Positions 1 through 64,000 of a stretch of 64,000 nt of DNA are shown piece by piece; positions within the stretch are counted from its first letter, which is position 1; every line of letters begins with the position of its first letter. Where the stretch lies: assembly GCA_011772205.1 (NCBI GenBank), contig WVZY01000067.1, positions 1 to 64,000 of the forward strand, in the 5' to 3' direction. The translations under genes were made by a program, and so were the position numbers. This DNA comes from Candidatus Latescibacterota bacterium. Its GTDB lineage: Bacteria; Krumholzibacteriota; Krumholzibacteriia; WVZY01. The notes under the pieces are model-generated. The model made no database searches, had not been told where the DNA came from, and saw only the letters and a program-made list of their open reading frames with translations.

Positions 1-2
1 GA

Positions 3-281
3 CAGCGGTACCACCGGTCGATGAAGAATATCGTCTTGCTGGACAACTACTACACGCCGGAGGCGCTACGCAGCGAGATCGCCGCCTTCGTCTCGTACTA
101 CAATAACCATCGGTACCACGAGGCGCTAGACAACGTTACACCGGCGGATGTGTACTTTGGCCGAGCAGCTGAGATCCTGGAGAGGCGAAAACGGATCAAG
201 AAAACAACGATGAAGCTGCGAAGAGCGCAGAACTGTGGTAAGGTGAAGACGAGAAAGTCAAACGAGAACCGTGTCTCTTAG
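3..281 (+). CDS. IS3-family transposase, C-terminal part (cut by window edge)
   Basis: The frame is open from base 3, so the protein begins outside the window. The visible 92 residues match the end of the DDE integrase core of IS3-type OrfB proteins: an RYHRS stretch, YYNNHRYHEAL, then NVTPADVYFG, and a basic LERRKRIKK tail. These are the hallmark C-terminal motifs that surround and follow the catalytic glutamate. It would catalyse transposition of the element. A terminal inverted repeat could not be defined because the left end lies outside. The reading frame runs to a clean TAG stop, so this end looks intact. It directly abuts the tail of a broken host gene (284-469), which suggests insertion or rearrangement at this point. 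Confidence 0.85.
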   Translation, partial: QRYHRSMKNIVLLDNYYTPEALRSEIAAFVSYYNNHRYHEALDNVTPADVYFGRAAEILERRKRIKKTTMKLRRAQNCGKVKTRKSNENRVS

Positions 282-283
282 TT

Positions 284-469
284 TCTGGACTATCGAGAGC
301 CAACACTTCTGAAGACTTACAGGAACTGCACGAGCTCCCATCGGGTTTGAACAGTTATTCCTATGATGGTCGGAATAAGGATGGGCAGTTGTTGCCAAGT
401 GGCGTGTACTTCTACCGTGTAAAGGCAGGAACTTATTCTGCGACAAAGAAGATGGTGATCTTGCGATGA
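284..469 (+). pseudogene. Orphan 3' fragment of a secreted protein with a FlgD-like C-terminal domain
   Basis: Right after the transposase stop, a different frame is open to a TGA at 467-469 with no usable start codon. Its product contains LPSGLNSYSYDGRNKDG, then LPSGVYFYRVKAG and finally KKMVILR at the very end. This is the typical end of FlgD-Ig/type IX-like sorting domains in FCB bacteria and closely parallels the end of the intact protein at 12784-15453 (SGVYFYKLKAG, then KMIMLR). The rest of the gene is missing. I infer that insertion of the IS element, or recombination at it, removed the 5' portion. Confidence 0.7.
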
Positions 470-493
470 TCACCTTGTTTTCGATTCCACTTC

Positions 494-1492
494 CTATTTC
501 GTCTCTTTTAAAATCACATCGCCATCAGACGTCCTGATTCTGATATGGCCTTTCGCGTCGCGTATTTCACCGGAAATCCATTTACGTTTTTTCTCCAGCA
601 CCTTCGCCGAGGGCAGCTCGATTTCTATGCTCCCATCGTCCACATCAACCGTGAAAGCAGCGGAGATACCGTGTGGAAGATATACCTTGATGTCGCCGTC
701 TTCAGTTCGGATATCCAGGTCGATTAGTTTTGCTTCCGCAAGTTCGACGTCGACCTCTCCGTCTTCGCTCTCGATGTCGAGTTTGCCCAGCTTCATTCCG
801 ATCAGTTCCATGTCGCCGTCTTCCACACCTATCTCGAAATCACCCTCGCAGCGCTTAACGATAATGTCGCCGTCTTCCAAGTGAATACGGCACGGTGAGA
901 GCGTGCTTTCGATGATCGTCACATCGCCGTCTTCTCCTTCTATCGTGAGCTTGCCGCTGTGTTCTTCGATATTGATCGACCCATCCTCGAGTCGTAGGTG
1001 GGTATCGGCGGAGCTGATATTGCCGAAGCTCACGTCGCCGTCGTCGAGATCACACTCGATGTCGCCTTCCCAACCTGTAATTTCCACGTCACCGTCGTCA
1101 CCCTCGAGAAGGAGCATGACATAGCTGGGCGCTTGTATCTTGTATGTGTATTCTTTTGTGTTGAAATACAAAATGCCAGCAAAACCCGACGATGTTTCCT
1201 TTCCTATCACTTCGATCAAGTCACCTTTTTGCCTGAAAAGGACATCGAAGTCCCTGTCGCCGCCGAATCCGAGCGATTTGTAACTGGCCCTGTAACGGAC
1301 GGACACATCGATTACATCCTTGTCCCACGGCTGGATCGTCACGTCGCCGTCGCCGTGCTTTAACCTCAGGCGTGATCCTTTGCTCACGTCGAAGCTCTTA
1401 TGGATATCCTTGCTTATCTCTTTGGCCTCTGCGGGTAAGGCAACGAATCCCAACAAGATTAAGATTAAACATGCATGTACGAGGTTTCTCAT
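494..1492 (-). CDS. Secreted DUF4097-type protein with repeated DGD motifs
   Basis: The 332-residue product starts with a clear signal peptide (hydrophobic LILLGFVALP, cleavage near PAEA). The rest is a regular beta-strand array in which the motif DGDV/DGDI/DGS/DGE returns about every 17-25 residues at least ten times, as in the DUF4097 'putative adhesin' right-handed beta-helix family. A strong Shine-Dalgarno GGAGGTG precedes the ATG at 1492. In the family these proteins are periplasmic or surface located and often sit near sigma/anti-sigma systems; no enzymatic role is known. The gene stands alone, between the inverted-repeat element upstream and the broken FlgD gene downstream. The acidic DGD turns could bind calcium, but this is inference. 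Confidence 0.8.
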   Translation of the reverse strand: MRNLVHACLILILLGFVALPAEAKEISKDIHKSFDVSKGSRLRLKHGDGDVTIQPWDKDVIDVSVRYRASYKSLGFGGDRDFDVLFRQKGDLIEVIGKETSSGFAGILYFNTKEYTYKIQAPSYVMLLLEGDDGDVEITGWEGDIECDLDDGDVSFGNISSADTHLRLEDGSINIEEHSGKLTIEGEDGDVTIIESTLSPCRIHLEDGDIIVKRCEGDFEIGVEDGDMELIGMKLGKLDIESEDGEVDVELAEAKLIDLDIRTEDGDIKVYLPHGISAAFTVDVDDGSIEIELPSAKVLEKKRKWISGEIRDAKGHIRIRTSDGDVILKETK

Positions 1493-1691
1493 CCGGCATC
1501 ACCTCCATATAATGATAGCATACGGAGAACGGAGGAAAGCGTTTCATCCAAAATGGCTATGTCTTTTGATGAAAAGGGATTGCAGACGGCAAGGCTTGTG
1601 AAGTGGCATGTTGACGTTAGCCTGGATGCGTCATCAGTAGATGCTGAGCGTGCCTCTGTCGCCCTGAGGCGATTCCGCAGCGCGCGAGGAG

Positions 1692-1803
1692 GATTGCTGC
1701 GTGATGGGGGTGACGAACCGTTACGCGCAGCGAGCGAAGATCCTTCGCCGGAGGCGGATAGTCGAGCGGGAGCGTGGTGAGGAACCCCCATCACGCAGCA
1801 ATC
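1692..1803. repeat. Inverted-repeat element with 20-bp perfect arms and an inner hairpin
   Basis: Bases 1692-1711 and 1784-1803 are perfect reverse complements (arm starts GATTGCTGCGTGATGGGGGT). Between them, 1734-1739 and 1743-1748 form a second perfect hairpin (GCGAAG / CTTCGC with a 3-base loop). The element fills most of the 376-bp gap 1493-1868, which holds no convincing gene; reading frames across it are rich in Ser/Arg/Pro and look spurious. It could be a small non-autonomous mobile element, a REP-like element or a structured transcript end for the operon that stops at 1869. No second copy was found in the window. Confidence 0.6.
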
Positions 1804-1868
1804 ATGCGAGGACCATGAGCCGAGGGACGACGGAGGCACGCGCAATCCCCTTCTCCAGTGCAACGAAT

Positions 1869-2462
1869 TCAGACGTCCCCTTTGCCTTTTAGCTCCTCTT
1901 CGTAATCGTCTTTGTCGTCGATGTCCTGGAGTATCGTCGGCGTATCCACCTCGATCTCGAGTACGTCCTCGGGATGACGATGAACGAGCTCGCGAAGGCC
2001 GATCTCCGGGTCCAGATGTTCGATTTCATCCCGGTATTTCATGTCGATGAGAATCGGGTGACCCCGCCTGCTTTCGTAAACGGGCAGCACGATTCCTTTC
2101 TTCGTTCTTTCGAATTCATCGATTATTTTGTTGATCGTCGCGCTTGAAACGGAAGGTTGATCTCCCAGAACCACCAGGGCGGCTCGTGCATTCGAGGGGA
2201 CTGCTTGAAATCCATGCTGGACGGATGACAGCATGCCTTCGGCAAAACGCGGATTGAAGCCGATATTGATAACGTAACTCTTGATTTTTTGCTCGATTTT
2301 CTCCCGCTTTGATCCAAGGACCACCAACACCTTGTCTGCATTTGATTGAAGGACGCTTTCGATGACCGTTTCGATGATCGTTTTGTCTCCGAAAGGGAGA
2401 AGGAGCTTCGCTCTCTCCATTCTTTCGGATTTTCCGGCTGCCAGAATGATCGCCCAGATCAT
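1869..2462 (-). CDS. MocA/MobA-like molybdenum cofactor nucleotidyltransferase
   Basis: A 197-residue protein begins MIWAIILAAGKSERM, the signature nucleotide-binding loop of MobA/MocA-like transferases, followed by the conserved Lys of RAKLLLPFG. The central VVLGDQPSV segment matches the metal-binding GDQP motif of MocA, and RRGHPILI matches the conserved RGHP segment. MocA adds CMP to molybdopterin to make the cytosine dinucleotide cofactor used by xanthine-dehydrogenase-family enzymes of the CO-dehydrogenase type. The ATG overlaps the stop of the upstream xdhC-like gene by 4 bases (ATGA), so a longer reading frame starting upstream at 2609 is rejected. It is the last gene of the hydroxylase operon. 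Confidence 0.85.
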   Translation of the reverse strand: MIWAIILAAGKSERMERAKLLLPFGDKTIIETVIESVLQSNADKVLVVLGSKREKIEQKIKSYVINIGFNPRFAEGMLSSVQHGFQAVPSNARAALVVLGDQPSVSSATINKIIDEFERTKKGIVLPVYESRRGHPILIDMKYRDEIEHLDPEIGLRELVHRHPEDVLEIEVDTPTILQDIDDKDDYEEELKGKGDV

Positions 2463-3547
2463 TTCGAGTCCTTCGTTTTGTCTTTCATGCTGCTTCGCGC
2501 CTGAACGAGTTGAGCAGCGATGCTGATGGCAATCTCTTCGACGGTCTCCGAATGAATCTCGATGCCGATAGGAGCATGGACGTGATCGAACAGACCGGCG
2601 GTGGCCCATCCCTTTTCGATGAATTTGCTCCTCATTAGCGCGATTTTGCGCTTGCTGCCGATCATCCCGATGTACGCGGCATCGGATGCGATGACATGAC
2701 GGAGCGCCTCTGCGTCTTGCTGATGGCCTCGTGTGACGATGACGATATAGGTGTCGAGAGATGTGGGAAAATCGTGCATGGCCATACCAATGTCGTTCAC
2801 AATGATGTGATCCGCTTCGGGCAGCTTTTCCCTGTTGGCGAATTCCGGCCTGTCGTCGATAACGGTTACCTCGAAACTCAACAAGCTTCCGATATGAGCG
2901 AGAACCTGACCGATGTGACCGGCGCCTGCTATCACCAGTTGAGGGAGAGGGAAAATGGGTTCGAGGAAAAGCGACGTGTCTCCAACACCGGCGGGGGATA
3001 TTTCTTTCTCAGTTTTCAATAGAGCGGGTTTACCCGTTGACATCGCATGGTCGATCTCTTCTTGGAAAACGCTAAGAAGCGCACCTGATTCGCCCGAGGA
3101 TGTATCCTTTACGTCGATCCAATTTCGAAAGAGCTCGACTCTTTCTCCGGAAGTTTTACTGATGAACGTGGCCAGCGCACCGGATCTCCTGGAATCGATG
3201 GATTGAACCACGTCTCTGAAAGTATCCCGGTGCGCTTCGGGGCGGGCATCGATCAAAATATGAATGTAACCTCCGCATATCGCTCCTTCGCCGGCATTGA
3301 TGTCGGCATTGAGACTGAACTCACAAAGGAGGGTCTCTCTTTTTTTTAGCGCTGCGAGGACTCTCTTTTGTGCGTCGGCTTCGAGCCAGCCGCCTCCCAA
3401 TGTGCCGGCGACAAGACCATCAGCGGAGAATATGGCCGAGGCTCCGGGAACCTGGGGACTGGATCCCTTCGTTTCGATGATGGTTCCAAGAGCAATTGGC
3501 TTTTTCTTTTGGAGCAAGTCGAAAAGCTGCGTGTAAATATTTTTCAT
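2459..3547 (-). CDS. xdhC: XdhC/CoxI-family molybdenum cofactor insertion protein
   Basis: The 362-residue protein has the two-domain XdhC layout. The N-terminal domain carries SPQVPGA, GTLGGGWLEA and the ICGG motif. A C-terminal Rossmann domain follows, with VIAGAGHIGQVL, IDDRPEFANREKLP, TRGHQQDAEALR, YIGMIGSKRK and HAPIGIEIHSET. XdhC proteins bind sulfurated molybdenum cofactor and insert it into the large subunit of molybdenum hydroxylases. The gene lies 58 bases after the large-subunit gene and overlaps the MocA-like gene by 4 bases, so it is very likely co-transcribed and serves the neighbouring enzyme. Confidence 0.9.
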   Translation of the reverse strand: MKNIYTQLFDLLQKKKPIALGTIIETKGSSPQVPGASAIFSADGLVAGTLGGGWLEADAQKRVLAALKKRETLLCEFSLNADINAGEGAICGGYIHILIDARPEAHRDTFRDVVQSIDSRRSGALATFISKTSGERVELFRNWIDVKDTSSGESGALLSVFQEEIDHAMSTGKPALLKTEKEISPAGVGDTSLFLEPIFPLPQLVIAGAGHIGQVLAHIGSLLSFEVTVIDDRPEFANREKLPEADHIIVNDIGMAMHDFPTSLDTYIVIVTRGHQQDAEALRHVIASDAAYIGMIGSKRKIALMRSKFIEKGWATAGLFDHVHAPIGIEIHSETVEEIAISIAAQLVQARSSMKDKTKDSK

Positions 3548-3605
3548 CGGTCTCTTTCTTCAAGGCCTTTTTGTTTTTGGAAAAATCGATCAACGGGATT
3601 CGGTG

Positions 3606-6002
3606 TCAGTCCTTGGTACTTTTGAGTTTCTCGAGCGCCGCCAGGATCTTTTCGGGAGTGATGGGCAGGTCCCGGATTCGCACGCCCACGGCGTTGTAGA
3701 TGGCGTTGGCAATGGCGGGTGCGGTGGGTACGAGGCCGGGCTCGGCGATGCCCTTTGCGCCGAACGGGCCGAATTGATCGTTGGTTTCGATCAGGTCGAG
3801 CTCGATGGGGAAGTCCATCTCATGGGCGGTCGGGATCTTGTAATCACGGAAGTTGGGATTCGTGATCCGTCCCCGTTCGGATTGAAGCTGTTCGTAAAGG
3901 GCATAACCAACGCCCTGGGCGAGCCCTCCGTATATTTGCCCCTTGAGCGCGGGGGGATTGAGCACCCTGCCGACATCGTGCGCCGCGACCATGCGGAGGA
4001 TCTTGACCTCGCCCGTCTCGGTATCCACCTCGACTTCCACACCCTGAGCGCCGTATGCATACGTCGCTGACATGTTGCCGTACCCTTTTTCGAAGTCGGG
4101 AAGCTCGTTGGGGGGGTCGTAGAACACTTCGGTAGCGAGCATCTGGCCCTGCTCGCGGAAATGGATGGCGCGGAGCAGCGCTCCCAGCTCGATGCGCGTC
4201 CAAGGTTCCGATGGGGCGTCTTTGAGAAAGACGAATCCATCGACCAGATCGAAACGGTCCCGCTTCGCCGCTTGTTTGATGTCGAAGTCGGGCGGCGCGT
4301 AGTCCGGATGCTTCTTCTGGTATTTCTTCAGGTTCTTGGCCGCCAATTCTGGAAAGAGTTGTTCGGCATGTTCGAAGATCTGATCGCGGAGTTTCTTGGC
4401 CGCCATTATCGCGGTGTTGCCGGCCATAAAAGCGCCGCGGCTCGCATGCGTTCCCACATCCCACGGGCACGTGCCCGTGTCGGTGGGATTGATGAACACC
4501 TTCTCCGGTTGGACGCCGAGCGCTTCGGCAATCTCGAGGATCAAGACGGCGTGCAGACCCTGTCCCATTTCCACACCGCCGCAGTAGGTGTTCACATTGC
4601 CGAAGTCGTCCAGCTTGAGGATCAAACCGCTGCCGTCCGAGCGGTAAATCCGGCCGCCACCGCCCACGTGAATCAATGAGGCCATGCCGATGCCGCGCTG
4701 TTTTTTCTGTGAGCGGCTTTTCTTCCAATTCAGTTTGCCGGCCACGCTCTCCATGCATTCCTTGAGCCCGCAGGTGCTCACTTTCAAGCCCATGGGAGTG
4801 GTCTCGCCGGGCTGGTTGCAGTTGATCATCCGGAATTCGAAGGGATCGATCTCCGCTTTTTCGGCCAGCTGGTCCATGTTGTTTTCCAGGGCCCAAGTGA
4901 ACTCGGGGTTGCCGTAGCCGCGCATCGCCTGGCAGTACGTGTTGTTCGTATAGACGAGCTTGGCATCGAAGTAGACGTTGCTCACGCGATACAGCGATGT
5001 CGCCGGCATCATCATCACTGTAGGATACGTCGCTCCCCATGACGTGTATGCCCCGTTGTCCTGGAGCACCTCGGCATGCCGGAACGTGAGCTTGCCGTTT
5101 TTATCGCATCCTTGAATGATTTTTGTGCGAGAGGATTGCCGGGGCGAGAGGTTTGCGAATTCCTCGTCTCGCGTATAGACGATCTTCACCGGCTTGCCCG
5201 TTCTGAAGGCGAGCAGTATCGCTATGTATTCATAGGCGTGCGTATCGAGGCCGGTGCCGAAGCCGCCTCCCAGCGTTGGTACAATGACTCGTGTGTTCTT
5301 GTTTTGTAACCCCATCGCGGACAGCGCCTGATTGAAATCGCGCTGGGCCAGAAACGGGATCTGCGTCTTGGCCCACATGGTGAGGTTGTTGTTCATGTCG
5401 AACTCGGCAATGCATCCGGCGGTGCCCATGCAGCACTGCTGCACCAATTGGGTCGAGAATTCACCTTGGGCAACGAACTTTGCCGCTTTTTCCCCGGCTT
5501 TTACATCACCGGACTCATGATGGTAGTGCAACGGGTGCCGGTTGTCTTTCATGGGCCGGCCCCGAGGATCGGTTTCGTGGACGAGGGGCGCGCCCGGCTC
5601 CATGGCCTCTTCCGGGCTGAACACACCGGGGATCGGTTCGTACTCGACTTTAATGAGACCGACGGCTTCAGCGGCGGTGTGGGGATCGATGGCCGCCACC
5701 GCGGCCACCTCGTCGCGGAACTGGCGCACCTTGTCTTTCTTGAGGGCGAAGTTGTCACGCACGAAACCGATGCGCAGCTCGGGAGTGTTGTAGGCCGTGA
5801 TCACCGCTTTGACGCCGGGGAGCTTTTCGGCTTTCGATGTGTCGATGCGCAGGATCCTCGCGTGGGCGTGATCGCTGAACTTTATTTTTCCGAAAAGCAT
5901 TCCCGGCCGCACGAGATCATGTATGTAAACCGCTTTACCCGCCGCCTTGTCCGGCGCCTCGGGACGCGGAATGTCTTTGCCAATATGACGGAAGTCCTTC
6001 AT
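3606..6002 (-). CDS. Xanthine-dehydrogenase-family molybdopterin-binding (large) subunit
   Basis: Starting at [10 protein letters not shown], the protein is 798 residues, typical for CO-dehydrogenase/4-hydroxybenzoyl-CoA-reductase-type large subunits. Visible motifs are the N-terminal aldehyde-oxidase a/b hammerhead domain (AAGKAVYIHDL, HARILRID), the GGGFGTG and AMRGYGNPE loops, VEMGQGLHAVL, THASRGAFMAG and the C-terminal GAKGIAEPGLVPTAPA segment that bears the active-site Glu. It hydroxylates or dehydrogenates an organic substrate with a Mo-oxo-sulfido centre. The ATG overlaps the 2Fe-2S gene stop (ATGA) and is preceded by AAGGAG inside that gene, so the longer frame to 6344 is rejected. 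The substrate is unknown; the linked CoA-transferase suggests an acyl-CoA or acid substrate. Confidence 0.92.
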   Translation of the reverse strand: MKDFRHIGKDIPRPEAPDKAAGKAVYIHDLVRPGMLFGKIKFSDHAHARILRIDTSKAEKLPGVKAVITAYNTPELRIGFVRDNFALKKDKVRQFRDEVAAVAAIDPHTAAEAVGLIKVEYEPIPGVFSPEEAMEPGAPLVHETDPRGRPMKDNRHPLHYHHESGDVKAGEKAAKFVAQGEFSTQLVQQCCMGTAGCIAEFDMNNNLTMWAKTQIPFLAQRDFNQALSAMGLQNKNTRVIVPTLGGGFGTGLDTHAYEYIAILLAFRTGKPVKIVYTRDEEFANLSPRQSSRTKIIQGCDKNGKLTFRHAEVLQDNGAYTSWGATYPTVMMMPATSLYRVSNVYFDAKLVYTNNTYCQAMRGYGNPEFTWALENNMDQLAEKAEIDPFEFRMINCNQPGETTPMGLKVSTCGLKECMESVAGKLNWKKSRSQKKQRGIGMASLIHVGGGGRIYRSDGSGLILKLDDFGNVNTYCGGVEMGQGLHAVLILEIAEALGVQPEKVFINPTDTGTCPWDVGTHASRGAFMAGNTAIMAAKKLRDQIFEHAEQLFPELAAKNLKKYQKKHPDYAPPDFDIKQAAKRDRFDLVDGFVFLKDAPSEPWTRIELGALLRAIHFREQGQMLATEVFYDPPNELPDFEKGYGNMSATYAYGAQGVEVEVDTETGEVKILRMVAAHDVGRVLNPPALKGQIYGGLAQGVGYALYEQLQSERGRITNPNFRDYKIPTAHEMDFPIELDLIETNDQFGPFGAKGIAEPGLVPTAPAIANAIYNAVGVRIRDLPITPEKILAALEKLKSTKD

Positions 6003-6478
6003 CGATTCTCCTTCAACCTGCTTGCCGCCGTTTTGATCGATTCGACGATTTGCACATAGCCGGTGCAGCGGCAGAGATTGCCCAGTAATACTTCGCGGAT
6101 CTCCTCGTCCGTCGGGTCGGGATTGTTGTCGAGTAGCGCTTTGGCCGTCATGATCATGCCCGGCGTACAGAAACCACACTGAATCCCACTGGTATCTACG
6201 AATGCTTGTTGAACGATGGACAGCTTGTTGTCGATCGTTCGAAGTCCTTCGATGGTGGTCACATGCTTGCCTTCGACTTCGAGTGCCGGATAGAGACAGG
6301 AATTCACGGCGAGGCCGTCGACCAGGACCGTACAGGCCCCGCATTCCCCTTCACCGCAGCCTCCTTTGGTGCCGGTGTGATTCAAGGACACGCGGAGCAG
6401 ATCGAGCAGCCGCGTGCTTCCGTCGGCTTCTGCGGTCACGTTCGATCCATTGAGAACAAATGACAGTGGTGCTTTCAT
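5999..6478 (-). CDS. Xanthine-dehydrogenase-family [2Fe-2S] small subunit
   Basis: The 159-residue protein has both conserved cluster sites of CoxS/CutS/HcrC-type subunits: a plant-ferredoxin-like [12 protein letters not shown] near the N-terminus and the C-terminal four-helix domain with [10 protein letters not shown] and LCRCTGY. It passes electrons from the molybdenum centre to the FAD subunit. The start [11 protein letters not shown] at 6478 overlaps the upstream FAD-subunit stop by 4 bases (ATGA), and its own stop overlaps the next ATG in the same way. This indicates translational coupling and 1:1 subunit production. Confidence 0.93.
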
Positions 6479-7329
6479 CACGGATTCCCACCCATCAGCT
6501 TCTCGAGACACCGTTTGACGTACACGCTCACGATCTGCCGGCGGTAGTTGTCGGTGGAGCGAACATCTGTGATGGGTGAAATGCTTTTCACGGCGAGCTT
6601 CTGTGCTTCAGCCAGTTTTGCCTTGGTGATCGGGCCGTTTTCGAGCAGCTCCTCCACTTGGTAAAGACGCAGCGGCACCGGAGCAACGGACCCCGCGGCC
6701 AGTCGGGCCTTCTTGCAGTTTTTCCCGTCCATCTCGAGAAGCGCGGCCACGCTGGCAATGGCAAGGTCCATTTTTACACGACCCTTTTTGAGAGAGGTCG
6801 CCTGAGCGTCGGGAGCGGGTCGATCTAAGAGGATCGCCGTCAGGATCTCTCCGGCCGCGATGCAGCTCTCCCCCGGCCCGACGAAAAATTCGTTCAACGG
6901 CACCTCTCTCTCTTTGCCGGGGCTTTGTAGCAGGACTCTTGCTTCCAAGACGAGCAACGGCAGGGCGGTGTCGGCGCATGGGGAGCAGTTGCAGAGATTT
7001 CCGCCGACGGTCGCGACATTGCGTATCTGAACGCTTCCCAATCTCCCGGCGGCCTCAACGAGTACGGGGTATTTGACGGCGAGCGCGCGATGCTGGATCA
7101 ACTCGGAGATGGTGGTCATGGCACCAATGCGTGTGACATTGCCGCTTTGGATCCCGGTGAGTTCTGAAATGGACCGAAGGGAGATGAGCGCCGGAGGACT
7201 CACCTCGCGGTTTTTGATTTTCACCAGGATATCCGTTCCGCCTGCAATGAAACGGGAGCCCGGAATCAGTTTTTTGAGCTTCCACGCTTCGTCCAGCGAC
7301 GTCGGCTTGTAATAGTCCATCCGGCTCAT
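6478..7329 (-). CDS. Xanthine-dehydrogenase-family FAD-binding middle subunit
   Basis: The 283-residue protein matches CoxM/CutM-type FAD subunits: the FAD_binding_5 domain with IAGGTDILV (residues 28-36) and the second motif VGGNLCNCSPCADTALPLL (108-126), then the CO-dehydrogenase flavoprotein C-terminal domain. It transfers electrons from the 2Fe-2S subunit to an acceptor. An odd feature is three cysteines (C113, C115, C118) inside the second FAD loop, where many relatives have N-A/G-S-P-A/S. The ATG overlaps the stop of the CoA-transferase gene (ATGA), fixing the start. Confidence 0.92.
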   Translation of the reverse strand: MSRMDYYKPTSLDEAWKLKKLIPGSRFIAGGTDILVKIKNREVSPPALISLRSISELTGIQSGNVTRIGAMTTISELIQHRALAVKYPVLVEAAGRLGSVQIRNVATVGGNLCNCSPCADTALPLLVLEARVLLQSPGKEREVPLNEFFVGPGESCIAAGEILTAILLDRPAPDAQATSLKKGRVKMDLAIASVAALLEMDGKNCKKARLAAGSVAPVPLRLYQVEELLENGPITKAKLAEAQKLAVKSISPITDVRSTDNYRRQIVSVYVKRCLEKLMGGNP

Positions 7330-8528
7330 GCCACGACACCTTGGTCTCTCAAACTAGCGATCTCGTCAGGCGACAGCCCTGCTTCGGCAAGAAGGGAGTC
7401 GGTGTGTTCTCCATACGCGGGGGCGAATGGAAGCGAGCCGCTGCTTCGCTCGAGATGGTCTGTTTTCACTGCAGGAGGTGGCAGACGTACCGCACGGCCG
7501 TCCGGCGTTGTCGTCCTCAAAATAGTAGAAGCGGCAAAAAGCAGCTCGGTCACTTTTTCTATGGGAGTGATCGGCGAATGAGGAATTGACGCTTCGGAGA
7601 GAACTTCGGAGATCTCAGCAGAAGCGTGATGGCTGGTTATCGCTTCGATGTTTGCGTGCAGCTCGGCTTTGTGTTGTCTTCGGCTTTCGTTTGTGGAAAA
7701 GCGCTCCTGGTCGAGGGAAGCGAACATCGGCTTCTTAGTGATCCGGATCCACTGCGCGTCGCTGCCGATGGCCACGTAAATGTAGCCGTCCATTGTTTTA
7801 TAGGCGTTGACCGGGATGAACTGCCGGTGCTCGTTGCCCGAACGTTTGAGCTCCGAAGGCGGGCTTCCCATGTCCAGCATCGGGAAAAACGTATGAAGCC
7901 AGGAGATGGCGACCTGTGCCATCGAAATATCGATCTGCTTGCCTTTACCCGTTTCCATGCGCTCCATCAAAGCCAGAATGATCTGCGTAAACGCCTCGTC
8001 CCCCGCTTTGAGATCAACCAGCGGGATCCCGCACTGAAGCGGTGGCCCGTCGGAGTGGCCAGTGAGGTCCATGTATCCGCACCACGCCTGCAGAACCGGG
8101 TCATAACCCGGCACATCGGGATAGTTGAGCCCCATGGCTGAGATGCCGCACCATATCAAGTCTTCCCGCACTTTGCGTAATGTCTCGTAATCGAATCCGA
8201 GTTGTTGATGACGCGCGGGGAGCGTGTTGGTACAAAAGACATCCACTCCCAATTCGCGTATCAAACGCTGAAGGAGCTCGTGTCCTTCAGTTTTTTTGAG
8301 ATCGATGGCTATTGCCTCTTTGCCGACGTTGGGGGCCACGAAGTAGCTGTGCCGGTCCTCACCGGCCACGGGCCGGCCGATGTAGCGGTTGGGATCGCCC
8401 TTCGACTTCCGGCCGGGCGCCGGTGTGGGCTCAACTTTGATAACGCGCCAGCCTAGATGGACGAAGCGCAACGTTGCATACGTCATGGTCAGAGCCTGTT
8501 CGACGCTCAAAACGACTTGGGGTTTCAA
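7326..8528 (-). CDS. CaiB/BaiF (family III) CoA-transferase
   Basis: The 400-residue protein has the usual family III layout: an N-terminal Rossmann-like half (LGWRVIKVEPTPAPG, AIAIDLKKTEGHELL, CTNTLPARHQQLG), then GYDPVLQAWCGYMDLTG and GIPLVDLKAG, which carries the Asp that forms the acyl-enzyme in formyl-CoA transferase relatives. It moves CoA between carboxylic acids. No ATG exists upstream; the start is a TTG at 8528 with AAGGAG 8 bases before it. It is the first gene of the hydroxylase operon and overlaps the FAD-subunit gene by 4 bases. I infer that it activates the substrate as a CoA thioester before, or releases it after, the molybdenum enzyme acts. Confidence 0.88.
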   Translation of the reverse strand: MKPQVVLSVEQALTMTYATLRFVHLGWRVIKVEPTPAPGRKSKGDPNRYIGRPVAGEDRHSYFVAPNVGKEAIAIDLKKTEGHELLQRLIRELGVDVFCTNTLPARHQQLGFDYETLRKVREDLIWCGISAMGLNYPDVPGYDPVLQAWCGYMDLTGHSDGPPLQCGIPLVDLKAGDEAFTQIILALMERMETGKGKQIDISMAQVAISWLHTFFPMLDMGSPPSELKRSGNEHRQFIPVNAYKTMDGYIYVAIGSDAQWIRITKKPMFASLDQERFSTNESRRQHKAELHANIEAITSHHASAEISEVLSEASIPHSPITPIEKVTELLFAASTILRTTTPDGRAVRLPPPAVKTDHLERSSGSLPFAPAYGEHTDSLLAEAGLSPDEIASLRDQGVVA

Positions 8529-8573
8529 GATGGATGCTCCTTATGGAACGTGAGAGAGAATGGTCGATTGCTT

Positions 8574-8602
8574 ATGATACCAGCCGGATTTCTCGTGGGC
8601 AA
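8574..8602 (-). promoter_or_regulatory. Sigma70-like promoter of the CoA-transferase/hydroxylase operon
   Basis: On the minus strand TTGCCC (8597-8602) is followed after exactly 17 bases by TATCAT (8574-8579). This scores 4/6 and 5/6 against the consensus. The predicted start lies near 8567, about 40 bases before the TTG codon at 8528. No other match of this quality is seen between the kinase gene end and the operon. Confidence 0.5.
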
Positions 8603-8627
8603 CTCCGAGATAGAACGCGTTTTCACA

Positions 8628-11255
8628 TCATGAACCCGCTCCCGAATACTTATCCATCAGTCGCTGGAACTTGGGATTGTTGCGGAGCGGATTCCAGCGG
8701 GGGTCAATATTGATCCAGGCAACAGACATCCAGCCAGGTATGGATAACAAATGTTCGAGTTCATCCAGCGCGGCGTCATGTTCTCCCAGGATCGCATAAA
8801 TGTGGGCGAGATCGATGATGTAAGGCAGACTGTAAGCAACATCTTTTGAAAACGGATAAAGCTCCAATGCACGTTTTCCCTCTCGAATCGCCTCTTCCTT
8901 ATAGCCCAGGGCGGCGTAGGCGATACCGAGAGAGCTGTGGAACATGGGATTCTCAGGCTGCGCCCGGACCTCGTCCTCGAGTGAAGCTGTTGCCGATTGG
9001 TAAGCAGACATCGCAAGCTCGGGCTCATTCAAAAGCTCGTGAACGTAGGCTGCGAGCAGCGGCGTGGGTCTCGCGCAAATCTTGAGTCGAATCCAGCCGC
9101 CGGGGACCGCAGTGAGATGATCGAGAGCACCACGGTAATTTCCCTCGTACATATCACACCAGTACCGGGCCCACGGCGCCCAGGGGTGATCGGGAGATAT
9201 GGCTTCGAGTGCCGCTCGCACTTCCGGCACGGCACCTTTCCAACTCCAATAGTTAAAAGCTTTAGTGAGGTACGGCCAGGTCTGATCCGGCGCCAGGGCG
9301 ATCGCTTTGTCGGCAACGTCCGATGCTTCGGGATACCGTCGCATCCACCAATAGGTGATTGCCAGCTCCTCGAACGCCGAAGCGTCGAGTGGACTTAACT
9401 TGCACGCTTCTCGGTAATAATCCAATCCATCCTGCCAGCGACCTTTGTGCCTGAGGACTTCAGCTTTTGCCTTCAAGACATCTGCGCTTTCGGGCAGGTC
9501 TCGTGCTGCGATGGCAAATTCTTCCAGTGCCTGTTCGGTCTTCCCTCCGGTCCAGAAGTAGAAATAACCTTGGGCTAGATGAACTTCGGGCGACTCCGGG
9601 GCCAGTTCGAGCGCCTTTTCTACCGCTTGCTTTGCCAGGTTGCGCCTCTCCTCCGTTCGATCATGCTGTAAATAGTAGAGCCTTGCGTGTGCTTTCGAGA
9701 GCTCGGCGTACGCCAGGGCAAATTCGGGATCGAGTTCTGTAGCATGCTGGTAACTCTGTAGTGCCTTGTTCCAGCCTTCCAATGAAAAGTGGGGCTGGCC
9801 CGCGTAATACCGGCCGCGAAGGTAGGCCTGATAGGCTTCGAGATCTTCAGTGGGTCGTGCTTCTATTGCTGAACGTTCGGGTTCGAGGAGGGTGATCCCC
9901 AGCTGTTCGACGACCTCCTGTGCGATCGTTGATTGAACCTGGAAAATATCATCGATGACGTGCTCGTAAGGTTCCGACCAGAGATGCGTATCGTCGGAAA
10001 TCCGGATTAGCTGCGGTGTAATCCGCACGCGGTGGGGCTGATCGGGAGTTTTGGCCCAGCGAACCGTTCCTTCGAGCATGTAGTCCACACCCAACTCTTC
10101 ACCAATCTGCTTTGTCGTTTTTTCCGTTGAAGCGTACTGGACGGCGCTCTTGCGAGAAATCACACCGAGGCCCCGCACCGACGCAAGGCGGCTGGTGATT
10201 TCTTCCGTGATACCGGCGGCGAAAAACTCATCCTCTGGCGGGCCTAGATTTTCAAAGGGCAGGACCACCAACATTTTCCTTTCGCTAACGGGTTTCTCTT
10301 GGGTCAAGAGGAAATCACGCAATAATATGATGGCTGCAAGAGCCACGATCAGGATGATCACACCTGTCCAACCCAACCGCCGAGCTCGTTGACCGGAGGT
10401 TCTTTTAAAAACGGGTGCGAAGCTCGGTCCAGCGGGAGCAGATAGGGTTTTCTGAAGATGGCACAGGTCAACCAGCAGATCTGCCGCGGTCTGATACCGT
10501 TCGCCAGGATTCTTTTCCATACATTTCTTTGCGATCCTCTCGAGCTCCAGAGGCACACCGGTGCGCAAACCGGTCATTGGTTCCGGATCGTCGTTCAGGA
10601 TCGCGTAGACCAACGCTTGATCGTAATCAATTTTAAAGGGGAGTTGCCCCGTGACCATTTCGTACAGCACGACACCCAAAGACCAAATGTCCGTGCGGTG
10701 ATCCACTGTTGCGCCCTGGGCCTGCTCCGGCGACATGCAGGCGATCGTTCCCACGGTAGAACCGGTTGTGGTCACTCTCGTGGCGCCGGCCAGCAACGCC
10801 AGGCCGAAATCCATGATTTTCGCCTGACGCTTCTCGGTTACCATAATGTTGGCGCTTTTGATATCCCGGTGCACGATGCCTTTTTCGTGCGCCTCGTGCA
10901 GACCTGTACCGATCTGAATGGCAATATCCAGAGCCTCATTCAATTTGAGTGGACCTGATGCGATCCTCTCCCTGAGGCTCTGTCCCTCGACGAAGGCCAT
11001 GGCAATGAACGTGCGGCCTTCGGCTTCGTCGATTTCATGTATGGTAGAGATATTCGAATGATCCAACGCGGCGGCCGCCTGTGCTTCGTGGATGAAGCGC
11101 GTCTTCTCTTCTTCCGTGCCAAGAGCTTGCGGTGTGAGGAATTTCAGCGCGACGGTCCGCTTGAGCTTGAGGTCCTCGGCCTTGTACACCACTCCCATGC
11201 CGCCTTCGCCGATTTTTTCGAGGATCTTATAGTGGGATATAGTTTGGCCGATCAT
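8628..11255 (-). CDS. Membrane Ser/Thr protein kinase with TolB-like and TPR domains
   Basis: The 875-residue protein has an N-terminal Hanks-type kinase domain (about 9-270): glycine loop GEGGMG (16-21), ATP lysine K38, HRDIK with D131 and DFG at 149-151, all intact. The juxtamembrane segment leads to one transmembrane helix (about 295-316). A TolB-like/adenylate-cyclase-associated domain follows (VVLPFENLGP through about 460), then a long TPR array to the end. This architecture is common in Acidobacteria, Gemmatimonadetes and FCB lineages. Kinase in the cytoplasm and TPRs outside suggests signal sensing, but targets are unknown. It sits upstream of the CoA-transferase operon in the same direction, separated by that operon's promoter. 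Confidence 0.92.
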   Translation of the reverse strand: MIGQTISHYKILEKIGEGGMGVVYKAEDLKLKRTVALKFLTPQALGTEEEKTRFIHEAQAAAALDHSNISTIHEIDEAEGRTFIAMAFVEGQSLRERIASGPLKLNEALDIAIQIGTGLHEAHEKGIVHRDIKSANIMVTEKRQAKIMDFGLALLAGATRVTTTGSTVGTIACMSPEQAQGATVDHRTDIWSLGVVLYEMVTGQLPFKIDYDQALVYAILNDDPEPMTGLRTGVPLELERIAKKCMEKNPGERYQTAADLLVDLCHLQKTLSAPAGPSFAPVFKRTSGQRARRLGWTGVIILIVALAAIILLRDFLLTQEKPVSERKMLVVLPFENLGPPEDEFFAAGITEEITSRLASVRGLGVISRKSAVQYASTEKTTKQIGEELGVDYMLEGTVRWAKTPDQPHRVRITPQLIRISDDTHLWSEPYEHVIDDIFQVQSTIAQEVVEQLGITLLEPERSAIEARPTEDLEAYQAYLRGRYYAGQPHFSLEGWNKALQSYQHATELDPEFALAYAELSKAHARLYYLQHDRTEERRNLAKQAVEKALELAPESPEVHLAQGYFYFWTGGKTEQALEEFAIAARDLPESADVLKAKAEVLRHKGRWQDGLDYYREACKLSPLDASAFEELAITYWWMRRYPEASDVADKAIALAPDQTWPYLTKAFNYWSWKGAVPEVRAALEAISPDHPWAPWARYWCDMYEGNYRGALDHLTAVPGGWIRLKICARPTPLLAAYVHELLNEPELAMSAYQSATASLEDEVRAQPENPMFHSSLGIAYAALGYKEEAIREGKRALELYPFSKDVAYSLPYIIDLAHIYAILGEHDAALDELEHLLSIPGWMSVAWINIDPRWNPLRNNPKFQRLMDKYSGAGS

Positions 11256-11733
11256 TCGTTTCTCGCCGGGAAATCACAGTGCGGTATTACGTAGAGAAAG
11301 ATGCACATCTCGATCTCCATAACGCCTTGATATTCTACCAAGTGTACCGGTGGGATGTCAAAAGCGATGGGGAAGGATATAATGGCTTATAGAATGAGCA
11401 GGTCGTTCACAAAAATACGAGGATGCCAGAAGGCGGAGCACCTCTTGTGAAGCCGGGGGAGTAGGACTTCGAGTCGGCACCCCGCCTTGGGTTTTCGGAT
11501 CTGCTGTGCGCCAGGGAGATGATGGACTTTCGATCGACCTGCGATGGGGGGAAGAATTACTCTTTATTAGGTTCTGCATGTTGGTCGAAGAACGATGCCG
11601 ATACTTACAGAATTTCTAGCTGATCTCAGAGCGGCGTGCCGGTCCGCACATGAAATTGGGGAGTTCACGCAGTCGGCTAAAGGCGTAATAAATAAGGCTT
11701 TGGGGTCGGAATTCAGCAGGAATCCAGAGGCTG
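11256..11733. other. 478-bp intergenic region with no recognised gene
   Basis: The region lies between the end of the anti-sigma gene (11734, minus strand) and the start of the kinase gene. It must hold the kinase promoter, but no good -35/-10 pair was found. Short reading frames here (for example minus strand 11358-11579) are Pro/Ser/Arg-rich with no ribosome binding site and look spurious. A weak 5-bp hairpin (AGCAG/CTGCT) lies just after the anti-sigma stop. Confidence 0.5.
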
Positions 11734-12003
11734 CTAACTCGATATAAGCGTTTGCTTTATGCGCTCCTTGGCATCATCTGACAGCGTGGCATCGGACAGA
11801 CACTCCAGCAGCTCGTCCGAATCTGCCGAGGCCTTTCCGATTAAGCGCGAGAGCTTGCCCAACATCTGGATTTGCTTGTAGTAGATCTTGCAGAACTTGC
11901 ATATGAGCAGGTGATACCAGAGCTCGAATCTCCTCATTCCACGGAGCGGGCGATCCCTCAGCTCCGAAGACCTTCTTGCTGCTTCTTTGCAGTTGATCAT
12001 CAT
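11734..12003 (-). CDS. Putative zinc-binding anti-sigma factor
   Basis: From the first of two adjacent ATG codons (12003) the product is 89 residues. It has the zinc-binding anti-sigma pattern: an early Cys (NCKEA), then HLLICKFC, i.e. H-x3-C-x2-C, followed by a helical C-terminus. Such proteins hold a cognate ECF sigma factor inactive, often until a redox or envelope signal. The gene lies 4 bases after the sigma factor stop, and a GGAGG sits 12 bases before the ATG, inside the sigma gene, so the two are co-translated. There is no membrane segment, so it would be a cytoplasmic regulator. Confidence 0.75.
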   Translation of the reverse strand: MMINCKEAARRSSELRDRPLRGMRRFELWYHLLICKFCKIYYKQIQMLGKLSRLIGKASADSDELLECLSDATLSDDAKERIKQTLISS

Positions 12004-12007
12004 GGTG

Positions 12008-12604
12008 CTATTCGGCCTCCTTCGCATTTGCCCGGAACCAGTTGGAATCCAAGCACTTCCTCAATCTGGCCCGCGAGCGGTGCAGCATCACCCAAAGATT
12101 GGTCGGCGTGATGGACAAAATCTTACAGATTTCTTCGCTTTTTACTCCATCGACTTCCCTCAGGGTGAACGCCCGCCGGTGCGCTTCCGGCAGGCCCGAA
12201 AGACAGGTGTGAAAAACCTTCCAAAATTGTTTGTTTTCTACGAGGTCATGCGGGGAGCCTTTCCATTCGAACATGGGCGTTTTGTAATGCCCGGTCTCAT
12301 CGTAGAGTTCTCTTTCATCTTCCTCATCCCAGGGATTGAGATCGGTGGCGAGAACTTCTTTGGATGTTTTTCTGAAGTGATCGATGATCTTGTGCTTGAG
12401 GATTCCGATGAGCCATGTCCTCAGCGAAGATCCCCCTTTGAACCGCTCGAGGCCCTGAAGCGCGGAAAGAAACGTCTCCTGTACGAGATCCTCGGCGACG
12501 TGCGGATCTTTGATGCGCAGGATCGCGAAGCGGTAAAGCGCATCGCCGTGCAGCTCCACCCATGAGGAAGGATCATGCACGATATCTTCGCGGGTCGCTT
12601 TCAT
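12008..12604 (-). CDS. ECF-type RNA polymerase sigma factor
   Basis: The 198-residue protein has sigma region 2 (LYRFAILRIKDPHVAEDLVQETF, then RFKGGSSLRTWLIGILKHKIID) and region 4 (LPEAHRRAFTLREVDGVKSEEICKIL, with NLWVMLHRSRARLRKCL at the end), joined by a linker of about 50 residues. It directs RNA polymerase to a dedicated promoter set. The downstream zinc-binding partner gene supports regulation by an anti-sigma factor. The gap upstream (12605-12783) is AT-rich near the start, but no ECF-type promoter could be assigned with confidence. The kinase gene downstream could belong to the same regulatory circuit, but that is only positional. Confidence 0.93.
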   Translation of the reverse strand: MKATREDIVHDPSSWVELHGDALYRFAILRIKDPHVAEDLVQETFLSALQGLERFKGGSSLRTWLIGILKHKIIDHFRKTSKEVLATDLNPWDEEDERELYDETGHYKTPMFEWKGSPHDLVENKQFWKVFHTCLSGLPEAHRRAFTLREVDGVKSEEICKILSITPTNLWVMLHRSRARLRKCLDSNWFRANAKEAE

Positions 12605-12783
12605 GGTCTTGTTGGGGAATATACTCCAAGTAGATTGAAAATACTACAAATAGCGGAATCCGTCCATGCGGTTTTTCCGATCTCCAGATAGCGATCCTCT
12701 GCGCCCGCCAGGCCAGTGATCAAATTCGCCCGGCGGTCCGCTGGAGCGATTTCAGAATCCTTTCGACAATCCAAAGATCGAGC

Positions 12784-15453
12784 CTAACGCAGCATAATCA
12801 TTTTTCTCGAGAACGTCTTCGAGCCTGCTTTGAGCTTATAGAAATACACACCCGATGCCAGCCCGTCAGCCCTGAAGGGCACGGTATGAGCTCCCGTTTC
12901 CTTGCGTTCGCTGACAATCGTCGCCACCTTCCTCCCACTGGCATCGTAGACCGACAGCTCCACGTTCATCGCCTCCGGCAGATCGAATTTAATCATGGTC
13001 TCCGGCTTGAACGGGTTGGGAAAGTTTTGGTAAAGCGTGAGCTTCAATGCCGGAATCGATACGGTCGTCTCGAAGAGCAGCATCGCTTCTCCATTTTCGA
13101 CGGCACTGACGCGATATGTATAATCTTTTCCTCGTGCCACCGATGCATCCTCGAATCGGGCCTCGTACCCGTCGAGTGTGATCTCGGGCGCGATCGTTTG
13201 ATACTGGCCGTTCGGCTCCTCTTTCCGGGCAACATCGAACGTAACATGCTCTGAAACATCGCTCATGATCCACGAGATTTCCACATGCATGCCCCTCCAG
13301 GCAGACTCGAAGCTCGCAAGCAGCGTGGGCACCAGGACACTCTCCGGAGCCAACGTGGCAAACAAGCTCTCGTTCGCGTGGATGTCAAAGGCGGAGAGCT
13401 TGAGGTAATAGGGTTGCTGGGGAGGATAGGGCAGATCGGTTACGGTCGTATCCATGGACGTCGCAATACGGTTCAGGTCGGTTGGGATGAAGTCCGATCC
13501 CTCGCCGCGATACACGGAGTAGTGGGACAGATCCGGTTCTGTGTTGGCGTTCCAACGCAGCGTAAGAATGGTTAGACCTGGATCGTACTCTCCGGCAAAG
13601 CCCAAAGGAGCGGCGGGTGAGAGGTTATCCACTGAATAACCGCTGTCCGGGTTCGACACCCAGAAGACAAACTGATCTGCCGTGTGGGCGACGACCTGGA
13701 AGTAATGCATTCCCGGGTTGCCGGCGATGGAGTCGTAGAGCGTGGGGGCGGTATAAGAGTACCCCTCGAAGTAATACGCATTCATGTTGCCAATCCACTC
13801 CCAGTAGTAACCGCCGGCGCTGGTATGATCGATGCGATGAGCAGTGCCCTGGAAGTCCTTGTCGATCGCACTGAGATCGACGAGCGCAACGTCGCTGACA
13901 AAGGGAGATGTGGAACTGATCTGCTTGATTGCTCGCCAAATGGAGTAGTGTGTAATTGTTTGAACGTTGTACACATCCAGCGGGCTTGCAAGCCAGTTCA
14001 CGGAGGCATATCCCCCTTGATCGCCTGGCACGTCTTCCACTGATGTGAGGTATGGTGGCGGGATCCCCCATTTTCCAAAGATCCCTTCGATCCGCTGGGC
14101 GTAGATATTCGTACTCGTCCAGTTTCTCCAATCCAACCATGTGATGATCGCTCCGCCTGCGTCATCAGAGACAAGAGCCGGATTTTCCGGCCAGGAATCG
14201 ATCCCGGAAGGAGTAACGGCTTCGCCGCCGGCGGTCCAAAGCGCATTGCCGAGGGAATCGACGTGTTGGCCGCGGATGAATGAGTCGTCCGGGTCCTCGT
14301 AGTCATCAAAGATGATGATCGCTCCGCCAGAGCCGTCCGTTGTTAGCCTTGCATAATACTGGTCATCAAAAGCCGTGGAGATCGCCACGCCGTCGGTCGT
14401 CCACAGCACATTTCCATTCGCGTCAACGCTCTGGGCATAGATGTCCCGGTCCACTCCGCGATTGTCCGACCACCCCATGATCGCTCCGCCTTCGCCGTCT
14501 GGGATGACATCGAGATTATATTGACTGCCCGAGGCGGCGCAAATAGCGACGCCCCCGGCGGCCCACAGTGTGTCACCAAGTGAGTTGATGCGCCGTGCAT
14601 AGATGTCAATGCCACTTCGAGAATCCCGCCACGCGATGATTGCCCCGCCCGAACCGTCCGTGACGGGGATAGGCGCCATCTGCTCGAACGGGGATGGGGC
14701 TACAACGATCCCATCAGGCGTCCAGAGCGCGTTTCCATTACCGTCCACACGCTGCGCGTAGATGTTGTTCGCACCGCTTCTAGGATCATACCAGGTGATA
14801 ATCGCGCCGTTCGCCCCGTCTGAAACGAGCATGGGTCCTTGCTGGTCACCCGCGGTGGTGCAGACGGCCACCCCGTTAGGCGTCCAAAGCACGTTTCCAT
14901 TCGTATCGATCCGCTGGGCGTATACGTCGTAGTCCACCAGGCTGCGGCCGTCCCTCCATGTAAGGATCGCGCCGCCCGCACCATCGGGAACTAATAATGC
15001 ATACGCCTGGAAATTCGTGGCGGTGCAAATGGCGACTCCGGTCGGTCCCCAGAGGGTGTTGCCGTTGAAGTCGATTCGCTGGGCGTATATATCGAATTCG
15101 GGCGCGGTTCCCTGGTACCAGGACACAATTGCACCCCCTGCACCATCAGAGATGATTTGGGGGTAAGTATGATCAACGGTTGCAATCGCGGCGAGCACTC
15201 CACTGTCTACCCAGAGGACGTTTCCCATGGCATCGATCCGCTGGGTGTATATGGTCGTGTAAGTACCGCGATTATCCCGCCATGCGATGATGGCTCCTCC
15301 AGACCCATCCGACACCATGACTTGAGAGTCCTTCATATCAGTTCCCTTTATTATCGGCACCCCATCCGCCGTCCACTGCGCCTGTGCCGTCGAGAAGCAC
15401 ACCACGGAGCATAAAAGAACGAGAACAACCAACAGGTCAAACTTGCGGGACAC
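12784..15453 (-). CDS. Secreted eight-repeat protein with FlgD-like C-terminal sorting domain
   Basis: The 889-residue product starts at a GTG (15453) with GGGAGG 6 bases upstream, and has a signal peptide (LLVVLVLLCSVVCF, cleavage after AQA). Eight tandem repeats of about 50 residues follow, each with DGxGGAIIxW, then xxIYAQRxDxxGNxLW. Such a repeat set suggests a beta-propeller or beta-roll. Fibronectin-III-like segments occupy about 460-780. The last about 90 residues are a FlgD-Ig/type IX-like sorting tail: LYQNFPNPFKPETMIKFDLP, YDASGRKV, ASGVYFYKLKAG and KMIMLR. It is probably exported and surface-attached or released. No catalytic motif was seen. Confidence 0.88.
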   Translation of the reverse strand: MSRKFDLLVVLVLLCSVVCFSTAQAQWTADGVPIIKGTDMKDSQVMVSDGSGGAIIAWRDNRGTYTTIYTQRIDAMGNVLWVDSGVLAAIATVDHTYPQIISDGAGGAIVSWYQGTAPEFDIYAQRIDFNGNTLWGPTGVAICTATNFQAYALLVPDGAGGAILTWRDGRSLVDYDVYAQRIDTNGNVLWTPNGVAVCTTAGDQQGPMLVSDGANGAIITWYDPRSGANNIYAQRVDGNGNALWTPDGIVVAPSPFEQMAPIPVTDGSGGAIIAWRDSRSGIDIYARRINSLGDTLWAAGGVAICAASGSQYNLDVIPDGEGGAIMGWSDNRGVDRDIYAQSVDANGNVLWTTDGVAISTAFDDQYYARLTTDGSGGAIIIFDDYEDPDDSFIRGQHVDSLGNALWTAGGEAVTPSGIDSWPENPALVSDDAGGAIITWLDWRNWTSTNIYAQRIEGIFGKWGIPPPYLTSVEDVPGDQGGYASVNWLASPLDVYNVQTITHYSIWRAIKQISSTSPFVSDVALVDLSAIDKDFQGTAHRIDHTSAGGYYWEWIGNMNAYYFEGYSYTAPTLYDSIAGNPGMHYFQVVAHTADQFVFWVSNPDSGYSVDNLSPAAPLGFAGEYDPGLTILTLRWNANTEPDLSHYSVYRGEGSDFIPTDLNRIATSMDTTVTDLPYPPQQPYYLKLSAFDIHANESLFATLAPESVLVPTLLASFESAWRGMHVEISWIMSDVSEHVTFDVARKEEPNGQYQTIAPEITLDGYEARFEDASVARGKDYTYRVSAVENGEAMLLFETTVSIPALKLTLYQNFPNPFKPETMIKFDLPEAMNVELSVYDASGRKVATIVSERKETGAHTVPFRADGLASGVYFYKLKAGSKTFSRKMIMLR

Positions 15454-15889
15454 GTGATACCTCCCTTTTTAGAAGCGTGCGAGAGATGGATCCAAATTAC
15501 GCGTATCTAATGCAAAGAAGCTCCAGCTGTTGCAAGAGTGTGAAAACGAATGATGCGTGCAAGGCATACTGATGCAACTGCCTAATTGAATGGGATGAAA
15601 TAGGTACTTAAAGAAGAACATGTTATTAAGAGTGGGCAAGTTAGTAGGATCCGCAAGGATACCATTTGAGGAGCGGCATTTCAATGTCTTTCAGTACCGA
15701 ACTCGTCCATTGGATGGAACTTGCGCTGCCGTGAGACTGCTAAAAAAGGCTTGCGGATAGCGCACAATAATGGGAATATGTACGCTTTAATGGCAGCTCG
15801 ATAGCGCCGCCCGGAGGGGTAAGGTACCAGGGGGCGCCCCACCGCGCATATCGGATTTTTCCGTATTTACCAGCAAAGGACACCGTACG
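15454..15889. other. 436-bp divergent intergenic region
   Basis: This separates the secreted repeat protein (minus) from the OPT transporter (plus) and must hold both promoters. No strong -35/-10 pair was found. A GC-rich palindrome, GGGGCGCCCC, lies about 50 bases before the transporter start and could fold in its leader. Small reading frames in the region have no ribosome binding site and no recognisable content. Confidence 0.4.
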
Positions 15890-17848
15890 ATGGCTGAGCA
15901 TAAACCGTTTATCCCGGCTGACGTCACTATGCGGGATTTTAATTTCAAAACCGTGATCCTGGGGGTGATACTGGGCGCACTTTTTGGAAGCGCAAATGCG
16001 TATCTCGGTTTGCTCGTTGGGTTGACGATCAGCACGGCGATCCCCCTTGCCGTCATCTCGGTCGCGATACTGCGGGCCTTTACGCCGGTTTTCGGCCGTT
16101 CGACCATTCTCGAATGCAACATCTCTCAAACCACCGGTTCGGCCAGCTCTTCATTGGCTTCCGGACTCATCTTCACCATCCCCGCTTTGTTCATCTGGGG
16201 CTATGAACCGTCACTGCTTCAAATGACGCTGCTCGCGATATGCGGCGGTATCACCGGGGTGCTGTTCATGATCCCGTTGAGGGGATTTCTCATTGTGAAA
16301 GAGCACAGGAACCTTCCTTATCCAGAGGGCACGGCCAGCGCTGAAGTGTTGATTGCGGCATCGGAAGGTGGTTCATCGGCCAAAAGCATCTTTGTTGGAT
16401 TGGGAATCGGCGCCGTCTATAAAAGCTTGATCAACCTCCTGTACCTGTGGCCGAGCAAGATTCAGCTCACGCTCCCGTTTATCAAGAAGGCCGTCGTTGG
16501 TGTTTCGACCAATCCGGCGCTATTGGGCGTGGGGTATATCCTGGGCCGTAGAATCGGGACCATCATGGTGGGCGGCGGCTTGATCTCGTGGGTAATCATC
16601 ATTCCAATTATTGCTCATAAATATGGTGATGCGTTGATTTGGGACAATACGCTGGCTTATTTGAGATCGAAGGGATTGGATCCGTCCATCACGACTATCG
16701 GTGAGTTGAGCGCAAAGCAAATCTGGGAAGGGTACATTCGAATCATAGGCGCCGGCGCCGTTGCCGCAGCCGGAATCATCACGGTCATCAGGGCGATACC
16801 GACCATGGCCGGCTCTTTGAAGATCGGTATCAAGGAACTCAGAACGAGCGCGGCCACCCTCGATATGGGAAGACTTCGAACCGAACGGGATCTTTCACTC
16901 AAATACGTTTTTATAGGAATCAGCATCGTTATCGCACTCGTTACCATCATTCCCGGCATTATCGGAACGCATACGTTTCTGGTGATGAGGTTTCTCAGCG
17001 CGGTGGCCATCGCTCTGTTTGCTTTTGCGTTTGTAACGGTATCGTCGCGCATCGTGGGGATGATCGGCGTTTCCTCTAATCCTACATCCGGGATGGCGAT
17101 CGTTACGCTCCTGGGCACGGGACTCGTGTTCAAGCTTTTGGGCTGGACGGATATCACCGGGAAAGTTACCGCGCTCACAATCGGCACGATCGTGTGTATC
17201 TCGGCCTCCATTGCCGGTGACATCTCTCAGGATCTCAAGACGGGTTTTCTCGTAGGAGCCACGCCGAGAAAGCAGCAGATCAGCGAGATCATCGGTGCCC
17301 TGGGCTCGGCATTCTTTGTGTGTCTCGCCGTCTATTATTTGGGTAAGGCGTATGGATTTGGGTCGGAGGCATTACCGGCCCCGCAAGCGATGTTGATGAA
17401 GACGGTTTTGGACGGCGTCCTCGGCGGGGACTTGAGATGGGATCTGGTGGGAATCGGCGCTGCATTTGCCGTGATCGTTACATTCCTTCGGATACCGCCG
17501 CTGGCGTTTGCCGTCGGCATGTATCTGCCGTTGTACTCGATGACTCCCTTGTTCATCGGCGGGATGCTCCGGCATTATGTCGAAAAGTTTTACAAAACGA
17601 ACAACGAGGAGAAAGGAAAAGACGAAGGCATATTGATGGGTTCGGGATTCATTGCCGGCGAAGGGATGATGGGTGTCATCATTGCCATCATTGCCGTGAT
17701 CATGAAAGTCGAACCGAGATTCCTGGAAATTCAGTATCCCACCGCATGGCTCGGGCAACTGGTAGCAGTTATCCCGTTCGTCGCTCTGGGATGGTTTTTG
17801 TATCGAGTAGCTGCACGGTCGAGAGCGGCCGCAGCAAGAAACAGATAA
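15890..17848 (+). CDS. OPT-family oligopeptide/metal-chelate transporter
   Basis: The 652-residue protein is nearly all membrane helices (about 14-16 segments). It has OPT-family features: the N-terminal ILGVILGALFGSANAYLGLLVG segment, the NISQTTGSASSSLASG loop, EHRNLPYPEGTASAEVL (typical of the bacterial OPT subgroup), GDISQDLKTGFLVGATPRKQQ in the middle, and GEGMMGVIIAI near the end. OPT proteins import small peptides or metal-siderophore complexes by proton symport in the inner membrane; the substrate here cannot be told. The ATG has a modest AAAGGA upstream. It is a single gene, 135 bases before a DegT aminotransferase gene on the same strand. Confidence 0.92.
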   Translation: MAEHKPFIPADVTMRDFNFKTVILGVILGALFGSANAYLGLLVGLTISTAIPLAVISVAILRAFTPVFGRSTILECNISQTTGSASSSLASGLIFTIPALFIWGYEPSLLQMTLLAICGGITGVLFMIPLRGFLIVKEHRNLPYPEGTASAEVLIAASEGGSSAKSIFVGLGIGAVYKSLINLLYLWPSKIQLTLPFIKKAVVGVSTNPALLGVGYILGRRIGTIMVGGGLISWVIIIPIIAHKYGDALIWDNTLAYLRSKGLDPSITTIGELSAKQIWEGYIRIIGAGAVAAAGIITVIRAIPTMAGSLKIGIKELRTSAATLDMGRLRTERDLSLKYVFIGISIVIALVTIIPGIIGTHTFLVMRFLSAVAIALFAFAFVTVSSRIVGMIGVSSNPTSGMAIVTLLGTGLVFKLLGWTDITGKVTALTIGTIVCISASIAGDISQDLKTGFLVGATPRKQQISEIIGALGSAFFVCLAVYYLGKAYGFGSEALPAPQAMLMKTVLDGVLGGDLRWDLVGIGAAFAVIVTFLRIPPLAFAVGMYLPLYSMTPLFIGGMLRHYVEKFYKTNNEEKGKDEGILMGSGFIAGEGMMGVIIAIIAVIMKVEPRFLEIQYPTAWLGQLVAVIPFVALGWFLYRVAARSRAAAARNR

Positions 17849-17983
17849 GGATTTGGCAAAGCTCATACGACGTGTCCCTCGCATGAGTTATCAGAATTCA
17901 TTCGGATCAGAAGTGTAATCCTGGTCAAATAGCAGCAGCTCTTTTCGCATAATAATCCATTCCGCAAAAGGTGGTCTCTGCTG

Positions 17984-19156
17984 ATGGCTGATCGTCCCGT
18001 TCGCCCGAAGGATCGATTTCTCGTATTCGGCTCTCCGATGATCGAAGAAGCCGAGATCAATGAAGTGACAGATAGTCTTCGCAAGGGGTGGCTAGGTACC
18101 GGACCCAAAGTGGCGCAGTTCGAGGATGCTTTCCGGGCTTACAAGGGCGCGCCTCATGCGGTCGCGTTGAGTTCCTGCACCGCGGCTCTTCACTTGAGCA
18201 TGCTCGCCGCCGATTTGAAACCCGGTGACGAAGTCATCACCACTGCGATGACGTTCTGTTCATCGGTAAATGCGATCATCCACGCAGGCGCTACGCCGGT
18301 GCTGGTGGATGTCGATTCACGTACGATGAACGTGGATCCCGCTCGGATCGAAATGAAGATCACGCCTAAAACCCGGGCGCTTCTTCCCGTACATTTTGCC
18401 GGGCGGCCGTGCGATATGGACGCGATTTGTGACATCGCCGCCCGTCACAATTTGCTGTTGATCGAGGATTGCGCACACGCGATAGAGGCGGAATACAAAG
18501 GACAAAAGACCGGCTTGTTCGGCGATTTCGGCTGCTTCAGTTTTTACGTGACCAAAAACATCATCACCGGCGAAGGCGGTATGGTTCTCACGAGACGCGA
18601 GGAAGACGCCTCCAACATCAAGGTCCTCGCTCTTCACGGAATGAGCAAGGATGCCTGGAAGCGGTTCAAAGACGAAGGCTTCGTCCACTACTATGTCGTG
18701 TCGGCCGGATACAAATACAACATGATGGATCTGCAGGCGGCCATAGGGATCCATCAGCTGAAGCGCATCGACCAATACTGGAAGAAGCGGAAAGCGATCT
18801 GGCGCCGCTATGACGAGGCATTTGCCGATCTCCCCGTCGATCGCCCCGCCGAACCGGAGCCGGACACGCGGCACGCGTACCACCTTTACACAATTCTGGT
18901 CGACGAGAAAAAGACGGGCATGGAACGGGATGCGTTTCTCGATGCCCTTCACGGCCACAACATCGGTGCTGGTGTGCACTACATGAGCATCCCCGAACAC
19001 CCCTTCTACCGGGATACGTTCGGCTGGAAGCTCGATGACTACCCAAACGCCGTGAGCATTGGTCGCCGCACGGTGAGCCTGCCCCTATCCGCGAAACTCT
19101 CCAACGACGATGTGGAGGACGTCATCGAAGCGGTGAGGTTGATCCTTCAGCGGTAA
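17984..19156 (+). CDS. DegT/DnrJ/EryC1/StrS-family PLP aminotransferase
   Basis: The 390-residue protein has the full fold I sugar-aminotransferase pattern: LRKGWLGTGPKVAQFE, SSCTAALHLSMLAA, PVHFAGRPCDMD, LIEDCAHAIEAEYKG and the PLP lysine K191 in FYVTKNIITGEGG. Members transfer an amino group to keto sugars for lipopolysaccharide, surface glycan or antibiotic sugars. The ATG follows AGGTGG by 10 bases. It is followed after 64 bases by a HAD phosphatase and then a LOG protein, all on the plus strand. There are no other nucleotide-sugar genes nearby, so the exact sugar is unknown. Confidence 0.92.
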   Translation: MADRPVRPKDRFLVFGSPMIEEAEINEVTDSLRKGWLGTGPKVAQFEDAFRAYKGAPHAVALSSCTAALHLSMLAADLKPGDEVITTAMTFCSSVNAIIHAGATPVLVDVDSRTMNVDPARIEMKITPKTRALLPVHFAGRPCDMDAICDIAARHNLLLIEDCAHAIEAEYKGQKTGLFGDFGCFSFYVTKNIITGEGGMVLTRREEDASNIKVLALHGMSKDAWKRFKDEGFVHYYVVSAGYKYNMMDLQAAIGIHQLKRIDQYWKKRKAIWRRYDEAFADLPVDRPAEPEPDTRHAYHLYTILVDEKKTGMERDAFLDALHGHNIGAGVHYMSIPEHPFYRDTFGWKLDDYPNAVSIGRRTVSLPLSAKLSNDDVEDVIEAVRLILQR

Positions 19157-19220
19157 GCCTAGACCGCAGAAGGTAATGCATTGCTTGTGCCGGTGGGGGT
19201 GACGACGTATTTTTAGCTCT

Positions 19221-19877
19221 ATGAAACAATACGACCTCATATGTTTTGATGTCGACGGGACGCTTATCGAACATCCAACCGGAAAGGTGATCTGGGAGCT
19301 GCTCAATATAAGATACGGGGGAAGCGAACAAATCAACCAGGCCCGGTACGATTCCTACATGGAAGGCAACATCACCTACGATAAGTGGGTGGAGCTGGAC
19401 GTCTCGGACTGGATAGAGAAAAGAGCCACGCAGGAGGAAATTGTAGAAGTCGTCCGGGGATTCCGGCCGCATGAAGGCGCGCTGGAAACCGTAGAGGAGC
19501 TAAAAAAGAGGGGATACCGGCTGTCCGTCGTATCCGGTACGCTCGATATCGTCATCGACACAATTTTCCCCGATCACCCATTCGATGATGTTTTCACGAA
19601 CAGGATATTCTTCGACGGCGATGGGAATCTCACCGGTTGGAAAGCCACCCCGTTCGATATTTTTGGCAAGCCAATTGCTCTGAGAGAGCTTGCCCGAAAA
19701 TACGGTACCACTTTGGATCGGATTGCTTATATCGGAGACGGGGACAACGACGTGCCGCTGCTCGGTGTGGTGGGCTATTTTGTGGCGTTCAATCCCCGAT
19801 CGGCTGAGCTGGAGAGAGGAGCTGACCGGGTGGTCAAAAATCAGAGCATGACGAAATTGCTGGAAATTTTCGAGTAG
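19221..19877 (+). CDS. HAD-superfamily phosphatase, SerB-like
   Basis: The 218-residue protein has the HAD motifs in order: motif I DVDGT (D10 nucleophile, D12), motif II VVSGT around 103-107, Lys in the PFDIFGKP region, and motif IV IGDGDNDVPLL (171-181). The long cap (about 20-80) and overall length resemble phosphoserine phosphatase and related HAD-IB enzymes. It hydrolyses a small phosphorylated metabolite in the cytoplasm; phosphoserine is one candidate, but specificity is not shown. No clear Shine-Dalgarno sequence precedes the ATG. Confidence 0.85.
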   Translation: MKQYDLICFDVDGTLIEHPTGKVIWELLNIRYGGSEQINQARYDSYMEGNITYDKWVELDVSDWIEKRATQEEIVEVVRGFRPHEGALETVEELKKRGYRLSVVSGTLDIVIDTIFPDHPFDDVFTNRIFFDGDGNLTGWKATPFDIFGKPIALRELARKYGTTLDRIAYIGDGDNDVPLLGVVGYFVAFNPRSAELERGADRVVKNQSMTKLLEIFE

Positions 19878-19885
19878 GGAAATGC

Positions 19886-19915
19886 GCGTGGACCTGCCCG
19901 AAAGGAGATCCACGC
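19886..19915 (+). other. 7-bp stem-loop between the HAD and LOG genes
   Basis: GCGTGGA (19886-19892) pairs perfectly with TCCACGC (19909-19915) across a 16-base loop containing AAAGGAGA. Three T residues follow. It begins 9 bases after the HAD phosphatase gene ends, so it may act as a weak terminator or mRNA-stability element. A purine-rich SD-like sequence in the loop precedes only a seven-codon TTG frame. Confidence 0.35.
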
Positions 19916-19963
19916 TTTGAAGAAAATCTCAGGACACTAAAATTCTATGCAGAGAGAGTTATC

Positions 19964-21007
19964 ATGAAGTACGAATCGCTGGATAGCATCCTCGAAAGAG
20001 CGCGCGAAATACTCAGCGCCCAGGAGAACACGCTGCCAAAAATTTTATTGAAAGAAATCCTCACGAATTCCCTGAAGCTCAAAGAGGAAGATCTCGACAC
20101 CCTAGATCTCAAAGTGATCAACCGGGCGTTCAGGGAGTTGCGGTACGCGTTCAAAGTCTTCAAACCTTACCGGGGAATCCGAAAAGTCTCCATTTTTGGA
20201 TCCGCGCGGCTGCCCGAAGAAGATCCCCATTACCAGCAGACGGTGAAGTTCGCCAGAATGCTGGCGAATGAGGGATTCATGGTGATTACGGGAGCGGCGA
20301 GCGGGATCATGAAAGCGGGGAACGAAGGTGCGGGAAAGGGCAAGAGCTTCGGCGTGAACATTCTCTTGCCATTCGAGCAGAGCCCGAACGAGTTCATCGT
20401 CGATGATCCCAAGCTCATGACGTTCAAATATTTCTTTACCCGTAAGCTCTTGTTCGTCATGGAATCATGTGCCATCGTCCTCCTTCCCGGAGGTTATGGA
20501 ACGCATGACGAAGGTTTTGAAACTCTCACACTGGTTCAAACAGAAAAGGCGTCTCCACGTCCGGTCGTGCTGATGGATCTTCCCGGTGAATCTTACTGGG
20601 AGGAGTGGGACGCATTTGTGAAAGATCAGCTTCTCGGCCGTGGTTTTATCTCACGCGAAGACATATCACTATACAAGATTGTATACTCGGCTGAAGAAGC
20701 GATCGATGAGATCAAGTTCTTCTTCTCCACGTATCACTCGATGCGCCAGGTAGGCGACAGGCACGTAATTCGACTCGAGAGAGAGCTCACGGACGACAAT
20801 GTCGACGAACTCAACAAGTCGTTCAAAGATGTGTTGGAGAAAGGTAAGTTCGAAAAGACCTATGCGCTTCCCGGGGAAGTAAACGAACCGGAACTCCTGC
20901 GGATGCCGCGGCTCGTTTTCTCATATAATTACAAGAGCGCAGGCCGCATCCGACAGCTCATCGACAGGATCAATGAGATGGGTCGATCTTTGGGCGATGA
21001 GGTTTGA
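19964..21007 (+). CDS. LOG-family protein (nucleoside 5'-monophosphate phosphoribohydrolase-like)
   Basis: The 347-residue protein has the LOG/TIGR00730 Rossmann core at about 72-250: SIFGSARL, VITGAASGIMKAGNEGA, and the signature PGGYGTHDE (175-183), matching PGGxGTxxE. The N-terminal about 70 residues and a C-terminal extension of about 100 residues make it longer than the 180-200-residue plant-type enzymes, like the large bacterial PpnN-type group. Family members cleave the N-glycosidic bond of nucleotides, releasing a base and ribose 5-phosphate. The ATG is preceded by GAGAG. Confidence 0.85.
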   Translation: MKYESLDSILERAREILSAQENTLPKILLKEILTNSLKLKEEDLDTLDLKVINRAFRELRYAFKVFKPYRGIRKVSIFGSARLPEEDPHYQQTVKFARMLANEGFMVITGAASGIMKAGNEGAGKGKSFGVNILLPFEQSPNEFIVDDPKLMTFKYFFTRKLLFVMESCAIVLLPGGYGTHDEGFETLTLVQTEKASPRPVVLMDLPGESYWEEWDAFVKDQLLGRGFISREDISLYKIVYSAEEAIDEIKFFFSTYHSMRQVGDRHVIRLERELTDDNVDELNKSFKDVLEKGKFEKTYALPGEVNEPELLRMPRLVFSYNYKSAGRIRQLIDRINEMGRSLGDEV

Positions 21008-21060
21008 TGGGTGACGGTTTATTGAGTGCGGGTTGGATGTCTGCGAGCTGGAGCCTGCGC

Positions 21061-21675
21061 CTATTCGAGTAAGCGTATCAACTCTTCAATCCTCTCTGCG
21101 ATCAACCGGACATCGGACCGGAGATAGTAGAGCTGCCTTTTGAGCCTGTTGACTTCGGTCTTTTTCTGTTTCTTGTCTTCCGGGAACATCAGCCGGAAGG
21201 ATCTCTCGATGTGATCAGAATGATAGCGTTTGAGATCGTCTTCCAGGAACAGCAGCAATGCGGAGCCGAAGTTCAGGGTTTTTAAGGTTCCTTCCGCTAC
21301 GGCGTTTCGAAGTGAGGCTTCAGAGACGCGAAGGTTCACCGCGGCTTCCTTGATTGGAACAACGCGTTGTATGCCGTCCGGCAGCCGCGGCCGGTTGATG
21401 ATCACCCAGCGTTTATTGGGAAACTGATAGGCTCCCTTGATCTTGCCGGCTCTAAGCAGCGTGCGCAGGTGCTTGAGCGGTTGCGTCTCGCCGGAGAGTA
21501 TGTTTTCGGCCACGAGCCATCGGGCCGCCTCTACGGCGGAGACCCCGTCTCTTTTGAGAGAGGACAGTTTTTTCTCGAGGAAACTGCTGATCGTTCCGGC
21601 GTCCGGCATGCGTAGAGGATGCAGCAAAAGAAAGAGTAAATTCAAGTGAATTCTGTGCGAGACTTCGCCGCGCAC
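21061..21675 (-). CDS. Putative DNA-binding protein with two helix-turn-helix-like segments
   Basis: The 204-residue product starts at a GTG with AGGTGA 7 bases upstream; an internal ATG at 21609 lacks a ribosome site. Two segments resemble excisionase/MerR-like DNA-binding folds: residues about 40-95 (VSAVEAARWL, LRTLLRAGKIKGA, RWVII) and about 105-150 (VPIKEAAVNLRVSEASLRNAVAEG). The C-terminus (about 165-204) is a basic, heptad-like helix that may dimerise. The family was not recognised. It stands between the LOG gene (convergent) and the SUF operon end, with no obvious regulatory target. Confidence 0.55.
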   Translation of the reverse strand: MRGEVSHRIHLNLLFLLLHPLRMPDAGTISSFLEKKLSSLKRDGVSAVEAARWLVAENILSGETQPLKHLRTLLRAGKIKGAYQFPNKRWVIINRPRLPDGIQRVVPIKEAAVNLRVSEASLRNAVAEGTLKTLNFGSALLLFLEDDLKRYHSDHIERSFRLMFPEDKKQKKTEVNRLKRQLYYLRSDVRLIAERIEELIRLLE

Positions 21676-21829
21676 GTCGCATCACCTGGGATCGAGGGAA
21701 TGAAACTCCTTAAAGCAAAAAAGGTTTTGAACGCTGATGGAGCCGGAGCTCACTATCAGTGAGAGAACGATCCGTTGCTGTGGTAGAGAAGATTGCATGC
21801 TGGGTTGCAGGTCGATACCGAATATGGCG

Positions 21830-22132
21830 CTAAAGATTGAGCTGCAGCCTGGCCGCTTCCGACATCATGTCTGGATTCCACGGTGGATCCCACACCAGCT
21901 CGACCTTTGTAGCCGTCACGCCGGGGACGGCCCGGACGGTCATCTCGACTTCGGGAGGAATCTGCTCCGCCACGGGGCAGGCGGGTGAGGTGAGCGTCAT
22001 CACGATATCGACCGCGCCGCACGGGGATATCCTGATATCGTAAACGAGCCCCAAGTCGTAAATGTTAACGGGAATCTCGGGGTCGAAAACCGTCTTGAGC
22101 GCATCCGTGATTTTCGATTCAAGCTCTTTCAT
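21830..22132 (-). CDS. sufT: SufT-like MIP18/DUF59 iron-sulfur assembly factor
   Basis: From the ATG at 22132 the product is 100 residues: the MIP18 (DUF59) fold with VFDPEIPVNIYDLGLVYDI, MTLTSPACPVAEQIP (conserved TSPxCP Cys) and a C-terminal WDPPWNPDMMS. SufT proteins help mature [4Fe-4S] proteins. It is the last gene of the SUF operon, 17 bases after sufU. A longer frame to 22222 would overlap sufU and its N-terminus has no family similarity. It has no strong Shine-Dalgarno, so translation may be coupled to sufU. Confidence 0.88.
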   Translation of the reverse strand: MKELESKITDALKTVFDPEIPVNIYDLGLVYDIRISPCGAVDIVMTLTSPACPVAEQIPPEVEMTVRAVPGVTATKVELVWDPPWNPDMMSEAARLQLNL

Positions 22133-22149
22133 GGTCTTTTTGGCTACAA

Positions 22150-22602
22150 TTACTCGGTCGTAACGGGCTCGTTCTTTTTCTCGATCGCCGCATGCATCGT
22201 GTGCCAGGCGAGCGTGGCGCATTTCACGCGCATGGGGAATTCACGCACCCCTGCAAAAGCGGCGAGCTTTCCCAATCCGGATGTATCGGGCGCCTCGTCC
22301 GGGCTGCCGGTGACCACATCGTGAAACCGGTCGAACAGGCTTTCCACTTCCCAGAGGTGCCGCCCTTTCACGGTCTCCGTCATGACAGAGGCGCTTGCCG
22401 TACAAATGGCGCATCCCGTGCCTTCAAAGGCGATATCCTCTACCGCATCATCCTTGATCAACAGATGCACCGTAATGCGATCGCCGCAAATAGGATTGTT
22501 GCCGACCGCGTGGTGACTCGATACTTCCAGCTTGCGAAAGTTGCGAGGATTCTTGTGGTGATCGACGATCAGCTCTTGGTAGAGTTCTCTCAAATCGGAC
22601 AT
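22150..22602 (-). CDS. sufU: SufU sulfur-relay / iron-sulfur assembly protein
   Basis: The 150-residue protein has all SufU active-site ligands: C39 and D41 (NPICGDR), C64 (GTGCAICTAS) and C128 (RVKCATLAW), which bind zinc and accept sulfur from SufS. It also has the 18-21-residue insertion between C64 and C128 that separates SufU from IscU (WEVESLFDRFHDVV and following). SufU passes sulfur from SufS to SufBCD. It lies 85 bases after sufS in the operon. SufU next to DUF59 is a common pairing in Gram-positive and many deep-branching bacteria. Confidence 0.95.
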   Translation of the reverse strand: MSDLRELYQELIVDHHKNPRNFRKLEVSSHHAVGNNPICGDRITVHLLIKDDAVEDIAFEGTGCAICTASASVMTETVKGRHLWEVESLFDRFHDVVTGSPDEAPDTSGLGKLAAFAGVREFPMRVKCATLAWHTMHAAIEKKNEPVTTE

Positions 22603-22687
22603 TCGGTATGCTCCTCAAAGCATCGCGGCTCCGTGGGATAGCCGATGGATATCCGAAAAGCCGCGCTCGATATCGGTCTTTTCAAAT

Positions 22688-23965
22688 TCATTCCAGGCTG
22701 AATAGCTCCTTGGCTTTGTAAATCCCAGCGACGAGCGAGTCGATCTCCGCATGGGTGTTGTACAGTCCGAACGATGCTCGTGATGTTGCGGGAACGCCGA
22801 ACCTGTCCATCACGGGCTGCGAGCAATGGTGGCCGGTCCGGATGGCGATCCCCTCCTGGTCCAGTATGGTTCCTATGTCATGTGGGTGTATGTTTTCGAT
22901 CGTAAACGAAACGACGGCGGCCCGATCCCGTGCGGTACCGATGAAACGGAGACCGGGGATGGCGGAGAGGGCCGCGATCGCGCACCGGACGAGGTCGTCT
23001 TCATGGGCGGCGATCGCCTGCATGCCGAGAGCGTTCAGGTAATCGATCGCCGCGCCGAAACCGACCGCATCGGCTATGTTCGGTGTCCCGGCTTCGAACT
23101 TGTGGGGAACGTCGTTATACGTCGTTTTCTCGAAAGTCACCGATTGAATCATTTCCCCGCCTCCCTGATAGGGCGGCATGCTTTCGAGGAGTTCGAGCTT
23201 GCCGTAAAGCGCGCCAATCCCGGTCGGGGCGTACATCTTGTGACCGGAGACAACGAGAAAGTCGCAACCGATCTCCTGCACGTCCAGGGGCAAATGAGGC
23301 CCGGCCTGGGCACCGTCGACCAGCACGGGCACGCGGCGCCGATGCGCGAGTTCGATCATTTCCTTCACAGGGTTGATGGTTCCCAGTGAATTCGATATGT
23401 AAGTAATTGCAACGAGCTTCGTCCGGTCGGTGATGAGCTTTTCATAAGATTCCAAGACAACTTCTCCTCGCTCGTTGATTGGCGCCACGCGAAGGTGGGC
23501 GTCTTTCTCTTCGCAGAGAAGCTGCCAGGGGACGATGTTGGAGTGATGTTCCATTGCGGTGATGAGGAGTTCGTCTCCCGCCCGGATGTGTTTTCTTCCA
23601 TACGAATTCGCAACGAGGTTGATCCCTTCCGTGGCTCCTCTCACAAAAATGATTTCCCGCGCATCGGCGGCATTAATGAATCGTTGCACTTTGATCCGTG
23701 CGGTTTCGTATGATTCTGTTGCACGCGCGCTCAATGTGTGGACGCCGCGATGAACGTTCGAGTTGTCCTTTTCATAATACTGCCGGACGGCTTGGATCAC
23801 CGAGAGAGGTTTTTGCGTCGTCGCGGCGCTGTCCAGGTAGACGAGCGGCTTCCCATTCACCTGCTGGTGCAGTGCGGGGAAATCCTCGCGGATCCTCTGC
23901 ACGTCCAGAGTGGTCGGTGCATCGCTCGCGGCGTTTGGGACGGGAATGCCGGATGGATTGCTCAT
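22688..23965 (-). CDS. sufS: SufS cysteine desulfurase
   Basis: From the ATG at 23965 (GAGG 8 bases upstream, inside the gap after sufD) the protein is 425 residues. It is a type II cysteine desulfurase: FPALHQQVNGKPLVYLDSAATTQKP near the start, FVRGATEGINLVA, HHSNIVPWQ, the PLP lysine in VSGHKMYAPTG (about K243) and the catalytic Cys in RTGHHCSQP (about C381). It releases sulfur from cysteine for cluster assembly and hands it to SufU. A longer frame starting at 24001 would overlap sufD by 16 bases and is less likely. Confidence 0.95.
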   Translation of the reverse strand: MSNPSGIPVPNAASDAPTTLDVQRIREDFPALHQQVNGKPLVYLDSAATTQKPLSVIQAVRQYYEKDNSNVHRGVHTLSARATESYETARIKVQRFINAADAREIIFVRGATEGINLVANSYGRKHIRAGDELLITAMEHHSNIVPWQLLCEEKDAHLRVAPINERGEVVLESYEKLITDRTKLVAITYISNSLGTINPVKEMIELAHRRRVPVLVDGAQAGPHLPLDVQEIGCDFLVVSGHKMYAPTGIGALYGKLELLESMPPYQGGGEMIQSVTFEKTTYNDVPHKFEAGTPNIADAVGFGAAIDYLNALGMQAIAAHEDDLVRCAIAALSAIPGLRFIGTARDRAAVVSFTIENIHPHDIGTILDQEGIAIRTGHHCSQPVMDRFGVPATSRASFGLYNTHAEIDSLVAGIYKAKELFSLE

Positions 23966-23985
23966 GCCGTTTCCTCGTTTCTTTA

Positions 23986-25377
23986 TTATTTCGAAAGCCA
24001 CTCGAAAAGGTCCGTTGCGAAACGGTCACGGACCGGGGCCAGATGAATCCTGTCGAGAACTTCGTTGGCGAAAGCATAGATCAACATGTGTCGTGCATCG
24101 TTTTCTTCGATTCCCCGTGAGCGGAGATAAAAAATTGCCGCTTCGTCCAGCTGGCCTACCGTAGCCCCATGGGTGCACTTGACATCATCTGCGAAGATCT
24201 CCAGCTGGGGGCTCGTGTTGATCCGTGCGTCATCCGAAAGCAGCAAGCAATTGTTCGTCTGTTTTGCGTCCGTTTTTTGAGCGCCTGGATCGACGTAGAT
24301 CCTTCCGTTGAAAACGCCGCTCGAGCGTCCATCGAGAATCCCTTTGTACAATTCAAAGCTCTCGCAATTTGGCTTGGCATGCTTGATGAAGGTGTGGTTG
24401 TCCACATGCTGGCGGTTGTCTCCCAGGTACAGGCCGTCGAGCGCGCATGAGACGCCTTCACCGTCGAGAATGACATTTACGTCGTTTCGAACGAGGGCAC
24501 CCCCAATCGAGATGGAGGCCGAAGAAAATCTCGCGTCCTTCTCGATGTTCGCCTGTAAGGCGGCGACATGGTAGGCGGCGTCACTTTCCCGCTGGAGCTT
24601 GTAATGAGACACATCGGCGTTTTCTCCCAGAATGATCTCGGTGACGGGATTTGTGAAGTAAGCATCTTGCTTCAAGCCGATGTAACTCTCGATGATCGTC
24701 GCCCGGCTCCCCTTTTCGCCAATAATGAGAATTCTGGGGTGCGTTCTAGGGGCGTTTCCGTTCGTGGAGGGAGCGTCCGGTCCGGCTTTGTCAACATGCA
24801 AATTGGAGGTCGCCGAGCCAATCGCTGGGGTTGAGGATGGCAACCCGCTGGAGGCAAACACAAGGTGTATTGGCTCGACGACCGTCGCGTCTTCGGGGAC
24901 ATACACAAACGCGCCGTCGGATATAAACGCTGTATTGAGCGCAATGAACGCCTGTTCTTCGAATCGGGCGTAACGGGCGAGATGGTTCTCAACAAGCGCG
25001 GCCCTCCGTTGGAGCGCGTCGGCGAGACTCTCGATCACCAGGCCGGAGTTCGAGCCTACTTGCGAAGAGAGCTCTGCACAGTAGTGACCATCGACAAAAG
25101 CAAGCCTGTGACATCCTGCGTCATTAAAGGTGCGGCGAGCAATCTCGCCACTGGAGAGACCGTTTGACCGAAGCCCATCAACTCTTTCGAACGATGTCCG
25201 TGTTATCGGTTTGACGCGTGTAAAACGCCAGTCTTCCTGGCGCGGTCCGGGAAATCCAAGATGGGCAAACCGCTCGATGGCGTCTTTGCGTATCCGGCGA
25301 ATCCATGAGGGCTCTTTTTCAGAACGCGTTTTTTGAAAATTCTCATAGCTAATTAGATATCGATCGATCTCGTTCAT
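23986..25377 (-). CDS. sufD: SufD, Fe-S cluster assembly scaffold subunit
   Basis: The product is 463 residues from the ATG at 25377 (AAAGAGA upstream). It has the SufB/SufD beta-helix core: LGFPGPRQEDWRFTRVKP, LNTAFISDGAFVYVP, SRATIIESYIG, HVDNHTFIKHAKPNCES, FELYKGILDGRSSGVFNGRI, AQKTDAKQTNNCLLLS and the C-terminal TCHGATVGQLDE-like segment (KCTHGATVGQLDE). It forms the SufBC2D complex. A low-complexity Ser/Thr/Pro/Asn-rich insertion of about 38 residues (about 176-213) interrupts the region between HLVFAS and RILIIGE, where relatives have a short loop. It lies 52 bases after sufC. Confidence 0.94.
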   Translation of the reverse strand: MNEIDRYLISYENFQKTRSEKEPSWIRRIRKDAIERFAHLGFPGPRQEDWRFTRVKPITRTSFERVDGLRSNGLSSGEIARRTFNDAGCHRLAFVDGHYCAELSSQVGSNSGLVIESLADALQRRAALVENHLARYARFEEQAFIALNTAFISDGAFVYVPEDATVVEPIHLVFASSGLPSSTPAIGSATSNLHVDKAGPDAPSTNGNAPRTHPRILIIGEKGSRATIIESYIGLKQDAYFTNPVTEIILGENADVSHYKLQRESDAAYHVAALQANIEKDARFSSASISIGGALVRNDVNVILDGEGVSCALDGLYLGDNRQHVDNHTFIKHAKPNCESFELYKGILDGRSSGVFNGRIYVDPGAQKTDAKQTNNCLLLSDDARINTSPQLEIFADDVKCTHGATVGQLDEAAIFYLRSRGIEENDARHMLIYAFANEVLDRIHLAPVRDRFATDLFEWLSK

Positions 25378-25429
25378 GATTATCTCTTTCAAAACGCTTG
25401 GATATTCGGCTCCATTCATCGAGCGGCTT

Positions 25430-26191
25430 TTACAGCCTGCTTTCCGCGGCGGCTTTTTCTATCCCGGCGTATCCTTGCTTTTCGAGTTCGAGCGCGAGCT
25501 CTCTGCCGCCCGACTTCACAATGCGACCGCCCACCAGTACGTGCACGAAATCGGGCACGATATAATTCAGCAACCGCTGGTAGTGTGTGACGACGACGAT
25601 CGCGCGATTTGGTCCCCGAAGAGCGTTCACGCCGTTGGCAACGATCTTCAAGGCGTCGATGTCCAGTCCCGAATCCGTCTCATCGAGTATGGCGAGCTTT
25701 GGATCCAACACGGCCATTTGGAGAATTTCGTTCCGTTTTTTCTCGCCGCCTGAGAATCCCTCGTTTACGGCCCTCTCCATCAAGCTCTCTTCCATGTTGA
25801 GGAGTCTCATTTTGTCTTTCGCGAGATCGAGAAAGTCCATCGCATCCAGTTCCGACTCCCCGCGGGCCTTTCGGATCGCATTGAGAGCGGATTTCAGGAA
25901 GTAAGTATTGCGGACGCCGGGAATCTCCACGGGGTATTGAAACGCCATAAAAATGCCTTCCCAGGCACGCTCCTCCGGGGAGAGTTCGAGAAGGTCTTTG
26001 CCTTCGTAGAGCACCTCTCCCGTGGTGATGTCGTAGGTGTCGTGCCCCGCTACCACCTGGGCAAGCGTGCTCTTACCGGAGCCGTTGGGACCCATGATGG
26101 CGTGGACCTCTCCAGGCTTTACTTCGAGATCGATGCCTTGGAGAATTTTTTTCCCTTCTGCTTCTGCGTGCAGGTTCCTTATTATCAGCAT
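25430..26191 (-). CDS. sufC: SufC, ABC-type ATPase of the Fe-S assembly complex
   Basis: The 253-residue protein is a canonical SufC: Walker A GPNGSGKST (34-42), MAFQYPVEIPGV, signature FSGGEKKR, Walker B LAILDETDSGLDIDAL, and THYQRLLNYI with the switch His. It hydrolyses ATP to drive conformational change of SufB and SufD in the cytoplasm. It is 94 bases after sufB and 52 before sufD. Confidence 0.97.
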   Translation of the reverse strand: MLIIRNLHAEAEGKKILQGIDLEVKPGEVHAIMGPNGSGKSTLAQVVAGHDTYDITTGEVLYEGKDLLELSPEERAWEGIFMAFQYPVEIPGVRNTYFLKSALNAIRKARGESELDAMDFLDLAKDKMRLLNMEESLMERAVNEGFSGGEKKRNEILQMAVLDPKLAILDETDSGLDIDALKIVANGVNALRGPNRAIVVVTHYQRLLNYIVPDFVHVLVGGRIVKSGGRELALELEKQGYAGIEKAAAESRL

Positions 26192-26285
26192 GTTCTTTTC
26201 ACCTTTTTGTTGCTTTGTTTTCGAGCCCCGTATTTTATGGGAGCACTTATTTTTTTGAGTCGTTCGCTCCGTTTCGGCAAAAACG

Positions 26286-27734
26286 CTACCCGACGCTGCC
26301 CTCGAGGCTCACTTCGAGGAGCCTCTGGGCCTCAACGGCGAATTCCATCGGCAGCTCGCGAAACACTTCCTTGCAGAATCCGTTCACGATCATCGACACG
26401 GCATCCTCGGCCTTGAGCCCACGCTGCTGGCAGTAGAAGATCTGGTCTTCTCCGATCTTGGAGGTGGATGCTTCATGCTCTACCTGGGAGGAGGTGTTTC
26501 TCACATCGATAAACGGAAACGTGTGCGCGCCGCACTTTTCACCGATCAGCATCGAGTCGCACTGCGTGTAGTTGCGGGCGTTCGCGGCTTCTTTATGTAT
26601 CTCGACGAGACCCCGGTAGCTGTTTTGCCCGCGGCCTGCGGAAATTCCTTTCGAGACGATCGTGCTGCGCGTGTTCTTTCCCACATGGATCATCTTTGTT
26701 CCCGTATCGGCCTGCTGGAAGTTGTTCGTCAATGCGACCGAGTAGAACTCGCCGATCGAGTCATCTCCCAGCAGTAAGCAGCTTGGGTACTTCCATGTGA
26801 TCGCGGAGCCCGTTTCCACCTGTGTCCACGATATCTTCGACCGGGCACCCCGGCACGCACCACGCTTGGTCACGAAATTGAAGATGCCGCCTTTTCCGTC
26901 TTTGTCGCCGGGATACCAGTTCTGGACGGTGGAGTATTTTATCTGCGCATCTTCGAGGGCAATCAATTCCACCACGGCGGCATGGAGTTGGTTTTCATCC
27001 CTCATGGGCGCCGTGCATCCTTCGAGATAGCTCACATAGGCACCCTCGTCGGCAATGAGGAGCGTGCGCTCGAATTGGCCTGTTTTCGCGGCGTTGATGC
27101 GGAAGTAAGTCGAGAGCTCCATCGGGCAGCGCACGCCCTTGGGAACGTAACAAAAGGATCCGTCGCTAAATACCGCCGAGTTCAGCGCGGCGAAGAAATT
27201 GTCCGTGTACGGCACCACGGTGCCGAGGTATTTCTTCACGAGATCCGGGTGGTTCTGAACGGCTTCAGAGAATGAACAAAAGATGATGCCCAGCTCCGAC
27301 AGCTTTTCCTTGAATGTGGTGGCCACCGAAACACTGTCGAAAACCGCATCGACCGCGACACCGGCGAGCAGTTTTTGTTCTTCCAGAGGAATGCCCAGCT
27401 TATCGAACGTCCGTCTAAGTTCCGGGTCCACTTCATCGAGGCTTTTAGGCCCGTTCGTCTGGGATTTCGGGGCGGAGTAGTAATGGAGGTCCTGATAATC
27501 AATCGGAGGATAATGGACGTTCGACCACCTCGGCTCCGTCATCGTTCGCCAATGGCGGAACGCTTTCAACCGCCACTCCAGCATGAATTCCGGCTCGTTT
27601 TTCTTCTGCGAAATGAGGCGGATAATATCCTCGTTGAGCCCTTTCGGGATCGTATCCGCATCAATCTCCGTCACGAATCCGTACTTATACTCCTGGGTGG
27701 TAAAATCGTGAACAGGATCAGAGCCGTTTGGCAT
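26286..27734 (-). CDS. sufB: SufB, Fe-S cluster assembly scaffold subunit
   Basis: The 482-residue protein is a full-length Suf[21 protein letters not shown] at the start, then [105 protein letters not shown] and [16 protein letters not shown]. It is the scaffold on which [4Fe-4S] clusters are built. It is the first gene of the SUF operon; GGAGGA stands 5 bases before the ATG. An IscR-like palindrome lies 35 bases upstream, suggesting iron-sulfur or redox control. Confidence 0.97.
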
Positions 27735-27768
27735 AACTCCTCCAGATAAAAGAGGTTATAATATATAC

Positions 27769-27781
27769 GACCAAATTAGTC
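27769..27781 (-). promoter_or_regulatory. IscR/Rrf2-like palindromic operator upstream of sufB
   Basis: Read toward sufB the site is GACTAATTTGGTC, a near-palindrome that matches 12 of 13 positions of the core of the type-1 IscR motif (GACT-R-WWW-Y-AGTC). It sits in a strongly AT-rich stretch (GTATATATTATAAC follows), where the -10 region is expected; a weak -35-like GGGACT overlaps it. The position fits repression of the suf operon by an Rrf2-family [2Fe-2S] regulator. No Rrf2 gene is in the window. Confidence 0.45.
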
Positions 27782-27986
27782 CCTTTTATTACAGTATAAG
27801 CATCCGATGAGTCGCACGCAAATGAAAAAACTTACACCTGGTGCGCGTTATCCAGTAGTTGCGAACGGAAGCGTTATTTTGTAACTTATTAGGAGATAAT
27901 GAGCTAGATTATAGCGATTCCGATCTCCCGTAAGGCCACCTCAGAAGGCCCGCGGGATCCTCCCGGAGGCATGAAAAGGTACGCAA

Positions 27987-28340
27987 GTGGAGAAAGATCA
28001 ATCATTTGTGGACTTCATTATGGATCAGCTTCACTCTCTGGGGCATGTGACCCACCGGCGGATGTTCGGGGCGTACGGGCTCTATCGCAAGGAAATCTTT
28101 TTTGGCATCGTTTTCGAAGGGAGGCTATATTTCAAAACCGATGAGAAAACCCGCCGGGAGTATGTCGAATGCGGGATGGAACCATTTCGGCCGAATCCGA
28201 GGCAAACCCTGAAAACGTACTACGAAGTTCCGGTGGATGTGCTCGAGGACGACAGGACGCTCGTGCAGTGGGCGGAGACGGCGGTGCGGTGCCAGGACGC
28301 AGGTGCCCGTTCGAAGCCGGGGCGCAAAAGGGAGCGCTGA
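27987..28340 (+). CDS. TfoX N-terminal-domain protein
   Basis: The 117-residue protein starts at GTG (27987) with AAAGGT 7 bases upstream. It has the TfoX-N fold motifs: VDFIMDQLHSLG, HRRMFGAYGLYRKEIFFGIV and GRLYFKTDEKTRREY, with the basic tail ARSKPGRKRER. Full TfoX/Sxy proteins activate competence genes through CRP, but stand-alone TfoX-N proteins are widespread and of unknown function. An ATG 16 bases upstream is out of frame. It is 65 bases before the radical SAM gene on the same strand. Confidence 0.85.
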   Translation: MEKDQSFVDFIMDQLHSLGHVTHRRMFGAYGLYRKEIFFGIVFEGRLYFKTDEKTRREYVECGMEPFRPNPRQTLKTYYEVPVDVLEDDRTLVQWAETAVRCQDAGARSKPGRKRER

Positions 28341-28404
28341 GAGCAAGTTCAGTGAGGCAACAGGGGCGATTGATGGATCGAGAGATCGATTGAGGGAGTA
28401 AGAG

Positions 28405-29175
28405 ATGCTGCTTCAACTGCAAAGAGGAATCATCTACGGACCGATTCGCTCTCGCCGCCTGGGAGCATCGCTGGGGATCAACCTGATGCCCAACAAGTGC
28501 AAGCTCTGCTCCTTCAACTGCGTGTACTGCCATTACGGGCCGACGAAAAGGCTCGCTGTGGATCTGGTGGACTTCCACGATGACCTGCCCGCGCTGGATG
28601 ATGTTGTCAAAGCGGTGGACCGGGCTGTGCGGTCAAAAACGGCATTCGCTTATCTAACGTTTTCGGGAAATGGAGAGCCTACGCTGTACCCGTGGTTCCC
28701 CGAGCTGGTGGATGAGGTCGTGCGGTTGAGGGATCGCTACAGGCCCGAGGTGAGAGTTGCGCTCTTGTCGAACTCCTCGGGTTTGGTGTTTGGCGATGTT
28801 CGGGACGCCGTCTCCAAGATCGATCTCCCCGTCTTCAAGCTGGACGCCGGGACGGAAAAGAAATGGAAGGCGATCAACAGGCCGGATAAGGACGTAGACT
28901 TTTGCGAGATGGTGGACTCATTGACGGCGTTGGAAAACATCTACGTCCAGACGGTCTTGATCGACGGTGATCCCGGCAATATTGCCGATGAGGATCTGGA
29001 GGCCTATTTCGAAAAGCTAAACCGAATCCGGCCGATAGAAGCGCATCTGTACTCGATCGACAGACCCGTGCCCAACACGAGAATCAGCCTGGTTCCTCCT
29101 GCCAAGCTCCAAGAAATCGCCCAAAGGGGACAAAAGCCAACCGGCGTGAAAATGAAGGCTTTCTACGACGAATAG
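28405..29175 (+). CDS. Radical SAM protein of COG0731 type
   Basis: The 256-residue protein has the radical SAM cluster motif C35-x3-C39-x2-C42 (CSFNCVYC), preceded by an extra Cys at 32. It follows with SGNGEPTLYP, the GGEPTL-like SAM-binding strand, and LLSNSSGL. The N-terminal IIYGPIRSRRLGASLGINL is typical of COG0731 Fe-S oxidoreductases, whose founding branch makes wyosine in tRNA in archaea; bacterial members are uncharacterised. It uses SAM and a [4Fe-4S] cluster to generate a 5'-deoxyadenosyl radical. It ends 33 bases from the convergent DUF4139 gene. Confidence 0.88.
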   Translation: MLLQLQRGIIYGPIRSRRLGASLGINLMPNKCKLCSFNCVYCHYGPTKRLAVDLVDFHDDLPALDDVVKAVDRAVRSKTAFAYLTFSGNGEPTLYPWFPELVDEVVRLRDRYRPEVRVALLSNSSGLVFGDVRDAVSKIDLPVFKLDAGTEKKWKAINRPDKDVDFCEMVDSLTALENIYVQTVLIDGDPGNIADEDLEAYFEKLNRIRPIEAHLYSIDRPVPNTRISLVPPAKLQEIAQRGQKPTGVKMKAFYDE

Positions 29176-29207
29176 CCCGAGCTTATTCCCTCATTCCCAT
29201 CAAGTCA

Positions 29208-30440
29208 TCACCTGGTGACAATTGCTTTGTACGTAAGTACCGTCTCTCCTTTCTTTTCCACCGGAAGATCAAAACGAATCCGACCTGCAGCTTCCTTCTC
29301 GTATTCGTGAGTGGTCTCCTTGATCTTCCACGATCCGGGGAAAGCCACTTTGACTGCAACCACAACGGATTCGTTCTTGTGATTCCGGGTTGAAATCCTG
29401 TGAGTGGATTCGAACACTCTGTCCTTCTTCAGGACTTTGAATTCTGTTTTGATGCAGTCCGCGACAATATCGAACGCATCTCCCGTCTCCATATCGTAAA
29501 CGTGGTACTCGAAGAACGTCTCTTCTTCGAACGCACCGCTCGCCAGAACGCAGGCGCTGAATTTTTCATCATCCCACCGGTGTATCCGCCGCTGAACCCT
29601 ATTGACATCCCCCGCAACGAGCTTTAGTGAAGCATTTGTGTACGTAGCCCCGCTGTTGTTGTCAATCGTCACCCAGCCCGAAAGGTTTATTGACCGGTCG
29701 TCATGGGCCAGAACGGCCGTGTAGTCGACCTGCCATACGATGCCGGTTGCAAGATAGCTGACCTCCGCGAAATGGCTCGTCTCTCCGTTCTTCAGCGTCC
29801 ACACGAGCGAGGGCTTTGATATCAGTCCTTCGGGTAGAGCAGGCAGCAGAATCCGACCGGGTGGATCGATGGCAATTTTGTCTTTGATCTCATACACGTA
29901 ACTCGCTTCGCGCAAGAGATATAGGGAATGTCTTTGGACTTGTGGCTTATCGATTCCTATGAGCGTTGCCTTCTTTCGGTGTTCTTTTCCATCGCGCACC
30001 GTCACGAGAAAAAGCGTTTTACCCAGATATTTTTCCAGGAGCTTTTCCGTGCTGATGATGTCATATTCGAAATTCTGTTCGAGAACGGTGAGCCCTTCGG
30101 GGTGGTTCAAAGACCGAATGTGAACGCTGGTAGGATCGATTTTCGAGGCGACTCCCTCGAACATCAGTTCGAAATTGCCCAGCGGAAGATCTAGCGATCG
30201 GATCTCCCTGATCAGGCCGAGGTTGTTGTTGTACACCGTCACGCTCACGGACGTTCGATCCTCGGGAGTGCTCTTGAGTTTGCCCTGCTTCGATTCCGCA
30301 AGTGCGCAGCGGCTGGGATAAGCTGACATCAACGCCATGAATAGGATCACGAGCATGAGCCCTTCTTTTTTGGCCGTTGGCGTAACGTGCCTTCCAACAT
30401 GGAGTAGATGGCCGGCGGAGTATTTTCGCGTGCGTTTCAT
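29208..30440 (-). CDS. Secreted DUF4139-domain protein with shortened middle region
   Basis: The 410-residue product starts at the ATG at 30440 with GGGGGTGG 4 bases upstream. A long basic n-region precedes a hydrophobic segment (LMLVILFMALMSAYP), so it is exported or anchored. The body matches DUF4139: VTVYNNNLGLIREIRSLDLP, FEGVASKIDPTSVHI, LEQNFEYDIIS, then FFEYHVYDME and later RNHKNESVVVAVKVAFPGSW. The family normally has about 80-90 more residues between FFEYH.. and the GDAFDIV strand; here they join directly near residues 316-320. Function is unknown for the family. Confidence 0.8.
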   Translation of the reverse strand: MKRTRKYSAGHLLHVGRHVTPTAKKEGLMLVILFMALMSAYPSRCALAESKQGKLKSTPEDRTSVSVTVYNNNLGLIREIRSLDLPLGNFELMFEGVASKIDPTSVHIRSLNHPEGLTVLEQNFEYDIISTEKLLEKYLGKTLFLVTVRDGKEHRKKATLIGIDKPQVQRHSLYLLREASYVYEIKDKIAIDPPGRILLPALPEGLISKPSLVWTLKNGETSHFAEVSYLATGIVWQVDYTAVLAHDDRSINLSGWVTIDNNSGATYTNASLKLVAGDVNRVQRRIHRWDDEKFSACVLASGAFEEETFFEYHVYDMETGDAFDIVADCIKTEFKVLKKDRVFESTHRISTRNHKNESVVVAVKVAFPGSWKIKETTHEYEKEAAGRIRFDLPVEKKGETVLTYKAIVTR

Positions 30441-30584
30441 GTTCCCACCCCCTGGGTAAGAGATTTGGACAAATCCTCCTGTCGCATCGCCCGGCTGCGC
30501 CTCGGAAGCTATGAAATGACAGCGCAGCCAACGGTGCAGGAGTTCATGCGACAGAACTCACCGTCATGGTTGGGCATAATCCGT

Positions 30585-30627
30585 GGGGTGTTGTGGGGGA
30601 AGTGGGGCGGTGTGGGGAACTGTGGGG
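30585..30627 (+). repeat. Five G-runs at a 10-base period (G-quadruplex-type motif)
   Basis: Runs of four or five G occur at 30585-30588, 30595-30599, 30604-30607, 30614-30617 and 30624-30627, separated by 4-6 bases, each embedded in a GTGGGG unit. The pattern satisfies the usual G4 rule of four runs of at least three G with loops of at most seven. It lies about 145 bases upstream of the DUF4139 gene and 650 bases before the HMG-CoA synthase gene. Confidence 0.7.
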
Positions 30628-31130
30628 CATGCGAGTGATATCTTCTCGCTATACGCAATACACGAAGCGCCGAGATGAGTATCAATAGCAGCTACTCGAT
30701 GAGTTTTAGGTATGGAGCATTGTGCGGTCTATTTCCTGTGAGCAAATTTGACTGCCAAAGAGCTGCGCGTGCGGATATCGATCTCGAACGATCAGTCAAG
30801 GCACGGAACCAGAGATCCTCATTCGATACCGCGCAAATACCGATTGATTTCCAGGATCCTGGGAATTTCACCATGCAAGGATTGCAAACAAGCGGGCAGC
30901 TGCGAGATAACGATATAACTTATTGATATTACTGTGATTGTCTGGGCGTAGCGCGTTCCTGCCAAAGATTCGACCTTTGGTTGTCCAGAAGCCGATCGTG
31001 GCATGTTACTAATGGCTTACTGGAGCTGGAAATAACGCCTCGAGAAAGATTTCGCTTATCAAAAAGACCGGTTTTGTATTATATTTTCTAGACTTATGGT
31101 GGGCTATGGAGGAATGGGTAGAGGAAGAAC

Positions 31131-31179
31131 GAGGCACCGGAAGCCTTCATGATCCGGTGTCCCCTCGAGCCTGCTCGAG
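31131..31179 (+). promoter_or_regulatory. Two hairpins in the presumed leader of the HMG-CoA synthase cluster
   Basis: CACCGG (31135-31140) pairs with CCGGTG (31154-31159), and flanking GAGG with CCTC can extend the stem with a small bulge. Directly after it, CTCGAG (31164-31169) pairs with CTCGAG (31174-31179) over a 4-base loop. They end 95 bases before the start codon at 31274. No U-run follows, so they are not simple intrinsic terminators; they may be a regulatory leader or protein-binding site. Confidence 0.35.
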
Positions 31180-31273
31180 CGCAACCCCCCACCTTCTGGT
31201 ATCATTGCATTTTTCTTAAGAATCACATCAAAGAGTTGCGGCGCCGTTCATGAGCGCACCTGAAGGAGGAAGT

Positions 31274-32323
31274 ATGGAAGGAATTGTCGGATATGGGGCC
31301 TATATCCCCCGGAACCGGATCAAGGTCGAAGAGATAGCAAAAGTATGGGGGGCGGACGCTCCAAGCTATAAAAAGGGACTGATGCTGGAAGAGAAATCCG
31401 TTCCTTCGCCGGATCAGGACGTGATCACGATGTCCGTCGAAGCCGGCCGGTACGCCGTTAAGAGGGCGGGAGTCGATCCAAAGGAAATCGGCGCGATATA
31501 CATCGGTTCCGAATCTCACCCGTATGCAGTAAAACCGAGTGGGACGGTGGTGGCCGAAGCTCTGGGTGCTACACCGGACATCCATTGCGCGGATTATGAG
31601 TTCGCCTGCAAGGCCGGTTCCGAAGGGATGTTCGTATGCTTTGGCCTGGTGCGGGCCGGGCTCATCAAATACGGCATGGGCATCGGCGCAGACACCTCCC
31701 AAGGTGCTCCAGGTGATGCGCTGGAGTATTCCGCTTCTGCGGGAGCAGCAGCCTTCCTCTTTGGTAATGACGGAGTGATCGCGACAGTCGACGCAACGCA
31801 TTCGTACATGACGGATACGCCGGACTTCTGGCGCAGGGAGTATCAAAACTATCCCAGGCACGGCGGCCGTTTCACCGGTGAACCGGCCTATTTCAAGCAT
31901 ACCTTGGGCGCGGCCCGCGCGATTCTCGAGAAAACGGGTCTCACGGCCAAAGATTTTCGCTGGGCCACATTTCACCAGCCAAACGGAAAGTTTCCACTGA
32001 GAGCCGGAAAGATTCTGGGCTTCGACAAGGAGCAGCTCGAACAGGGGTGGCTCGTTCCGAGACTCGGCAATACGTACTCAGGAGCATCGCCCATCGGCCT
32101 TACTGCGATCCTGGATGTTGCGGAACCCGGGGAGCGGATTTTGATGGTTTCCTATGGATCGGGTGCGGGAAGCGATGCATTTGTATTCACCGTGACAGAG
32201 CGCATCAAAGAAGTGCAAGATCTGGCGCCGAAGACACGGGACCAGCTGGATAATAACAAGCGGTACCTCGAGTACGGCGAGTACGCGAAGTTCCGCGGCA
32301 AGATCAGGAAAATAGAAGAATAA
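31274..32323 (+). CDS. Archaeal-type hydroxymethylglutaryl-CoA synthase
   Basis: From the ATG at 31274 (GGAGG 5 bases upstream) the protein is 349 residues, the length of archaeal HMG-CoA synthases. It starts GIVGYGAYIPRNRI, has IGSESHPYAVKPSG with the general-base Glu (E80) and the nucleophile C112 in ADYEFACKAGSE, then GAAAFLFG, FTGEPAYFKH and ATFHQPNGKFP with the active-site His. It condenses acetoacetyl-CoA and acetyl-CoA to HMG-CoA. The next genes are thiolase and DUF35, the same trio as in archaea, where they form one complex with a shared CoA channel. The upstream ATG at 31250 lacks a ribosome site. Confidence 0.9.
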   Translation: MEGIVGYGAYIPRNRIKVEEIAKVWGADAPSYKKGLMLEEKSVPSPDQDVITMSVEAGRYAVKRAGVDPKEIGAIYIGSESHPYAVKPSGTVVAEALGATPDIHCADYEFACKAGSEGMFVCFGLVRAGLIKYGMGIGADTSQGAPGDALEYSASAGAAAFLFGNDGVIATVDATHSYMTDTPDFWRREYQNYPRHGGRFTGEPAYFKHTLGAARAILEKTGLTAKDFRWATFHQPNGKFPLRAGKILGFDKEQLEQGWLVPRLGNTYSGASPIGLTAILDVAEPGERILMVSYGSGAGSDAFVFTVTERIKEVQDLAPKTRDQLDNNKRYLEYGEYAKFRGKIRKIEE

Positions 32324-32414
32324 CCACTGGGATTCGGTAGGTCGTCCCGGACACCCCGGAGTGGTTCGCTGATTATTGAATGAACATATCGATGCGATAA
32401 CAGGAGGATAAACC

Positions 32415-33572
32415 ATGCGGGAAGTTGCAGTCATCGGCGTCGGCATCCAGAAATGGGGCGAGCTGTGGGAGAAATCCCTTCGTGACATTTTCGTCGAAAG
32501 CGCTCTCAACGCCATGAAAGACGCCGGTGTGGATAAGATCGACTCGATGTACGTCGGCTGCATGAGCAGCGGCCTTTTCACCGGACAGGAGCACATTGCC
32601 TCCTTGCTGGCCGACTATCTGGGATTCAACCCGAACCCTGCGGTTCGCGTGGAAAGCGCTTGCGCCTCGGGCGGAGTGGCCTTCCGACAGGGTTTCATCG
32701 AGGTGGCGAGCGGGTTCAGTGACGTGGTTCTGGTGGGCGGCGTCGAGAAAATGACGGACGTGGACGGCGGCACCGCAACGTATGCTCTGGGAACGGCCGC
32801 CGACCAGGAGTACGAGTGCTACAACGGCGCCACGTTTCCCGGCCTGTATGCGCTGATCGCCCGTGCGCACATGTCGAAATACGGAACAACACTCGAGCAG
32901 CTCGCTGATGTGACGGTGAAAAATCATGACAACGGCTCGCTGAATCCGCACGCCCAATATCCATTCAAAGTCACCCGCGAGCAGGTGATGACGTCGACGA
33001 TGGTGGCCGACCCGCTGCGCATCCTCCACTGTTCCGGAATTACGGACGGCGCGGCCGCCGCGATCCTGGCCCCGGTCGAATTGGCAAAGTCGATGAAGAA
33101 AAATCCCATCATTAAGGTCGCCGGATCGGGGCACGCAACGGACACCATCGCGTTGCACTCGCGCGACGACATCACTTTTCTTCGCGCCACCGCCGAAGCG
33201 GCGCGCCGGGCGTTCGATATGGCGGGAGTTGGGCCGAAAGACATCGACTTCGCTGAAGTTCACGACTGCTTCTCGATCGCCGAGATATGTGTGAGCGAGG
33301 CCCTGGGTTTCTTCGAAAAGGGCCAAGGGGGAAAAGCGGCCGAGGCGGGCGAGACACGGCTCGGCGGCGAAATACCTATAAATCCCTCCGGCGGCCTCAA
33401 AGCGAAGGGCCATCCGGTTGGTGCAACAGGCATCGCTCAGGTCCACGAACTCGTTACGCAGCTTCGACAAGACGCCGGAAAGCGGCAGGTGAAGAACGCC
33501 AGGCGCGCCCTTTCTCAGAATATGGGCGGCACCGGTGGATCGGCACTCGTTCACATTCTGGAGGTTGCATAG
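32415..33572 (+). CDS. Archaeal/SCP-x-type thiolase
   Basis: The 385-residue protein has the thiolase fold of the archaeal acetoacetyl-CoA thiolase/SCP-x group: VESACASGG with the nucleophile C83, GGVEKMTD, then [11 protein letters not shown] and [17 protein letters not shown] with the active-site His residues, and the C-terminal [16 protein letters not shown]. This group lacks the second Cys seen in classical biosynthetic thiolases. It interconverts two acetyl-CoA and acetoacetyl-CoA. AGGAGG lies 8 bases before the ATG. It ends one base before the DUF35 gene, supporting a complex. Confidence 0.9.
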
Positions 33573-33573
33573 T

Positions 33574-33969
33574 ATGTTGACGCCATCGAAATACTGGAGA
33601 GAATCCCCTCAGCGCTACAGGCTGGAGGCGGCCAAATGCACGAAGTGCGGAAAAGTCTTTTTTCCGCCCCGGCTCGTGTGCGACAGTTGCAAGAACGGAG
33701 AATTCGAAAAGACGACACTTCCCGATGAAGGAAAAATCGTGTCGTATTCCATGATCCATGTCACGGCGAGCAACTTTTCGGATGAGGCCCCCATCGCCCT
33801 CGGGATCATCGAACTCGATAATGGAACGAAAATCACCGCGCAGGTCACGGATTGTACCGAGGACGAGCTGGCCGTGGGTGTGCCTGTAAAGCTCGAGTTC
33901 CGTAAGGTTCAGGAGGCCGGCGAGTCCGGCGTTCTGTGTTACGGTTACAAAGCTGTATTGAAGAGATAG
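33574..33969 (+). CDS. DUF35 OB-fold protein with zinc ribbon
   Basis: The 131-residue protein has an N-terminal rubredoxin-like zinc ribbon with C22-x2-C25 and C36-x2-C39 (CTKCG, CDSCK), then the DUF35 OB-fold ([38 protein letters not shown]). In archaea DUF35 bridges thiolase and HMG-CoA synthase, so acetoacetyl-CoA passes without release. The ATG at 33574 is one base after the thiolase stop; an upstream in-frame ATG would overlap the thiolase gene by 38 bases. It is followed by the carboxylase beta gene after 17 bases. Confidence 0.9.
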
Positions 33970-33986
33970 CCCGGGCGGGCTCTGCA

Positions 33987-35594
33987 ATGTATAAAATCGA
34001 ATCCAAAGTTCGGACGTCCGCACCTGAGTATCAACAGAATTACGCGTACAATAAAAAGAAAATCGAAGAGTTTCGGGAGATCCTTGCGAGAATCAAGCAA
34101 GGTGGGCCGCCGAAAGCAATAGAAAAGCACAAAGCGCGCGGCAAGCTCACCGCCAGAGAACGTCTCGAGAAGCTTTTCGACCGCAACACGCCTTTCCTCG
34201 AATTCAGCACGCTATCCGCATACGGCATGTACGACGATCAAGCCCCATGCGCGGGGATCATTACCGGTGTGGGCGTCGTCCACGGGAAGGAAGTGGCGGT
34301 TGTCGCGAACGACGCAACGGTAAAAGGCGGCACCTATTTTCCCATTACGGTGAGAAAACACGTCCGGCTGCAAGAGATCGCGCTCGAAAACCGGCTCCCA
34401 TGCGTGTATCTCGTCGATTCTGGGGGGGTTTTCCTCCCGCTCCAGGACGGGGTTTTTCCAGATAAGGATCACTTCGGCCGCATCTTTTACAACCAGGCGA
34501 AGCTGAGTGCCCTGGGAATTCCGCAGATTTCGTCAGTCATGGGATCCTGCACCGCCGGTGGTGCCTACGTACCCGCCATGAGCGACGAAACCATCATTGT
34601 CAAAGGCGAAGGAACGATTTTCATCGGCGGGCCGCCGCTGGTGAAAGCGGCTACCGGCGTGGATGTGACACCCGAGGATCTCGGCGGCGCCGAAGTGCAC
34701 ACACGGATTTCAGGTGTGTCGGATCATTACGCGCACGATGACGAACATGCGATCCAGATTCTCAGAAACATTCTCGAGAGCGTGCCCGCACCGAAGAAGT
34801 TTCCTCTCGATATCTCGGAACCGGAGGATCCGGCTTACGATCCAGAAGAGATATACGGAGTTCTCCCTAGAGATCTTTCCGTGCAATTCGATGTTCGCGA
34901 AGTGATTGCTCGCATCGTGGACGGAGGCCGTTTCCATGAGTTCAAGGAACTGTACGGCCAAACGCTCGTCACGGGCTTTGCACGGATCATGGGTTACCCT
35001 GTGGGGATCGTTGCGAACAACGGCGTGCTCTTCTCCGAAAGTGCCCAGAAAGGCGCGCATTTTGTTTCGCTCTGTGCCGTCCGGAAGATCCCGCTTGTGT
35101 TTCTCCAAAACATCACCGGTTTCATCGTTGGAAAGGAATTCGAGCACGGCGGCATCGCCAAAGATGGAGCGAAAATGGTCCACGCTGTTGCAAACGCTCA
35201 GGTCCCCCGGTTCACCCTGGTCATCGGCGCCTCGCACGGCGCGGGGAACTACGCGATGTGCGGGAGGGGGTACTTCCCCCGGCTGTTGTGGATGTGGCCG
35301 ACGTCGAAAATCTCGGTGATGGGCGGCGAGCAGGCATCCAATGTGCTCCTTACCGTGAAGAAGGCGGCTCTTGAAATGGAAGGCAAGACCATGACGCCCG
35401 ACGAGGAGAAAGAATTGGCGGCGCCGATTCTGGAGAAATACGAGAGAGAAGGCAGCGCCTATTATGCAACCGCCCGCCTGTGGGATGACGGCGTCATCGA
35501 GCCGCTCGATACACGAAGGGCGCTCGGCCTGGCGATCAGCATGTCCCTGAACTGCTACATCCCCGAGCATCAGTTCGGCGTGTTCAGGATGTAG
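33987..35594 (+). CDS. mccB: Methylcrotonyl-CoA carboxylase-type beta (carboxyltransferase) subunit
   Basis: The 535-residue protein, from the ATG at 33987, has the length of MCC beta and its specific motifs: [36 protein letters not shown] then [50 protein letters not shown] and [17 protein letters not shown], then the C-terminal [14 protein letters not shown] and [17 protein letters not shown]. These follow MCC rather than propionyl- or acetyl-CoA carboxylase. It moves CO2 between biotin and 3-methylcrotonyl-CoA. The order (beta, hydratase, alpha) is that of liuBCD operons. No strong Shine-Dalgarno; coupling to the DUF35 gene is likely. Confidence 0.9.
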
Positions 35595-35623
35595 TCTGAA
35601 CCCGGCCGAATACGGTTCGGATC

Positions 35624-36421
35624 ATGACCACAGATCCTTATCAAACCATCGAAGTTGTAGAAAAAGGCCCGGTCGCGGAAGTGATCCTTTCACGCCCGGA
35701 GGTGCGGAACGCGTTCGACGAGATTCTTCTCGGCGAACTCAACAGGGCGCTCCAGTCAATCGGTGGGGAAAAACGTATCCGGATCGTGGTGCTCACCGGT
35801 AAGGGCGAAGCGTTTTCCGCCGGTGCGGACCTCAACTGGATGCGGAAAGTGGCGGGGTACACCTACGAGCAAAATGTGTCGGATGCGAAAACGCTTGCAG
35901 ATGCGATTCAAGCGCTCTACTCGATGCCGCAGGCTACTATTGCCCGCGTCAACGGCCCGTCGATCGGCGGGGCCCTCGGTCTGATCGCCGCTTGTGATAT
36001 CGCGGTGGCCTCTCGTGAGGCGTTTTTTGCTCTGAGGGAGGTTCGGCTGGGAATTGTGCCGGCGGTGATATCGCCCTACGTGATCCGGAAAATCGGCGAG
36101 CGGAATGCGCGGGATTATTTTCTCACCGGAAGGCGGATCGATGCGGATACGGCTCTAGAAATCGGCCTCGTGAACGAAGTGGTCGAGACGCTCGATCTCG
36201 ATGACGCAGTCGACGGCTGGATCAAACGGTTCCAACACAGTGGACCGGAGGCGGTGAAGGCATGCAAAGAACTCATCGCGAAGGTGTCCGGATCGAGTAT
36301 CGATGAGGTAAAGGATTATACGACGGACCTGATCGCGCAGCTCCGGGTATCGGACGAAGGAAAAGAAGGCTTCGCTTCTTTTTTCGAGAAGCGGAAGCCC
36401 GAATGGGATTTAGAGGAGTAA
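35624..36421 (+). CDS. liuC: Methylglutaconyl-CoA hydratase-like enoyl-CoA hydratase
   Basis: The 265-residue crotonase-family protein has GEAFSAGADLNWM (oxyanion hole) and NGPSIGGALGLIAACDIAVAS (second oxyanion glycine), followed by FALREVRLGIVPAVISPYVIRKIG, the segment characteristic of LiuC/AUH-type hydratases. These interconvert 3-methylglutaconyl-CoA and HMG-CoA. Its stop is immediately followed by the ATG of the biotin carboxylase gene (36422). Position between carboxylase subunits strongly supports this assignment over a generic fatty-acid enoyl-CoA hydratase. Confidence 0.88.
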   Translation: MTTDPYQTIEVVEKGPVAEVILSRPEVRNAFDEILLGELNRALQSIGGEKRIRIVVLTGKGEAFSAGADLNWMRKVAGYTYEQNVSDAKTLADAIQALYSMPQATIARVNGPSIGGALGLIAACDIAVASREAFFALREVRLGIVPAVISPYVIRKIGERNARDYFLTGRRIDADTALEIGLVNEVVETLDLDDAVDGWIKRFQHSGPEAVKACKELIAKVSGSSIDEVKDYTTDLIAQLRVSDEGKEGFASFFEKRKPEWDLEE

Positions 36422-37921
36422 ATGAATAAAGTTCTCGTTCCCAACAGAGGTGAAATCGCCGTCAGGGTCATCCGTGCCTGCAAGGAGCTGGATATCCCGG
36501 TCGTTGCCGCTTATTCGGAGGCCGACATAAGGAGCCTTCACGTCCAGCTCGCCGATGAGGCCGTTTGCATCGGACCGCCGTCTCCTCTCGAGAGTTATCT
36601 CAACATCGATGCCATTGTCCGGGCGGCCAGGGAAACCGGTTGTGATGCGGTCCATCCGGGTTACGGCTTTCTGGCCGAGAACGACCGGTTCGCCGAAAGG
36701 CTCGAAAAAGAGGGGATCACATTTATCGGCCCTCCCTCCCCGGTCATCCGCGCGATGGGGAGCAAAATTCAATCTCGGGCGATTATGAAAAAAGCGGGCA
36801 TCCCCATCATCCCGGGTTCGCTGGAAGGGAGCGACGATGTCGATGAAATTATGAAGGCGGCAAGGAAAATCGACGGTCCAATTTTTCTCAAAGCATCGGC
36901 AGGAGGAGGAGGTAAGGGGATGAGGCTCGTGTTGGATCGGACCAACCTCGAATCGCTCGTACGTGAAGCTGTGGGAGAAGCGCGGTCGGCTTTTGGAGAC
37001 GGCACGATCTATATCGAAAAGTATATCGAAAGTCCCCGGCATATCGAGTTCCAGATTCTCGCAGATTCACACGGCAGTATCGTCCATCTATTCGAGCGCG
37101 AGTGTTCGGTCCAGCGCCGACACCAGAAGGTCCTCGAGGAAACGCCGTCGACGGCGCTCGACGACAAGCTGCGCAAGCGAATGGGGAAAGCGGCCGTCTC
37201 TGCAGCCCGCGCGGCAGGCTATCGGAACGCCGGAACGGTCGAGTTCATGTTCGGTAAGAATCAGGAATTCTACTTCCTCGAAATGAACACGAGGATTCAG
37301 GTCGAGCATCCGATAACCGAGTTCACCACGGGAGTCGATCTCGTCAAGTGGCAGATTCGGATCGCCCGCGGTGAAGAGCTCGACTTTCGTCAGGAAGATC
37401 TCGTTCAACGCGGCCACGCCATCGAGTGCCGGATCTATGCGGAGGATAGTGCGAAGAACTTTATCCCTTCGTGTGGGGTAATAACGCTTTTGAAAGAACC
37501 GTGGGGACCGGGGATTCGGAACGACAGCGGGATTTACGAAGGGTGGGAGGTGAGCCCATACTATGATCCGATCCTTTCGAAACTCGTGGCGTATGGAGAA
37601 AACCGTGAAGCGGCGATAAAGCGGATGCAACTCGCGTTGGACTCTTATGTGATCCACGGGATCGAAACTTCGATCGATCTCCACAAGCGGATCCTGTCAA
37701 ACGATACATTCATCAAAGGTGAGACATACACGAGCTTTATCGAAGCTCACCAGGACGAAATTCTTGGATCCCCGGACAGCGTTCCTGTCGAGGCCTTTAT
37801 TGCTGCGGCGCTCGCGGAAGAGTTGGGAGGCGCGGGCGTGACATTGCGGAACGAAACCGCATTGGAACGACCGACCCCCTGGCATTATGTCGGTAAGTGG
37901 GAAATTGGTGGAGGCCGGTAG
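36422..37921 (+). CDS. Biotin carboxylase subunit of the acyl-CoA carboxylase
   Basis: The 499-residue protein is a complete biotin carboxylase: NKVLVPNRGEIAVRVIRACK, HPGYGFLAEN, KASAGGGGKGMR (ATP loop), HIEFQILAD, ECSVQRRHQKVLEE, FLEMNTRIQVEHPITE and CRIYAEDSAKNFIPS. It charges biotin with bicarbonate and ATP. In typical MccA/LiuD the same chain continues into a biotin domain (about 660 residues in all); here the gene ends with TAG and a separate 166-codon biotin-carrier gene starts at the next base. Upstream, it abuts the hydratase stop. Confidence 0.93.
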   Translation: MNKVLVPNRGEIAVRVIRACKELDIPVVAAYSEADIRSLHVQLADEAVCIGPPSPLESYLNIDAIVRAARETGCDAVHPGYGFLAENDRFAERLEKEGITFIGPPSPVIRAMGSKIQSRAIMKKAGIPIIPGSLEGSDDVDEIMKAARKIDGPIFLKASAGGGGKGMRLVLDRTNLESLVREAVGEARSAFGDGTIYIEKYIESPRHIEFQILADSHGSIVHLFERECSVQRRHQKVLEETPSTALDDKLRKRMGKAAVSAARAAGYRNAGTVEFMFGKNQEFYFLEMNTRIQVEHPITEFTTGVDLVKWQIRIARGEELDFRQEDLVQRGHAIECRIYAEDSAKNFIPSCGVITLLKEPWGPGIRNDSGIYEGWEVSPYYDPILSKLVAYGENREAAIKRMQLALDSYVIHGIETSIDLHKRILSNDTFIKGETYTSFIEAHQDEILGSPDSVPVEAFIAAALAEELGGAGVTLRNETALERPTPWHYVGKWEIGGGR

Positions 37922-38422
37922 GTGGAACTGACCATTTGCATCGATGGTGTTGAAAAACAGCTGGACGTTGAAAAGAAGGGTGATCACTATCGCTTTTCGA
38001 TTGATGGAAAAGAATATCGAGTAAGCTCCGGATCACTCTCAAACGGCGCGCTCACCTTTTTCATAGGCAATCGTTCTTGCGTCGCGTATTTCTCGGAAGG
38101 AAGCGGCGGCAGGCGTATGGCAATGGGAGGGAGAACCTATTCCATTGAGAGTGGTGAGAATGAAAACCATCGAGGCGGTACCGGTGCGTCGGCCCATGCG
38201 GATGGGACAGTCGAATCTCCGATGCCCGGAAATATCATTGCCGTCAATGTGAGCGAAGGCGACGCCGTAAGGGCGAATCAGGCGGTTGTCGTCATTGAAT
38301 CGATGAAGATGCAAAACGAAATTGCAGCGCCGGTCGACGGCGAGATCAAGAAAGTAAACTGCGCTGTCGGGGATCAGGTGAACTTCGGTGATGTGCTCGT
38401 AGAGATCGAGCCGGAAAAGTGA
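37922..38422 (+). CDS. Biotin carboxyl carrier protein of the acyl-CoA carboxylase
   Basis: The 166-residue protein starts with GTG immediately after the biotin carboxylase stop. Residues 95-166 are a biotinyl domain with the modified lysine K129 in ESMKM and VESPMPGNIIAV near its start. Residues 1-80 resemble the BT (biotin carboxylase-carboxyltransferase linker) region of MccA/PccA chains, so the two genes together equal one conventional alpha subunit split in two. A Gly/Asn/His-rich linker lies at about 77-95. It is the last gene of the cluster. Confidence 0.92.
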   Translation: MELTICIDGVEKQLDVEKKGDHYRFSIDGKEYRVSSGSLSNGALTFFIGNRSCVAYFSEGSGGRRMAMGGRTYSIESGENENHRGGTGASAHADGTVESPMPGNIIAVNVSEGDAVRANQAVVVIESMKMQNEIAAPVDGEIKKVNCAVGDQVNFGDVLVEIEPEK

Positions 38423-38464
38423 GAACCGTATAATTATGGTCAACCAGAGCGCCGGTAACGCTAA

Positions 38465-39280
38465 ATGAACTATCTATACTCTCTTTTATTGGGGGTGTTA
38501 CAGGGTCTCACCGAATTTCTCCCCATTTCATCTTCCGCCCACCTCATCCTCGCGCGGCTCCTTCTCAAATTCGAGTCCATCGACGGCATCACGTTCGATG
38601 TTGCTATGCACGTCGGGACGCTGCTTGCACTGCTCACCTACTTTCACAAGGACATCGGCTTATTTACACGGGGCGCTGCGAGGAGCCTATCGAGCACCGG
38701 GAGAGCACGCGATATCAACGAGCGGCTGCCATGGTACATCCTCGTTGCATCCGTTCCTGCTGCTTGTATCGGGTACTTTTTCGAGGCTCAAATAGATGAG
38801 TATTTCCGGAATCCTTCCGTTATCGTCGTCACGCTCACAACTGTCGGGGCGCTGTTCATTGTGTTCGACCGCGCGTCCAAACAGACGGACGATATCCACT
38901 CGCTTACCATCTGGAAATGTTTCATCATTGGTGTTGCCCAGAGCGTCGCATTGATACCCGGCGTGTCCCGCGCCGGTATAACCATCGTTGCCGGTCTTGC
39001 GCAGAATTTGAAGCGTGAGGCAGCAGCCCGGTTCTCATTTCTCCTGTCGATCCCGGTGATGTTCGGCGCCGGGATCAAGAAGGCGCTCGATCTGCGTCAC
39101 ACTGGATTTACCGGAGATGATGCAGGCGTCTTATTGGTGGGAATCGTGACGTCCGCAACCGTGGGATGGCTGGCGATCAAGTTTCTGCTCTCTTATCTGC
39201 AGCGCCACCGGATGGATGCGTTTGCCTATTACCGGTTCTTGCTGGCCGCAGTTGTGTTGCTCGTAATATTGTCGCGCTAG
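38465..39280 (+). CDS. uppP: Undecaprenyl-diphosphatase UppP (BacA)
   Basis: The 271-residue membrane protein has both UppP signatures: LQGLTEFLPISSSAHLIL (12-29) and LIPGVSRAGITIVAGL in the middle, plus about eight transmembrane helices. It dephosphorylates undecaprenyl diphosphate to recycle the lipid carrier for peptidoglycan and surface glycans. It begins 42 bases after the biotin carrier gene on the same strand, so it could be transcribed with the HMG-CoA cluster, but no Shine-Dalgarno stronger than GGTAACG was seen. Confidence 0.96.
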   Translation: MNYLYSLLLGVLQGLTEFLPISSSAHLILARLLLKFESIDGITFDVAMHVGTLLALLTYFHKDIGLFTRGAARSLSSTGRARDINERLPWYILVASVPAACIGYFFEAQIDEYFRNPSVIVVTLTTVGALFIVFDRASKQTDDIHSLTIWKCFIIGVAQSVALIPGVSRAGITIVAGLAQNLKREAAARFSFLLSIPVMFGAGIKKALDLRHTGFTGDDAGVLLVGIVTSATVGWLAIKFLLSYLQRHRMDAFAYYRFLLAAVVLLVILSR

Positions 39281-39298
39281 ATGCGATTCGAGTGGTGC

Positions 39299-40567
39299 TC
39301 ATTTCTCGAGCGACTTTTCCGTCCAGATCTGAGCAAGGTTGAGAATCACCCCGACTGCCATCTCCATAACCTGTACGGGAACCCACTCGATCTTGCTGTG
39401 AAACGCCTCACCGCCTGCGAAGAGGTTGGGTGTCAGCAGGCCTTTGTATGAAAGCGTCGCTCCATCCGTTCCCCCGCGGATGAGGGTGTGGCGCGGTTCG
39501 GCACCCACCCTGCGTATGGCTTCTTCGGCGTATTCGAGAAGGCGGGGCTCCTCTTCGATTTTGTAGCGCATGTTGCGGTAGTACTCTTTGTATTCCAGCT
39601 TGGTCTTCCCCTTCGGATACATTTCTTGCACCTCTTCCCGGATCTTTTCGAGCAGTTTCTTTTTTTCTTCGATGCCTGACATTTCGAAGTCCCGGAGAAG
39701 AATCTTGAGGGTTACCTTTTCATTCTGTCCATCGATCACATACGGGTGGATATATCCCTGGCGATCTGCTGTTGTTTCTGGGCTCATATCCTGGGGGAGG
39801 CGCTCGATGATTTTCGAGACCATCTTGATCGCGTTGACGAGTTTGTCCTTCGCGTAACCCGGGTGGACGCCAATGCCCTCAATTTCGAAAATTGCCGTGA
39901 ACGCGTTGAATGTTTCGAACTCTATGTCTCCTAAGGGACCTCCGTCCAGAGTATAGGCGAAATCCGCGCCGAATTTTTTGATGTCGAAATACTTGGTTCC
40001 CTGCCCGACCTCTTCGTCCGGAGTGAAGCCGATTTTTATCGTACCGTGACGGAGATCAGGATTTTGAAAAAGCATGTCGACCGCCGTCATAATCTCCGCA
40101 ATTCCAGCCTTATCGTCAGCGCCCAGCAAAGTGGTCCCGTCACTCGTAACGATATCCATGCCGGTATACTTCTTGAGGTTCGGGTATTCTTCGACGCGGA
40201 TCACCTTTGTGGGATCGCCGGGCAGAGTAATATCCCCTCCCTGGTAATTTTCGTGAACAACGGGTTTGACGCCGGCTCCCGTTACCGCCGGCGAAGTGTC
40301 CACGTGGGCGATAAACCCGATTGCCGGCACGCGGCGGGTTTCTTCTTTCGTAAGGTTGGACGGTACGGTTCCGAATACATACCCGTATTGATCCATTGTG
40401 GCATCTCCTACGCCCAATGCCTTCAGCTCGTCGAGGAGCATCCTGCAAAGAGCGAGTTGCTTTTCAGTGCTGGGAAAACGGTCGCTATCTTCTTGCGACT
40501 GGGTGTCGACCTGAACGTATCGTTTGAATCGTTCTAGGGCGGATTCCTTCGGAGGTGCAAATTTCAT
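39299..40567 (-). CDS. pepT: Peptidase T (tripeptide aminopeptidase)
   Basis: The 422-residue M20-family protein has the PepT motifs: FKRYVQVDTQSQED, GFIAHVDTSP (first zinc His), TTLLGADDKAGIAEIMTAV (bridging Asp), GFTPDEEVGQGTKYF (catalytic Glu pair), DGGPLGDIEFETFNA and LIRGGTDGATLSYKG. It removes the N-terminal residue of tripeptides in the cytoplasm using two zinc ions. AGGAG lies 5 bases before the ATG. A near-consensus promoter is 87 bases upstream. It is convergent with uppP. Confidence 0.95.
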   Translation of the reverse strand: MKFAPPKESALERFKRYVQVDTQSQEDSDRFPSTEKQLALCRMLLDELKALGVGDATMDQYGYVFGTVPSNLTKEETRRVPAIGFIAHVDTSPAVTGAGVKPVVHENYQGGDITLPGDPTKVIRVEEYPNLKKYTGMDIVTSDGTTLLGADDKAGIAEIMTAVDMLFQNPDLRHGTIKIGFTPDEEVGQGTKYFDIKKFGADFAYTLDGGPLGDIEFETFNAFTAIFEIEGIGVHPGYAKDKLVNAIKMVSKIIERLPQDMSPETTADRQGYIHPYVIDGQNEKVTLKILLRDFEMSGIEEKKKLLEKIREEVQEMYPKGKTKLEYKEYYRNMRYKIEEEPRLLEYAEEAIRRVGAEPRHTLIRGGTDGATLSYKGLLTPNLFAGGEAFHSKIEWVPVQVMEMAVGVILNLAQIWTEKSLEK

Positions 40568-40653
40568 GGGAACTCCTATGCGATAAATTTTTTCCTGTGC
40601 TTCGTTGATTGATTCTTGTACGCTGGACGTGCAGCGGGGATTAGCGAGCTTTG

Positions 40654-40682
40654 ATCATATTTCGTAATATTGTTTTCGTCAA
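40654..40682 (-). promoter_or_regulatory. Sigma70-like promoter of pepT
   Basis: On the minus strand TTGACG (40677-40682), a 17-base spacer and TATGAT (40654-40659) form a 5/6 + 5/6 match. The predicted transcript start near 40647 gives an 80-base leader before the pepT ATG at 40567. Confidence 0.65.
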
Positions 40683-40726
40683 TTGAAAACGGGGCAGCCA
40701 TAACCCGATGAGAAGGAGGTCTTAGA

Positions 40727-41794
40727 ATGAAATCGGCGATCCGAATGAATTCGATGCCATCAAAATTGTCCTTCGGGATAATTGTAACAGGTCTCCTCGC
40801 GATATTCGTGCTTTCGGCCGGACGTATCTATGCTGTTTCATCGGCGCAAGAATCTTCGGAAGGCGTTACGTCTTTTCGACCGGTCCATACGTACTCGATC
40901 GTTGCCAGGGATTCCATAACGGGCGAAATCGGAGTCGCTGTACAATCCCACTGGTTCTCGGTCGGCACGGTTGTAACGTGGGCGGAAGCGGGTCTTGGAG
41001 CGGTAGCAACCCAGTCCCTTGCAGAGATATCGTATGGTCCGCTGGGTCTCGAATTGATGAGAGCCGGTAAGAGCGCCGATCGGGCACTTCACGCGCTCCT
41101 TCGTGCCGACGATCATCCGGAATGGCGGCAGGTGGCAATGATCGATGCATCGGGGCAGGTCGCCGTCCACACCGGCGAAAAGTGCATTCGGGAGGCGGGA
41201 CACCATGTAGGCGACCAATATTCAGTTCAGGCGAACTTGATGGAAAAAAACACGGTGTGGGACGCGATGGCGGAGGCATACGAAAATTCAAAAGGGGATC
41301 TTGCCGAGCGGATGCTCGCCGCTCTCGAAGCCGCGCAGAAGGAAGGCGGTGATATCAGAGGTAAACAATCAGCGGCGATCATCATCGTGACGGGGAAATC
41401 ATCCGGCAGGTCATATATGGACCGGGTGGTGGATTTGCGAGTTGAGGATCACCCGGAGCCCGTAAAAGAACTGAAGCGGCTCGTTCAGGTCAACAGGGCT
41501 TATGAGTTCATGAACGACGGCGATGAACGCGTGGCCATGGGCGATATTAAAGGGGCGATGGATGCGTACAGCAAAGCGATGGATCTAGCCCCCGGAAATC
41601 CCGAAGTGCAGTTCTGGGCGGCGGTGACGATGTTTACCGAAGGGAACGAGAGAGAAGCGCTGAAGTATTTCAGGGAAGTATTTAGAGTGGATCGAAGATG
41701 GGTCGAAGTAGTCCGAAGACTCCCTGAGGCGGGTCTGCTCCCGGCGGATGAGAAGCAGATCAGGAAAATCATGAGTGTCGCGCCGAAATGGTAG
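40727..41794 (+). CDS. DUF1028 Ntn-hydrolase-like protein with C-terminal TPR region
   Basis: The 355-residue protein has an N-terminal hydrophobic signal/anchor (IIVTGLLAIFVLSAG), then a DUF1028 domain (about 45-240): HTYSIVARDSITGEIGVAVQSHWFSVG, EAGLGAVATQSLAE, then the GDQYSVQANLM segment and KQSAAIIIV. The C-terminal about 90 residues form at least two TPR-like helical pairs (GDIKGAMDAYSKAMDLAP, GNEREALKYFREVF). DUF1028 proteins have the Ntn-hydrolase fold and are of unknown substrate. The strong AAGGAGG and export signal suggest a well-expressed periplasmic protein. Confidence 0.85.
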   Translation: MKSAIRMNSMPSKLSFGIIVTGLLAIFVLSAGRIYAVSSAQESSEGVTSFRPVHTYSIVARDSITGEIGVAVQSHWFSVGTVVTWAEAGLGAVATQSLAEISYGPLGLELMRAGKSADRALHALLRADDHPEWRQVAMIDASGQVAVHTGEKCIREAGHHVGDQYSVQANLMEKNTVWDAMAEAYENSKGDLAERMLAALEAAQKEGGDIRGKQSAAIIIVTGKSSGRSYMDRVVDLRVEDHPEPVKELKRLVQVNRAYEFMNDGDERVAMGDIKGAMDAYSKAMDLAPGNPEVQFWAAVTMFTEGNEREALKYFREVFRVDRRWVEVVRRLPEAGLLPADEKQIRKIMSVAPKW

Positions 41795-41828
41795 AGGATT
41801 CCGCGGCGTCCATTTCCGCCGCATAAGG

Positions 41829-42389
41829 TCAGTAGAGCAGCGATATATCTTCCAGCTCGATAAATTGGTTCTGGGCCAGCCTCTGGTGAAAGAGGAGGAC
41901 CGTCTCGACGTCCCCGGAAACCTCCCCGGTCCCCTGGAAACTGTAATCGTGCATGGGAGCGTAACCCTCGATTCCTGCTGCTCGGGGCAGGACAGCCTCT
42001 ATCGGTTTGTATTTGTTGAGCCTCACACCCTCCGGGATTCTGGTAAAGGTCCGTTTGAGGGCGCTTCCAACCTTTTTACTGAATGTTTCGAATTTGAACG
42101 TGAAGGAGGCTCCGGTTATCCGCTGTTCCTTCTTGATTTCGAAGGAATAATCCTCGGGAGCTGTCTTGATCGCCGAAATCATTGCAGGGCGAACACTCCC
42201 CCGGCATATGAGGTGAGTAACCTCTCCCTTATAATGGATCATCTCTCTCAAGTGATGGGTGCGGAGCGGGCATTCTGTCGAGAAGATCACGCCTTCTTTG
42301 ATCTTTCTGCCCCTCAAGAAACCATGTAAATAAGCGCAGAGCAGATTTTGATCGCCCTTGATGATAATTTCATAATGCACGGTTGCCAT
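41829..42389 (-). CDS. Conserved-looking hypothetical protein
   Basis: The 186-residue protein has no signal peptide or membrane segment and was not recognised. Residues 1-60 (HYEIIIKGDQNLLCAYLHGFLRG, then EGVIFSTEC) look like an alternating beta-alpha fold, and the rest is mixed, with a basic patch around 110-130. It reads away from the DUF1028 gene (convergent, 34 bases apart) and is 17 bases downstream of the antiporter gene on the same strand, so the two are probably co-transcribed. Confidence 0.6.
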   Translation of the reverse strand: MATVHYEIIIKGDQNLLCAYLHGFLRGRKIKEGVIFSTECPLRTHHLREMIHYKGEVTHLICRGSVRPAMISAIKTAPEDYSFEIKKEQRITGASFTFKFETFSKKVGSALKRTFTRIPEGVRLNKYKPIEAVLPRAAGIEGYAPMHDYSFQGTGEVSGDVETVLLFHQRLAQNQFIELEDISLLY

Positions 42390-42406
42390 AAAGACCTCCC
42401 TGGGAA

Positions 42407-43972
42407 TTACCGGAAAAAGACCAGGGTGACGAGAATGAAAAGCGGGAACAGGATCGGTAAACTGTATTTGATCGTGAACCCAAAGAAGCTCGGCATTTTT
42501 ATGCCCGCCTCTTCAGCAATGCTTCTCACCATGAAGTTTGGCGCATTTCCGATGTAAGTGTTCGCTCCCATGAAGACCGCGCCGACGGAAATGGCCTTGA
42601 GAAACAGTTCCTTCTGGGCAATCAGCGCGTTGACGGCGTCATGCTCGACGATGCCAGCGAAAAATTTTCCAATTACCGTGTTGAAGAACGTCAGGTAGGT
42701 CGGCGCGTTGTCGAGAAAACTCGATAGCAATCCGGTAATCCAGAAATAATGCACGGGCTCTTCTAGCGATTCCATTATGAACCTCAACGACCCGTCGGTT
42801 CCTGCTTTGAGCATTTGGATTGCGGGGATGATCGTCATGAAGATGCCGGCGAAAAGATACGCCACTTCCTTGATGGGAAACCACGTGAATTCGTTGTCCT
42901 TGTGGATTTGAGGATTGGTTGTCTTGAGGGAGAGAATCCCCATAAGTAGCAAAAGACCATCCCGAAGAAGAAACTCGATTTTTAGTTCGATGCCGAGAAC
43001 GGTAACGAAACCGGCTTTCCAAAGACCACTCATCAAGACGGAGCCGATGATCCCCAGTAGAAAAACGACGTTGTGAGCGCCCTCCACGCGAACCGGCTTT
43101 CTCTCGAAAGTCTCGGGCTTCGTTTCTTTTCTGTAGTAGTAGCTGTCGAGGGCATAGAACAGGATGAACAGGAGGACAACCATTAAGCCCATGTGCGGCA
43201 AGAGGGTGAAGGTCCAGAAGAACGGTACATCGTGGAGGAATCCGAGGAAAAGCGGTGGATCTCCAAGAGGAGTGAGCGATCCGCCGATATTGCTCACTAA
43301 AAAGATAAAAAACACGATGACGTGGGTTTTTGCTTTTCGCCAGTCGTTGGCCCTCATTACGGGCCTTATGAGGAGCATCGAGGCGCCTGTGGTCCCCATC
43401 CATGAAGCGAGCACGGTACCAAAGAGCAGGAACACGAGGTTGAGTTTGGGCGAACCCTGGAGCGTCCCCTTGATGTACAGCCCGCCGGATACGGTGAACA
43501 GTGCCCAGAGGAGAATGATGAAGGGGAAATATTCGATGAAGTAGGTGTGCAGGATGTGATGGATCGCTTCCCCGCCAAAAACGGCGAGAAACGGACCTGC
43601 AAAAATGACCGCCCAAAAGGCCGACACTTTCGGGAAATGGTCGTGCCACCAGCGCGGCGCGAAGAGCGGGAAAAGGGCGATGGATAGCAATATTCCAATG
43701 AATGGAAGGATCGTCCAGATTGGGAGCAGAGCACCGATGCGGCTGTGCTCGTGATCGCCTTCGGCACGATTATGCTCTGCTTGGTATTCCTCTTGGTCCT
43801 GAGCGGCGCTTGCTCTCCCCGTACTGTCCGCGATGTAGCCATCGCCGGGCGCTCGTGCACCGGCCTCGGAGGGGAACGAGGAGAGGCCAGCGATTAAGGC
43901 GACGGTCAAAATCCAGATCGGGAGGATTTTCGATAGAAATGTATGAGAACACAACGACTGGCGAAAATTCAT
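42407..43972 (-). CDS. NhaD-type sodium/proton antiporter
   Basis: From the ATG at 43972 (GGAG 6 bases upstream) the protein is 521 residues. A GTG four codons earlier overlaps that ribosome site and is less likely. A signal-like N-terminus is followed by an acidic/His-rich loop (about 45-70) and about 12 transmembrane helices of the ion transporter (IT) superfamily, with WMGTTGASMLLIRPVMRAN, NIGGSLTPLGDPPLFLGFL and LDNAPTYLTFFN, the characteristic re-entrant motifs of NhaD. It exports sodium in exchange for protons at the inner membrane. Confidence 0.9.
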   Translation of the reverse strand: MNFRQSLCSHTFLSKILPIWILTVALIAGLSSFPSEAGARAPGDGYIADSTGRASAAQDQEEYQAEHNRAEGDHEHSRIGALLPIWTILPFIGILLSIALFPLFAPRWWHDHFPKVSAFWAVIFAGPFLAVFGGEAIHHILHTYFIEYFPFIILLWALFTVSGGLYIKGTLQGSPKLNLVFLLFGTVLASWMGTTGASMLLIRPVMRANDWRKAKTHVIVFFIFLVSNIGGSLTPLGDPPLFLGFLHDVPFFWTFTLLPHMGLMVVLLFILFYALDSYYYRKETKPETFERKPVRVEGAHNVVFLLGIIGSVLMSGLWKAGFVTVLGIELKIEFLLRDGLLLLMGILSLKTTNPQIHKDNEFTWFPIKEVAYLFAGIFMTIIPAIQMLKAGTDGSLRFIMESLEEPVHYFWITGLLSSFLDNAPTYLTFFNTVIGKFFAGIVEHDAVNALIAQKELFLKAISVGAVFMGANTYIGNAPNFMVRSIAEEAGIKMPSFFGFTIKYSLPILFPLFILVTLVFFR

Positions 43973-44093
43973 CTTATTCTCCACAATCCACTTGTGATGT
44001 GGGAGGAATGTGCCGCGATGGGCTTATCTAAGCAGGGAGATTACAGAAATTTAGGGAAAGAATCGCTTTTAGGCAAGCAAGAAGTTTGAATCC

Positions 44094-45752
44094 CTAGCGT
44101 TTGTATTTTTTCATGAGATGCTGCCGGAGCTCGGGATGAATGCTGCTTCTTCTCAGGAGCGACTCGATATCGGCCTTCGTGAGGTCGGTAACGTAATCCA
44201 TCGAAATGGTCGGTGGTGTTCTGGGATTGCTGAGAAGTGCGAGCTTCGATCTCAGCGAGCTGAAGAGGGACCGCCGTTTTCCTATGGCCCGGAGAACCTC
44301 TTGGTTTGTATTGTGATTGGTGGCAATGCGGTAGCCACGGTCCGTGGTGTTGATGTGGGAAATGGTTTCCCTCGCCACTTTGTAGATTGGGTGCATGGAG
44401 AGCTCGTACCAGAAATGGCCGTCGCGAGCGAGCTTTCTCAGTACAACGGGTGGAATAGCCTGGAAGTCCGGTGCTTCACTTTCCCTCGGCCCGACTCTTC
44501 TTTTATCTTCCCGGAACTTTTTAGCGTAATCATCGAGCAAGGAGTCCTTGACACCGAAGAGTTTCTCCTTGATCTCCAAGTAATCCAGTATCGCAACGAG
44601 CTTCTCGAAGTAGGAGTCCTCCATCAGAAAGTCGAGCTGCATGAGAATTCGGATAATGCCGCGCGCGTAAAGGACTTCTGATCGCGACGTAAGGTAAAGA
44701 AGCCTCCGATATAAGGCGTTGAAGAAGACCTTACGGAGGTTTTCATCAAAACGGTTTGTTCCTACCACCTGCTCCAGCTGGCTCAGTATCGTTGCGCATG
44801 GTACTGCTTGCGGAGTGACAACTTTCCAAAATCCTCCAATATCCACATTAGCCGCTGCGTAGCGCCGCACCTCGTTATCCGGGTGGAGCATGAGACAGCG
44901 AAGCAGCTTTTCACGTTCCCTTATGTTGCTTTTCGCAAGGCCATTGATGATGCGTCGGTTGGAACCTCCGATTCCAATCCGTGTTTCGTTCGAGTCACTC
45001 TCTTCGAAAAATCCAACAACCTTTGCAAACGAACCATTGAAGCCGTTCGGAAGGCTTTTCGCCAGCACGTCCAGAATACGGGATTGTGCCCTTCCCCTCC
45101 AGTAATCGTTGGCAACAACGATTTCGGGACGCTTCCATAGTCCGACTGCGAATGGAGACGAAGTCAAGCGGTCCTCCTCGATAGCGGCGGCGAACAGATG
45201 CCGGAGGGCGCCGGTCAGCTCTTCGATAGCATCCTCTACATCCAGGTCGTCTCCATAACTAAGTGCTTCGAGGGCGTTGGTGAACGCTTCTTGATCATGA
45301 TGTTCGGTATCCGCATCGATGAATGCATCCCAGGGATGATGCTCGAGATGCCCATTCCACCGCGTACGAGCACGCGTGTAGAGGGCGGATAGCGGTTCCC
45401 CCACCAGATTTTTCAAGCTCACATGAATGTCATCGAGAAGCAGGTTCCTTCTGGGAACCATTCCGGTGAAGGCCAGTCTCGATGTTTCCGCAAAGCAGCG
45501 GTTCACCGCTTTCCAGTTGATGTACGCGTCCTCCAGGAAAGGCAAGGCAATCCCGACGCTCCCGCCCGTACCTTCAATGAGATGTTGTTCTCCGAGAATA
45601 AGCACGCCGCGGCATGCTTTCTTGAGGTCCGAAGCTTTTTCCATCACATTGGCGAGATCGCATCCACTCTCCCGGGAATTCTCGATGGCGGAGATGAGCC
45701 GCTCTCTGAATGGTCTGATATCTACCGGATCGCTGGGAAGATTCTTACCCAT
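44094..45752 (-). CDS. Large helical hypothetical protein (HEAT/ARM-like)
   Basis: The 552-residue protein has no signal peptide or membrane helix and matches no family I recognise. It is predominantly helical, and a segment at about 285-310 (LRCLMLHPDNEVRRYAAANV) reads like a HEAT repeat. The C-terminal half contains further helical pairs (LARDGHFWYELSMHP resembles a second repeat). Upstream is a very AT-rich stretch (45753-45830) that may hold its promoter. It could be a scaffold or regulatory protein; no neighbour suggests a job. Confidence 0.6.
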   Translation of the reverse strand: MGKNLPSDPVDIRPFRERLISAIENSRESGCDLANVMEKASDLKKACRGVLILGEQHLIEGTGGSVGIALPFLEDAYINWKAVNRCFAETSRLAFTGMVPRRNLLLDDIHVSLKNLVGEPLSALYTRARTRWNGHLEHHPWDAFIDADTEHHDQEAFTNALEALSYGDDLDVEDAIEELTGALRHLFAAAIEEDRLTSSPFAVGLWKRPEIVVANDYWRGRAQSRILDVLAKSLPNGFNGSFAKVVGFFEESDSNETRIGIGGSNRRIINGLAKSNIREREKLLRCLMLHPDNEVRRYAAANVDIGGFWKVVTPQAVPCATILSQLEQVVGTNRFDENLRKVFFNALYRRLLYLTSRSEVLYARGIIRILMQLDFLMEDSYFEKLVAILDYLEIKEKLFGVKDSLLDDYAKKFREDKRRVGPRESEAPDFQAIPPVVLRKLARDGHFWYELSMHPIYKVARETISHINTTDRGYRIATNHNTNQEVLRAIGKRRSLFSSLRSKLALLSNPRTPPTISMDYVTDLTKADIESLLRRSSIHPELRQHLMKKYKR

Positions 45753-45912
45753 GATCAGCGCCCCCTAAAATATAACTAATTGAAATGAATGTAGTTACAA
45801 TAACCAACTAAGAAGAATTGCAATTTGCATGCCGTTGCAAAGAAGAGACAGGTTGGCAAGCGCTGCACTGGCTAGGAGGGACTCGCGTGAGCCCGAGGCG
45901 GTACAGGGGAAC

Positions 45913-46554
45913 TCATGGAATGCCGTGTTCTCTTTTGTATTCGAGCCAGTTCCTTTTGAGATCCACGAAAGACTCAAAGGAATCGCGGAGGATAAATGGA
46001 TTGGTCTTTTTTTCATTTCCGATGGTGGAGGTAGGAGCGATGCCGTAGTCGTGTCCTGGATAGATTTCGATGGAATCGTCCAGCGCCAAGAGTTTTTTGT
46101 GAAGGCTATCGTACTCTTTTCTCGCACCCTCGCCGAAATCGGTACCTCCGACCTTTCCCACGAAAAGCGTATCCCCGGTAATCAGCTTATTCCCGCATAG
46201 AATGCACATGGAATCGTCCGTGTGCCCCGGAGTATGGATGAATCGAAGCGTGAGGTTGCCAAGGGGCAACTCATCACTGTCTTGCACTCGCGTGTCCGCA
46301 CTGATGGGATTCAGCCGGTGGGCAATGACTTTGGCGCCGGTTTTTCTCCTGGCATCCGGCACTCCCCACGTGTGATCGCCGTGGCCGTGTGTGAGAATGA
46401 TGTATTGGACGGTAAGCGAATGTGTCGCCAGGTGGTGCTCGTAGAGCGACGCATCTGGAGGAGGATCGAAAAGGGCCGCCCTGCCCCCTTCGCTGTCCGC
46501 GATGAGATATGCGAAGTTGCGGTCTCCGCCTGCATCTATCTGGTAGAAAATCAT
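45913..46554 (-). CDS. MBL-fold metallohydrolase (glyoxalase II-like)
   Basis: The 213-residue protein has the metallo-beta-lactamase zinc motif THGHGDHTWG (H-x-H-x-D-H), the HTPGHTDDSM segment with the next His, GDTLFVGKVGGTD and IYPGHDYG, as in the hydroxyacylglutathione hydrolase-like/persulfide dioxygenase group. It probably hydrolyses a thioester or oxidises a persulfide in the cytoplasm. It lacks the C-terminal HAGH domain of true glyoxalase II. It is divergent from the uracil-DNA glycosylase gene. Confidence 0.88.
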   Translation of the reverse strand: MIFYQIDAGGDRNFAYLIADSEGGRAALFDPPPDASLYEHHLATHSLTVQYIILTHGHGDHTWGVPDARRKTGAKVIAHRLNPISADTRVQDSDELPLGNLTLRFIHTPGHTDDSMCILCGNKLITGDTLFVGKVGGTDFGEGARKEYDSLHKKLLALDDSIEIYPGHDYGIAPTSTIGNEKKTNPFILRDSFESFVDLKRNWLEYKREHGIP

Positions 46555-46749
46555 ATGGGGATATTATGCAACGGTCGGTCGAAGCGCAAGAACCATTTCC
46601 ATTGGGATGTGTGAAGCAAAGAATTCGGCATTTTGGGTAGCATGATTTTGCCGCTGCTCGAAAAATCCCGGCGCAATAGCCTTGTTTGAACAGCGCTGTG
46701 CGCCATTCGGGCGCAAAGAGAATGCTGCAATCCGCAAATGATAACATCC

Positions 46750-46778
46750 TTGATTTGATCATCGATAACGGTTACTAT
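46750..46778 (+). promoter_or_regulatory. Sigma70-like promoter upstream of the uracil-DNA glycosylase gene
   Basis: TTGATT (46750-46755), a 17-base spacer and TACTAT (46773-46778) match 4/6 each to the consensus. The predicted start near 46785 is 46 bases before the ATG at 46831. The rest of the divergent gap 46555-46830 shows nothing else. Confidence 0.4.
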
Positions 46779-46830
46779 AAGAAACCTGCTGAAAGCGAAG
46801 CTGCATCCGCGAATGGGAAAGGGGAGCCCC

Positions 46831-47460
46831 ATGCAGATCGACCTCTTCGATGCCGAACTCAATCAGATCCTTTCTACGCAAACTTATGCGGAATTCTCCG
46901 AACTGTTGACAAAATACGACTGCCAGCGCTGCACGCTATGTTACAGCCGCTCGAAAATCGTTATCGACAGGGGAAGCTCAAAAGCGGATATCCTGGTCAT
47001 CAGCGAGCGGCCGGGTGACAACGAAGATCTCATAGGTAAGGCGTTCGTTGGAAGAGCCGGCGAGCTCCTGGACAAAATGTTCGCTGCAATCGACCTTGAC
47101 TCCAACAAGCATCTTCTCATTACCAATGTGGTGAAATGCAAGCCGGAGGTCGATCGGTCGCCGACGAAAGATGAAGTCGAAGCTTGTTTTCCTTTTCTGG
47201 AAAAGCAAATCAAGCTCGTAAGTCCCAGAGTAGTAGTACTCCTTGGTGCTGTGGCACTGAAGTGGGTGGATCCCTCGCGCACGGACATCAAGATGGAAGA
47301 AGAAGCGGGCAAGTTCTTCACGCTTTCTCGATTCCCGGGCATTCAGTTAATGGTGATGTATAATCCGGCTTTTCTTTTGAGAGACCCGCGCAAGAAAGTG
47401 GATACCTGGGAGCATCTCAAAAGTCTTCAGACCTATCTGCAGCAAGAAAAGCTGCTTTGA
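46831..47460 (+). CDS. Family-4-type uracil-DNA glycosylase with variant motifs
   Basis: From the ATG at 46831 (GGGGAG 4 bases upstream) the protein is 209 residues. Four cysteines for a [4Fe-4S] cluster are at C31, C34, C103 and C119 in the family spacing. NVVKCKP, DEVEACFPFLEKQI and IGKAFVGRAGELLD are typical. However motif I reads SERPGDNED where the family has GEAPGxxED, and motif II reads YNPAFLLRDP where family 4 has HPA/HPS, so the His is Asn (N178), as in MUG-type enzymes. It excises a damaged base from DNA, but the substitution may alter the substrate. Confidence 0.85.
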   Translation: MQIDLFDAELNQILSTQTYAEFSELLTKYDCQRCTLCYSRSKIVIDRGSSKADILVISERPGDNEDLIGKAFVGRAGELLDKMFAAIDLDSNKHLLITNVVKCKPEVDRSPTKDEVEACFPFLEKQIKLVSPRVVVLLGAVALKWVDPSRTDIKMEEEAGKFFTLSRFPGIQLMVMYNPAFLLRDPRKKVDTWEHLKSLQTYLQQEKLL

Positions 47461-47493
47461 CGCCATCAGCTTTCAAGAAATCGGTCGATTTGC

Positions 47494-47537
47494 CTCTCAT
47501 GGGGTGAGTTCTTTCCCCCTCTTGCTTATGATGAGAG
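47494..47537. terminator. Stem-loop between convergent genes
   Basis: CTCTCAT (47494-47500) pairs with ATGAGAG (47531-47537), with an inner GGGG (47501-47504)/CCCC (47515-47518) pairing. It lies between the convergent glycosylase (ends 47460) and peptidase (ends 47549), as expected of a bidirectional terminator, but no clear T-run follows on either strand. Confidence 0.3.
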
Positions 47538-47548
47538 ACGGAGGGGAG

Positions 47549-49525
47549 TTAATCTGCCTCGATATCCGTCTCGTGCTGGAGTCTACTGAACCGCAGCATC
47601 TGAGCGGTGAGGTTCTCGTCGTGATGAATCTCGACGTCGGCGATCTCGCCATTCTCAATCACTGGTTTTAGATGCGGGAAAACGAATGCCTTCATCTTGG
47701 GAAGGTTGAGCTTTTCTTTCCGGGCGGTAATGTTGGATTTCCACTTCGGATTTACCTTCGTGCCGAAGCGGTCGAAGAGCCGGTAAGCTGCTTCTTGATC
47801 ACCCGTGGATTTGATAACCTGGAGGGTGCCGAGTAGATGTCCACAGCCTTCTCTTGCTTTTTCAAAATCCCGGATTTTGATGAAGTAATCTCCATCTTTC
47901 TCAATGACATCGACACCGTAGTCCTTGTTGGGATCTCCGCCATTTTCGACGAGATACATCAAAATGACCTGGCTTCCGATGTTGTGCGCTTCGCGAACCT
48001 CTAGATCCTGGAGCCGGTCGTACCTGGATAACCACCCCTGCAGATAGGTGATATACAGTGTCTCTACAACGTTACGTTGCTCGGCCTTTTTGAAAGCACC
48101 GCTCTCCGCTAGCTTAGGATCTGAGATGTGGTAAAGAGCAACGAGATCAGCACGGCACTCTTCCAATGCGGAATAAGCCCTCCCAAGTACGGTTCTGGGA
48201 TCCGATTTGATGCTGGGATCCGGCCTGCCTGATCCGTGGCCAATGATCTCATGCATATACACTTCGAGAGGGCGGGCTGTGGTGTTACCGTATCTCAATA
48301 CGTTTTCCCTGTACTCGGGAAGAAAGAATTCGTTTACGGATTGTTCAAAAATCTTCTGCGAGCGGGTGTTTTCGATATTGAGCAAGACTACATTTTTGCT
48401 GCCGTAATCCCTGCGGATGTCGTTGTAGTTCGGCAGGTTGTAAGCTGCAGGGGAGACAGGTCCGGCATCGCCGGTTTCTATAATGACATTTACAACGTTC
48501 GCCACAGGTTTCGGTATCCGCTCCCGTTTGTATCGGTCCGGCCACGGCATTCGCTTCTCGAAATACTGGGCGTTTTCTGCGAGACGGTTCAAGAGAGTTG
48601 ATTCGGATACGAAGCTAACGTTTGCTTCGAAATTACCGATGATTCCCCGGGGGTCTTTGTATTGCTCGATGAAACCGTTCAGGAAGTCGATTTCCGTGTC
48701 CGATTTGAGCCAGTGAATGCTATGCTCGCGGAAAAGGTTTTCGTCCCCCGTCAGGTAGTATTCGAGTAACGACTCGATGGCCGCTTTCTGTTCCGGGCTT
48801 TCCGTATATGGGAGGGCGAGCCGAAGGAAATGGCTCACCGTTTCGAGTTCGCGGCCGTAAAGACCGCCGATTCTGTATTCTTCTGGGATGATCTTCCCAT
48901 CCTTCTTGCTGAAACGGACATTGAGCTTGCTCCGCCATTCGGGCGGTAGCTTCTCCAAGTCGGCGTTTGTTACGTCCGGATCCCAGAAATTGACCGCGCT
49001 TGTTGCTACAATGTCCTCGCCTTCCGATTGGTTCGTTTGGATCGGCTCGAAGTCGGAATCGAAGATCGAACGTTCGAGGCGGTCGAGCTTTTCTGTCACG
49101 TTTTCACCGGGCCGTGTTTTTATGGCGGCGCCGTTATTGACGGCGATCCGAACGGCTTCGCGCAGGTCGTCGATGGTCAAGTCAATGGGCACGAACTTCG
49201 TGTGGTTGTAGTGATGATATTGGCCGTGGTGGATCCAAATCAGTTTGAGATGATTATGAATCGCCGTCCTGACTCGATCAGGCAATCCATTTGAGTGGGT
49301 GACCACTGCTTCTAACAACTGCTTGATTTCCAGAGCGTCGCGGTGACTTTGCATGTACATGATGCTATCACCTGCGATCGCCGCGCGGTAGAGGTAGTAA
49401 GCGAGTACCTTTTTTTCGAGTGGAAGCTCGTCAAATCCCAACGCCTCGACGCCGAGGACCAGCACCTCTCTCTTCTCGGGTCCGAGGCGCTCGAGCTCCC
49501 CTACCTTTTTGTCTATTTTTGCCAT
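47549..49525 (-). CDS. M49-family dipeptidyl-peptidase III-like metallopeptidase
   Basis: The 658-residue protein has the M49 zinc motif HEIIGH (residues 425-430, HExxxH, followed by GSGR) and the third ligand in EECRAD (455-460), at the family's 25-30-residue spacing. Length is close to the about 700 residues of DPP III. The N-terminal half is helical. It has no signal peptide, so it would be a cytosolic peptidase cleaving dipeptides from oligopeptides. The canonical motif HELLGHGSGK and EECRAE differ by conservative changes (I for L, D for E). Confidence 0.9.
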   Translation of the reverse strand: MAKIDKKVGELERLGPEKREVLVLGVEALGFDELPLEKKVLAYYLYRAAIAGDSIMYMQSHRDALEIKQLLEAVVTHSNGLPDRVRTAIHNHLKLIWIHHGQYHHYNHTKFVPIDLTIDDLREAVRIAVNNGAAIKTRPGENVTEKLDRLERSIFDSDFEPIQTNQSEGEDIVATSAVNFWDPDVTNADLEKLPPEWRSKLNVRFSKKDGKIIPEEYRIGGLYGRELETVSHFLRLALPYTESPEQKAAIESLLEYYLTGDENLFREHSIHWLKSDTEIDFLNGFIEQYKDPRGIIGNFEANVSFVSESTLLNRLAENAQYFEKRMPWPDRYKRERIPKPVANVVNVIIETGDAGPVSPAAYNLPNYNDIRRDYGSKNVVLLNIENTRSQKIFEQSVNEFFLPEYRENVLRYGNTTARPLEVYMHEIIGHGSGRPDPSIKSDPRTVLGRAYSALEECRADLVALYHISDPKLAESGAFKKAEQRNVVETLYITYLQGWLSRYDRLQDLEVREAHNIGSQVILMYLVENGGDPNKDYGVDVIEKDGDYFIKIRDFEKAREGCGHLLGTLQVIKSTGDQEAAYRLFDRFGTKVNPKWKSNITARKEKLNLPKMKAFVFPHLKPVIENGEIADVEIHHDENLTAQMLRFSRLQHETDIEAD

Positions 49526-52034
<2,509 letters not shown>

Positions 52035-52042
52035 TAATAATC

Positions 52043-52057
52043 GGGCTACCGGAGCCC
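52043..52057 (-). terminator. Short hairpin after the 52071-52673 gene
   Basis: On the minus strand GGGCT-CCGGT-AGCCC forms a 5-bp GC-rich stem with a 5-base loop, followed by the T-rich GATTATTATTA. This resembles a weak intrinsic terminator for the minus-strand gene ending at 52071. The plus strand lacks a T-run after the stem, so it is less suited to ligA. Confidence 0.4.
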
Positions 52058-52070
52058 TGGAAAACAAGCT

Positions 52071-52673
52071 TTAGAACGGGATGCTCACCTCGGCCTCCAA
52101 TCGGTTCCGGCGCTTTGCAACGATGACCTCACCGCCGCGCACTTTGACTTTTGCGCGCAGTTCGAACGCCCCATTGGGATAGAATTTCATCTCCACATTG
52201 TGGCGCTTTCCCACATGCTCGATTTCGAGGGAGGATTTCTTTTTCTCGGTAAAGACGAGGCCGAAGTTGAGATACCGGGTTTTCCCTTTCACATGGCCGT
52301 GGATTCCCAATTTTTCTTTATAGGCAAGCTTTATGTCGTGGTGTTCGTCCTTGTGCGTGATGCCGAACAGGTTTTCCGTTTTTTTAACCCGTCCGTACTC
52401 AGCAAAGACGCTCATCGCCCGGTCCCGGTCCTCGTGACTGTACACGAGGTTCCAGCGGTTGTTGGGCTTCATTCCAACTTTCAGTGAGTGGTGCTCTCCA
52501 GAGACGATGACCGAGCCGGAAATCTTGCTCCGTTCGAGATCCAGGTGGAGGCTGAACCTGTCGCTGTAGAAGTCGAGAGATCCATCAGCTAGCGTATCGC
52601 TCAGTTTGAGGTCGAGCCGGTGACGCTTGTCGGCGCCCCGCTTTCGCGTGGATTTACCGGAGGATCCGGGCAT
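52071..52673 (-). CDS. Beta-strand-rich hypothetical protein
   Basis: The 200-residue protein is not recognised. It lacks a signal peptide and starts with a basic/Ser-rich stretch (SGKSTRKRGADKRHR), then about ten alternating short beta-strands with a recurring polar-hydrophobic pattern (LDFYSDRFSLHLDLE, SGSVIVSGEHHSLKVGM, WNLVYSHEDRD, LNFGLVFTEKKKSSLEIEHVG, FELRAKVKVRGGEVIV). This is the look of a beta-barrel or antiparallel sheet stack; without a signal peptide, membrane insertion is unlikely unless the start is further upstream. It is very basic. Confidence 0.6.
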   Translation of the reverse strand: MPGSSGKSTRKRGADKRHRLDLKLSDTLADGSLDFYSDRFSLHLDLERSKISGSVIVSGEHHSLKVGMKPNNRWNLVYSHEDRDRAMSVFAEYGRVKKTENLFGITHKDEHHDIKLAYKEKLGIHGHVKGKTRYLNFGLVFTEKKKSSLEIEHVGKRHNVEMKFYPNGAFELRAKVKVRGGEVIVAKRRNRLEAEVSIPF

Positions 52674-52765
52674 ATTCGATCAAAAACCCTTGCTCAATCG
52701 AGAGTCGGGATGGAAACCGGCAGGATGAGGACTCTTTGTCGAAGGCGCACGGCACCGGGCATCGA

Positions 52766-53386
52766 TTATTTCTTTTTCTCCTTGCCGGCCATGTAGGCTT
52801 TTTCGATCACCACGGGATCGACGGGCACGTCGTCGTATCCCATGTGGGATTGCGTTTCAACTTTGGCGATTTTGTCCACAACATCCAAGCCCTTCGTGAC
52901 TTTTCCGAAAACGGCATAGCCGTATCCCGCCTGCGAGTTGTCTCTGTGATTCAGAAATGCGTTGTCCTTGAGGTTGATAAAAAATTGAGACGTCGCACTG
53001 TTGATCACACTTGTGCGCGCCATTGCGATCGTGCCTCGATCGTTGCCTAGCCCGTTTGTCGCCTCGTTCTTGATGGGAGCGTTTCCTTCTTTCTGAACCA
53101 TCTTCAGGTTGAATCCGCCACCCTGAATCATGAAGTCGGGGATCACGCGGTGGAATATGAGCCCATCGTAGAACTTGTTCTCGACATACCAGACAAAATT
53201 CTTGACGGTCACAGGAGCTTTGTCCGCGTAAAGCTCGACCTCGATCTTGCCGAGCGTGGTTTCCAGGACGATCATGGGGTTTTCCTCCTTGTCCTTTTCC
53301 TGAGCGGTCGCCGATGTGGCGACGAGGGACACGGCAAAGATCAGCAGGGTGCACATGATCAATGTTTTCAAGGGGTTGAAAGCCAT
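52766..53386 (-). CDS. Exported cyclophilin-type peptidyl-prolyl isomerase
   Basis: From the ATG at 53386 (AAGGAGG 6 bases upstream) the protein is 206 residues. A signal peptide ([20 protein letters not shown]) precedes a cyclophilin domain: [20 protein letters not shown] with the catalytic Arg and following Gln, [21 protein letters not shown] and [19 protein letters not shown]. It speeds proline isomerisation in the periplasm. A longer frame to 53536 contains no known sequence. The C-terminus ends in a Lys-rich GKEKKK tail. Confidence 0.93.
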
Positions 53387-53552
53387 CTGGATCCTCCTTA
53401 TACGAAAAGTGCCGGTAACGTTCAATTCAGTTCCCACGTGAAAAAACGCGGGGAAACCAGTGGGTCCGCGCCGCTTCAGGCCAGTCCTGCAGTTTCCCCT
53501 TTTGGATACTTTATACCACAAGCCTGGCGGGGTCAAACGGAATTTTTCGGTG

Positions 53553-53771
53553 TTATTTCCGCAAAATGAAGCGGAAAAGGAGCGTAAGGAGGATGCTCAA
53601 GAGGACGCACGTTGCAATCGGAAGGTACAGCGTGAAGCTCTTCCGCCGTACGACGATGTCCCCTGGGAGCTTACCGACGAATGGGATTTTGTCCGCGAAA
53701 AATATTATGGCCCCTATCAGAACCAGGAAGATGCCAGCTATTATCATCAGCCTGCCGATCTCATTGGCCAT
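53553..53771 (-). CDS. Small DUF2905 membrane protein
   Basis: From the ATG at 53771 (AAGGTGG 5 bases upstream) the product is 72 residues with two membrane helices ([40 protein letters not shown]) and the DUF2905 signature between them ([24 protein letters not shown]). The family is widespread and uncharacterised, and is often next to DNA repair or queuosine genes. Here it follows the glycosyltransferase gene by 51 bases on the same strand. Confidence 0.88.
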
Positions 53772-53822
53772 ATTCCACCTTCTTCGAAGGATTTTGGGAA
53801 GGCCTTCCATCCGATGAGCTCA

Positions 53823-55064
53823 TTACGAGTGCCGCTCGTAGAATTCGAGCGTTCTCGCCGCGATCGATTCCCATGCAAACCGCTCTCGAATCGTTTTGAG
53901 TCCGTTTCCGGAGAGACGATCGGCTAGAGCCTTGTTCGTCAGCACCTTCAAAATCCCACCGGAGAGCTCATCGGGATCCGACGGATCCACCAGAAGGCTG
54001 TCGACTTCGTTTTTCAAATCATCCCGGATGCCTCCGAAGCGCGTGGCGATTACCGGTGTGCCACAGCTCATGGCTTCGAGTGCCGTCATTCCGAACGGCT
54101 CGTACTTCGAGGGAAGCACGAACAACTCCGCCTTCCGGTAGTACGTCTCGAGGAGTTCGTCGGGAATATAACCGGTGAGACGAACGCGATCACCGAGGTT
54201 GAGATCCTCGACCAGATTCAACAGACTCGTTTTTACGTCGATTTCATGCTGCTTCGGATTCTTGGAACCTCCACCAATGAGCAGCTGAGCGTCGCTTTTC
54301 TCTTTTACTTTCGCGAAAGCATTGATTAAAAAATCTAAACCCTTGTTCGAGTCAATCCGGCTCAGTGCGAAAACGAAGCGCTCGGGTACGTCGATCTCGT
54401 GTTCCTTCTCACCCGGTTCGAGGGGCCGAAATCTCTTGGTGTCGACGCCGGGCGGGATGATCACCAAAGCGGGGCTTGCGAAGTCGTACAAGCGTTTGTA
54501 ATTTTCCTTGCCGTCGATCGTGGTGACCGTTTGCGCTCGTGCTGTGCGAAAGATGATGTTCTCCCAATGGATGCGCTGAGAGAACTTGAACAGCTTCTCC
54601 ATTTCTTTTTCATCCCCTCCCATCTGTTCTTTTTTCCATGCGCCGAGCGAATGGGCCGTATAGAAAAAGTGCGTGCCGAGTTTCTCTGTGAGTCTCATGG
54701 ATGTGTAACCGGCATCCCAGTAGTGGGAGTGGAATACATCATAGTGGAGACTGTTTTTGTTCATATAGGCAAGCATGTTTTCCACATACTCGTCCAGGTA
54801 TGGAAAGAGATCCTCTTTGCGGATAAAGTTTTCCGGACCACACGGTATCCGGATTACGCGGACATCGGCGTTTACCGGGTCCACCTCCGTCCTGTCCTCG
54901 AATCTCCGTGTGTAAATATCCGCTTTGATCCCCAGCTGAGCGAGGTGCTTTGACAGCTCCAATACGTACGTGACCTGGCCGCCGGTGTCCGTTGCTCCGA
55001 GGATCGGTTCTGGATCGAAGTAACCGTGAACGCTGAGCATGCAGATATTTTTGATTTTTGACAT
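53823..55064 (-). CDS. GT4 glycosyltransferase, sucrose-phosphate-synthase-like
   Basis: From the ATG at 55064 the protein is 413 residues, a GT-B enzyme. GATDTGGQVTYVLELSKHLAQLG near the start and HSHYWDAGYTSMRL match sucrose-phosphate/sucrose synthases and related enzymes; IDSNKGLDFLINAFAKV and EPFGMTALEAMSCGTPVIAT hold the donor-binding Glu pair. It uses a nucleotide sugar to build a disaccharide or glycoside. There is no sucrose-phosphatase domain, so the acceptor is not clear. It is 33 bases downstream of a P-loop kinase gene on the same strand, suggesting a two-gene operon. Confidence 0.88.
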   Translation of the reverse strand: MSKIKNICMLSVHGYFDPEPILGATDTGGQVTYVLELSKHLAQLGIKADIYTRRFEDRTEVDPVNADVRVIRIPCGPENFIRKEDLFPYLDEYVENMLAYMNKNSLHYDVFHSHYWDAGYTSMRLTEKLGTHFFYTAHSLGAWKKEQMGGDEKEMEKLFKFSQRIHWENIIFRTARAQTVTTIDGKENYKRLYDFASPALVIIPPGVDTKRFRPLEPGEKEHEIDVPERFVFALSRIDSNKGLDFLINAFAKVKEKSDAQLLIGGGSKNPKQHEIDVKTSLLNLVEDLNLGDRVRLTGYIPDELLETYYRKAELFVLPSKYEPFGMTALEAMSCGTPVIATRFGGIRDDLKNEVDSLLVDPSDPDELSGGILKVLTNKALADRLSGNGLKTIRERFAWESIAARTLEFYERHS

Positions 55065-55097
55065 CGATGCAGCTCCCTCTTTGGATGATTCCAAACG

Positions 55098-55742
55098 CTA
55101 GGTTTTCAAAACCGTGATAGAATAGTCTCTCTTGACAATAATCGAAGCAAGTGTCTTGTGTTTCGAAATGATATCATGCTCGATTTTGAGAATATTGTTC
55201 GTGAAATCGTCGATTATATCTCGCTTGCGTTCCATTCGGTCCTTCAATGTGTCTTCATAATTCCTGTCTATGAAGACTCTATGATCGGCGTTTTTTAACA
55301 GCGTCGTATAGGTGCCTTCTGCAATGGCGAGCTCGAAGGCTGCGGGATCCAAATCCTCTTCCGTGATAGCGTCTTCATCGAAAATAACAAGGGGCTTTAT
55401 TATTGTTTCCCAGGGGGACTTCTTGAAGCCTTGCAAGTGCTCGTCGAGAAGCTCGAGATTCACCTCTCCGGTTCCCACATGGTTGATATCTTTGACTCTC
55501 ATTTCGTGGTTGGTCTTGGGCGGATAAAAGAAGTAATCGTCCTGCTGCAGAATGATCGTTCGAGTTCCGGCGGATTCGAAGCATTTTGCCAGCTCGCTGG
55601 CAATCTCTGATTTTCCGCTTCCGGATTCGCCGGCAATTGTAATCGCGGTTCGAACGCCGGGGACGGTGCTCTTCAATGCTTCGAAGATGGCCTTCGCCGC
55701 CTTGACATGGTGCGGTTTGGCTACGATTCGGTCTCCAATCAT
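55098..55742 (-). CDS. P-loop kinase of the uridine kinase/phosphoribulokinase type
   Basis: From the ATG at 55742 the protein is 214 residues. Walker A is GESGSGKS (38-45), then IILQQDDYFF with the Asp pair seen in uridine kinase and phosphoribulokinase, NHVGTGEVNLELLDEHL, and a lid-like arginine region (DRNYEDTLKDRMERKRD). It phosphorylates a nucleoside, sugar or pantothenate-like alcohol. A GAGAG precedes the ATG; a longer frame to 55850 includes an Arg-rich tail without homology. It is upstream of the GT4 gene, so the two may act on one sugar, but this is inference. Confidence 0.8.
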   Translation of the reverse strand: MIGDRIVAKPHHVKAAKAIFEALKSTVPGVRTAITIAGESGSGKSEIASELAKCFESAGTRTIILQQDDYFFYPPKTNHEMRVKDINHVGTGEVNLELLDEHLQGFKKSPWETIIKPLVIFDEDAITEEDLDPAAFELAIAEGTYTTLLKNADHRVFIDRNYEDTLKDRMERKRDIIDDFTNNILKIEHDIISKHKTLASIIVKRDYSITVLKT

Positions 55743-55948
55743 GCTCGCTCTCTTTCGTTTGAGTCGGACCGGCTGCGCGCGTCCAATATCCAGTTGACGC
55801 GCCGTCCACATGCTGAAAAGCCCATACGGGTCCGTTGGACAAAATAGCAATCTTCAGGCCGGCTGACAATAAGGAATGCCTTGCAAATCCAAAGCGCTTT
55901 GAGCAAAATCAGTGGCAGGAACATCTACTTCGATCGCGGAGGTGCTCT

Positions 55949-56554
55949 TTGGCGAGAGAACGTCAAAAACAAATTCTCGGGGTAATTCTGGTCATAATTG
56001 GCTTGCTGTTTCTTTTTGTGAGCAATCATATCCTCCTTGGGTGGGAGGATGTATGGCCACTTTTCCCGCTTCTCGGTGGAGCCTTTTTTCTCAAGCTCTA
56101 TTCAGTGCGAAAGGAAAGCGAGCTTCTCTTTGTAGGCACCGCATTTCTTCTCATCGGCGTCTTCTTCATTCTATTTACCTTTCATATACTGGATTGGACA
56201 GACATGGGCGCTCTTTGGCCGACCTTCCCGTTGATCGGCGGGATTTCATTCCTTGCCGTTTTCGCAACGAGAGCGCATCCAACGAGCCCGCTCATCGTGG
56301 GAATAGCAGCGGTTTTTTTTGCGTTGGTGGGCTACCTCTATACGGGAAGCGTGATCAGCAAACGCGCGGCGGACCCGTTCGTCCGTCTCTGGCCCCTCAT
56401 TTTGGTTGTTGCCGGGATCGTCGTGTACCTCAGAGCCAAACAGGAGCATGTTGAACCCGGCCCGGGGGGCGGGCATTTCGGGGGCACCCCGGGTGGGCGG
56501 GCCTCGGAGAATGCTTCGGGAACCCCTCGCAAAGCAGACGACGCGGAAAGTTGA
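55949..56554 (+). CDS. LiaF/DUF5668-like membrane protein
   Basis: No ATG fits; a TTG at 55949 has GGAGGTG 4 bases upstream and gives 201 residues. Six to seven membrane segments are arranged as repeated pairs (ILGVILVIIGLLFLF, WPLFPLLGGAFFL, LLFVGTAFLLIGVFFILF, LWPTFPLIGGISFLAVF, PLIVGIAAVFFALVGYLY, LWPLILVVAGIVVYL), each W-P-(L/T)-F/I pair as in LiaI-LiaF-type envelope-stress sensors. The C-terminal about 40 residues are Gly/Pro/charged and probably disordered. It is divergent from the P-loop kinase gene. Confidence 0.75.
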   Translation: MARERQKQILGVILVIIGLLFLFVSNHILLGWEDVWPLFPLLGGAFFLKLYSVRKESELLFVGTAFLLIGVFFILFTFHILDWTDMGALWPTFPLIGGISFLAVFATRAHPTSPLIVGIAAVFFALVGYLYTGSVISKRAADPFVRLWPLILVVAGIVVYLRAKQEHVEPGPGGGHFGGTPGGRASENASGTPRKADDAES

Positions 56555-56760
56555 CGAAGGCGCCAAAACCTTCCCCCAGTCGGGGGCTGACCGCCGAGAA
56601 GATCTTTAGGGTTGCCAGGGAAAGGTGATTGAATACGAGCGGTAGGAAATCGCCCCGGATACGAGTGCCGGTGCGCGGTATCGTCGATTCCAACGGGCAA
56701 AAAGCGTCTCATCCCGTCGCACCTGTTGACGAGAGACGCCGGCGGGTTTTGACCTCGGAT

Positions 56761-59133
56761 TCAACTTTTCGAACCGGACTCGAGAGCTTCCAATCTCTCT
56801 TTGATCCGTCCAAGCCGCTTCTCCCTGTCGCGAGCGAACTTTTGAATCCCTTCGAGCATCCATTCGGGAGAAAGGTGGGCTTCCTCGACCACCTCTTCCA
56901 CCGATCCGCCGGTCCGCCAGCGGTTGTCCCAATCCGAACTCAGCGCGTAATCATAGGAGATCCCGTTGTCGACCCAGTCGCTCATCAGTCGCTTGGCGCG
57001 GTTGGTGATTGCCATTGCATCCAACCGGTCAGCATCCGAATAGACTCGTTCGCGGTACGTTTTATCCTGTAGCGCAAAAAGCTGAGGGCTGATTGCTGCA
57101 ATGATTTTCACATTGAGGCCCAGCTTGTCTATTTCGGGGAGGATCTTCATCAGATTGTTCGTCGTCGAGGTTCCCTGCACCAGAACGGCTCCCATCCGGG
57201 GCATATCCGGCTTGTATGGACGGATAATGTATGCGCCTTTCGACGCTTCGAAATGGGAGGGGACTCCGAGTGCCTCGCGATCTGGGATCTCGATAGGAGG
57301 GCGGGTCAAGTGCAGGGCGATGATCGGTGCACCCGTTTTGAGTGCGGCGGCGATGACGACCGGGACCTCGTTATGCTCCCAGGGGTGCAGGTCGATAATA
57401 TGTCCCTCTGGAAAGAGTTGGGTAACGCCCGGCGCGAAAATACCAAAATGAGTTCTCGAGTCTTCTGCGGTTTCCGGTCCGCTGTGGCCGGCGATCCAGA
57501 GAACCTTGCCGACTTTGATCTCGGAGTCCTGTGCAAGCTGGCTGAACAACCTCATCGGGCCGTATTTCAGGTAGACGAACGAGCCGTAGGTTGAGCACGC
57601 GGCCAAGAATCCGTTGAATTCTTCGAACGGTTTCTGTGAAAAATTCACCGTGGCGATGCCCACGCTGATCCCCGCGTTGGTGAATTCAGTAATTCCCTGA
57701 GGGAGCAGAACCCCGTTGGGGTTCTTGTCCCTCTCGTACCATCCGAATCCTTTCTGGTCGCCGAAATCCTTTGCGAAACCGGAAATGTTCGTCGAATCCG
57801 CAAGGTCAGCGCTCATCGCCATGAAGAGAGGTCTTCCGTATTCCTTCTGGCACCACATGTTGACCCAGGCGCCGAACTTGCCAAGAGCTGCGCGATTGGG
57901 CTGCTTTTCGCCGGGTTTGGCGTACATCTCGGCAGGATAGTTCTTGAAGTCGTACAGCCTGTCGTCGTTGAGCGGATTCCGTGTCGCATCGATCTTGAAA
58001 GAAGCGATCTTGTTAGGAACTGAATCGCCGAGCTCGATCAACGTGTCCGCCACGTAGTCGACGAGCGCCTGGTCCTTGCCGAACACGTCCATCACCATCT
58101 GGAAATTCGCCAATGCCTGGTTCCTCAAAGCGGAAGGATCGGATGGAGCCGGCTTACCGAACCCCTCGAAGCTCATGTTGTATTTCTCCATAAACGGTTT
58201 TTTCGTTTCCCAGAATATCTCGCTGTTCAATGCGTGGGCTTTTCCGTGTGATTTGTTGTCATAGACGAGATAACCACGGCCTTTCTTCGTTTTCATGAAC
58301 ATGACACCGGGAGTGTTTGGCGGATCGATGTTATATGCCATTTCGAAGATCGCTCGAGTGACGGTTCCCCAATCGTGGCCGTCGTCCGCTTCGGTGACCC
58401 GCCACCCATGCGATCCGAACCAATCCCTGGGAGTTCCGTATATGACCTCGCTGAATTTTCGATCATCGATGCCGAAATCGTTCCAGTCGACGACGTAACA
58501 CAAATTCGACAACCCGAGACCCCATGCGGAGTTCATTGTCTCGTGCGCGGCACCAGGAGTAAGGCCACCTTCGCCTTCGAAAGCAAATACTCTGACTCCT
58601 TCCGCTCCAGCTCGTTTTAGTGCGAAGGCCTCCCCGGCGGCTGAAGGGGACCCGTGGCCGGAAGGACCCGTGTTGAATTTGAGGAAAAGCGTTTTCCCCG
58701 CCATTTCCGCGTGACCGGGGAGTCCGCCGTTGTGCCGGAGGTTGATCAAATCCTGCCAGTAGAGCGCACGGTTATCGGCATCGGGAACGAGGTATTTCTT
58801 ATCCCCGGTTTGATTGAATTTTATCTTGAGCGCCTCGAACAGGATTGGGAGGGCGGCATAAATCAATGGAATCGTATGCCCAGCAACCAAAATGAATCTG
58901 TCGCTGAAGGATTTCTCGGGATGGCGGATATCCCACCGCATCACTCCACTGAGCAGTGTTGCCACCAGCGCGTGGACCTTCGAGCGCGATCCGCCGGGGT
59001 GACCGCTCTGCCGGTAGTTGAGCATTAGGTCGATGAGCTGGTCGATGCAGTCTTTGATTTTCTCCCACTTGTCAAAATGGATTTTCTGCGCGTTAACCCG
59101 TTTTTCGATATCAAGTTGGCTCGTTGACGGCAC
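56761..59133 (-). CDS. Long transketolase-like thiamine-diphosphate enzyme
   Basis: The 790-residue protein has the transketolase three-domain order: an N-terminal TPP domain with NYRQSGHPGGSRS and the ThDP motif FEGEGGLTPG ... VVDWNDFGID, a pyrimidine-binding domain (MAMSADLADSTNISG, FNGFLAACSTYGSFVYL), and a C-terminal domain (VKIIAAISPQLFALQD, WDNRWRTGGSVEEVVEE). It is about 120 residues longer than standard transketolase and has GEG instead of GDG. It likely transfers two-carbon ketol units, or may be a variant enzyme. It is single, minus-strand. Confidence 0.75.
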   Translation of the reverse strand: MPSTSQLDIEKRVNAQKIHFDKWEKIKDCIDQLIDLMLNYRQSGHPGGSRSKVHALVATLLSGVMRWDIRHPEKSFSDRFILVAGHTIPLIYAALPILFEALKIKFNQTGDKKYLVPDADNRALYWQDLINLRHNGGLPGHAEMAGKTLFLKFNTGPSGHGSPSAAGEAFALKRAGAEGVRVFAFEGEGGLTPGAAHETMNSAWGLGLSNLCYVVDWNDFGIDDRKFSEVIYGTPRDWFGSHGWRVTEADDGHDWGTVTRAIFEMAYNIDPPNTPGVMFMKTKKGRGYLVYDNKSHGKAHALNSEIFWETKKPFMEKYNMSFEGFGKPAPSDPSALRNQALANFQMVMDVFGKDQALVDYVADTLIELGDSVPNKIASFKIDATRNPLNDDRLYDFKNYPAEMYAKPGEKQPNRAALGKFGAWVNMWCQKEYGRPLFMAMSADLADSTNISGFAKDFGDQKGFGWYERDKNPNGVLLPQGITEFTNAGISVGIATVNFSQKPFEEFNGFLAACSTYGSFVYLKYGPMRLFSQLAQDSEIKVGKVLWIAGHSGPETAEDSRTHFGIFAPGVTQLFPEGHIIDLHPWEHNEVPVVIAAALKTGAPIIALHLTRPPIEIPDREALGVPSHFEASKGAYIIRPYKPDMPRMGAVLVQGTSTTNNLMKILPEIDKLGLNVKIIAAISPQLFALQDKTYRERVYSDADRLDAMAITNRAKRLMSDWVDNGISYDYALSSDWDNRWRTGGSVEEVVEEAHLSPEWMLEGIQKFARDREKRLGRIKERLEALESGSKS

Positions 59134-59368
59134 GGTCTCGACTCCCTTCGTTATTTCGATCCGGCTTGAATTCCCAGTGGTTAAGAGATCCGTCTGAAGA
59201 GATTTCGGGGTGGTGCGAGCACGCTCGCCGGAGAAGCCTCTGGACCGATTATTCTATGTTTAATGAAGATTCAAGATAGCGGATGGCCGCGTTGAGGGCA
59301 AATCTACAATGTTTTGTTGGGAAAATCCATGAAATTCCTGATTTGCACCGAGAAGTGAACGTTGATAA

Positions 59369-61750
59369 TTACCGGGCGGAGCGCCGCTTCTCCCAGGCCC
59401 TTGCGAATCTATGGTCTTTCTCCACCCCCGCGACGCCCAACAGCTCTGTCACTTCCGCTTCGTCGTCGAAGCCGTGATGGAGTGCTTGAACGAAAGCTTT
59501 GAATGCCTCGTCGATTCTTCCCATTTTTGCGAAGCAATAGGCGCTGTTGAACTGCACCGTCGGATGGTCCGGGTCAATTGCAGCAGCGAGTTCCAGCTGT
59601 TCGAGAGCGGCTGTCATATCCTCCTGTTCGATGAGGATTGCCGCAATGTTCACCCGGGCCGGTATGAACGTCGAATCCCTTCCGACAATTTCCGCAAGTA
59701 TGCTTAGCGCTTCTCGATCATCCCCCTGTTCATGGTGGACCATGGCCAAATTGTTCAGAACATTGCTGTTCTCCGGAGCGATTTCCAGCGCCCTCTTGTA
59801 ATGCGCGACCGCCTCTGGGTAATCCCTCTGCCTTTGGTAAAGTGCGCCGATGTTCACGAGGGCTTCGACGTAGTCCGGACTGATTTCGAGAGCTTTTTGG
59901 TACGCCTTCTCTGCCATGTCGAGATCGCCCATCGCGTCATGAGCCCGGGCGATAGCCAGCTGGAGCTCGGCATCCGAGGAGTCGACTTCGATCGCTTTCT
60001 GGAACCAACCGATCGCTTGCTCGAATTCGTTCTTCTTGTAATATGCGAGGCCGATGTTCTTCTGGATTCTCGATCTCGGTGGGAGAAGCTGCCTGGCGAC
60101 GAGGGAGTCGTATCCGATCAGTGCCGCATTGATTCGGCCTCGGCGCACGTATGCGTCAACCATTCCCACATTGGCGCTGACATTCAACGAGTCGATGCGG
60201 AGCGCTTCTGCGAAGTGAGCCATTGCCTTATCCTGCCGGCCTTTTTCCTGGAAGTACTCGCCCATCACAATGTGAAGGGTTGGATCTTGCGAAGTGTCGC
60301 TCAGCGCATAGTTATAATAAAAGATCGCGCGGTCCCAATCCTCTTGCATCAAGTATAGGTTTCCCAGTCCTACATAAGCATCCCTGATTCTTGGGCTGAG
60401 CCATAACGCGCGCTTGAATTCTTTTTCTGCCAGCTCATAATCTTTCCTCTCCATCGCTACATTCGCAAAAGCGACGTGCCCGAGTAGATTGCGTGGATCC
60501 TGCTCAACCACGCTCTTCCAGAGCGAATAATTGTCCTTCCAGATGTAGTTGCGTTTGTAGGTCAGATACCCGAAAACGAGGAATATCAGGGGGAAAAGTG
60601 CAAGGACCACGCGGGAGTATGTTTTGCGACGGGACGTTGTCTGGTACCACTCGAGTGTTCTCCTGAGTGCGTACCCAAGTAGCAGGCAGAAACCTATAGA
60701 CGGCAGGAAGAGATATCGGTCTGCAACCAGCGTGCTGATCGGCACCAGATTGGAGACAGGCGCCAACGTGATGAAGTACCAAAGTATACATAAAGAAACG
60801 ACCCGGGAATGTTTCCAGTTATCCCATGCGACGTAGAGCATTCCGGCCAGGCATAAGATCGCCGTAATAACCGGAAAGTTGAAGAAGTTGTGCGCATACA
60901 CGTCCACATAGCGTGCGCTGAGATTTACAGGGGCGAACAGCAGCCGTATACCGGTGAAAGGTCCGACGAGTGCCGAGAGGACTTGTGAATAAACGCTGCC
61001 GCGGTGAAACGGTTTCAACACATTGATCCCTGCGGAGATGTGAATGACGAGGATGGTGAACGCTATTCCAATTACAAAGAAGGGAATCGTCGGGAAACAT
61101 CTCCGAACGGTCCCCATGTTTTTGGATGTCCTGTCTCCGAAGGCTGCCTCGTAAAGCACGATCATTGCAGGAAGGACGACCGTCGTCTCTTTCGAGAACA
61201 TTGCAAGAATGTAGAGAAACAAAGCGAGCAGCCAATACCACGGGCGTTTTGTATATCCCGGCCTTGCTTTCCGGATGTAGACGAGGAAGGCAAGAAGAAA
61301 AAAGGTGGCGCCGAGCGCTTCCTTTCTTGCTGAGAGCCAGGTAACCGACTCGACGTGAAGTGGGTGAGCGACGAAAAGGAGCACACCGAAAAGAGCGGCA
61401 AGATCATGGCGGATGATCTGCCGGAGAAGCGAAAATACGAGGAGTGAGGCCAATGCGTAAAAGAACAAGTTCCCAAGATGAAAGCCTAGAGTATTATCGC
61501 CCCACAGTCGGAAATCGATTGCGTGGCTGAAATCCCTCGCGACTTTCACACTGCCAGTCACGAAGGGATTGAGGAGCTGCTTCAGGTTTTGCCAGTCGAG
61601 GGATTTGTTGTACGGATTGTCGCGGATGAGCGTGTAATCGTCCCAGTTCACGAAAGGATAGTTGACCGTGTGGTGATAACACACCGAAACAACGATTACG
61701 ATGGCTGCGGCGGCGACCAGGTGAGATTTCTTAAAGGAGTGCCAGGCCAT
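59369..61750 (-). CDS. Membrane GT-C glycosyltransferase-like protein with TPR repeats (TMTC-like)
   Basis: From the ATG at 61750 the protein is 793 residues. The N-terminal half has about ten membrane helices with the luminal-loop motif FVNWDDYTLIRDN and VAHPLHVESVTWLSARKEAL, as in PMT/TMTC-type O-mannosyltransferases; the C-terminal half is a TPR array of about nine repeats (AEKAYQKALEISPDYVEAL and similar). Bacterial members are annotated as TPR glycosyltransferases. A consensus promoter is 200 bases upstream. A TTG at 61906 with GAGG would add 52 Arg/Ser-rich residues; I prefer the ATG. Confidence 0.85.
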   Translation of the reverse strand: MAWHSFKKSHLVAAAAIVIVVSVCYHHTVNYPFVNWDDYTLIRDNPYNKSLDWQNLKQLLNPFVTGSVKVARDFSHAIDFRLWGDNTLGFHLGNLFFYALASLLVFSLLRQIIRHDLAALFGVLLFVAHPLHVESVTWLSARKEALGATFFLLAFLVYIRKARPGYTKRPWYWLLALFLYILAMFSKETTVVLPAMIVLYEAAFGDRTSKNMGTVRRCFPTIPFFVIGIAFTILVIHISAGINVLKPFHRGSVYSQVLSALVGPFTGIRLLFAPVNLSARYVDVYAHNFFNFPVITAILCLAGMLYVAWDNWKHSRVVSLCILWYFITLAPVSNLVPISTLVADRYLFLPSIGFCLLLGYALRRTLEWYQTTSRRKTYSRVVLALFPLIFLVFGYLTYKRNYIWKDNYSLWKSVVEQDPRNLLGHVAFANVAMERKDYELAEKEFKRALWLSPRIRDAYVGLGNLYLMQEDWDRAIFYYNYALSDTSQDPTLHIVMGEYFQEKGRQDKAMAHFAEALRIDSLNVSANVGMVDAYVRRGRINAALIGYDSLVARQLLPPRSRIQKNIGLAYYKKNEFEQAIGWFQKAIEVDSSDAELQLAIARAHDAMGDLDMAEKAYQKALEISPDYVEALVNIGALYQRQRDYPEAVAHYKRALEIAPENSNVLNNLAMVHHEQGDDREALSILAEIVGRDSTFIPARVNIAAILIEQEDMTAALEQLELAAAIDPDHPTVQFNSAYCFAKMGRIDEAFKAFVQALHHGFDDEAEVTELLGVAGVEKDHRFARAWEKRRSAR

Positions 61751-61946
61751 TCGATTGTTCCGATGGATATACGCCCCTTGCGGGGAAGTGGTTGAAGTTA
61801 ACCTCGACGCACCCAAAATGAATGCCAAGCGCACCTTGATCGGCGTTAGGCGATTTCCGCAGCTGCTGCGGGCGCCCGAGCTGCGACGGAACGTCGCCTG
61901 CTCCAATCGCCCTCGGCTTGGCCACCGTAGGTCGGTGCAGCAGGAA

Positions 61947-61976
61947 ATTATACTTGTCTTTGATATTCGCTGTCAA
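61947..61976 (-). promoter_or_regulatory. Consensus sigma70 promoter of the TPR glycosyltransferase gene
   Basis: On the minus strand TTGACA (61971-61976), an 18-base spacer and TATAAT (61947-61952) are both perfect to consensus. The predicted start near 61940 gives a leader of about 190 bases before the ATG at 61750, which is unusually long. The plus-strand promoter 62027-62055 diverges from it. Confidence 0.75.
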
Positions 61977-62026
61977 TTCGCCGGCGTTTGGATGTCTTGA
62001 ACCAACGCCTTTGGAACGCAGGTTGG

Positions 62027-62055
62027 TTGACAACGTATAAGATAGTGACTATGAT
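62027..62055 (+). promoter_or_regulatory. Consensus-like sigma70 promoter of the lipoprotein gene
   Basis: TTGACA (62027-62032), a 17-base spacer and TATGAT (62050-62055) match 6/6 and 5/6. The predicted start near 62062 is 37 bases before the ATG at 62099. The gap 61751-62098 thus holds two divergent strong promoters and no gene. Confidence 0.75.
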
Positions 62056-62098
62056 CGAAGCGAAGAGATTAACGGTAGATTACCTCGAGGATTAAAAA

Positions 62099-62629
62099 AT
62101 GGCCATCCGTTACGTTGGAATTCTTGCATGGCTCGCTCTCTTTGCCATGGTTGGTTGCGCTGGGCGCGGCTCCAAAATGAAAGAGGAGCTTTTGAAATCT
62201 CCATGCAACCTCGCCATCGTGTTTGGCGGTTATGCCACTCCGCTTCCAGGAGGGGCAAAAAGAGAAGACCCCCATTGGGTAAGGATCAAGGTGACGATTT
62301 CGGATTCCTCCTACGATTTTGGCTATTTGAATGATCGGGGCAATTTTATCAGATCTTTCACGGGGGCGGAGGGATCATTCGAGGGTTTGGGAGGATTATA
62401 CTACCCGTTTGCGCTGCGCGCTACCACACCCGACCGGACCGTATATCCGATGAATGCATTTGGAGGCTGCCGGCTTACCGGTGAAACGATCGATGGCGCC
62501 AAAGCGATAAAGCCCGCACTGAATTACGCTTACCGTTCCGGCGCGCGCATAGTGTTTTCGATTCCCGATAAAGCGCGCGTGGCCGTTACACTGTCCGCTA
62601 CACCGCCAAATGGTTTCATAATCGAATGA
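62099..62629 (+). CDS. Predicted lipoprotein sharing a C-terminal domain with the downstream protease
   Basis: The 176-residue protein has a lipoprotein signal (GILAWLALFAMVGC, lipobox AMVGC). GAGG lies 9 bases before the ATG. Its body aligns by eye with residues about 240-370 of the protease encoded at 62843: YDFGYLNDRGNFIR against YDFGYINSAGNFIR, then YYPFALRATTPDRTVYPM against YEFALRDKLDITAVYPL, and in both a final strand near GFIIE/GFVKL. It has no protease motif. It might be a partner or an inhibitor-like companion anchored in a membrane, but that is inference. Confidence 0.75.
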   Translation: MAIRYVGILAWLALFAMVGCAGRGSKMKEELLKSPCNLAIVFGGYATPLPGGAKREDPHWVRIKVTISDSSYDFGYLNDRGNFIRSFTGAEGSFEGLGGLYYPFALRATTPDRTVYPMNAFGGCRLTGETIDGAKAIKPALNYAYRSGARIVFSIPDKARVAVTLSATPPNGFIIE

Positions 62630-62715
62630 AGCTATTTTGGACGCTGCAAATCCGTATTCAGACATTCAACGCGGAGAGATCCTTTTAAAACAAGGTATAA
62701 GCTCCTTATCATGCG

Positions 62716-62744
62716 TTGACAATATGGGACAAATGTGGTAAAAT
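62716..62744 (+). promoter_or_regulatory. Sigma70-like promoter of the metalloprotease gene
   Basis: TTGACA (62716-62721), a 17-base spacer and TAAAAT (62739-62744) match 6/6 and 5/6. The predicted start near 62751 gives a 92-base leader before the ATG at 62843. A run of eight C (62757-62764) lies early in that leader. Confidence 0.7.
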
Positions 62745-62842
62745 ACGGCCAGATTTCCCCCCCCAATTCGGCGAGGGCATGAAATAGAGTTGACAAAAAT
62801 CTTCTTTGCTATCCAAGGGATAGATCTGAGGGAGGGTCCTTT

Positions 62843-64000
62843 ATGCGCTCACTGAAACCGACGGCTGTCTTCTTGTTTCTCCTCTTCCTAAGCTCTGTCA
62901 TGATCCCCACCGCTGCTCAAGCGATAAAGTACGAGGTCGTGGTCTTTGATCCGAACTTCCAGCCTCCTCCAGGGGTGTTTTCCAGCGGCAGGTCGCAGGC
63001 AACCCGCATGATCCTCGATCACATCCGATCGAACTTCAGCTGGGCCGACACGACCGTTCAGGTCGGCACTTCGGCGCCTCCCAGTACCGGCGCGAACGAT
63101 GCCGTGAATACGGTCAAGATCCTGGATAGCTACTCCACGTCTTACTTTTCGCATCGTGGTGACGCCGATTGGCAGACGGAAGCCTGGGGCGTGACATACG
63201 GCGATGACGAGCATTATGCGTTTGGAAGGGACTTCAACAGCTCGGCACCGTTCCAGTCGGCCAATGCATCCAACGAATATGCCAGGGGTATGGGCGGTAC
63301 GATCGCGCACGAGCTCGGTCACGGCCTGAATGCCACCCATACGGGAAATATGAGCGACAAGATGTGCAGTGCTGCCACTGCAGGTGAGAAGGCGATCACG
63401 GACAGATCCTTCACGCTGGCCAACCAGGCGCGGATGCGGAGCGCGGCAAATGCGGGCGGAGCCGCTCCAGCAGGTGGCAGAGGACGGGAAAGGGTAACCG
63501 TTGTATATTCGCATCTCCCCCCCGGCGTTGATCCAACGATCAAGCAAGAAGACAAATGGTACGTCAACGTGACCATCGAGATGTTGGATCCCGCGTATGA
63601 TTTCGGCTATATCAACAGCGCAGGTAATTTCATCCGCCTGGAGGATATCGATTCGTTTTTCGATGTCCAACTTTTCGGCGGCGTCACCTACGAGTTTGCG
63701 CTTAGAGACAAGCTGGACATTACGGCAGTTTATCCGCTCAGCCATTACGGGGAGGCCATTCCGGGCGGCATGGTATTCCCTCCTACAGAGGCCGTCGCGC
63801 CCATTTTGGATGATCTGTACTTCGGTGAGATGGATCTCTGGTTCGAGATTCCCACAGGACCCATGGAGAGTGCGCCAACAGTACCCGTGAACGTCCATCT
63901 TTCCACCGAGGGAAACAATGGATTTGTAAAGCTTCCATACACGCAGATCCCCATGCTCCAGCATTGGGGAATGGTGCTGCTGGCCTTGATCCTGATCGGA
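62843..64000 (+). CDS. Secreted metzincin-like zinc protease with IPTL-CTERM-like tail (cut by window edge)
   Basis: The frame is open from the ATG at 62843 (GGGAGGG upstream) to the window end; 386 residues are visible. A signal peptide (VFLFLLFLSSVMIPTAAQA) is followed by a zinc-protease domain with HELGHGLNATH (156-166), i.e. HExxHxxNxxH. This has the metzincin spacing with Asn in place of the usual Gly. A possible Met-turn is DKMC (172-175). A beta domain shared with the upstream lipoprotein spans about 240-365. The last visible residues, IPMLQHWGMVLLALILIG (369-386), resemble the IPTL-CTERM protein-sorting tail (IPTLSxWG plus hydrophobic helix). Confidence 0.8.
   Translation, partial: MRSLKPTAVFLFLLFLSSVMIPTAAQAIKYEVVVFDPNFQPPPGVFSSGRSQATRMILDHIRSNFSWADTTVQVGTSAPPSTGANDAVNTVKILDSYSTSYFSHRGDADWQTEAWGVTYGDDEHYAFGRDFNSSAPFQSANASNEYARGMGGTIAHELGHGLNATHTGNMSDKMCSAATAGEKAITDRSFTLANQARMRSAANAGGAAPAGGRGRERVTVVYSHLPPGVDPTIKQEDKWYVNVTIEMLDPAYDFGYINSAGNFIRLEDIDSFFDVQLFGGVTYEFALRDKLDITAVYPLSHYGEAIPGGMVFPPTEAVAPILDDLYFGEMDLWFEIPTGPMESAPTVPVNVHLSTEGNNGFVKLPYTQIPMLQHWGMVLLALILIG

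Follow-up and report, generated by a model that had tools for sequence, protein, structure and literature searches.

A predicted uracil-DNA glycosylase of Candidatus Latescibacterota belongs to a small family-4-derived subfamily altered at three coupled positions

Introduction

The residues with which family-4 uracil-DNA glycosylases act have been mapped in Tth UDGa, for which PMC5387724 assigns roles to E41, G42, N80, N89, which positions the water, and H155, which serves the leaving group. In this enzyme Glu47 excludes thymine, Phe54 stacks and Asn80 reads uracil, and the substitutions G42D and H155S lower the activity by about two and by three to four orders of magnitude, respectively. The same paper places the catalytic Asp64 of UNG at the position of G42, gives Asn as the third residue of motif I in family 2, and describes the motif II histidine as missing from families 2 and 6 as well (PMC5387724).

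In UdgX, three positions have changed jointly relative to family 4, with Q53 in place of A/G, R107 in place of P and H109 in place of N, and residue 53 touches the loop that bears residue 109. According to PMC10359453, this coupled change makes a family-4-like enzyme self-crosslinking, and the enzyme is used in genome-wide uracil methods. Here we describe a gene in a 64,000-nucleotide stretch of DNA from a Candidatus Latescibacterota bacterium (contig WVZY01000067.1, positions 1 to 64,000, hereafter the window), whose product and its relatives, the SERPG clade, carry a different triplet at the same coupled positions.

Gene limits and active-site motifs

The longest open reading frame at the locus spans 46813-47460 on the forward strand (215 amino acids). 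Because the closest homologues begin with MQ(I/V)DLFD or VQADLFD, the ATG at 46831 is the likely start, with the stop at 47460, and residues are numbered throughout from this ATG along the 209-aa protein (Table 1). The initial annotation had placed a uracil-DNA glycosylase at 46999-47370, a span shorter than the gene. Its wording of motif I, SERPGDNED (Ser codon 47002-47004, Arg codon 47008-47010), and of motif II, YNPAFLLRDP (Asn codon AAT), agrees exactly with the translation, and the cluster cysteines are conserved as it said: Cys31, Cys34, Cys103 and Cys119 occur in all nine clade members, the window protein counted. It overlooked Asp108, which stands where family 4 has Asn89, and Glu106, at a position that is mostly Pro in family 4, as well as the SERPG sister proteins that retain the motif II histidine. 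Within motif I, Glu59 corresponds to Tth E41, Arg60 to Tth G42 and UdgX Q53, Glu65 to Tth E47 and Asp66 to UdgX D59. SERPG and YNPAF occur together in two further genomes (G004 and G005), a recurrence that, with the profile scores given below, rules out chance or a sequencing error.

Table 1. Positions, in the window, of the SERPG-clade gene and of its features
Feature	Position	Strand	Remarks
SERPG-clade UDG gene	46831..47460	+	209 aa; start chosen from homologues
QIDLF, residues 2-6	46834..46848	+	presumed resemblance to beta-sliding-clamp binding motif
Cys31 and Cys34, first [4Fe-4S] ligand pair	46921..46932	+	alignment
Motif I, SERPGDNED	47002..47028	+	Ser58, Glu59, Arg60, Glu65, Asp66
Phe72 (Tth F54), uracil stacking	47044..47046	+	F in 126/126 alignment rows, window protein counted twice
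Asn99 (Tth N80), uracil N3/O4 recognition, kept	47125..47127	+	alignment
Cys103, cluster ligand	47137..47139	+	alignment
Glu106-Val-Asp108 (family-4 P-x-N89; UdgX R107-I-H109)	47146..47154	+	Glu106 and Asp108 in 9/9 clade members
Cys119, cluster ligand	47185..47187	+	alignment
Motif II, YNPAFLLRDP	47359..47388	+	Asn178 (Tth H155) at 47362-47364; alignment

Family assignment and predicted fold

The protein scored 108.7 bits against the Pfam UDG model (cut-off 24.3) and 154.6 bits against the family-4 model TIGR00758 (UDG_fam4, cut-off 125.3), and stayed under the cut-offs of the UdgX model TIGR03914 (106.3 bits, cut-off 189.95) and of the archaeal type-4 model (138.9 bits, cut-off 250). An AF2 model built from 44 aligned sequences reached a mean pLDDT of 96.0. 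Its best match among known structures was Tth UDGa (Z 27.3, rmsd 1.3, 182 residues aligned), and Z values were 25.8-27.0 for other family-4 entries, 23.3-25.1 for UdgX, 20.1 for the UDGb entry 2d3y and 14.2-14.8 for MUG.

Three defining features of strict family 4 fail in the window protein: motif I GE(A/G)PG is absent, all nine clade members carrying SERPG, the water-positioning Asn89 is replaced by Asp108, and the catalytic histidine of motif II (HPA/HPS) is replaced by Asn178. Its profile match, predicted fold and cysteines mark the protein as family-4-like. It retains Glu41, Glu47, Phe54 and Asn80 of Tth UDGa as Glu59, Glu65, Phe72 and Asn99, respectively. By comparison with the residue map of Tth UDGa, the half of the predicted pocket that reads the base matches a uracil enzyme, whereas the half concerned with the sugar, the water and the leaving group is rebuilt.

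Membership, distribution and phylogeny of the SERPG clade

The clade is rare, and the nine sequences found come from MAGs of the Latescibacterota/Krumholzibacteriia type and from two Verrucomicrobia. Orthologues were present in G001, G002, G004, G005, G007 and G012 when 58 genomes and 80 of the phylum, the window's own included, were searched; in the search of the 58 genomes their identity to the window protein was 63-75%, and contigs end within the G001 and G002 genes. When one genome per species was scanned with two short peptide patterns, which makes the locus count a lower bound, nine loci were returned, seven of them (L033-L039) in the clade. The record titles of these seven name Candidatus Latescibacterota (three), Krumholzibacteriia (one), Chitinivibrionia (one) and Verrucomicrobia (two), and five of the seven are the very genes already found in G004, G005, G012, G002 and G001. 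Three of 387 sampled genomes of the Verrucomicrobial phylum passed E 1e-50, and only G081 among them is in the clade; the other two matches lie outside the listed exceptions of the 228-domain alignment described below. The Verrucomicrobial order concerned has the clade gene in two of 11 genomes, and none of 398 Pseudomonadota genomes gave one, in a set that held no positive control. Phage and plasmid origins were considered and rejected, all 43 matching phage records and all 437 matching plasmid records being below 60% identity. A search of viral contigs with two short patterns gave no confirmed relative.

From 266 hits, 228 non-redundant domains were kept after removal of the over-long L110 and of sequences contained in others, and stretches totalling less than 25 bits were omitted from their alignment; these domains are a non-random sample, made up of the best hits per search and of hand-picked lower hits. 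The tree was built from 86 of these family-4-like domains, with columns 58-60, 106-108 and 178, which hold the traits, removed. The nine members form one side of a branch with a support of 100/100, present in 100% of 200 bootstrap trees. The stem of the clade measures 1.17 changes per column, compared with 0.89 for UdgX, and its tips are short. Trees that unite the clade with UdgX (p-AU 0.475) or with the UDGa of its own lineage (p-AU 0.192) were not rejected. The initial annotation had raised the idea of a distinct subfamily, which these results uphold: the gene is a member of a small, constrained, family-4-derived subfamily with a branch depth comparable to that of UdgX. No paper pairing SERPG with a uracil-DNA glycosylase was found in a literature search that left out most subscription papers, and the clade may already be published.

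Coupled substitutions at positions 60, 106 and 108

Position 60 is A in 142 of the 228 family-4-like domains, G in 40, Q in 28, R in 11 and another residue in five, the remaining two being gapped. The coupled triplet is mostly A/G-P-N in family 4, Q-R-H in UdgX and R-E-D in the SERPG clade, in which Arg60, Glu106 and Asp108 are found in nine of nine members. For UdgX, the triplet rests on PMC10359453 and on Q and His in 28 of 28 UdgX rows; one alignment has an Arg opposite Glu106 in 27 rows, while a second alignment misplaces the loop and has mostly Phe there. All 11 domains with Arg60 also have Asp108. Two of them, L217 and L218, lie outside the clade in a remote lineage, from the archaeal phylum searched, so that the pairing is confined to that lineage and the SERPG clade. 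Asp108 without Arg60 occurs in four of the 228 domains (L171, L172, L174 and L239), and Glu106 outside the clade in two (L175 and L185). The motifs of L217 and L218 read GERPTARAD and CRDPDR, with Pro rather than Glu at 106 in what is a remote alignment. Three domains from the Pseudomonadota search (L226, L228 and L232) have Val or Pro at 53, His at 109 and no UdgX loop.

Fourteen columns are specific to the clade when it is compared with 180 ordinary sequences, a set chosen by A/G at position 60. The clade has Ala159 where 145 of the 180 hold Arg, which suggests that an Arg may have moved from position 159 to position 60. Given that UdgX residue 53 touches the loop of residue 109 and that UNG has its catalytic Asp64 at the same position, Arg60 would naturally be expected to touch Asp108 or Glu106.

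The motif II asparagine

Motif II is readable in seven clade members, three of which have Asn (the window protein, L004 and L005) and four His (L006, L007, L037 and L039, all reading YHPAF). In the wider alignment, Asn occupies this position in eight of 224 readable domains. The five outside the clade are the Verrucomicrobial paralogues L188 and L190-L192 and the remote L193, and Asn is accompanied by loss of cysteines in four of the five. In the alignment, L188, L190, L191 and L192, from four genomes, have none of the four cluster cysteines; they read VTDAPGLYEE and YNPSYLLR. As His is found almost throughout the rest of the family, the R/E/D residues were probably acquired first and Asn178 later in one branch; the branch between the members with Asn and those with His is supported at only 94/58.

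The initial annotation had likened the asparagine to that of MUG-type enzymes and linked it to a changed base preference. The analogy was not supported: motif I has Arg60 where family 2 has Asn (PMC5387724), and the predicted fold matches family 4 at Z 26-27 and MUG at Z 14-15. The proposed change of preference fares no better, as Asn99, Phe72 and Glu65, which recognize uracil and keep thymine out, are retained and the asparagine does not define the clade. On these comparisons, Asn at motif II is by itself an unreliable guide to MUG-like specificity. A non-exhaustive literature search, with most subscription papers outside it, met no proven glycosylase that carries this substitution.

Conservation alongside an ordinary UDGa

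The window genome encodes both the SERPG protein and an ordinary UDGa, which are 33.5% identical to each other. An ordinary UDGa was matched in G000, G001, G002, G004, G007, G012, G080 and G081, the G001 copy having an in-frame stop, and all nine clade genomes appear to hold one. In G005, assembled as a single contig, it was seen only as two partial matches about 668 kb apart (C1:1382449-1382712 and 714478-714738), which may be the halves of the ordinary UDGa; an assembly error or a broken gene could account for the distance, or the matches belong to two separate genes.

In six of six genome pairs compared, the SERPG protein is better conserved than its UDGa paralogue, with respective identities of 76/66, 64/51, 63/52, 81/71, 90/82 and 56/45%. 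The pair L004-L005, both with Asn, has a dN/dS of 0.05; values ranged from 0.05 to 0.28 in the 13 pairs for which they were finite, the deeper pairs reaching 0.28, and dS was undefined in eight of 21 pairs through saturation of synonymous sites. Decay of the clade gene is unlikely in view of its conservation in the six pairs and of the low dN/dS of L004-L005. Glu59, Glu65, Asp66, Phe72 and Asn99 are invariant in the clade, and so is Arg184 wherever it can be read.

Gene neighbourhood and N-terminal peptide

An upstream MBL-fold hydrolase is common to the window, L033, L034, L036 and L038, and a downstream M49 peptidase and LigA to the window, L033 and L034, the sequences of L036 and L038 ending inside the UDG gene. 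None of the three is found in the flanks (up to 6 kb) of L035, L037 and L039, so that no partner is conserved throughout the clade, and synteny was set aside as a clue to function. The window also encodes, at 44094-45752 on the reverse strand, a 552-aa protein with no Pfam/NCBIfam match at E 0.001, which has homologues of 45-48% identity at the same place in L033, L034, L036 and L038. About 1.4 kb downstream of the clade gene, L039 has a homologue (38-39% identity) of the membrane protein encoded at 42407-43984 of the window.

Residues 2-6, QIDLF, resemble what we take to be the consensus of beta-clamp binding peptides. QxDLF is present in five of six assessable other clade loci, and the sixth, which is Verrucomicrobial, has xFDLF. 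Among ordinary UDGa of the same class, 13 of 48 have QxxLF about as far from the first Cys; it is absent from all 91 sequences of the group 'other', from all 26 UdgX and from the three assessable ordinary UDGa that belong to the genome and family of the window. The QxDLF tail may tether the clade protein to the sliding clamp.

Proposed function and alternative readings

We propose, with moderate confidence, that the gene encodes a second chromosomal predicted uracil-DNA glycosylase, which descends from a family-4-like ancestor and has been remodelled where the nucleophile attacks. Judged from residue comparisons and the structural model, uracil excision by altered chemistry would be the most likely function of the SERPG protein. 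Uracil would be flipped out and then read with Asn99, Phe72 and Glu65. Arg60, at the place of the catalytic Asp64 of UNG, would face the sugar/water site and hold the motif III loop through salt bridges to Asp108 and/or Glu106, and Asp108 would serve as the acid that activates the water or stabilizes the sugar cation. In family 4 the place of Asp108 is taken by Asn89, which positions water, and in UdgX by the attacking His109. With Asp108 as the catalytic acid, the part played by the motif I Asp in UNG would come from motif III. With this help, the enzyme could dispense with the motif II histidine, and the sub-branch of the window protein would have put there an Asn that can still hydrogen-bond uracil O2.

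Arg60 and Asn178 could instead leave a weak or dead enzyme, as the severe effects of G42D and H155S in Tth UDGa suggest. The changes in motifs I-III would then stop excision while recognition stays, making the protein a uracil-DNA binder that acts as a sensor or marker of uracil or AP sites and leaves repair to the ordinary UDGa carried by the same genomes; Q53, at the Arg60 position, is reported to dampen excision by UdgX (PMC10359453). We consider this fairly unlikely, because the clade shows no variation at Glu59, Glu65, Asp66, Phe72, Asn99 and, as far as it can be read, Arg184, because the protein is under constraint, and because the catalytic histidine persists in four of the seven readable members, which speaks against inactivity as a trait of the entire clade. 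At the other extreme, the protein might have drifted neutrally at a few positions and remain an ordinary family-4 UDGa, in line with its TIGR00758 score. That is extremely improbable given R/E/D in all nine members, from at least two NCBI phyla, the long stem with short tips and the ordinary UDGa already in the genome. A MUG-like base preference, by which the motif II Asn would allow excision of hypoxanthine, xanthine or other bases, can point to that Asn in three of the seven readable members and to the like absence of the histidine from families 2 and 6 (PMC5387724). With Asn99 and the thymine-excluding Glu65 retained, Arg where family 2 has Asn in motif I, a fold closer to family 4 than to MUG and an Asn that is not clade-defining, we regard it as very unlikely and rejected it as the main account.

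Asp108 might also act as more than an acid. Oriented by Arg60, it could itself attack C1' and form a stable or slowly hydrolysed abasic-site ester, as a natural acid-nucleophile version of UdgX. Asp108 does sit at the position of the crosslinking His109, and UdgX Asp56 and Asp59 are present as Asp63 and Asp66. Among the fold matches, PDB 6L6S is titled 'UdgX mutant H109E crosslinked to single-stranded DNA', so that, going by this title, an engineered protein with an acidic residue at the position equivalent to Asp108 can become bonded to DNA; no paper pairing UdgX with H109E was found in a literature search with most subscription papers outside its reach. However, the clade has neither the R-loop (KRRIH) nor Arg107, Asp is shorter than Glu, the TIGR03914 score (106.3 bits) is below its cut-off of 189.95, and Asp63 is not invariant, being Val in L005. 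We therefore hold this chemistry to be quite improbable. If it did operate, carboxylate attack by Asp108 would also free the enzyme from the motif II histidine. That the family-4 scaffold has in this clade a third catalytic state next to those of UDGa and UdgX, as a naturally evolved carboxylate-nucleophile glycosylase whose ester-linked adduct would be stable or be resolved by water, is a similarly improbable proposition.

As a second natural clade altered at the positions known from UdgX, the SERPG clade, with R-E-D and, in one branch, no catalytic histidine, would offer a clean test of the assignment of residues to steps, and possibly a new reagent.

Comparison with known systems

The window protein shares with UDGa (Tth 1ui0/1ui1) the predicted fold (Z 27), the four cysteines and the equivalents of Glu41, Glu47, Phe54 and Asn80, at 33-34% identity in the structural alignment. 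It differs in having Ser for Gly40, Arg for Gly42, Glu for the Pro before x-Asn89 and Asp for Asn89, and, in its sub-branch, Asn for His155. With UDGb (family 5, 2d3y) it has the superfamily fold in common (Z 20.1), at a lower identity of 24%. The window sub-branch resembles MUG/TDG (family 2) in having Asn-Pro at motif II, and the superfamily fold is shared (MUG Z 14.2-14.8), whereas the clade has the cluster cysteines, Arg rather than Asn in motif I and a predicted uracil pocket of the family-4 kind. UdgX, like the SERPG clade, is a family-4-derived clade altered at the coupled positions 53/107/109, and its Asp56 and Asp59 have equivalents in the window protein. The clade differs from it by R-E-D in place of Q-R-H and by the absence of the R-loop insertion, and the window protein further by the change of the motif II His to Asn.

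Follow-up and report, generated by a model that had tools for sequence, protein, structure and literature searches.

Neighbouring genes for a putative lipoprotein and a predicted metzincin-like protease share an orphan beta domain in Krumholzibacteriota

Two adjacent genes of Candidatus Latescibacterota bacterium (GCA_011772205.1) encode a putative lipoprotein and a zinc-protease-like protein with a common C-terminal domain. Considering that no family or fold was matched and that a confident copy was detected in just one further genome, this domain is a lineage-restricted orphan rather than a common fold by searches of Pfam, NCBIfam, PDB and viral models. The preferred explanation, to which about an even chance is given, is that a lineage-restricted binding or docking domain was duplicated onto two surface carriers, one of which bears a metzincin-like protease. 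In the proposed mechanism, a single beta-sandwich-like domain would have been duplicated and set on two cell-surface carriers. In the lipoprotein it would follow a lipid-anchored Cys, and in the other protein it would be flanked by a small zinc protease of metzincin-like type and by an IPTL-CTERM tail. The exosortase XrtH would recognise and cut this tail and anchor or export the protease, and the domain would bind a common surface or extracellular target, thereby keeping the protease near its substrate and near the lipoprotein. Both the binding function of the domain and the co-localisation of the two proteins are presumed in this scheme.

The window, namely the whole stretch of 64,000 nucleotides analysed (contig WVZY01000067.1), belongs to a 4.13 Mb draft genome of 81 contigs with 96.5% completeness, and the DNA to its right was also read (locus L002). 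The ORF listing placed both genes where an earlier note on this DNA had put them and on the same strand, the lipoprotein ORF (62099-62629, +, 176 aa) and the protease ORF (62843-64048, +, 401 aa) being neighbours in the same direction (Table 1). The window end falls within the protease gene, 48 bases of which lie beyond position 64000 (L002:2844-4049). Reading to the right of 64000, where the earlier note had pointed, revealed the IPTL-CTERM tail of the protease and then, 3' of the gene at L002:4097-4128 (64096-64127), a hairpin of 13 pairs followed by TTTTTT that resembles an intrinsic terminator. No Rfam elements were found at the locus. Farther to the right, L002:4155-9473 contains successive genes for glycosyltransferase, methyltransferase, ATP-grasp and LPG-synthase-TM-like proteins, perhaps an envelope glycolipid cluster.

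Table 1. Features of the lipoprotein-protease locus (window coordinates)
Feature	Position	Strand	Basis or remark
Promoter TTGACA-18-TATAAT, divergent TPR membrane protein gene	61947..61976	-	12/12 consensus positions; back to back with the lipoprotein promoter
Sigma-70-type promoter TTGACA-17-TATGAT, lipoprotein gene	62027..62055	+	11/12 consensus positions
Lipoprotein gene, 176 aa	62099..62629	+	ORF; no Pfam or NCBIfam match
Putative lipoprotein signal peptide, lipobox AMVGC, candidate lipidated Cys20	62099..62158	+	By eye from the sequence
Shared domain, copy 1 (lipoprotein)	62198..62626	+	BLASTP to copy 2; profile match; all-beta model, mean pLDDT 85
Sigma-70-type promoter TTGACA-17-TAAAAT, protease gene	62716..62744	+	11/12 consensus positions; TG before the -10 element
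Predicted protease gene, 401 aa	62843..64000	+	Continues to 64048 outside the window (L002:2844-4049)
Predicted protease signal peptide, residues 1-27	62843..62923	+	Hydropathy and AQA end
Metzincin-like catalytic region	62924..63460	+	Reprolysin_5, 20 bits, below the cut-off of 27
Zinc motif HELGHGLNATH (residues 156-166), then candidate Met-turn Met174	63308..63340	+	Sequence
Shared domain, copy 2 (protease)	63494..63928	+	Profile match, this copy having contributed to the profile; BLASTP to copy 1, E 1e-16
IPTL-CTERM sorting signal (IPMLQHWG, hydrophobic helix, basic tail)	63947..64000	+	TIGR04174, 26.3 bits; continues to 64045

The shared C-terminal domain claimed in the earlier note proved to be real. 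BLASTP aligned the lipoprotein with the C-terminal domain of the protease at 33% identity (43/130 aa, 63.2 bits, E 1e-16), and the Smith-Waterman score of the pair was 157, whereas shuffled sequences averaged 28 and reached at best 56 in 1000 shuffles (z about 27). The two copies in this genome are adjacent to each other, and the profile search across 80 genomes of the phylum yielded three confident copies, restricted to the host genome and one relative. The third copy resides on contig JAOTUR010000029.1 of a Candidatus Krumholzibacteriia bacterium (hereafter G002) from the same family as the host, where it forms a lipoprotein with the lipobox LFGC and no protease part. Alignment of the three copies displayed 26 invariant columns, including FG, GG, FA-R, YP and NGF. 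The remaining profile matches in the 80 genomes (E 0.017 to 0.096) lay within long ORFs and were taken as chance, and a match of another genome, G028, to the protease was due mainly to the IPTL-CTERM tail and lacked the domain motifs. In a scan covering 84,980 species genomes the G002 contig alone was recovered, a pattern-based result in which distant copies may be missed. Queries with the whole protease against phages and plasmids, and with the domain profile against viral contigs, retrieved nothing.

The domain found no match in Pfam even at E 10 and nothing significant among PDB sequences, and the lipoprotein had no match in NCBIfam. AlphaFold, run with three sequences, predicted the lipoprotein domain as all-beta with a mean pLDDT of 85 and a pTM of 0.80, so that the sequence and the confident model agree on the earlier picture of a zinc-protease-like protein and a lipoprotein with a common beta domain. 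The catalytic region of the protease gave no confident fold (pLDDT 30-47). Foldseek of the lipoprotein domain model against PDB and viral models gave no match at E <= 0.001. The earlier note had raised the concern that the segment might be a common known fold occurring in many unrelated proteins; neither sequence nor fold matched transthyretin-like or other known beta-sandwich families in Pfam, NCBIfam, PDB and Foldseek searches of PDB and the viral library, and a confident copy of the domain occurred in just one further genome. A TssJ-like or transthyretin idea was also considered, in which a type VI complex chain ranked second in Foldseek, and was rejected at E 0.087 and TM 0.38.

The lipoprotein has a hydrophobic leader, MAIRYVGILAWLALFAMVGC, with Cys20 in the AMVGC motif, followed by a polar stretch of 13 residues and the shared domain. 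Compared with the lipobox [LVI][ASTVI][GAS]C, the -2 and -1 residues fit and Met at -3 makes it a weak lipobox, while the homologue in G002 carries LFGC at this place (L020). Cys20 is accordingly a candidate for lipidation.

The protease is organised as a predicted signal peptide (residues 1-27), a region with the zinc motif (156-166) and Met174, a linker rich in Gly and Ala near 203-215, the shared domain at about 218-362 and the IPMLQHWG segment, hydrophobic helix and basic tail. By hydropathy, its N-terminus comprises a hydrophobic stretch at residues 3-27 with an AQA end. Relative to the pattern HExxHxxGxxH, HELGHGLNATH retains the three His and the Glu and carries Asn in place of Gly, and Met174 in DKMC, 8 residues past the third His, is plausibly positioned for a Met-turn. 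The curated metzincin cut-offs were missed, with 20 bits against 27 for Reprolysin_5 (PF13688) and 16 against 190.7 for TIGR03935. No catalytic-region relatives were matched in the 79 other phylum genomes, and no propeptide was evident in the sequence between the signal peptide and the catalytic region. Based on the motif and the sub-threshold Pfam matches, the product of 62843-64048 is a predicted metzincin-like protease, presumably with proteolytic activity, and is not called a member of M12.

The C-terminus of the protease scored 26.3 bits against TIGR04174 of NCBIfam, above the cut-off of 20.5, and the same tail reached 16.1-20.1 bits against Pfam PF18203, slightly under the cut-off of 20.8. 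The tripartite layout of such C-terminal sorting tails has been described (PMC3237569). The host genome also encodes an XrtH (L033:6966-7571, G000:C64) with 97.5 bits against TIGR04177 (cut-off 86), in which Cys, Arg and His fall in the membrane segments where they are expected. This was the only one of the 80 phylum genomes with XrtH above the cut-off, weaker matches being present in 23 others. Since both the IPTL-CTERM and its cognate XrtH exceed the NCBIfam cut-offs, the protease is probably exosortase-sorted and displayed or released by XrtH, which would cleave and anchor it. The shared domain would then sit between the catalytic region and the anchor, with two different anchors employed for one domain. 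Five other proteins of this genome, including a subtilisin-like protease (L012), surpassed the Pfam IPTL-CTERM cut-off, which suggests that XrtH handles several secreted proteins, proteases among them. The IPTL-CTERM proteins besides the present protease were located at L010, L011, L012, L013, L014 and L018, the last being papain-like and below the cut-off. An ORF for a 197-aa membrane protein (L033:7537-8130), with no match in Pfam or NCBIfam, overlaps the end of the XrtH gene, and its product is a possible XrtH partner. The literature search returned no paper naming exosortase H, IPTL-CTERM with an exosortase, or Krumholzibacteriota with an exosortase.

The earlier note had also linked the two genes by promoter type. 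Both TTGACA-17-TAxxAT sites are indeed present, and within the window the exact pattern occurs twice against 0.04 expected; the type is nevertheless ordinary for this genome, which contains 34 such sites compared with 2 of the reversed control pattern. The sites are probably real promoters, and it is likely that they indicate just a strong transcription of both genes by the housekeeping machinery. Considering that the pattern is the general strong promoter type of the genome, it links the two genes weakly, and the idea of a shared-promoter regulon is ruled out by the genome-wide count. The promoter count is also in line with a tandem duplication whose products have no functional link at present, two paralogous envelope proteins that are still neighbours by chance, as are the separate promoters, the identity of only 33% and the lineage-restricted orphan nature of the domain. 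This reading is considered quite unlikely, given that the only two copies of the genome are adjacent and that 26 of their columns are invariant in the third copy too.

In the relative G002, the lipoprotein gene lies on a contig of 20 kb where no protease gene adjoins it. Searches of this genome, which is only 86% complete, detected neither the catalytic region nor IPTL-CTERM, nor XrtH at E 1e-6, and the lipoprotein form thus appears not to depend on this protease. Moreover, the similarity between the two lipoproteins (74 bits) exceeds that of each to the protease copy (51 and 32 bits), a pattern compatible with an older role of the lipoprotein and a fusion that brought the domain to the protease, or with a faster change in the protease copy. 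The lone lipoprotein and the closer lipoprotein-lipoprotein similarity are what would be expected of a domain with a role of its own and favour the binding or docking module. What weighs against this module is that PDB sequences and Foldseek provided no significant structural relative, that only three copies were found, and that the catalytic region was assigned from the motif and sub-threshold Pfam matches. Homotypic binding, in which the two copies would bind each other and the lipoprotein would be the docking site for the protease, is given a small chance: the homology of the domains, the adjacency of the genes and the matching type of their strong promoter-like sites count in its favour, yet the lipoprotein persists in G002 without the protease. 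Similarly improbable is a lipoprotein that would regulate the protease from the membrane, or dock with it, by mimicking the C-terminal domain of an exosortase-anchored metzincin, with the domain as a new family.

A further alternative is that the lipoprotein is a dedicated periplasmic or outer-membrane inhibitor of the protease, immunity-like and comparable to potempins or emfourin, in which case the domain would be a restraining module of the protease released as a separate protein. Potempins are small lipoproteins encoded directly before the KLIKK proteases of Tannerella forsythia (PMC7296668), an arrangement seen here too, where the small lipoprotein gene immediately precedes a codirectional gene for a secreted protease, and adjacency of protease and inhibitor is also known for protealysin and emfourin (M4in) of Serratia, which share one operon and in which the enzyme is intracellular (PMC9505478). 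As no propeptide is evident, some restraint of the protease would be useful. Contrarily, the lipoprotein homologue of G002 has no protease gene nearby and its genome no detected relative of the catalytic region, so the lipoprotein is not a dedicated inhibitor in every host, and each gene has its own promoter-like site, unlike a tight operon. To our knowledge, no domain common to inhibitor and protease has been described for the potempin and emfourin systems, which also counts against this reading, and it is regarded as unlikely. The membrane-held accessory or inhibitor suggested in the earlier note is accordingly not demonstrated, the only other homologue being the G002 lipoprotein with no protease nearby and no relative of the catalytic region, IPTL-CTERM or XrtH.

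The locus provides an unnamed lineage-restricted domain, known from three sequence-diverse copies with a confident predicted fold. One copy is carried by an XrtH/IPTL-CTERM client with predicted enzyme activity, which could help to test the role of XrtH. The pair also offers a simple test case for lipoprotein-protease regulation, and is otherwise an ordinary lineage-specific paralogue pair.

Compared with the M12B metzincin, Reprolysin_5 and fragilysin-type models, the protease resembles them in the HExxHxxNxxH motif, the close downstream Met and the weak profile matches over the active-site stretch, whereas it departs from them in scoring below all curated cut-offs, in the Asn for the usual Gly, in the lack of a visible propeptide and in the predicted surface anchor. 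With XrtH/IPTL-CTERM-sorted proteins (TIGR04177/TIGR04174) it has in common the signal peptide, the tripartite C-terminal signal and a cognate exosortase in the same genome, although its sorting is predicted and its body, a metzincin-like region with an orphan domain, fits no named IPTL-CTERM family. The gene order, with the lipoprotein gene (62099-62629) directly before the protease gene (from 62843), corresponds to that of the potempin/KLIKK pairs of Tannerella forsythia, which differ from a pair with a common domain, a promoter-like site for each gene and a lipoprotein standing alone in a relative. The protealysin-emfourin system likewise places a metalloprotease gene beside that of a small inhibitor, a role possible for the lipoprotein here, while separate promoters, a predicted lipid anchor and a common domain set the present pair apart.
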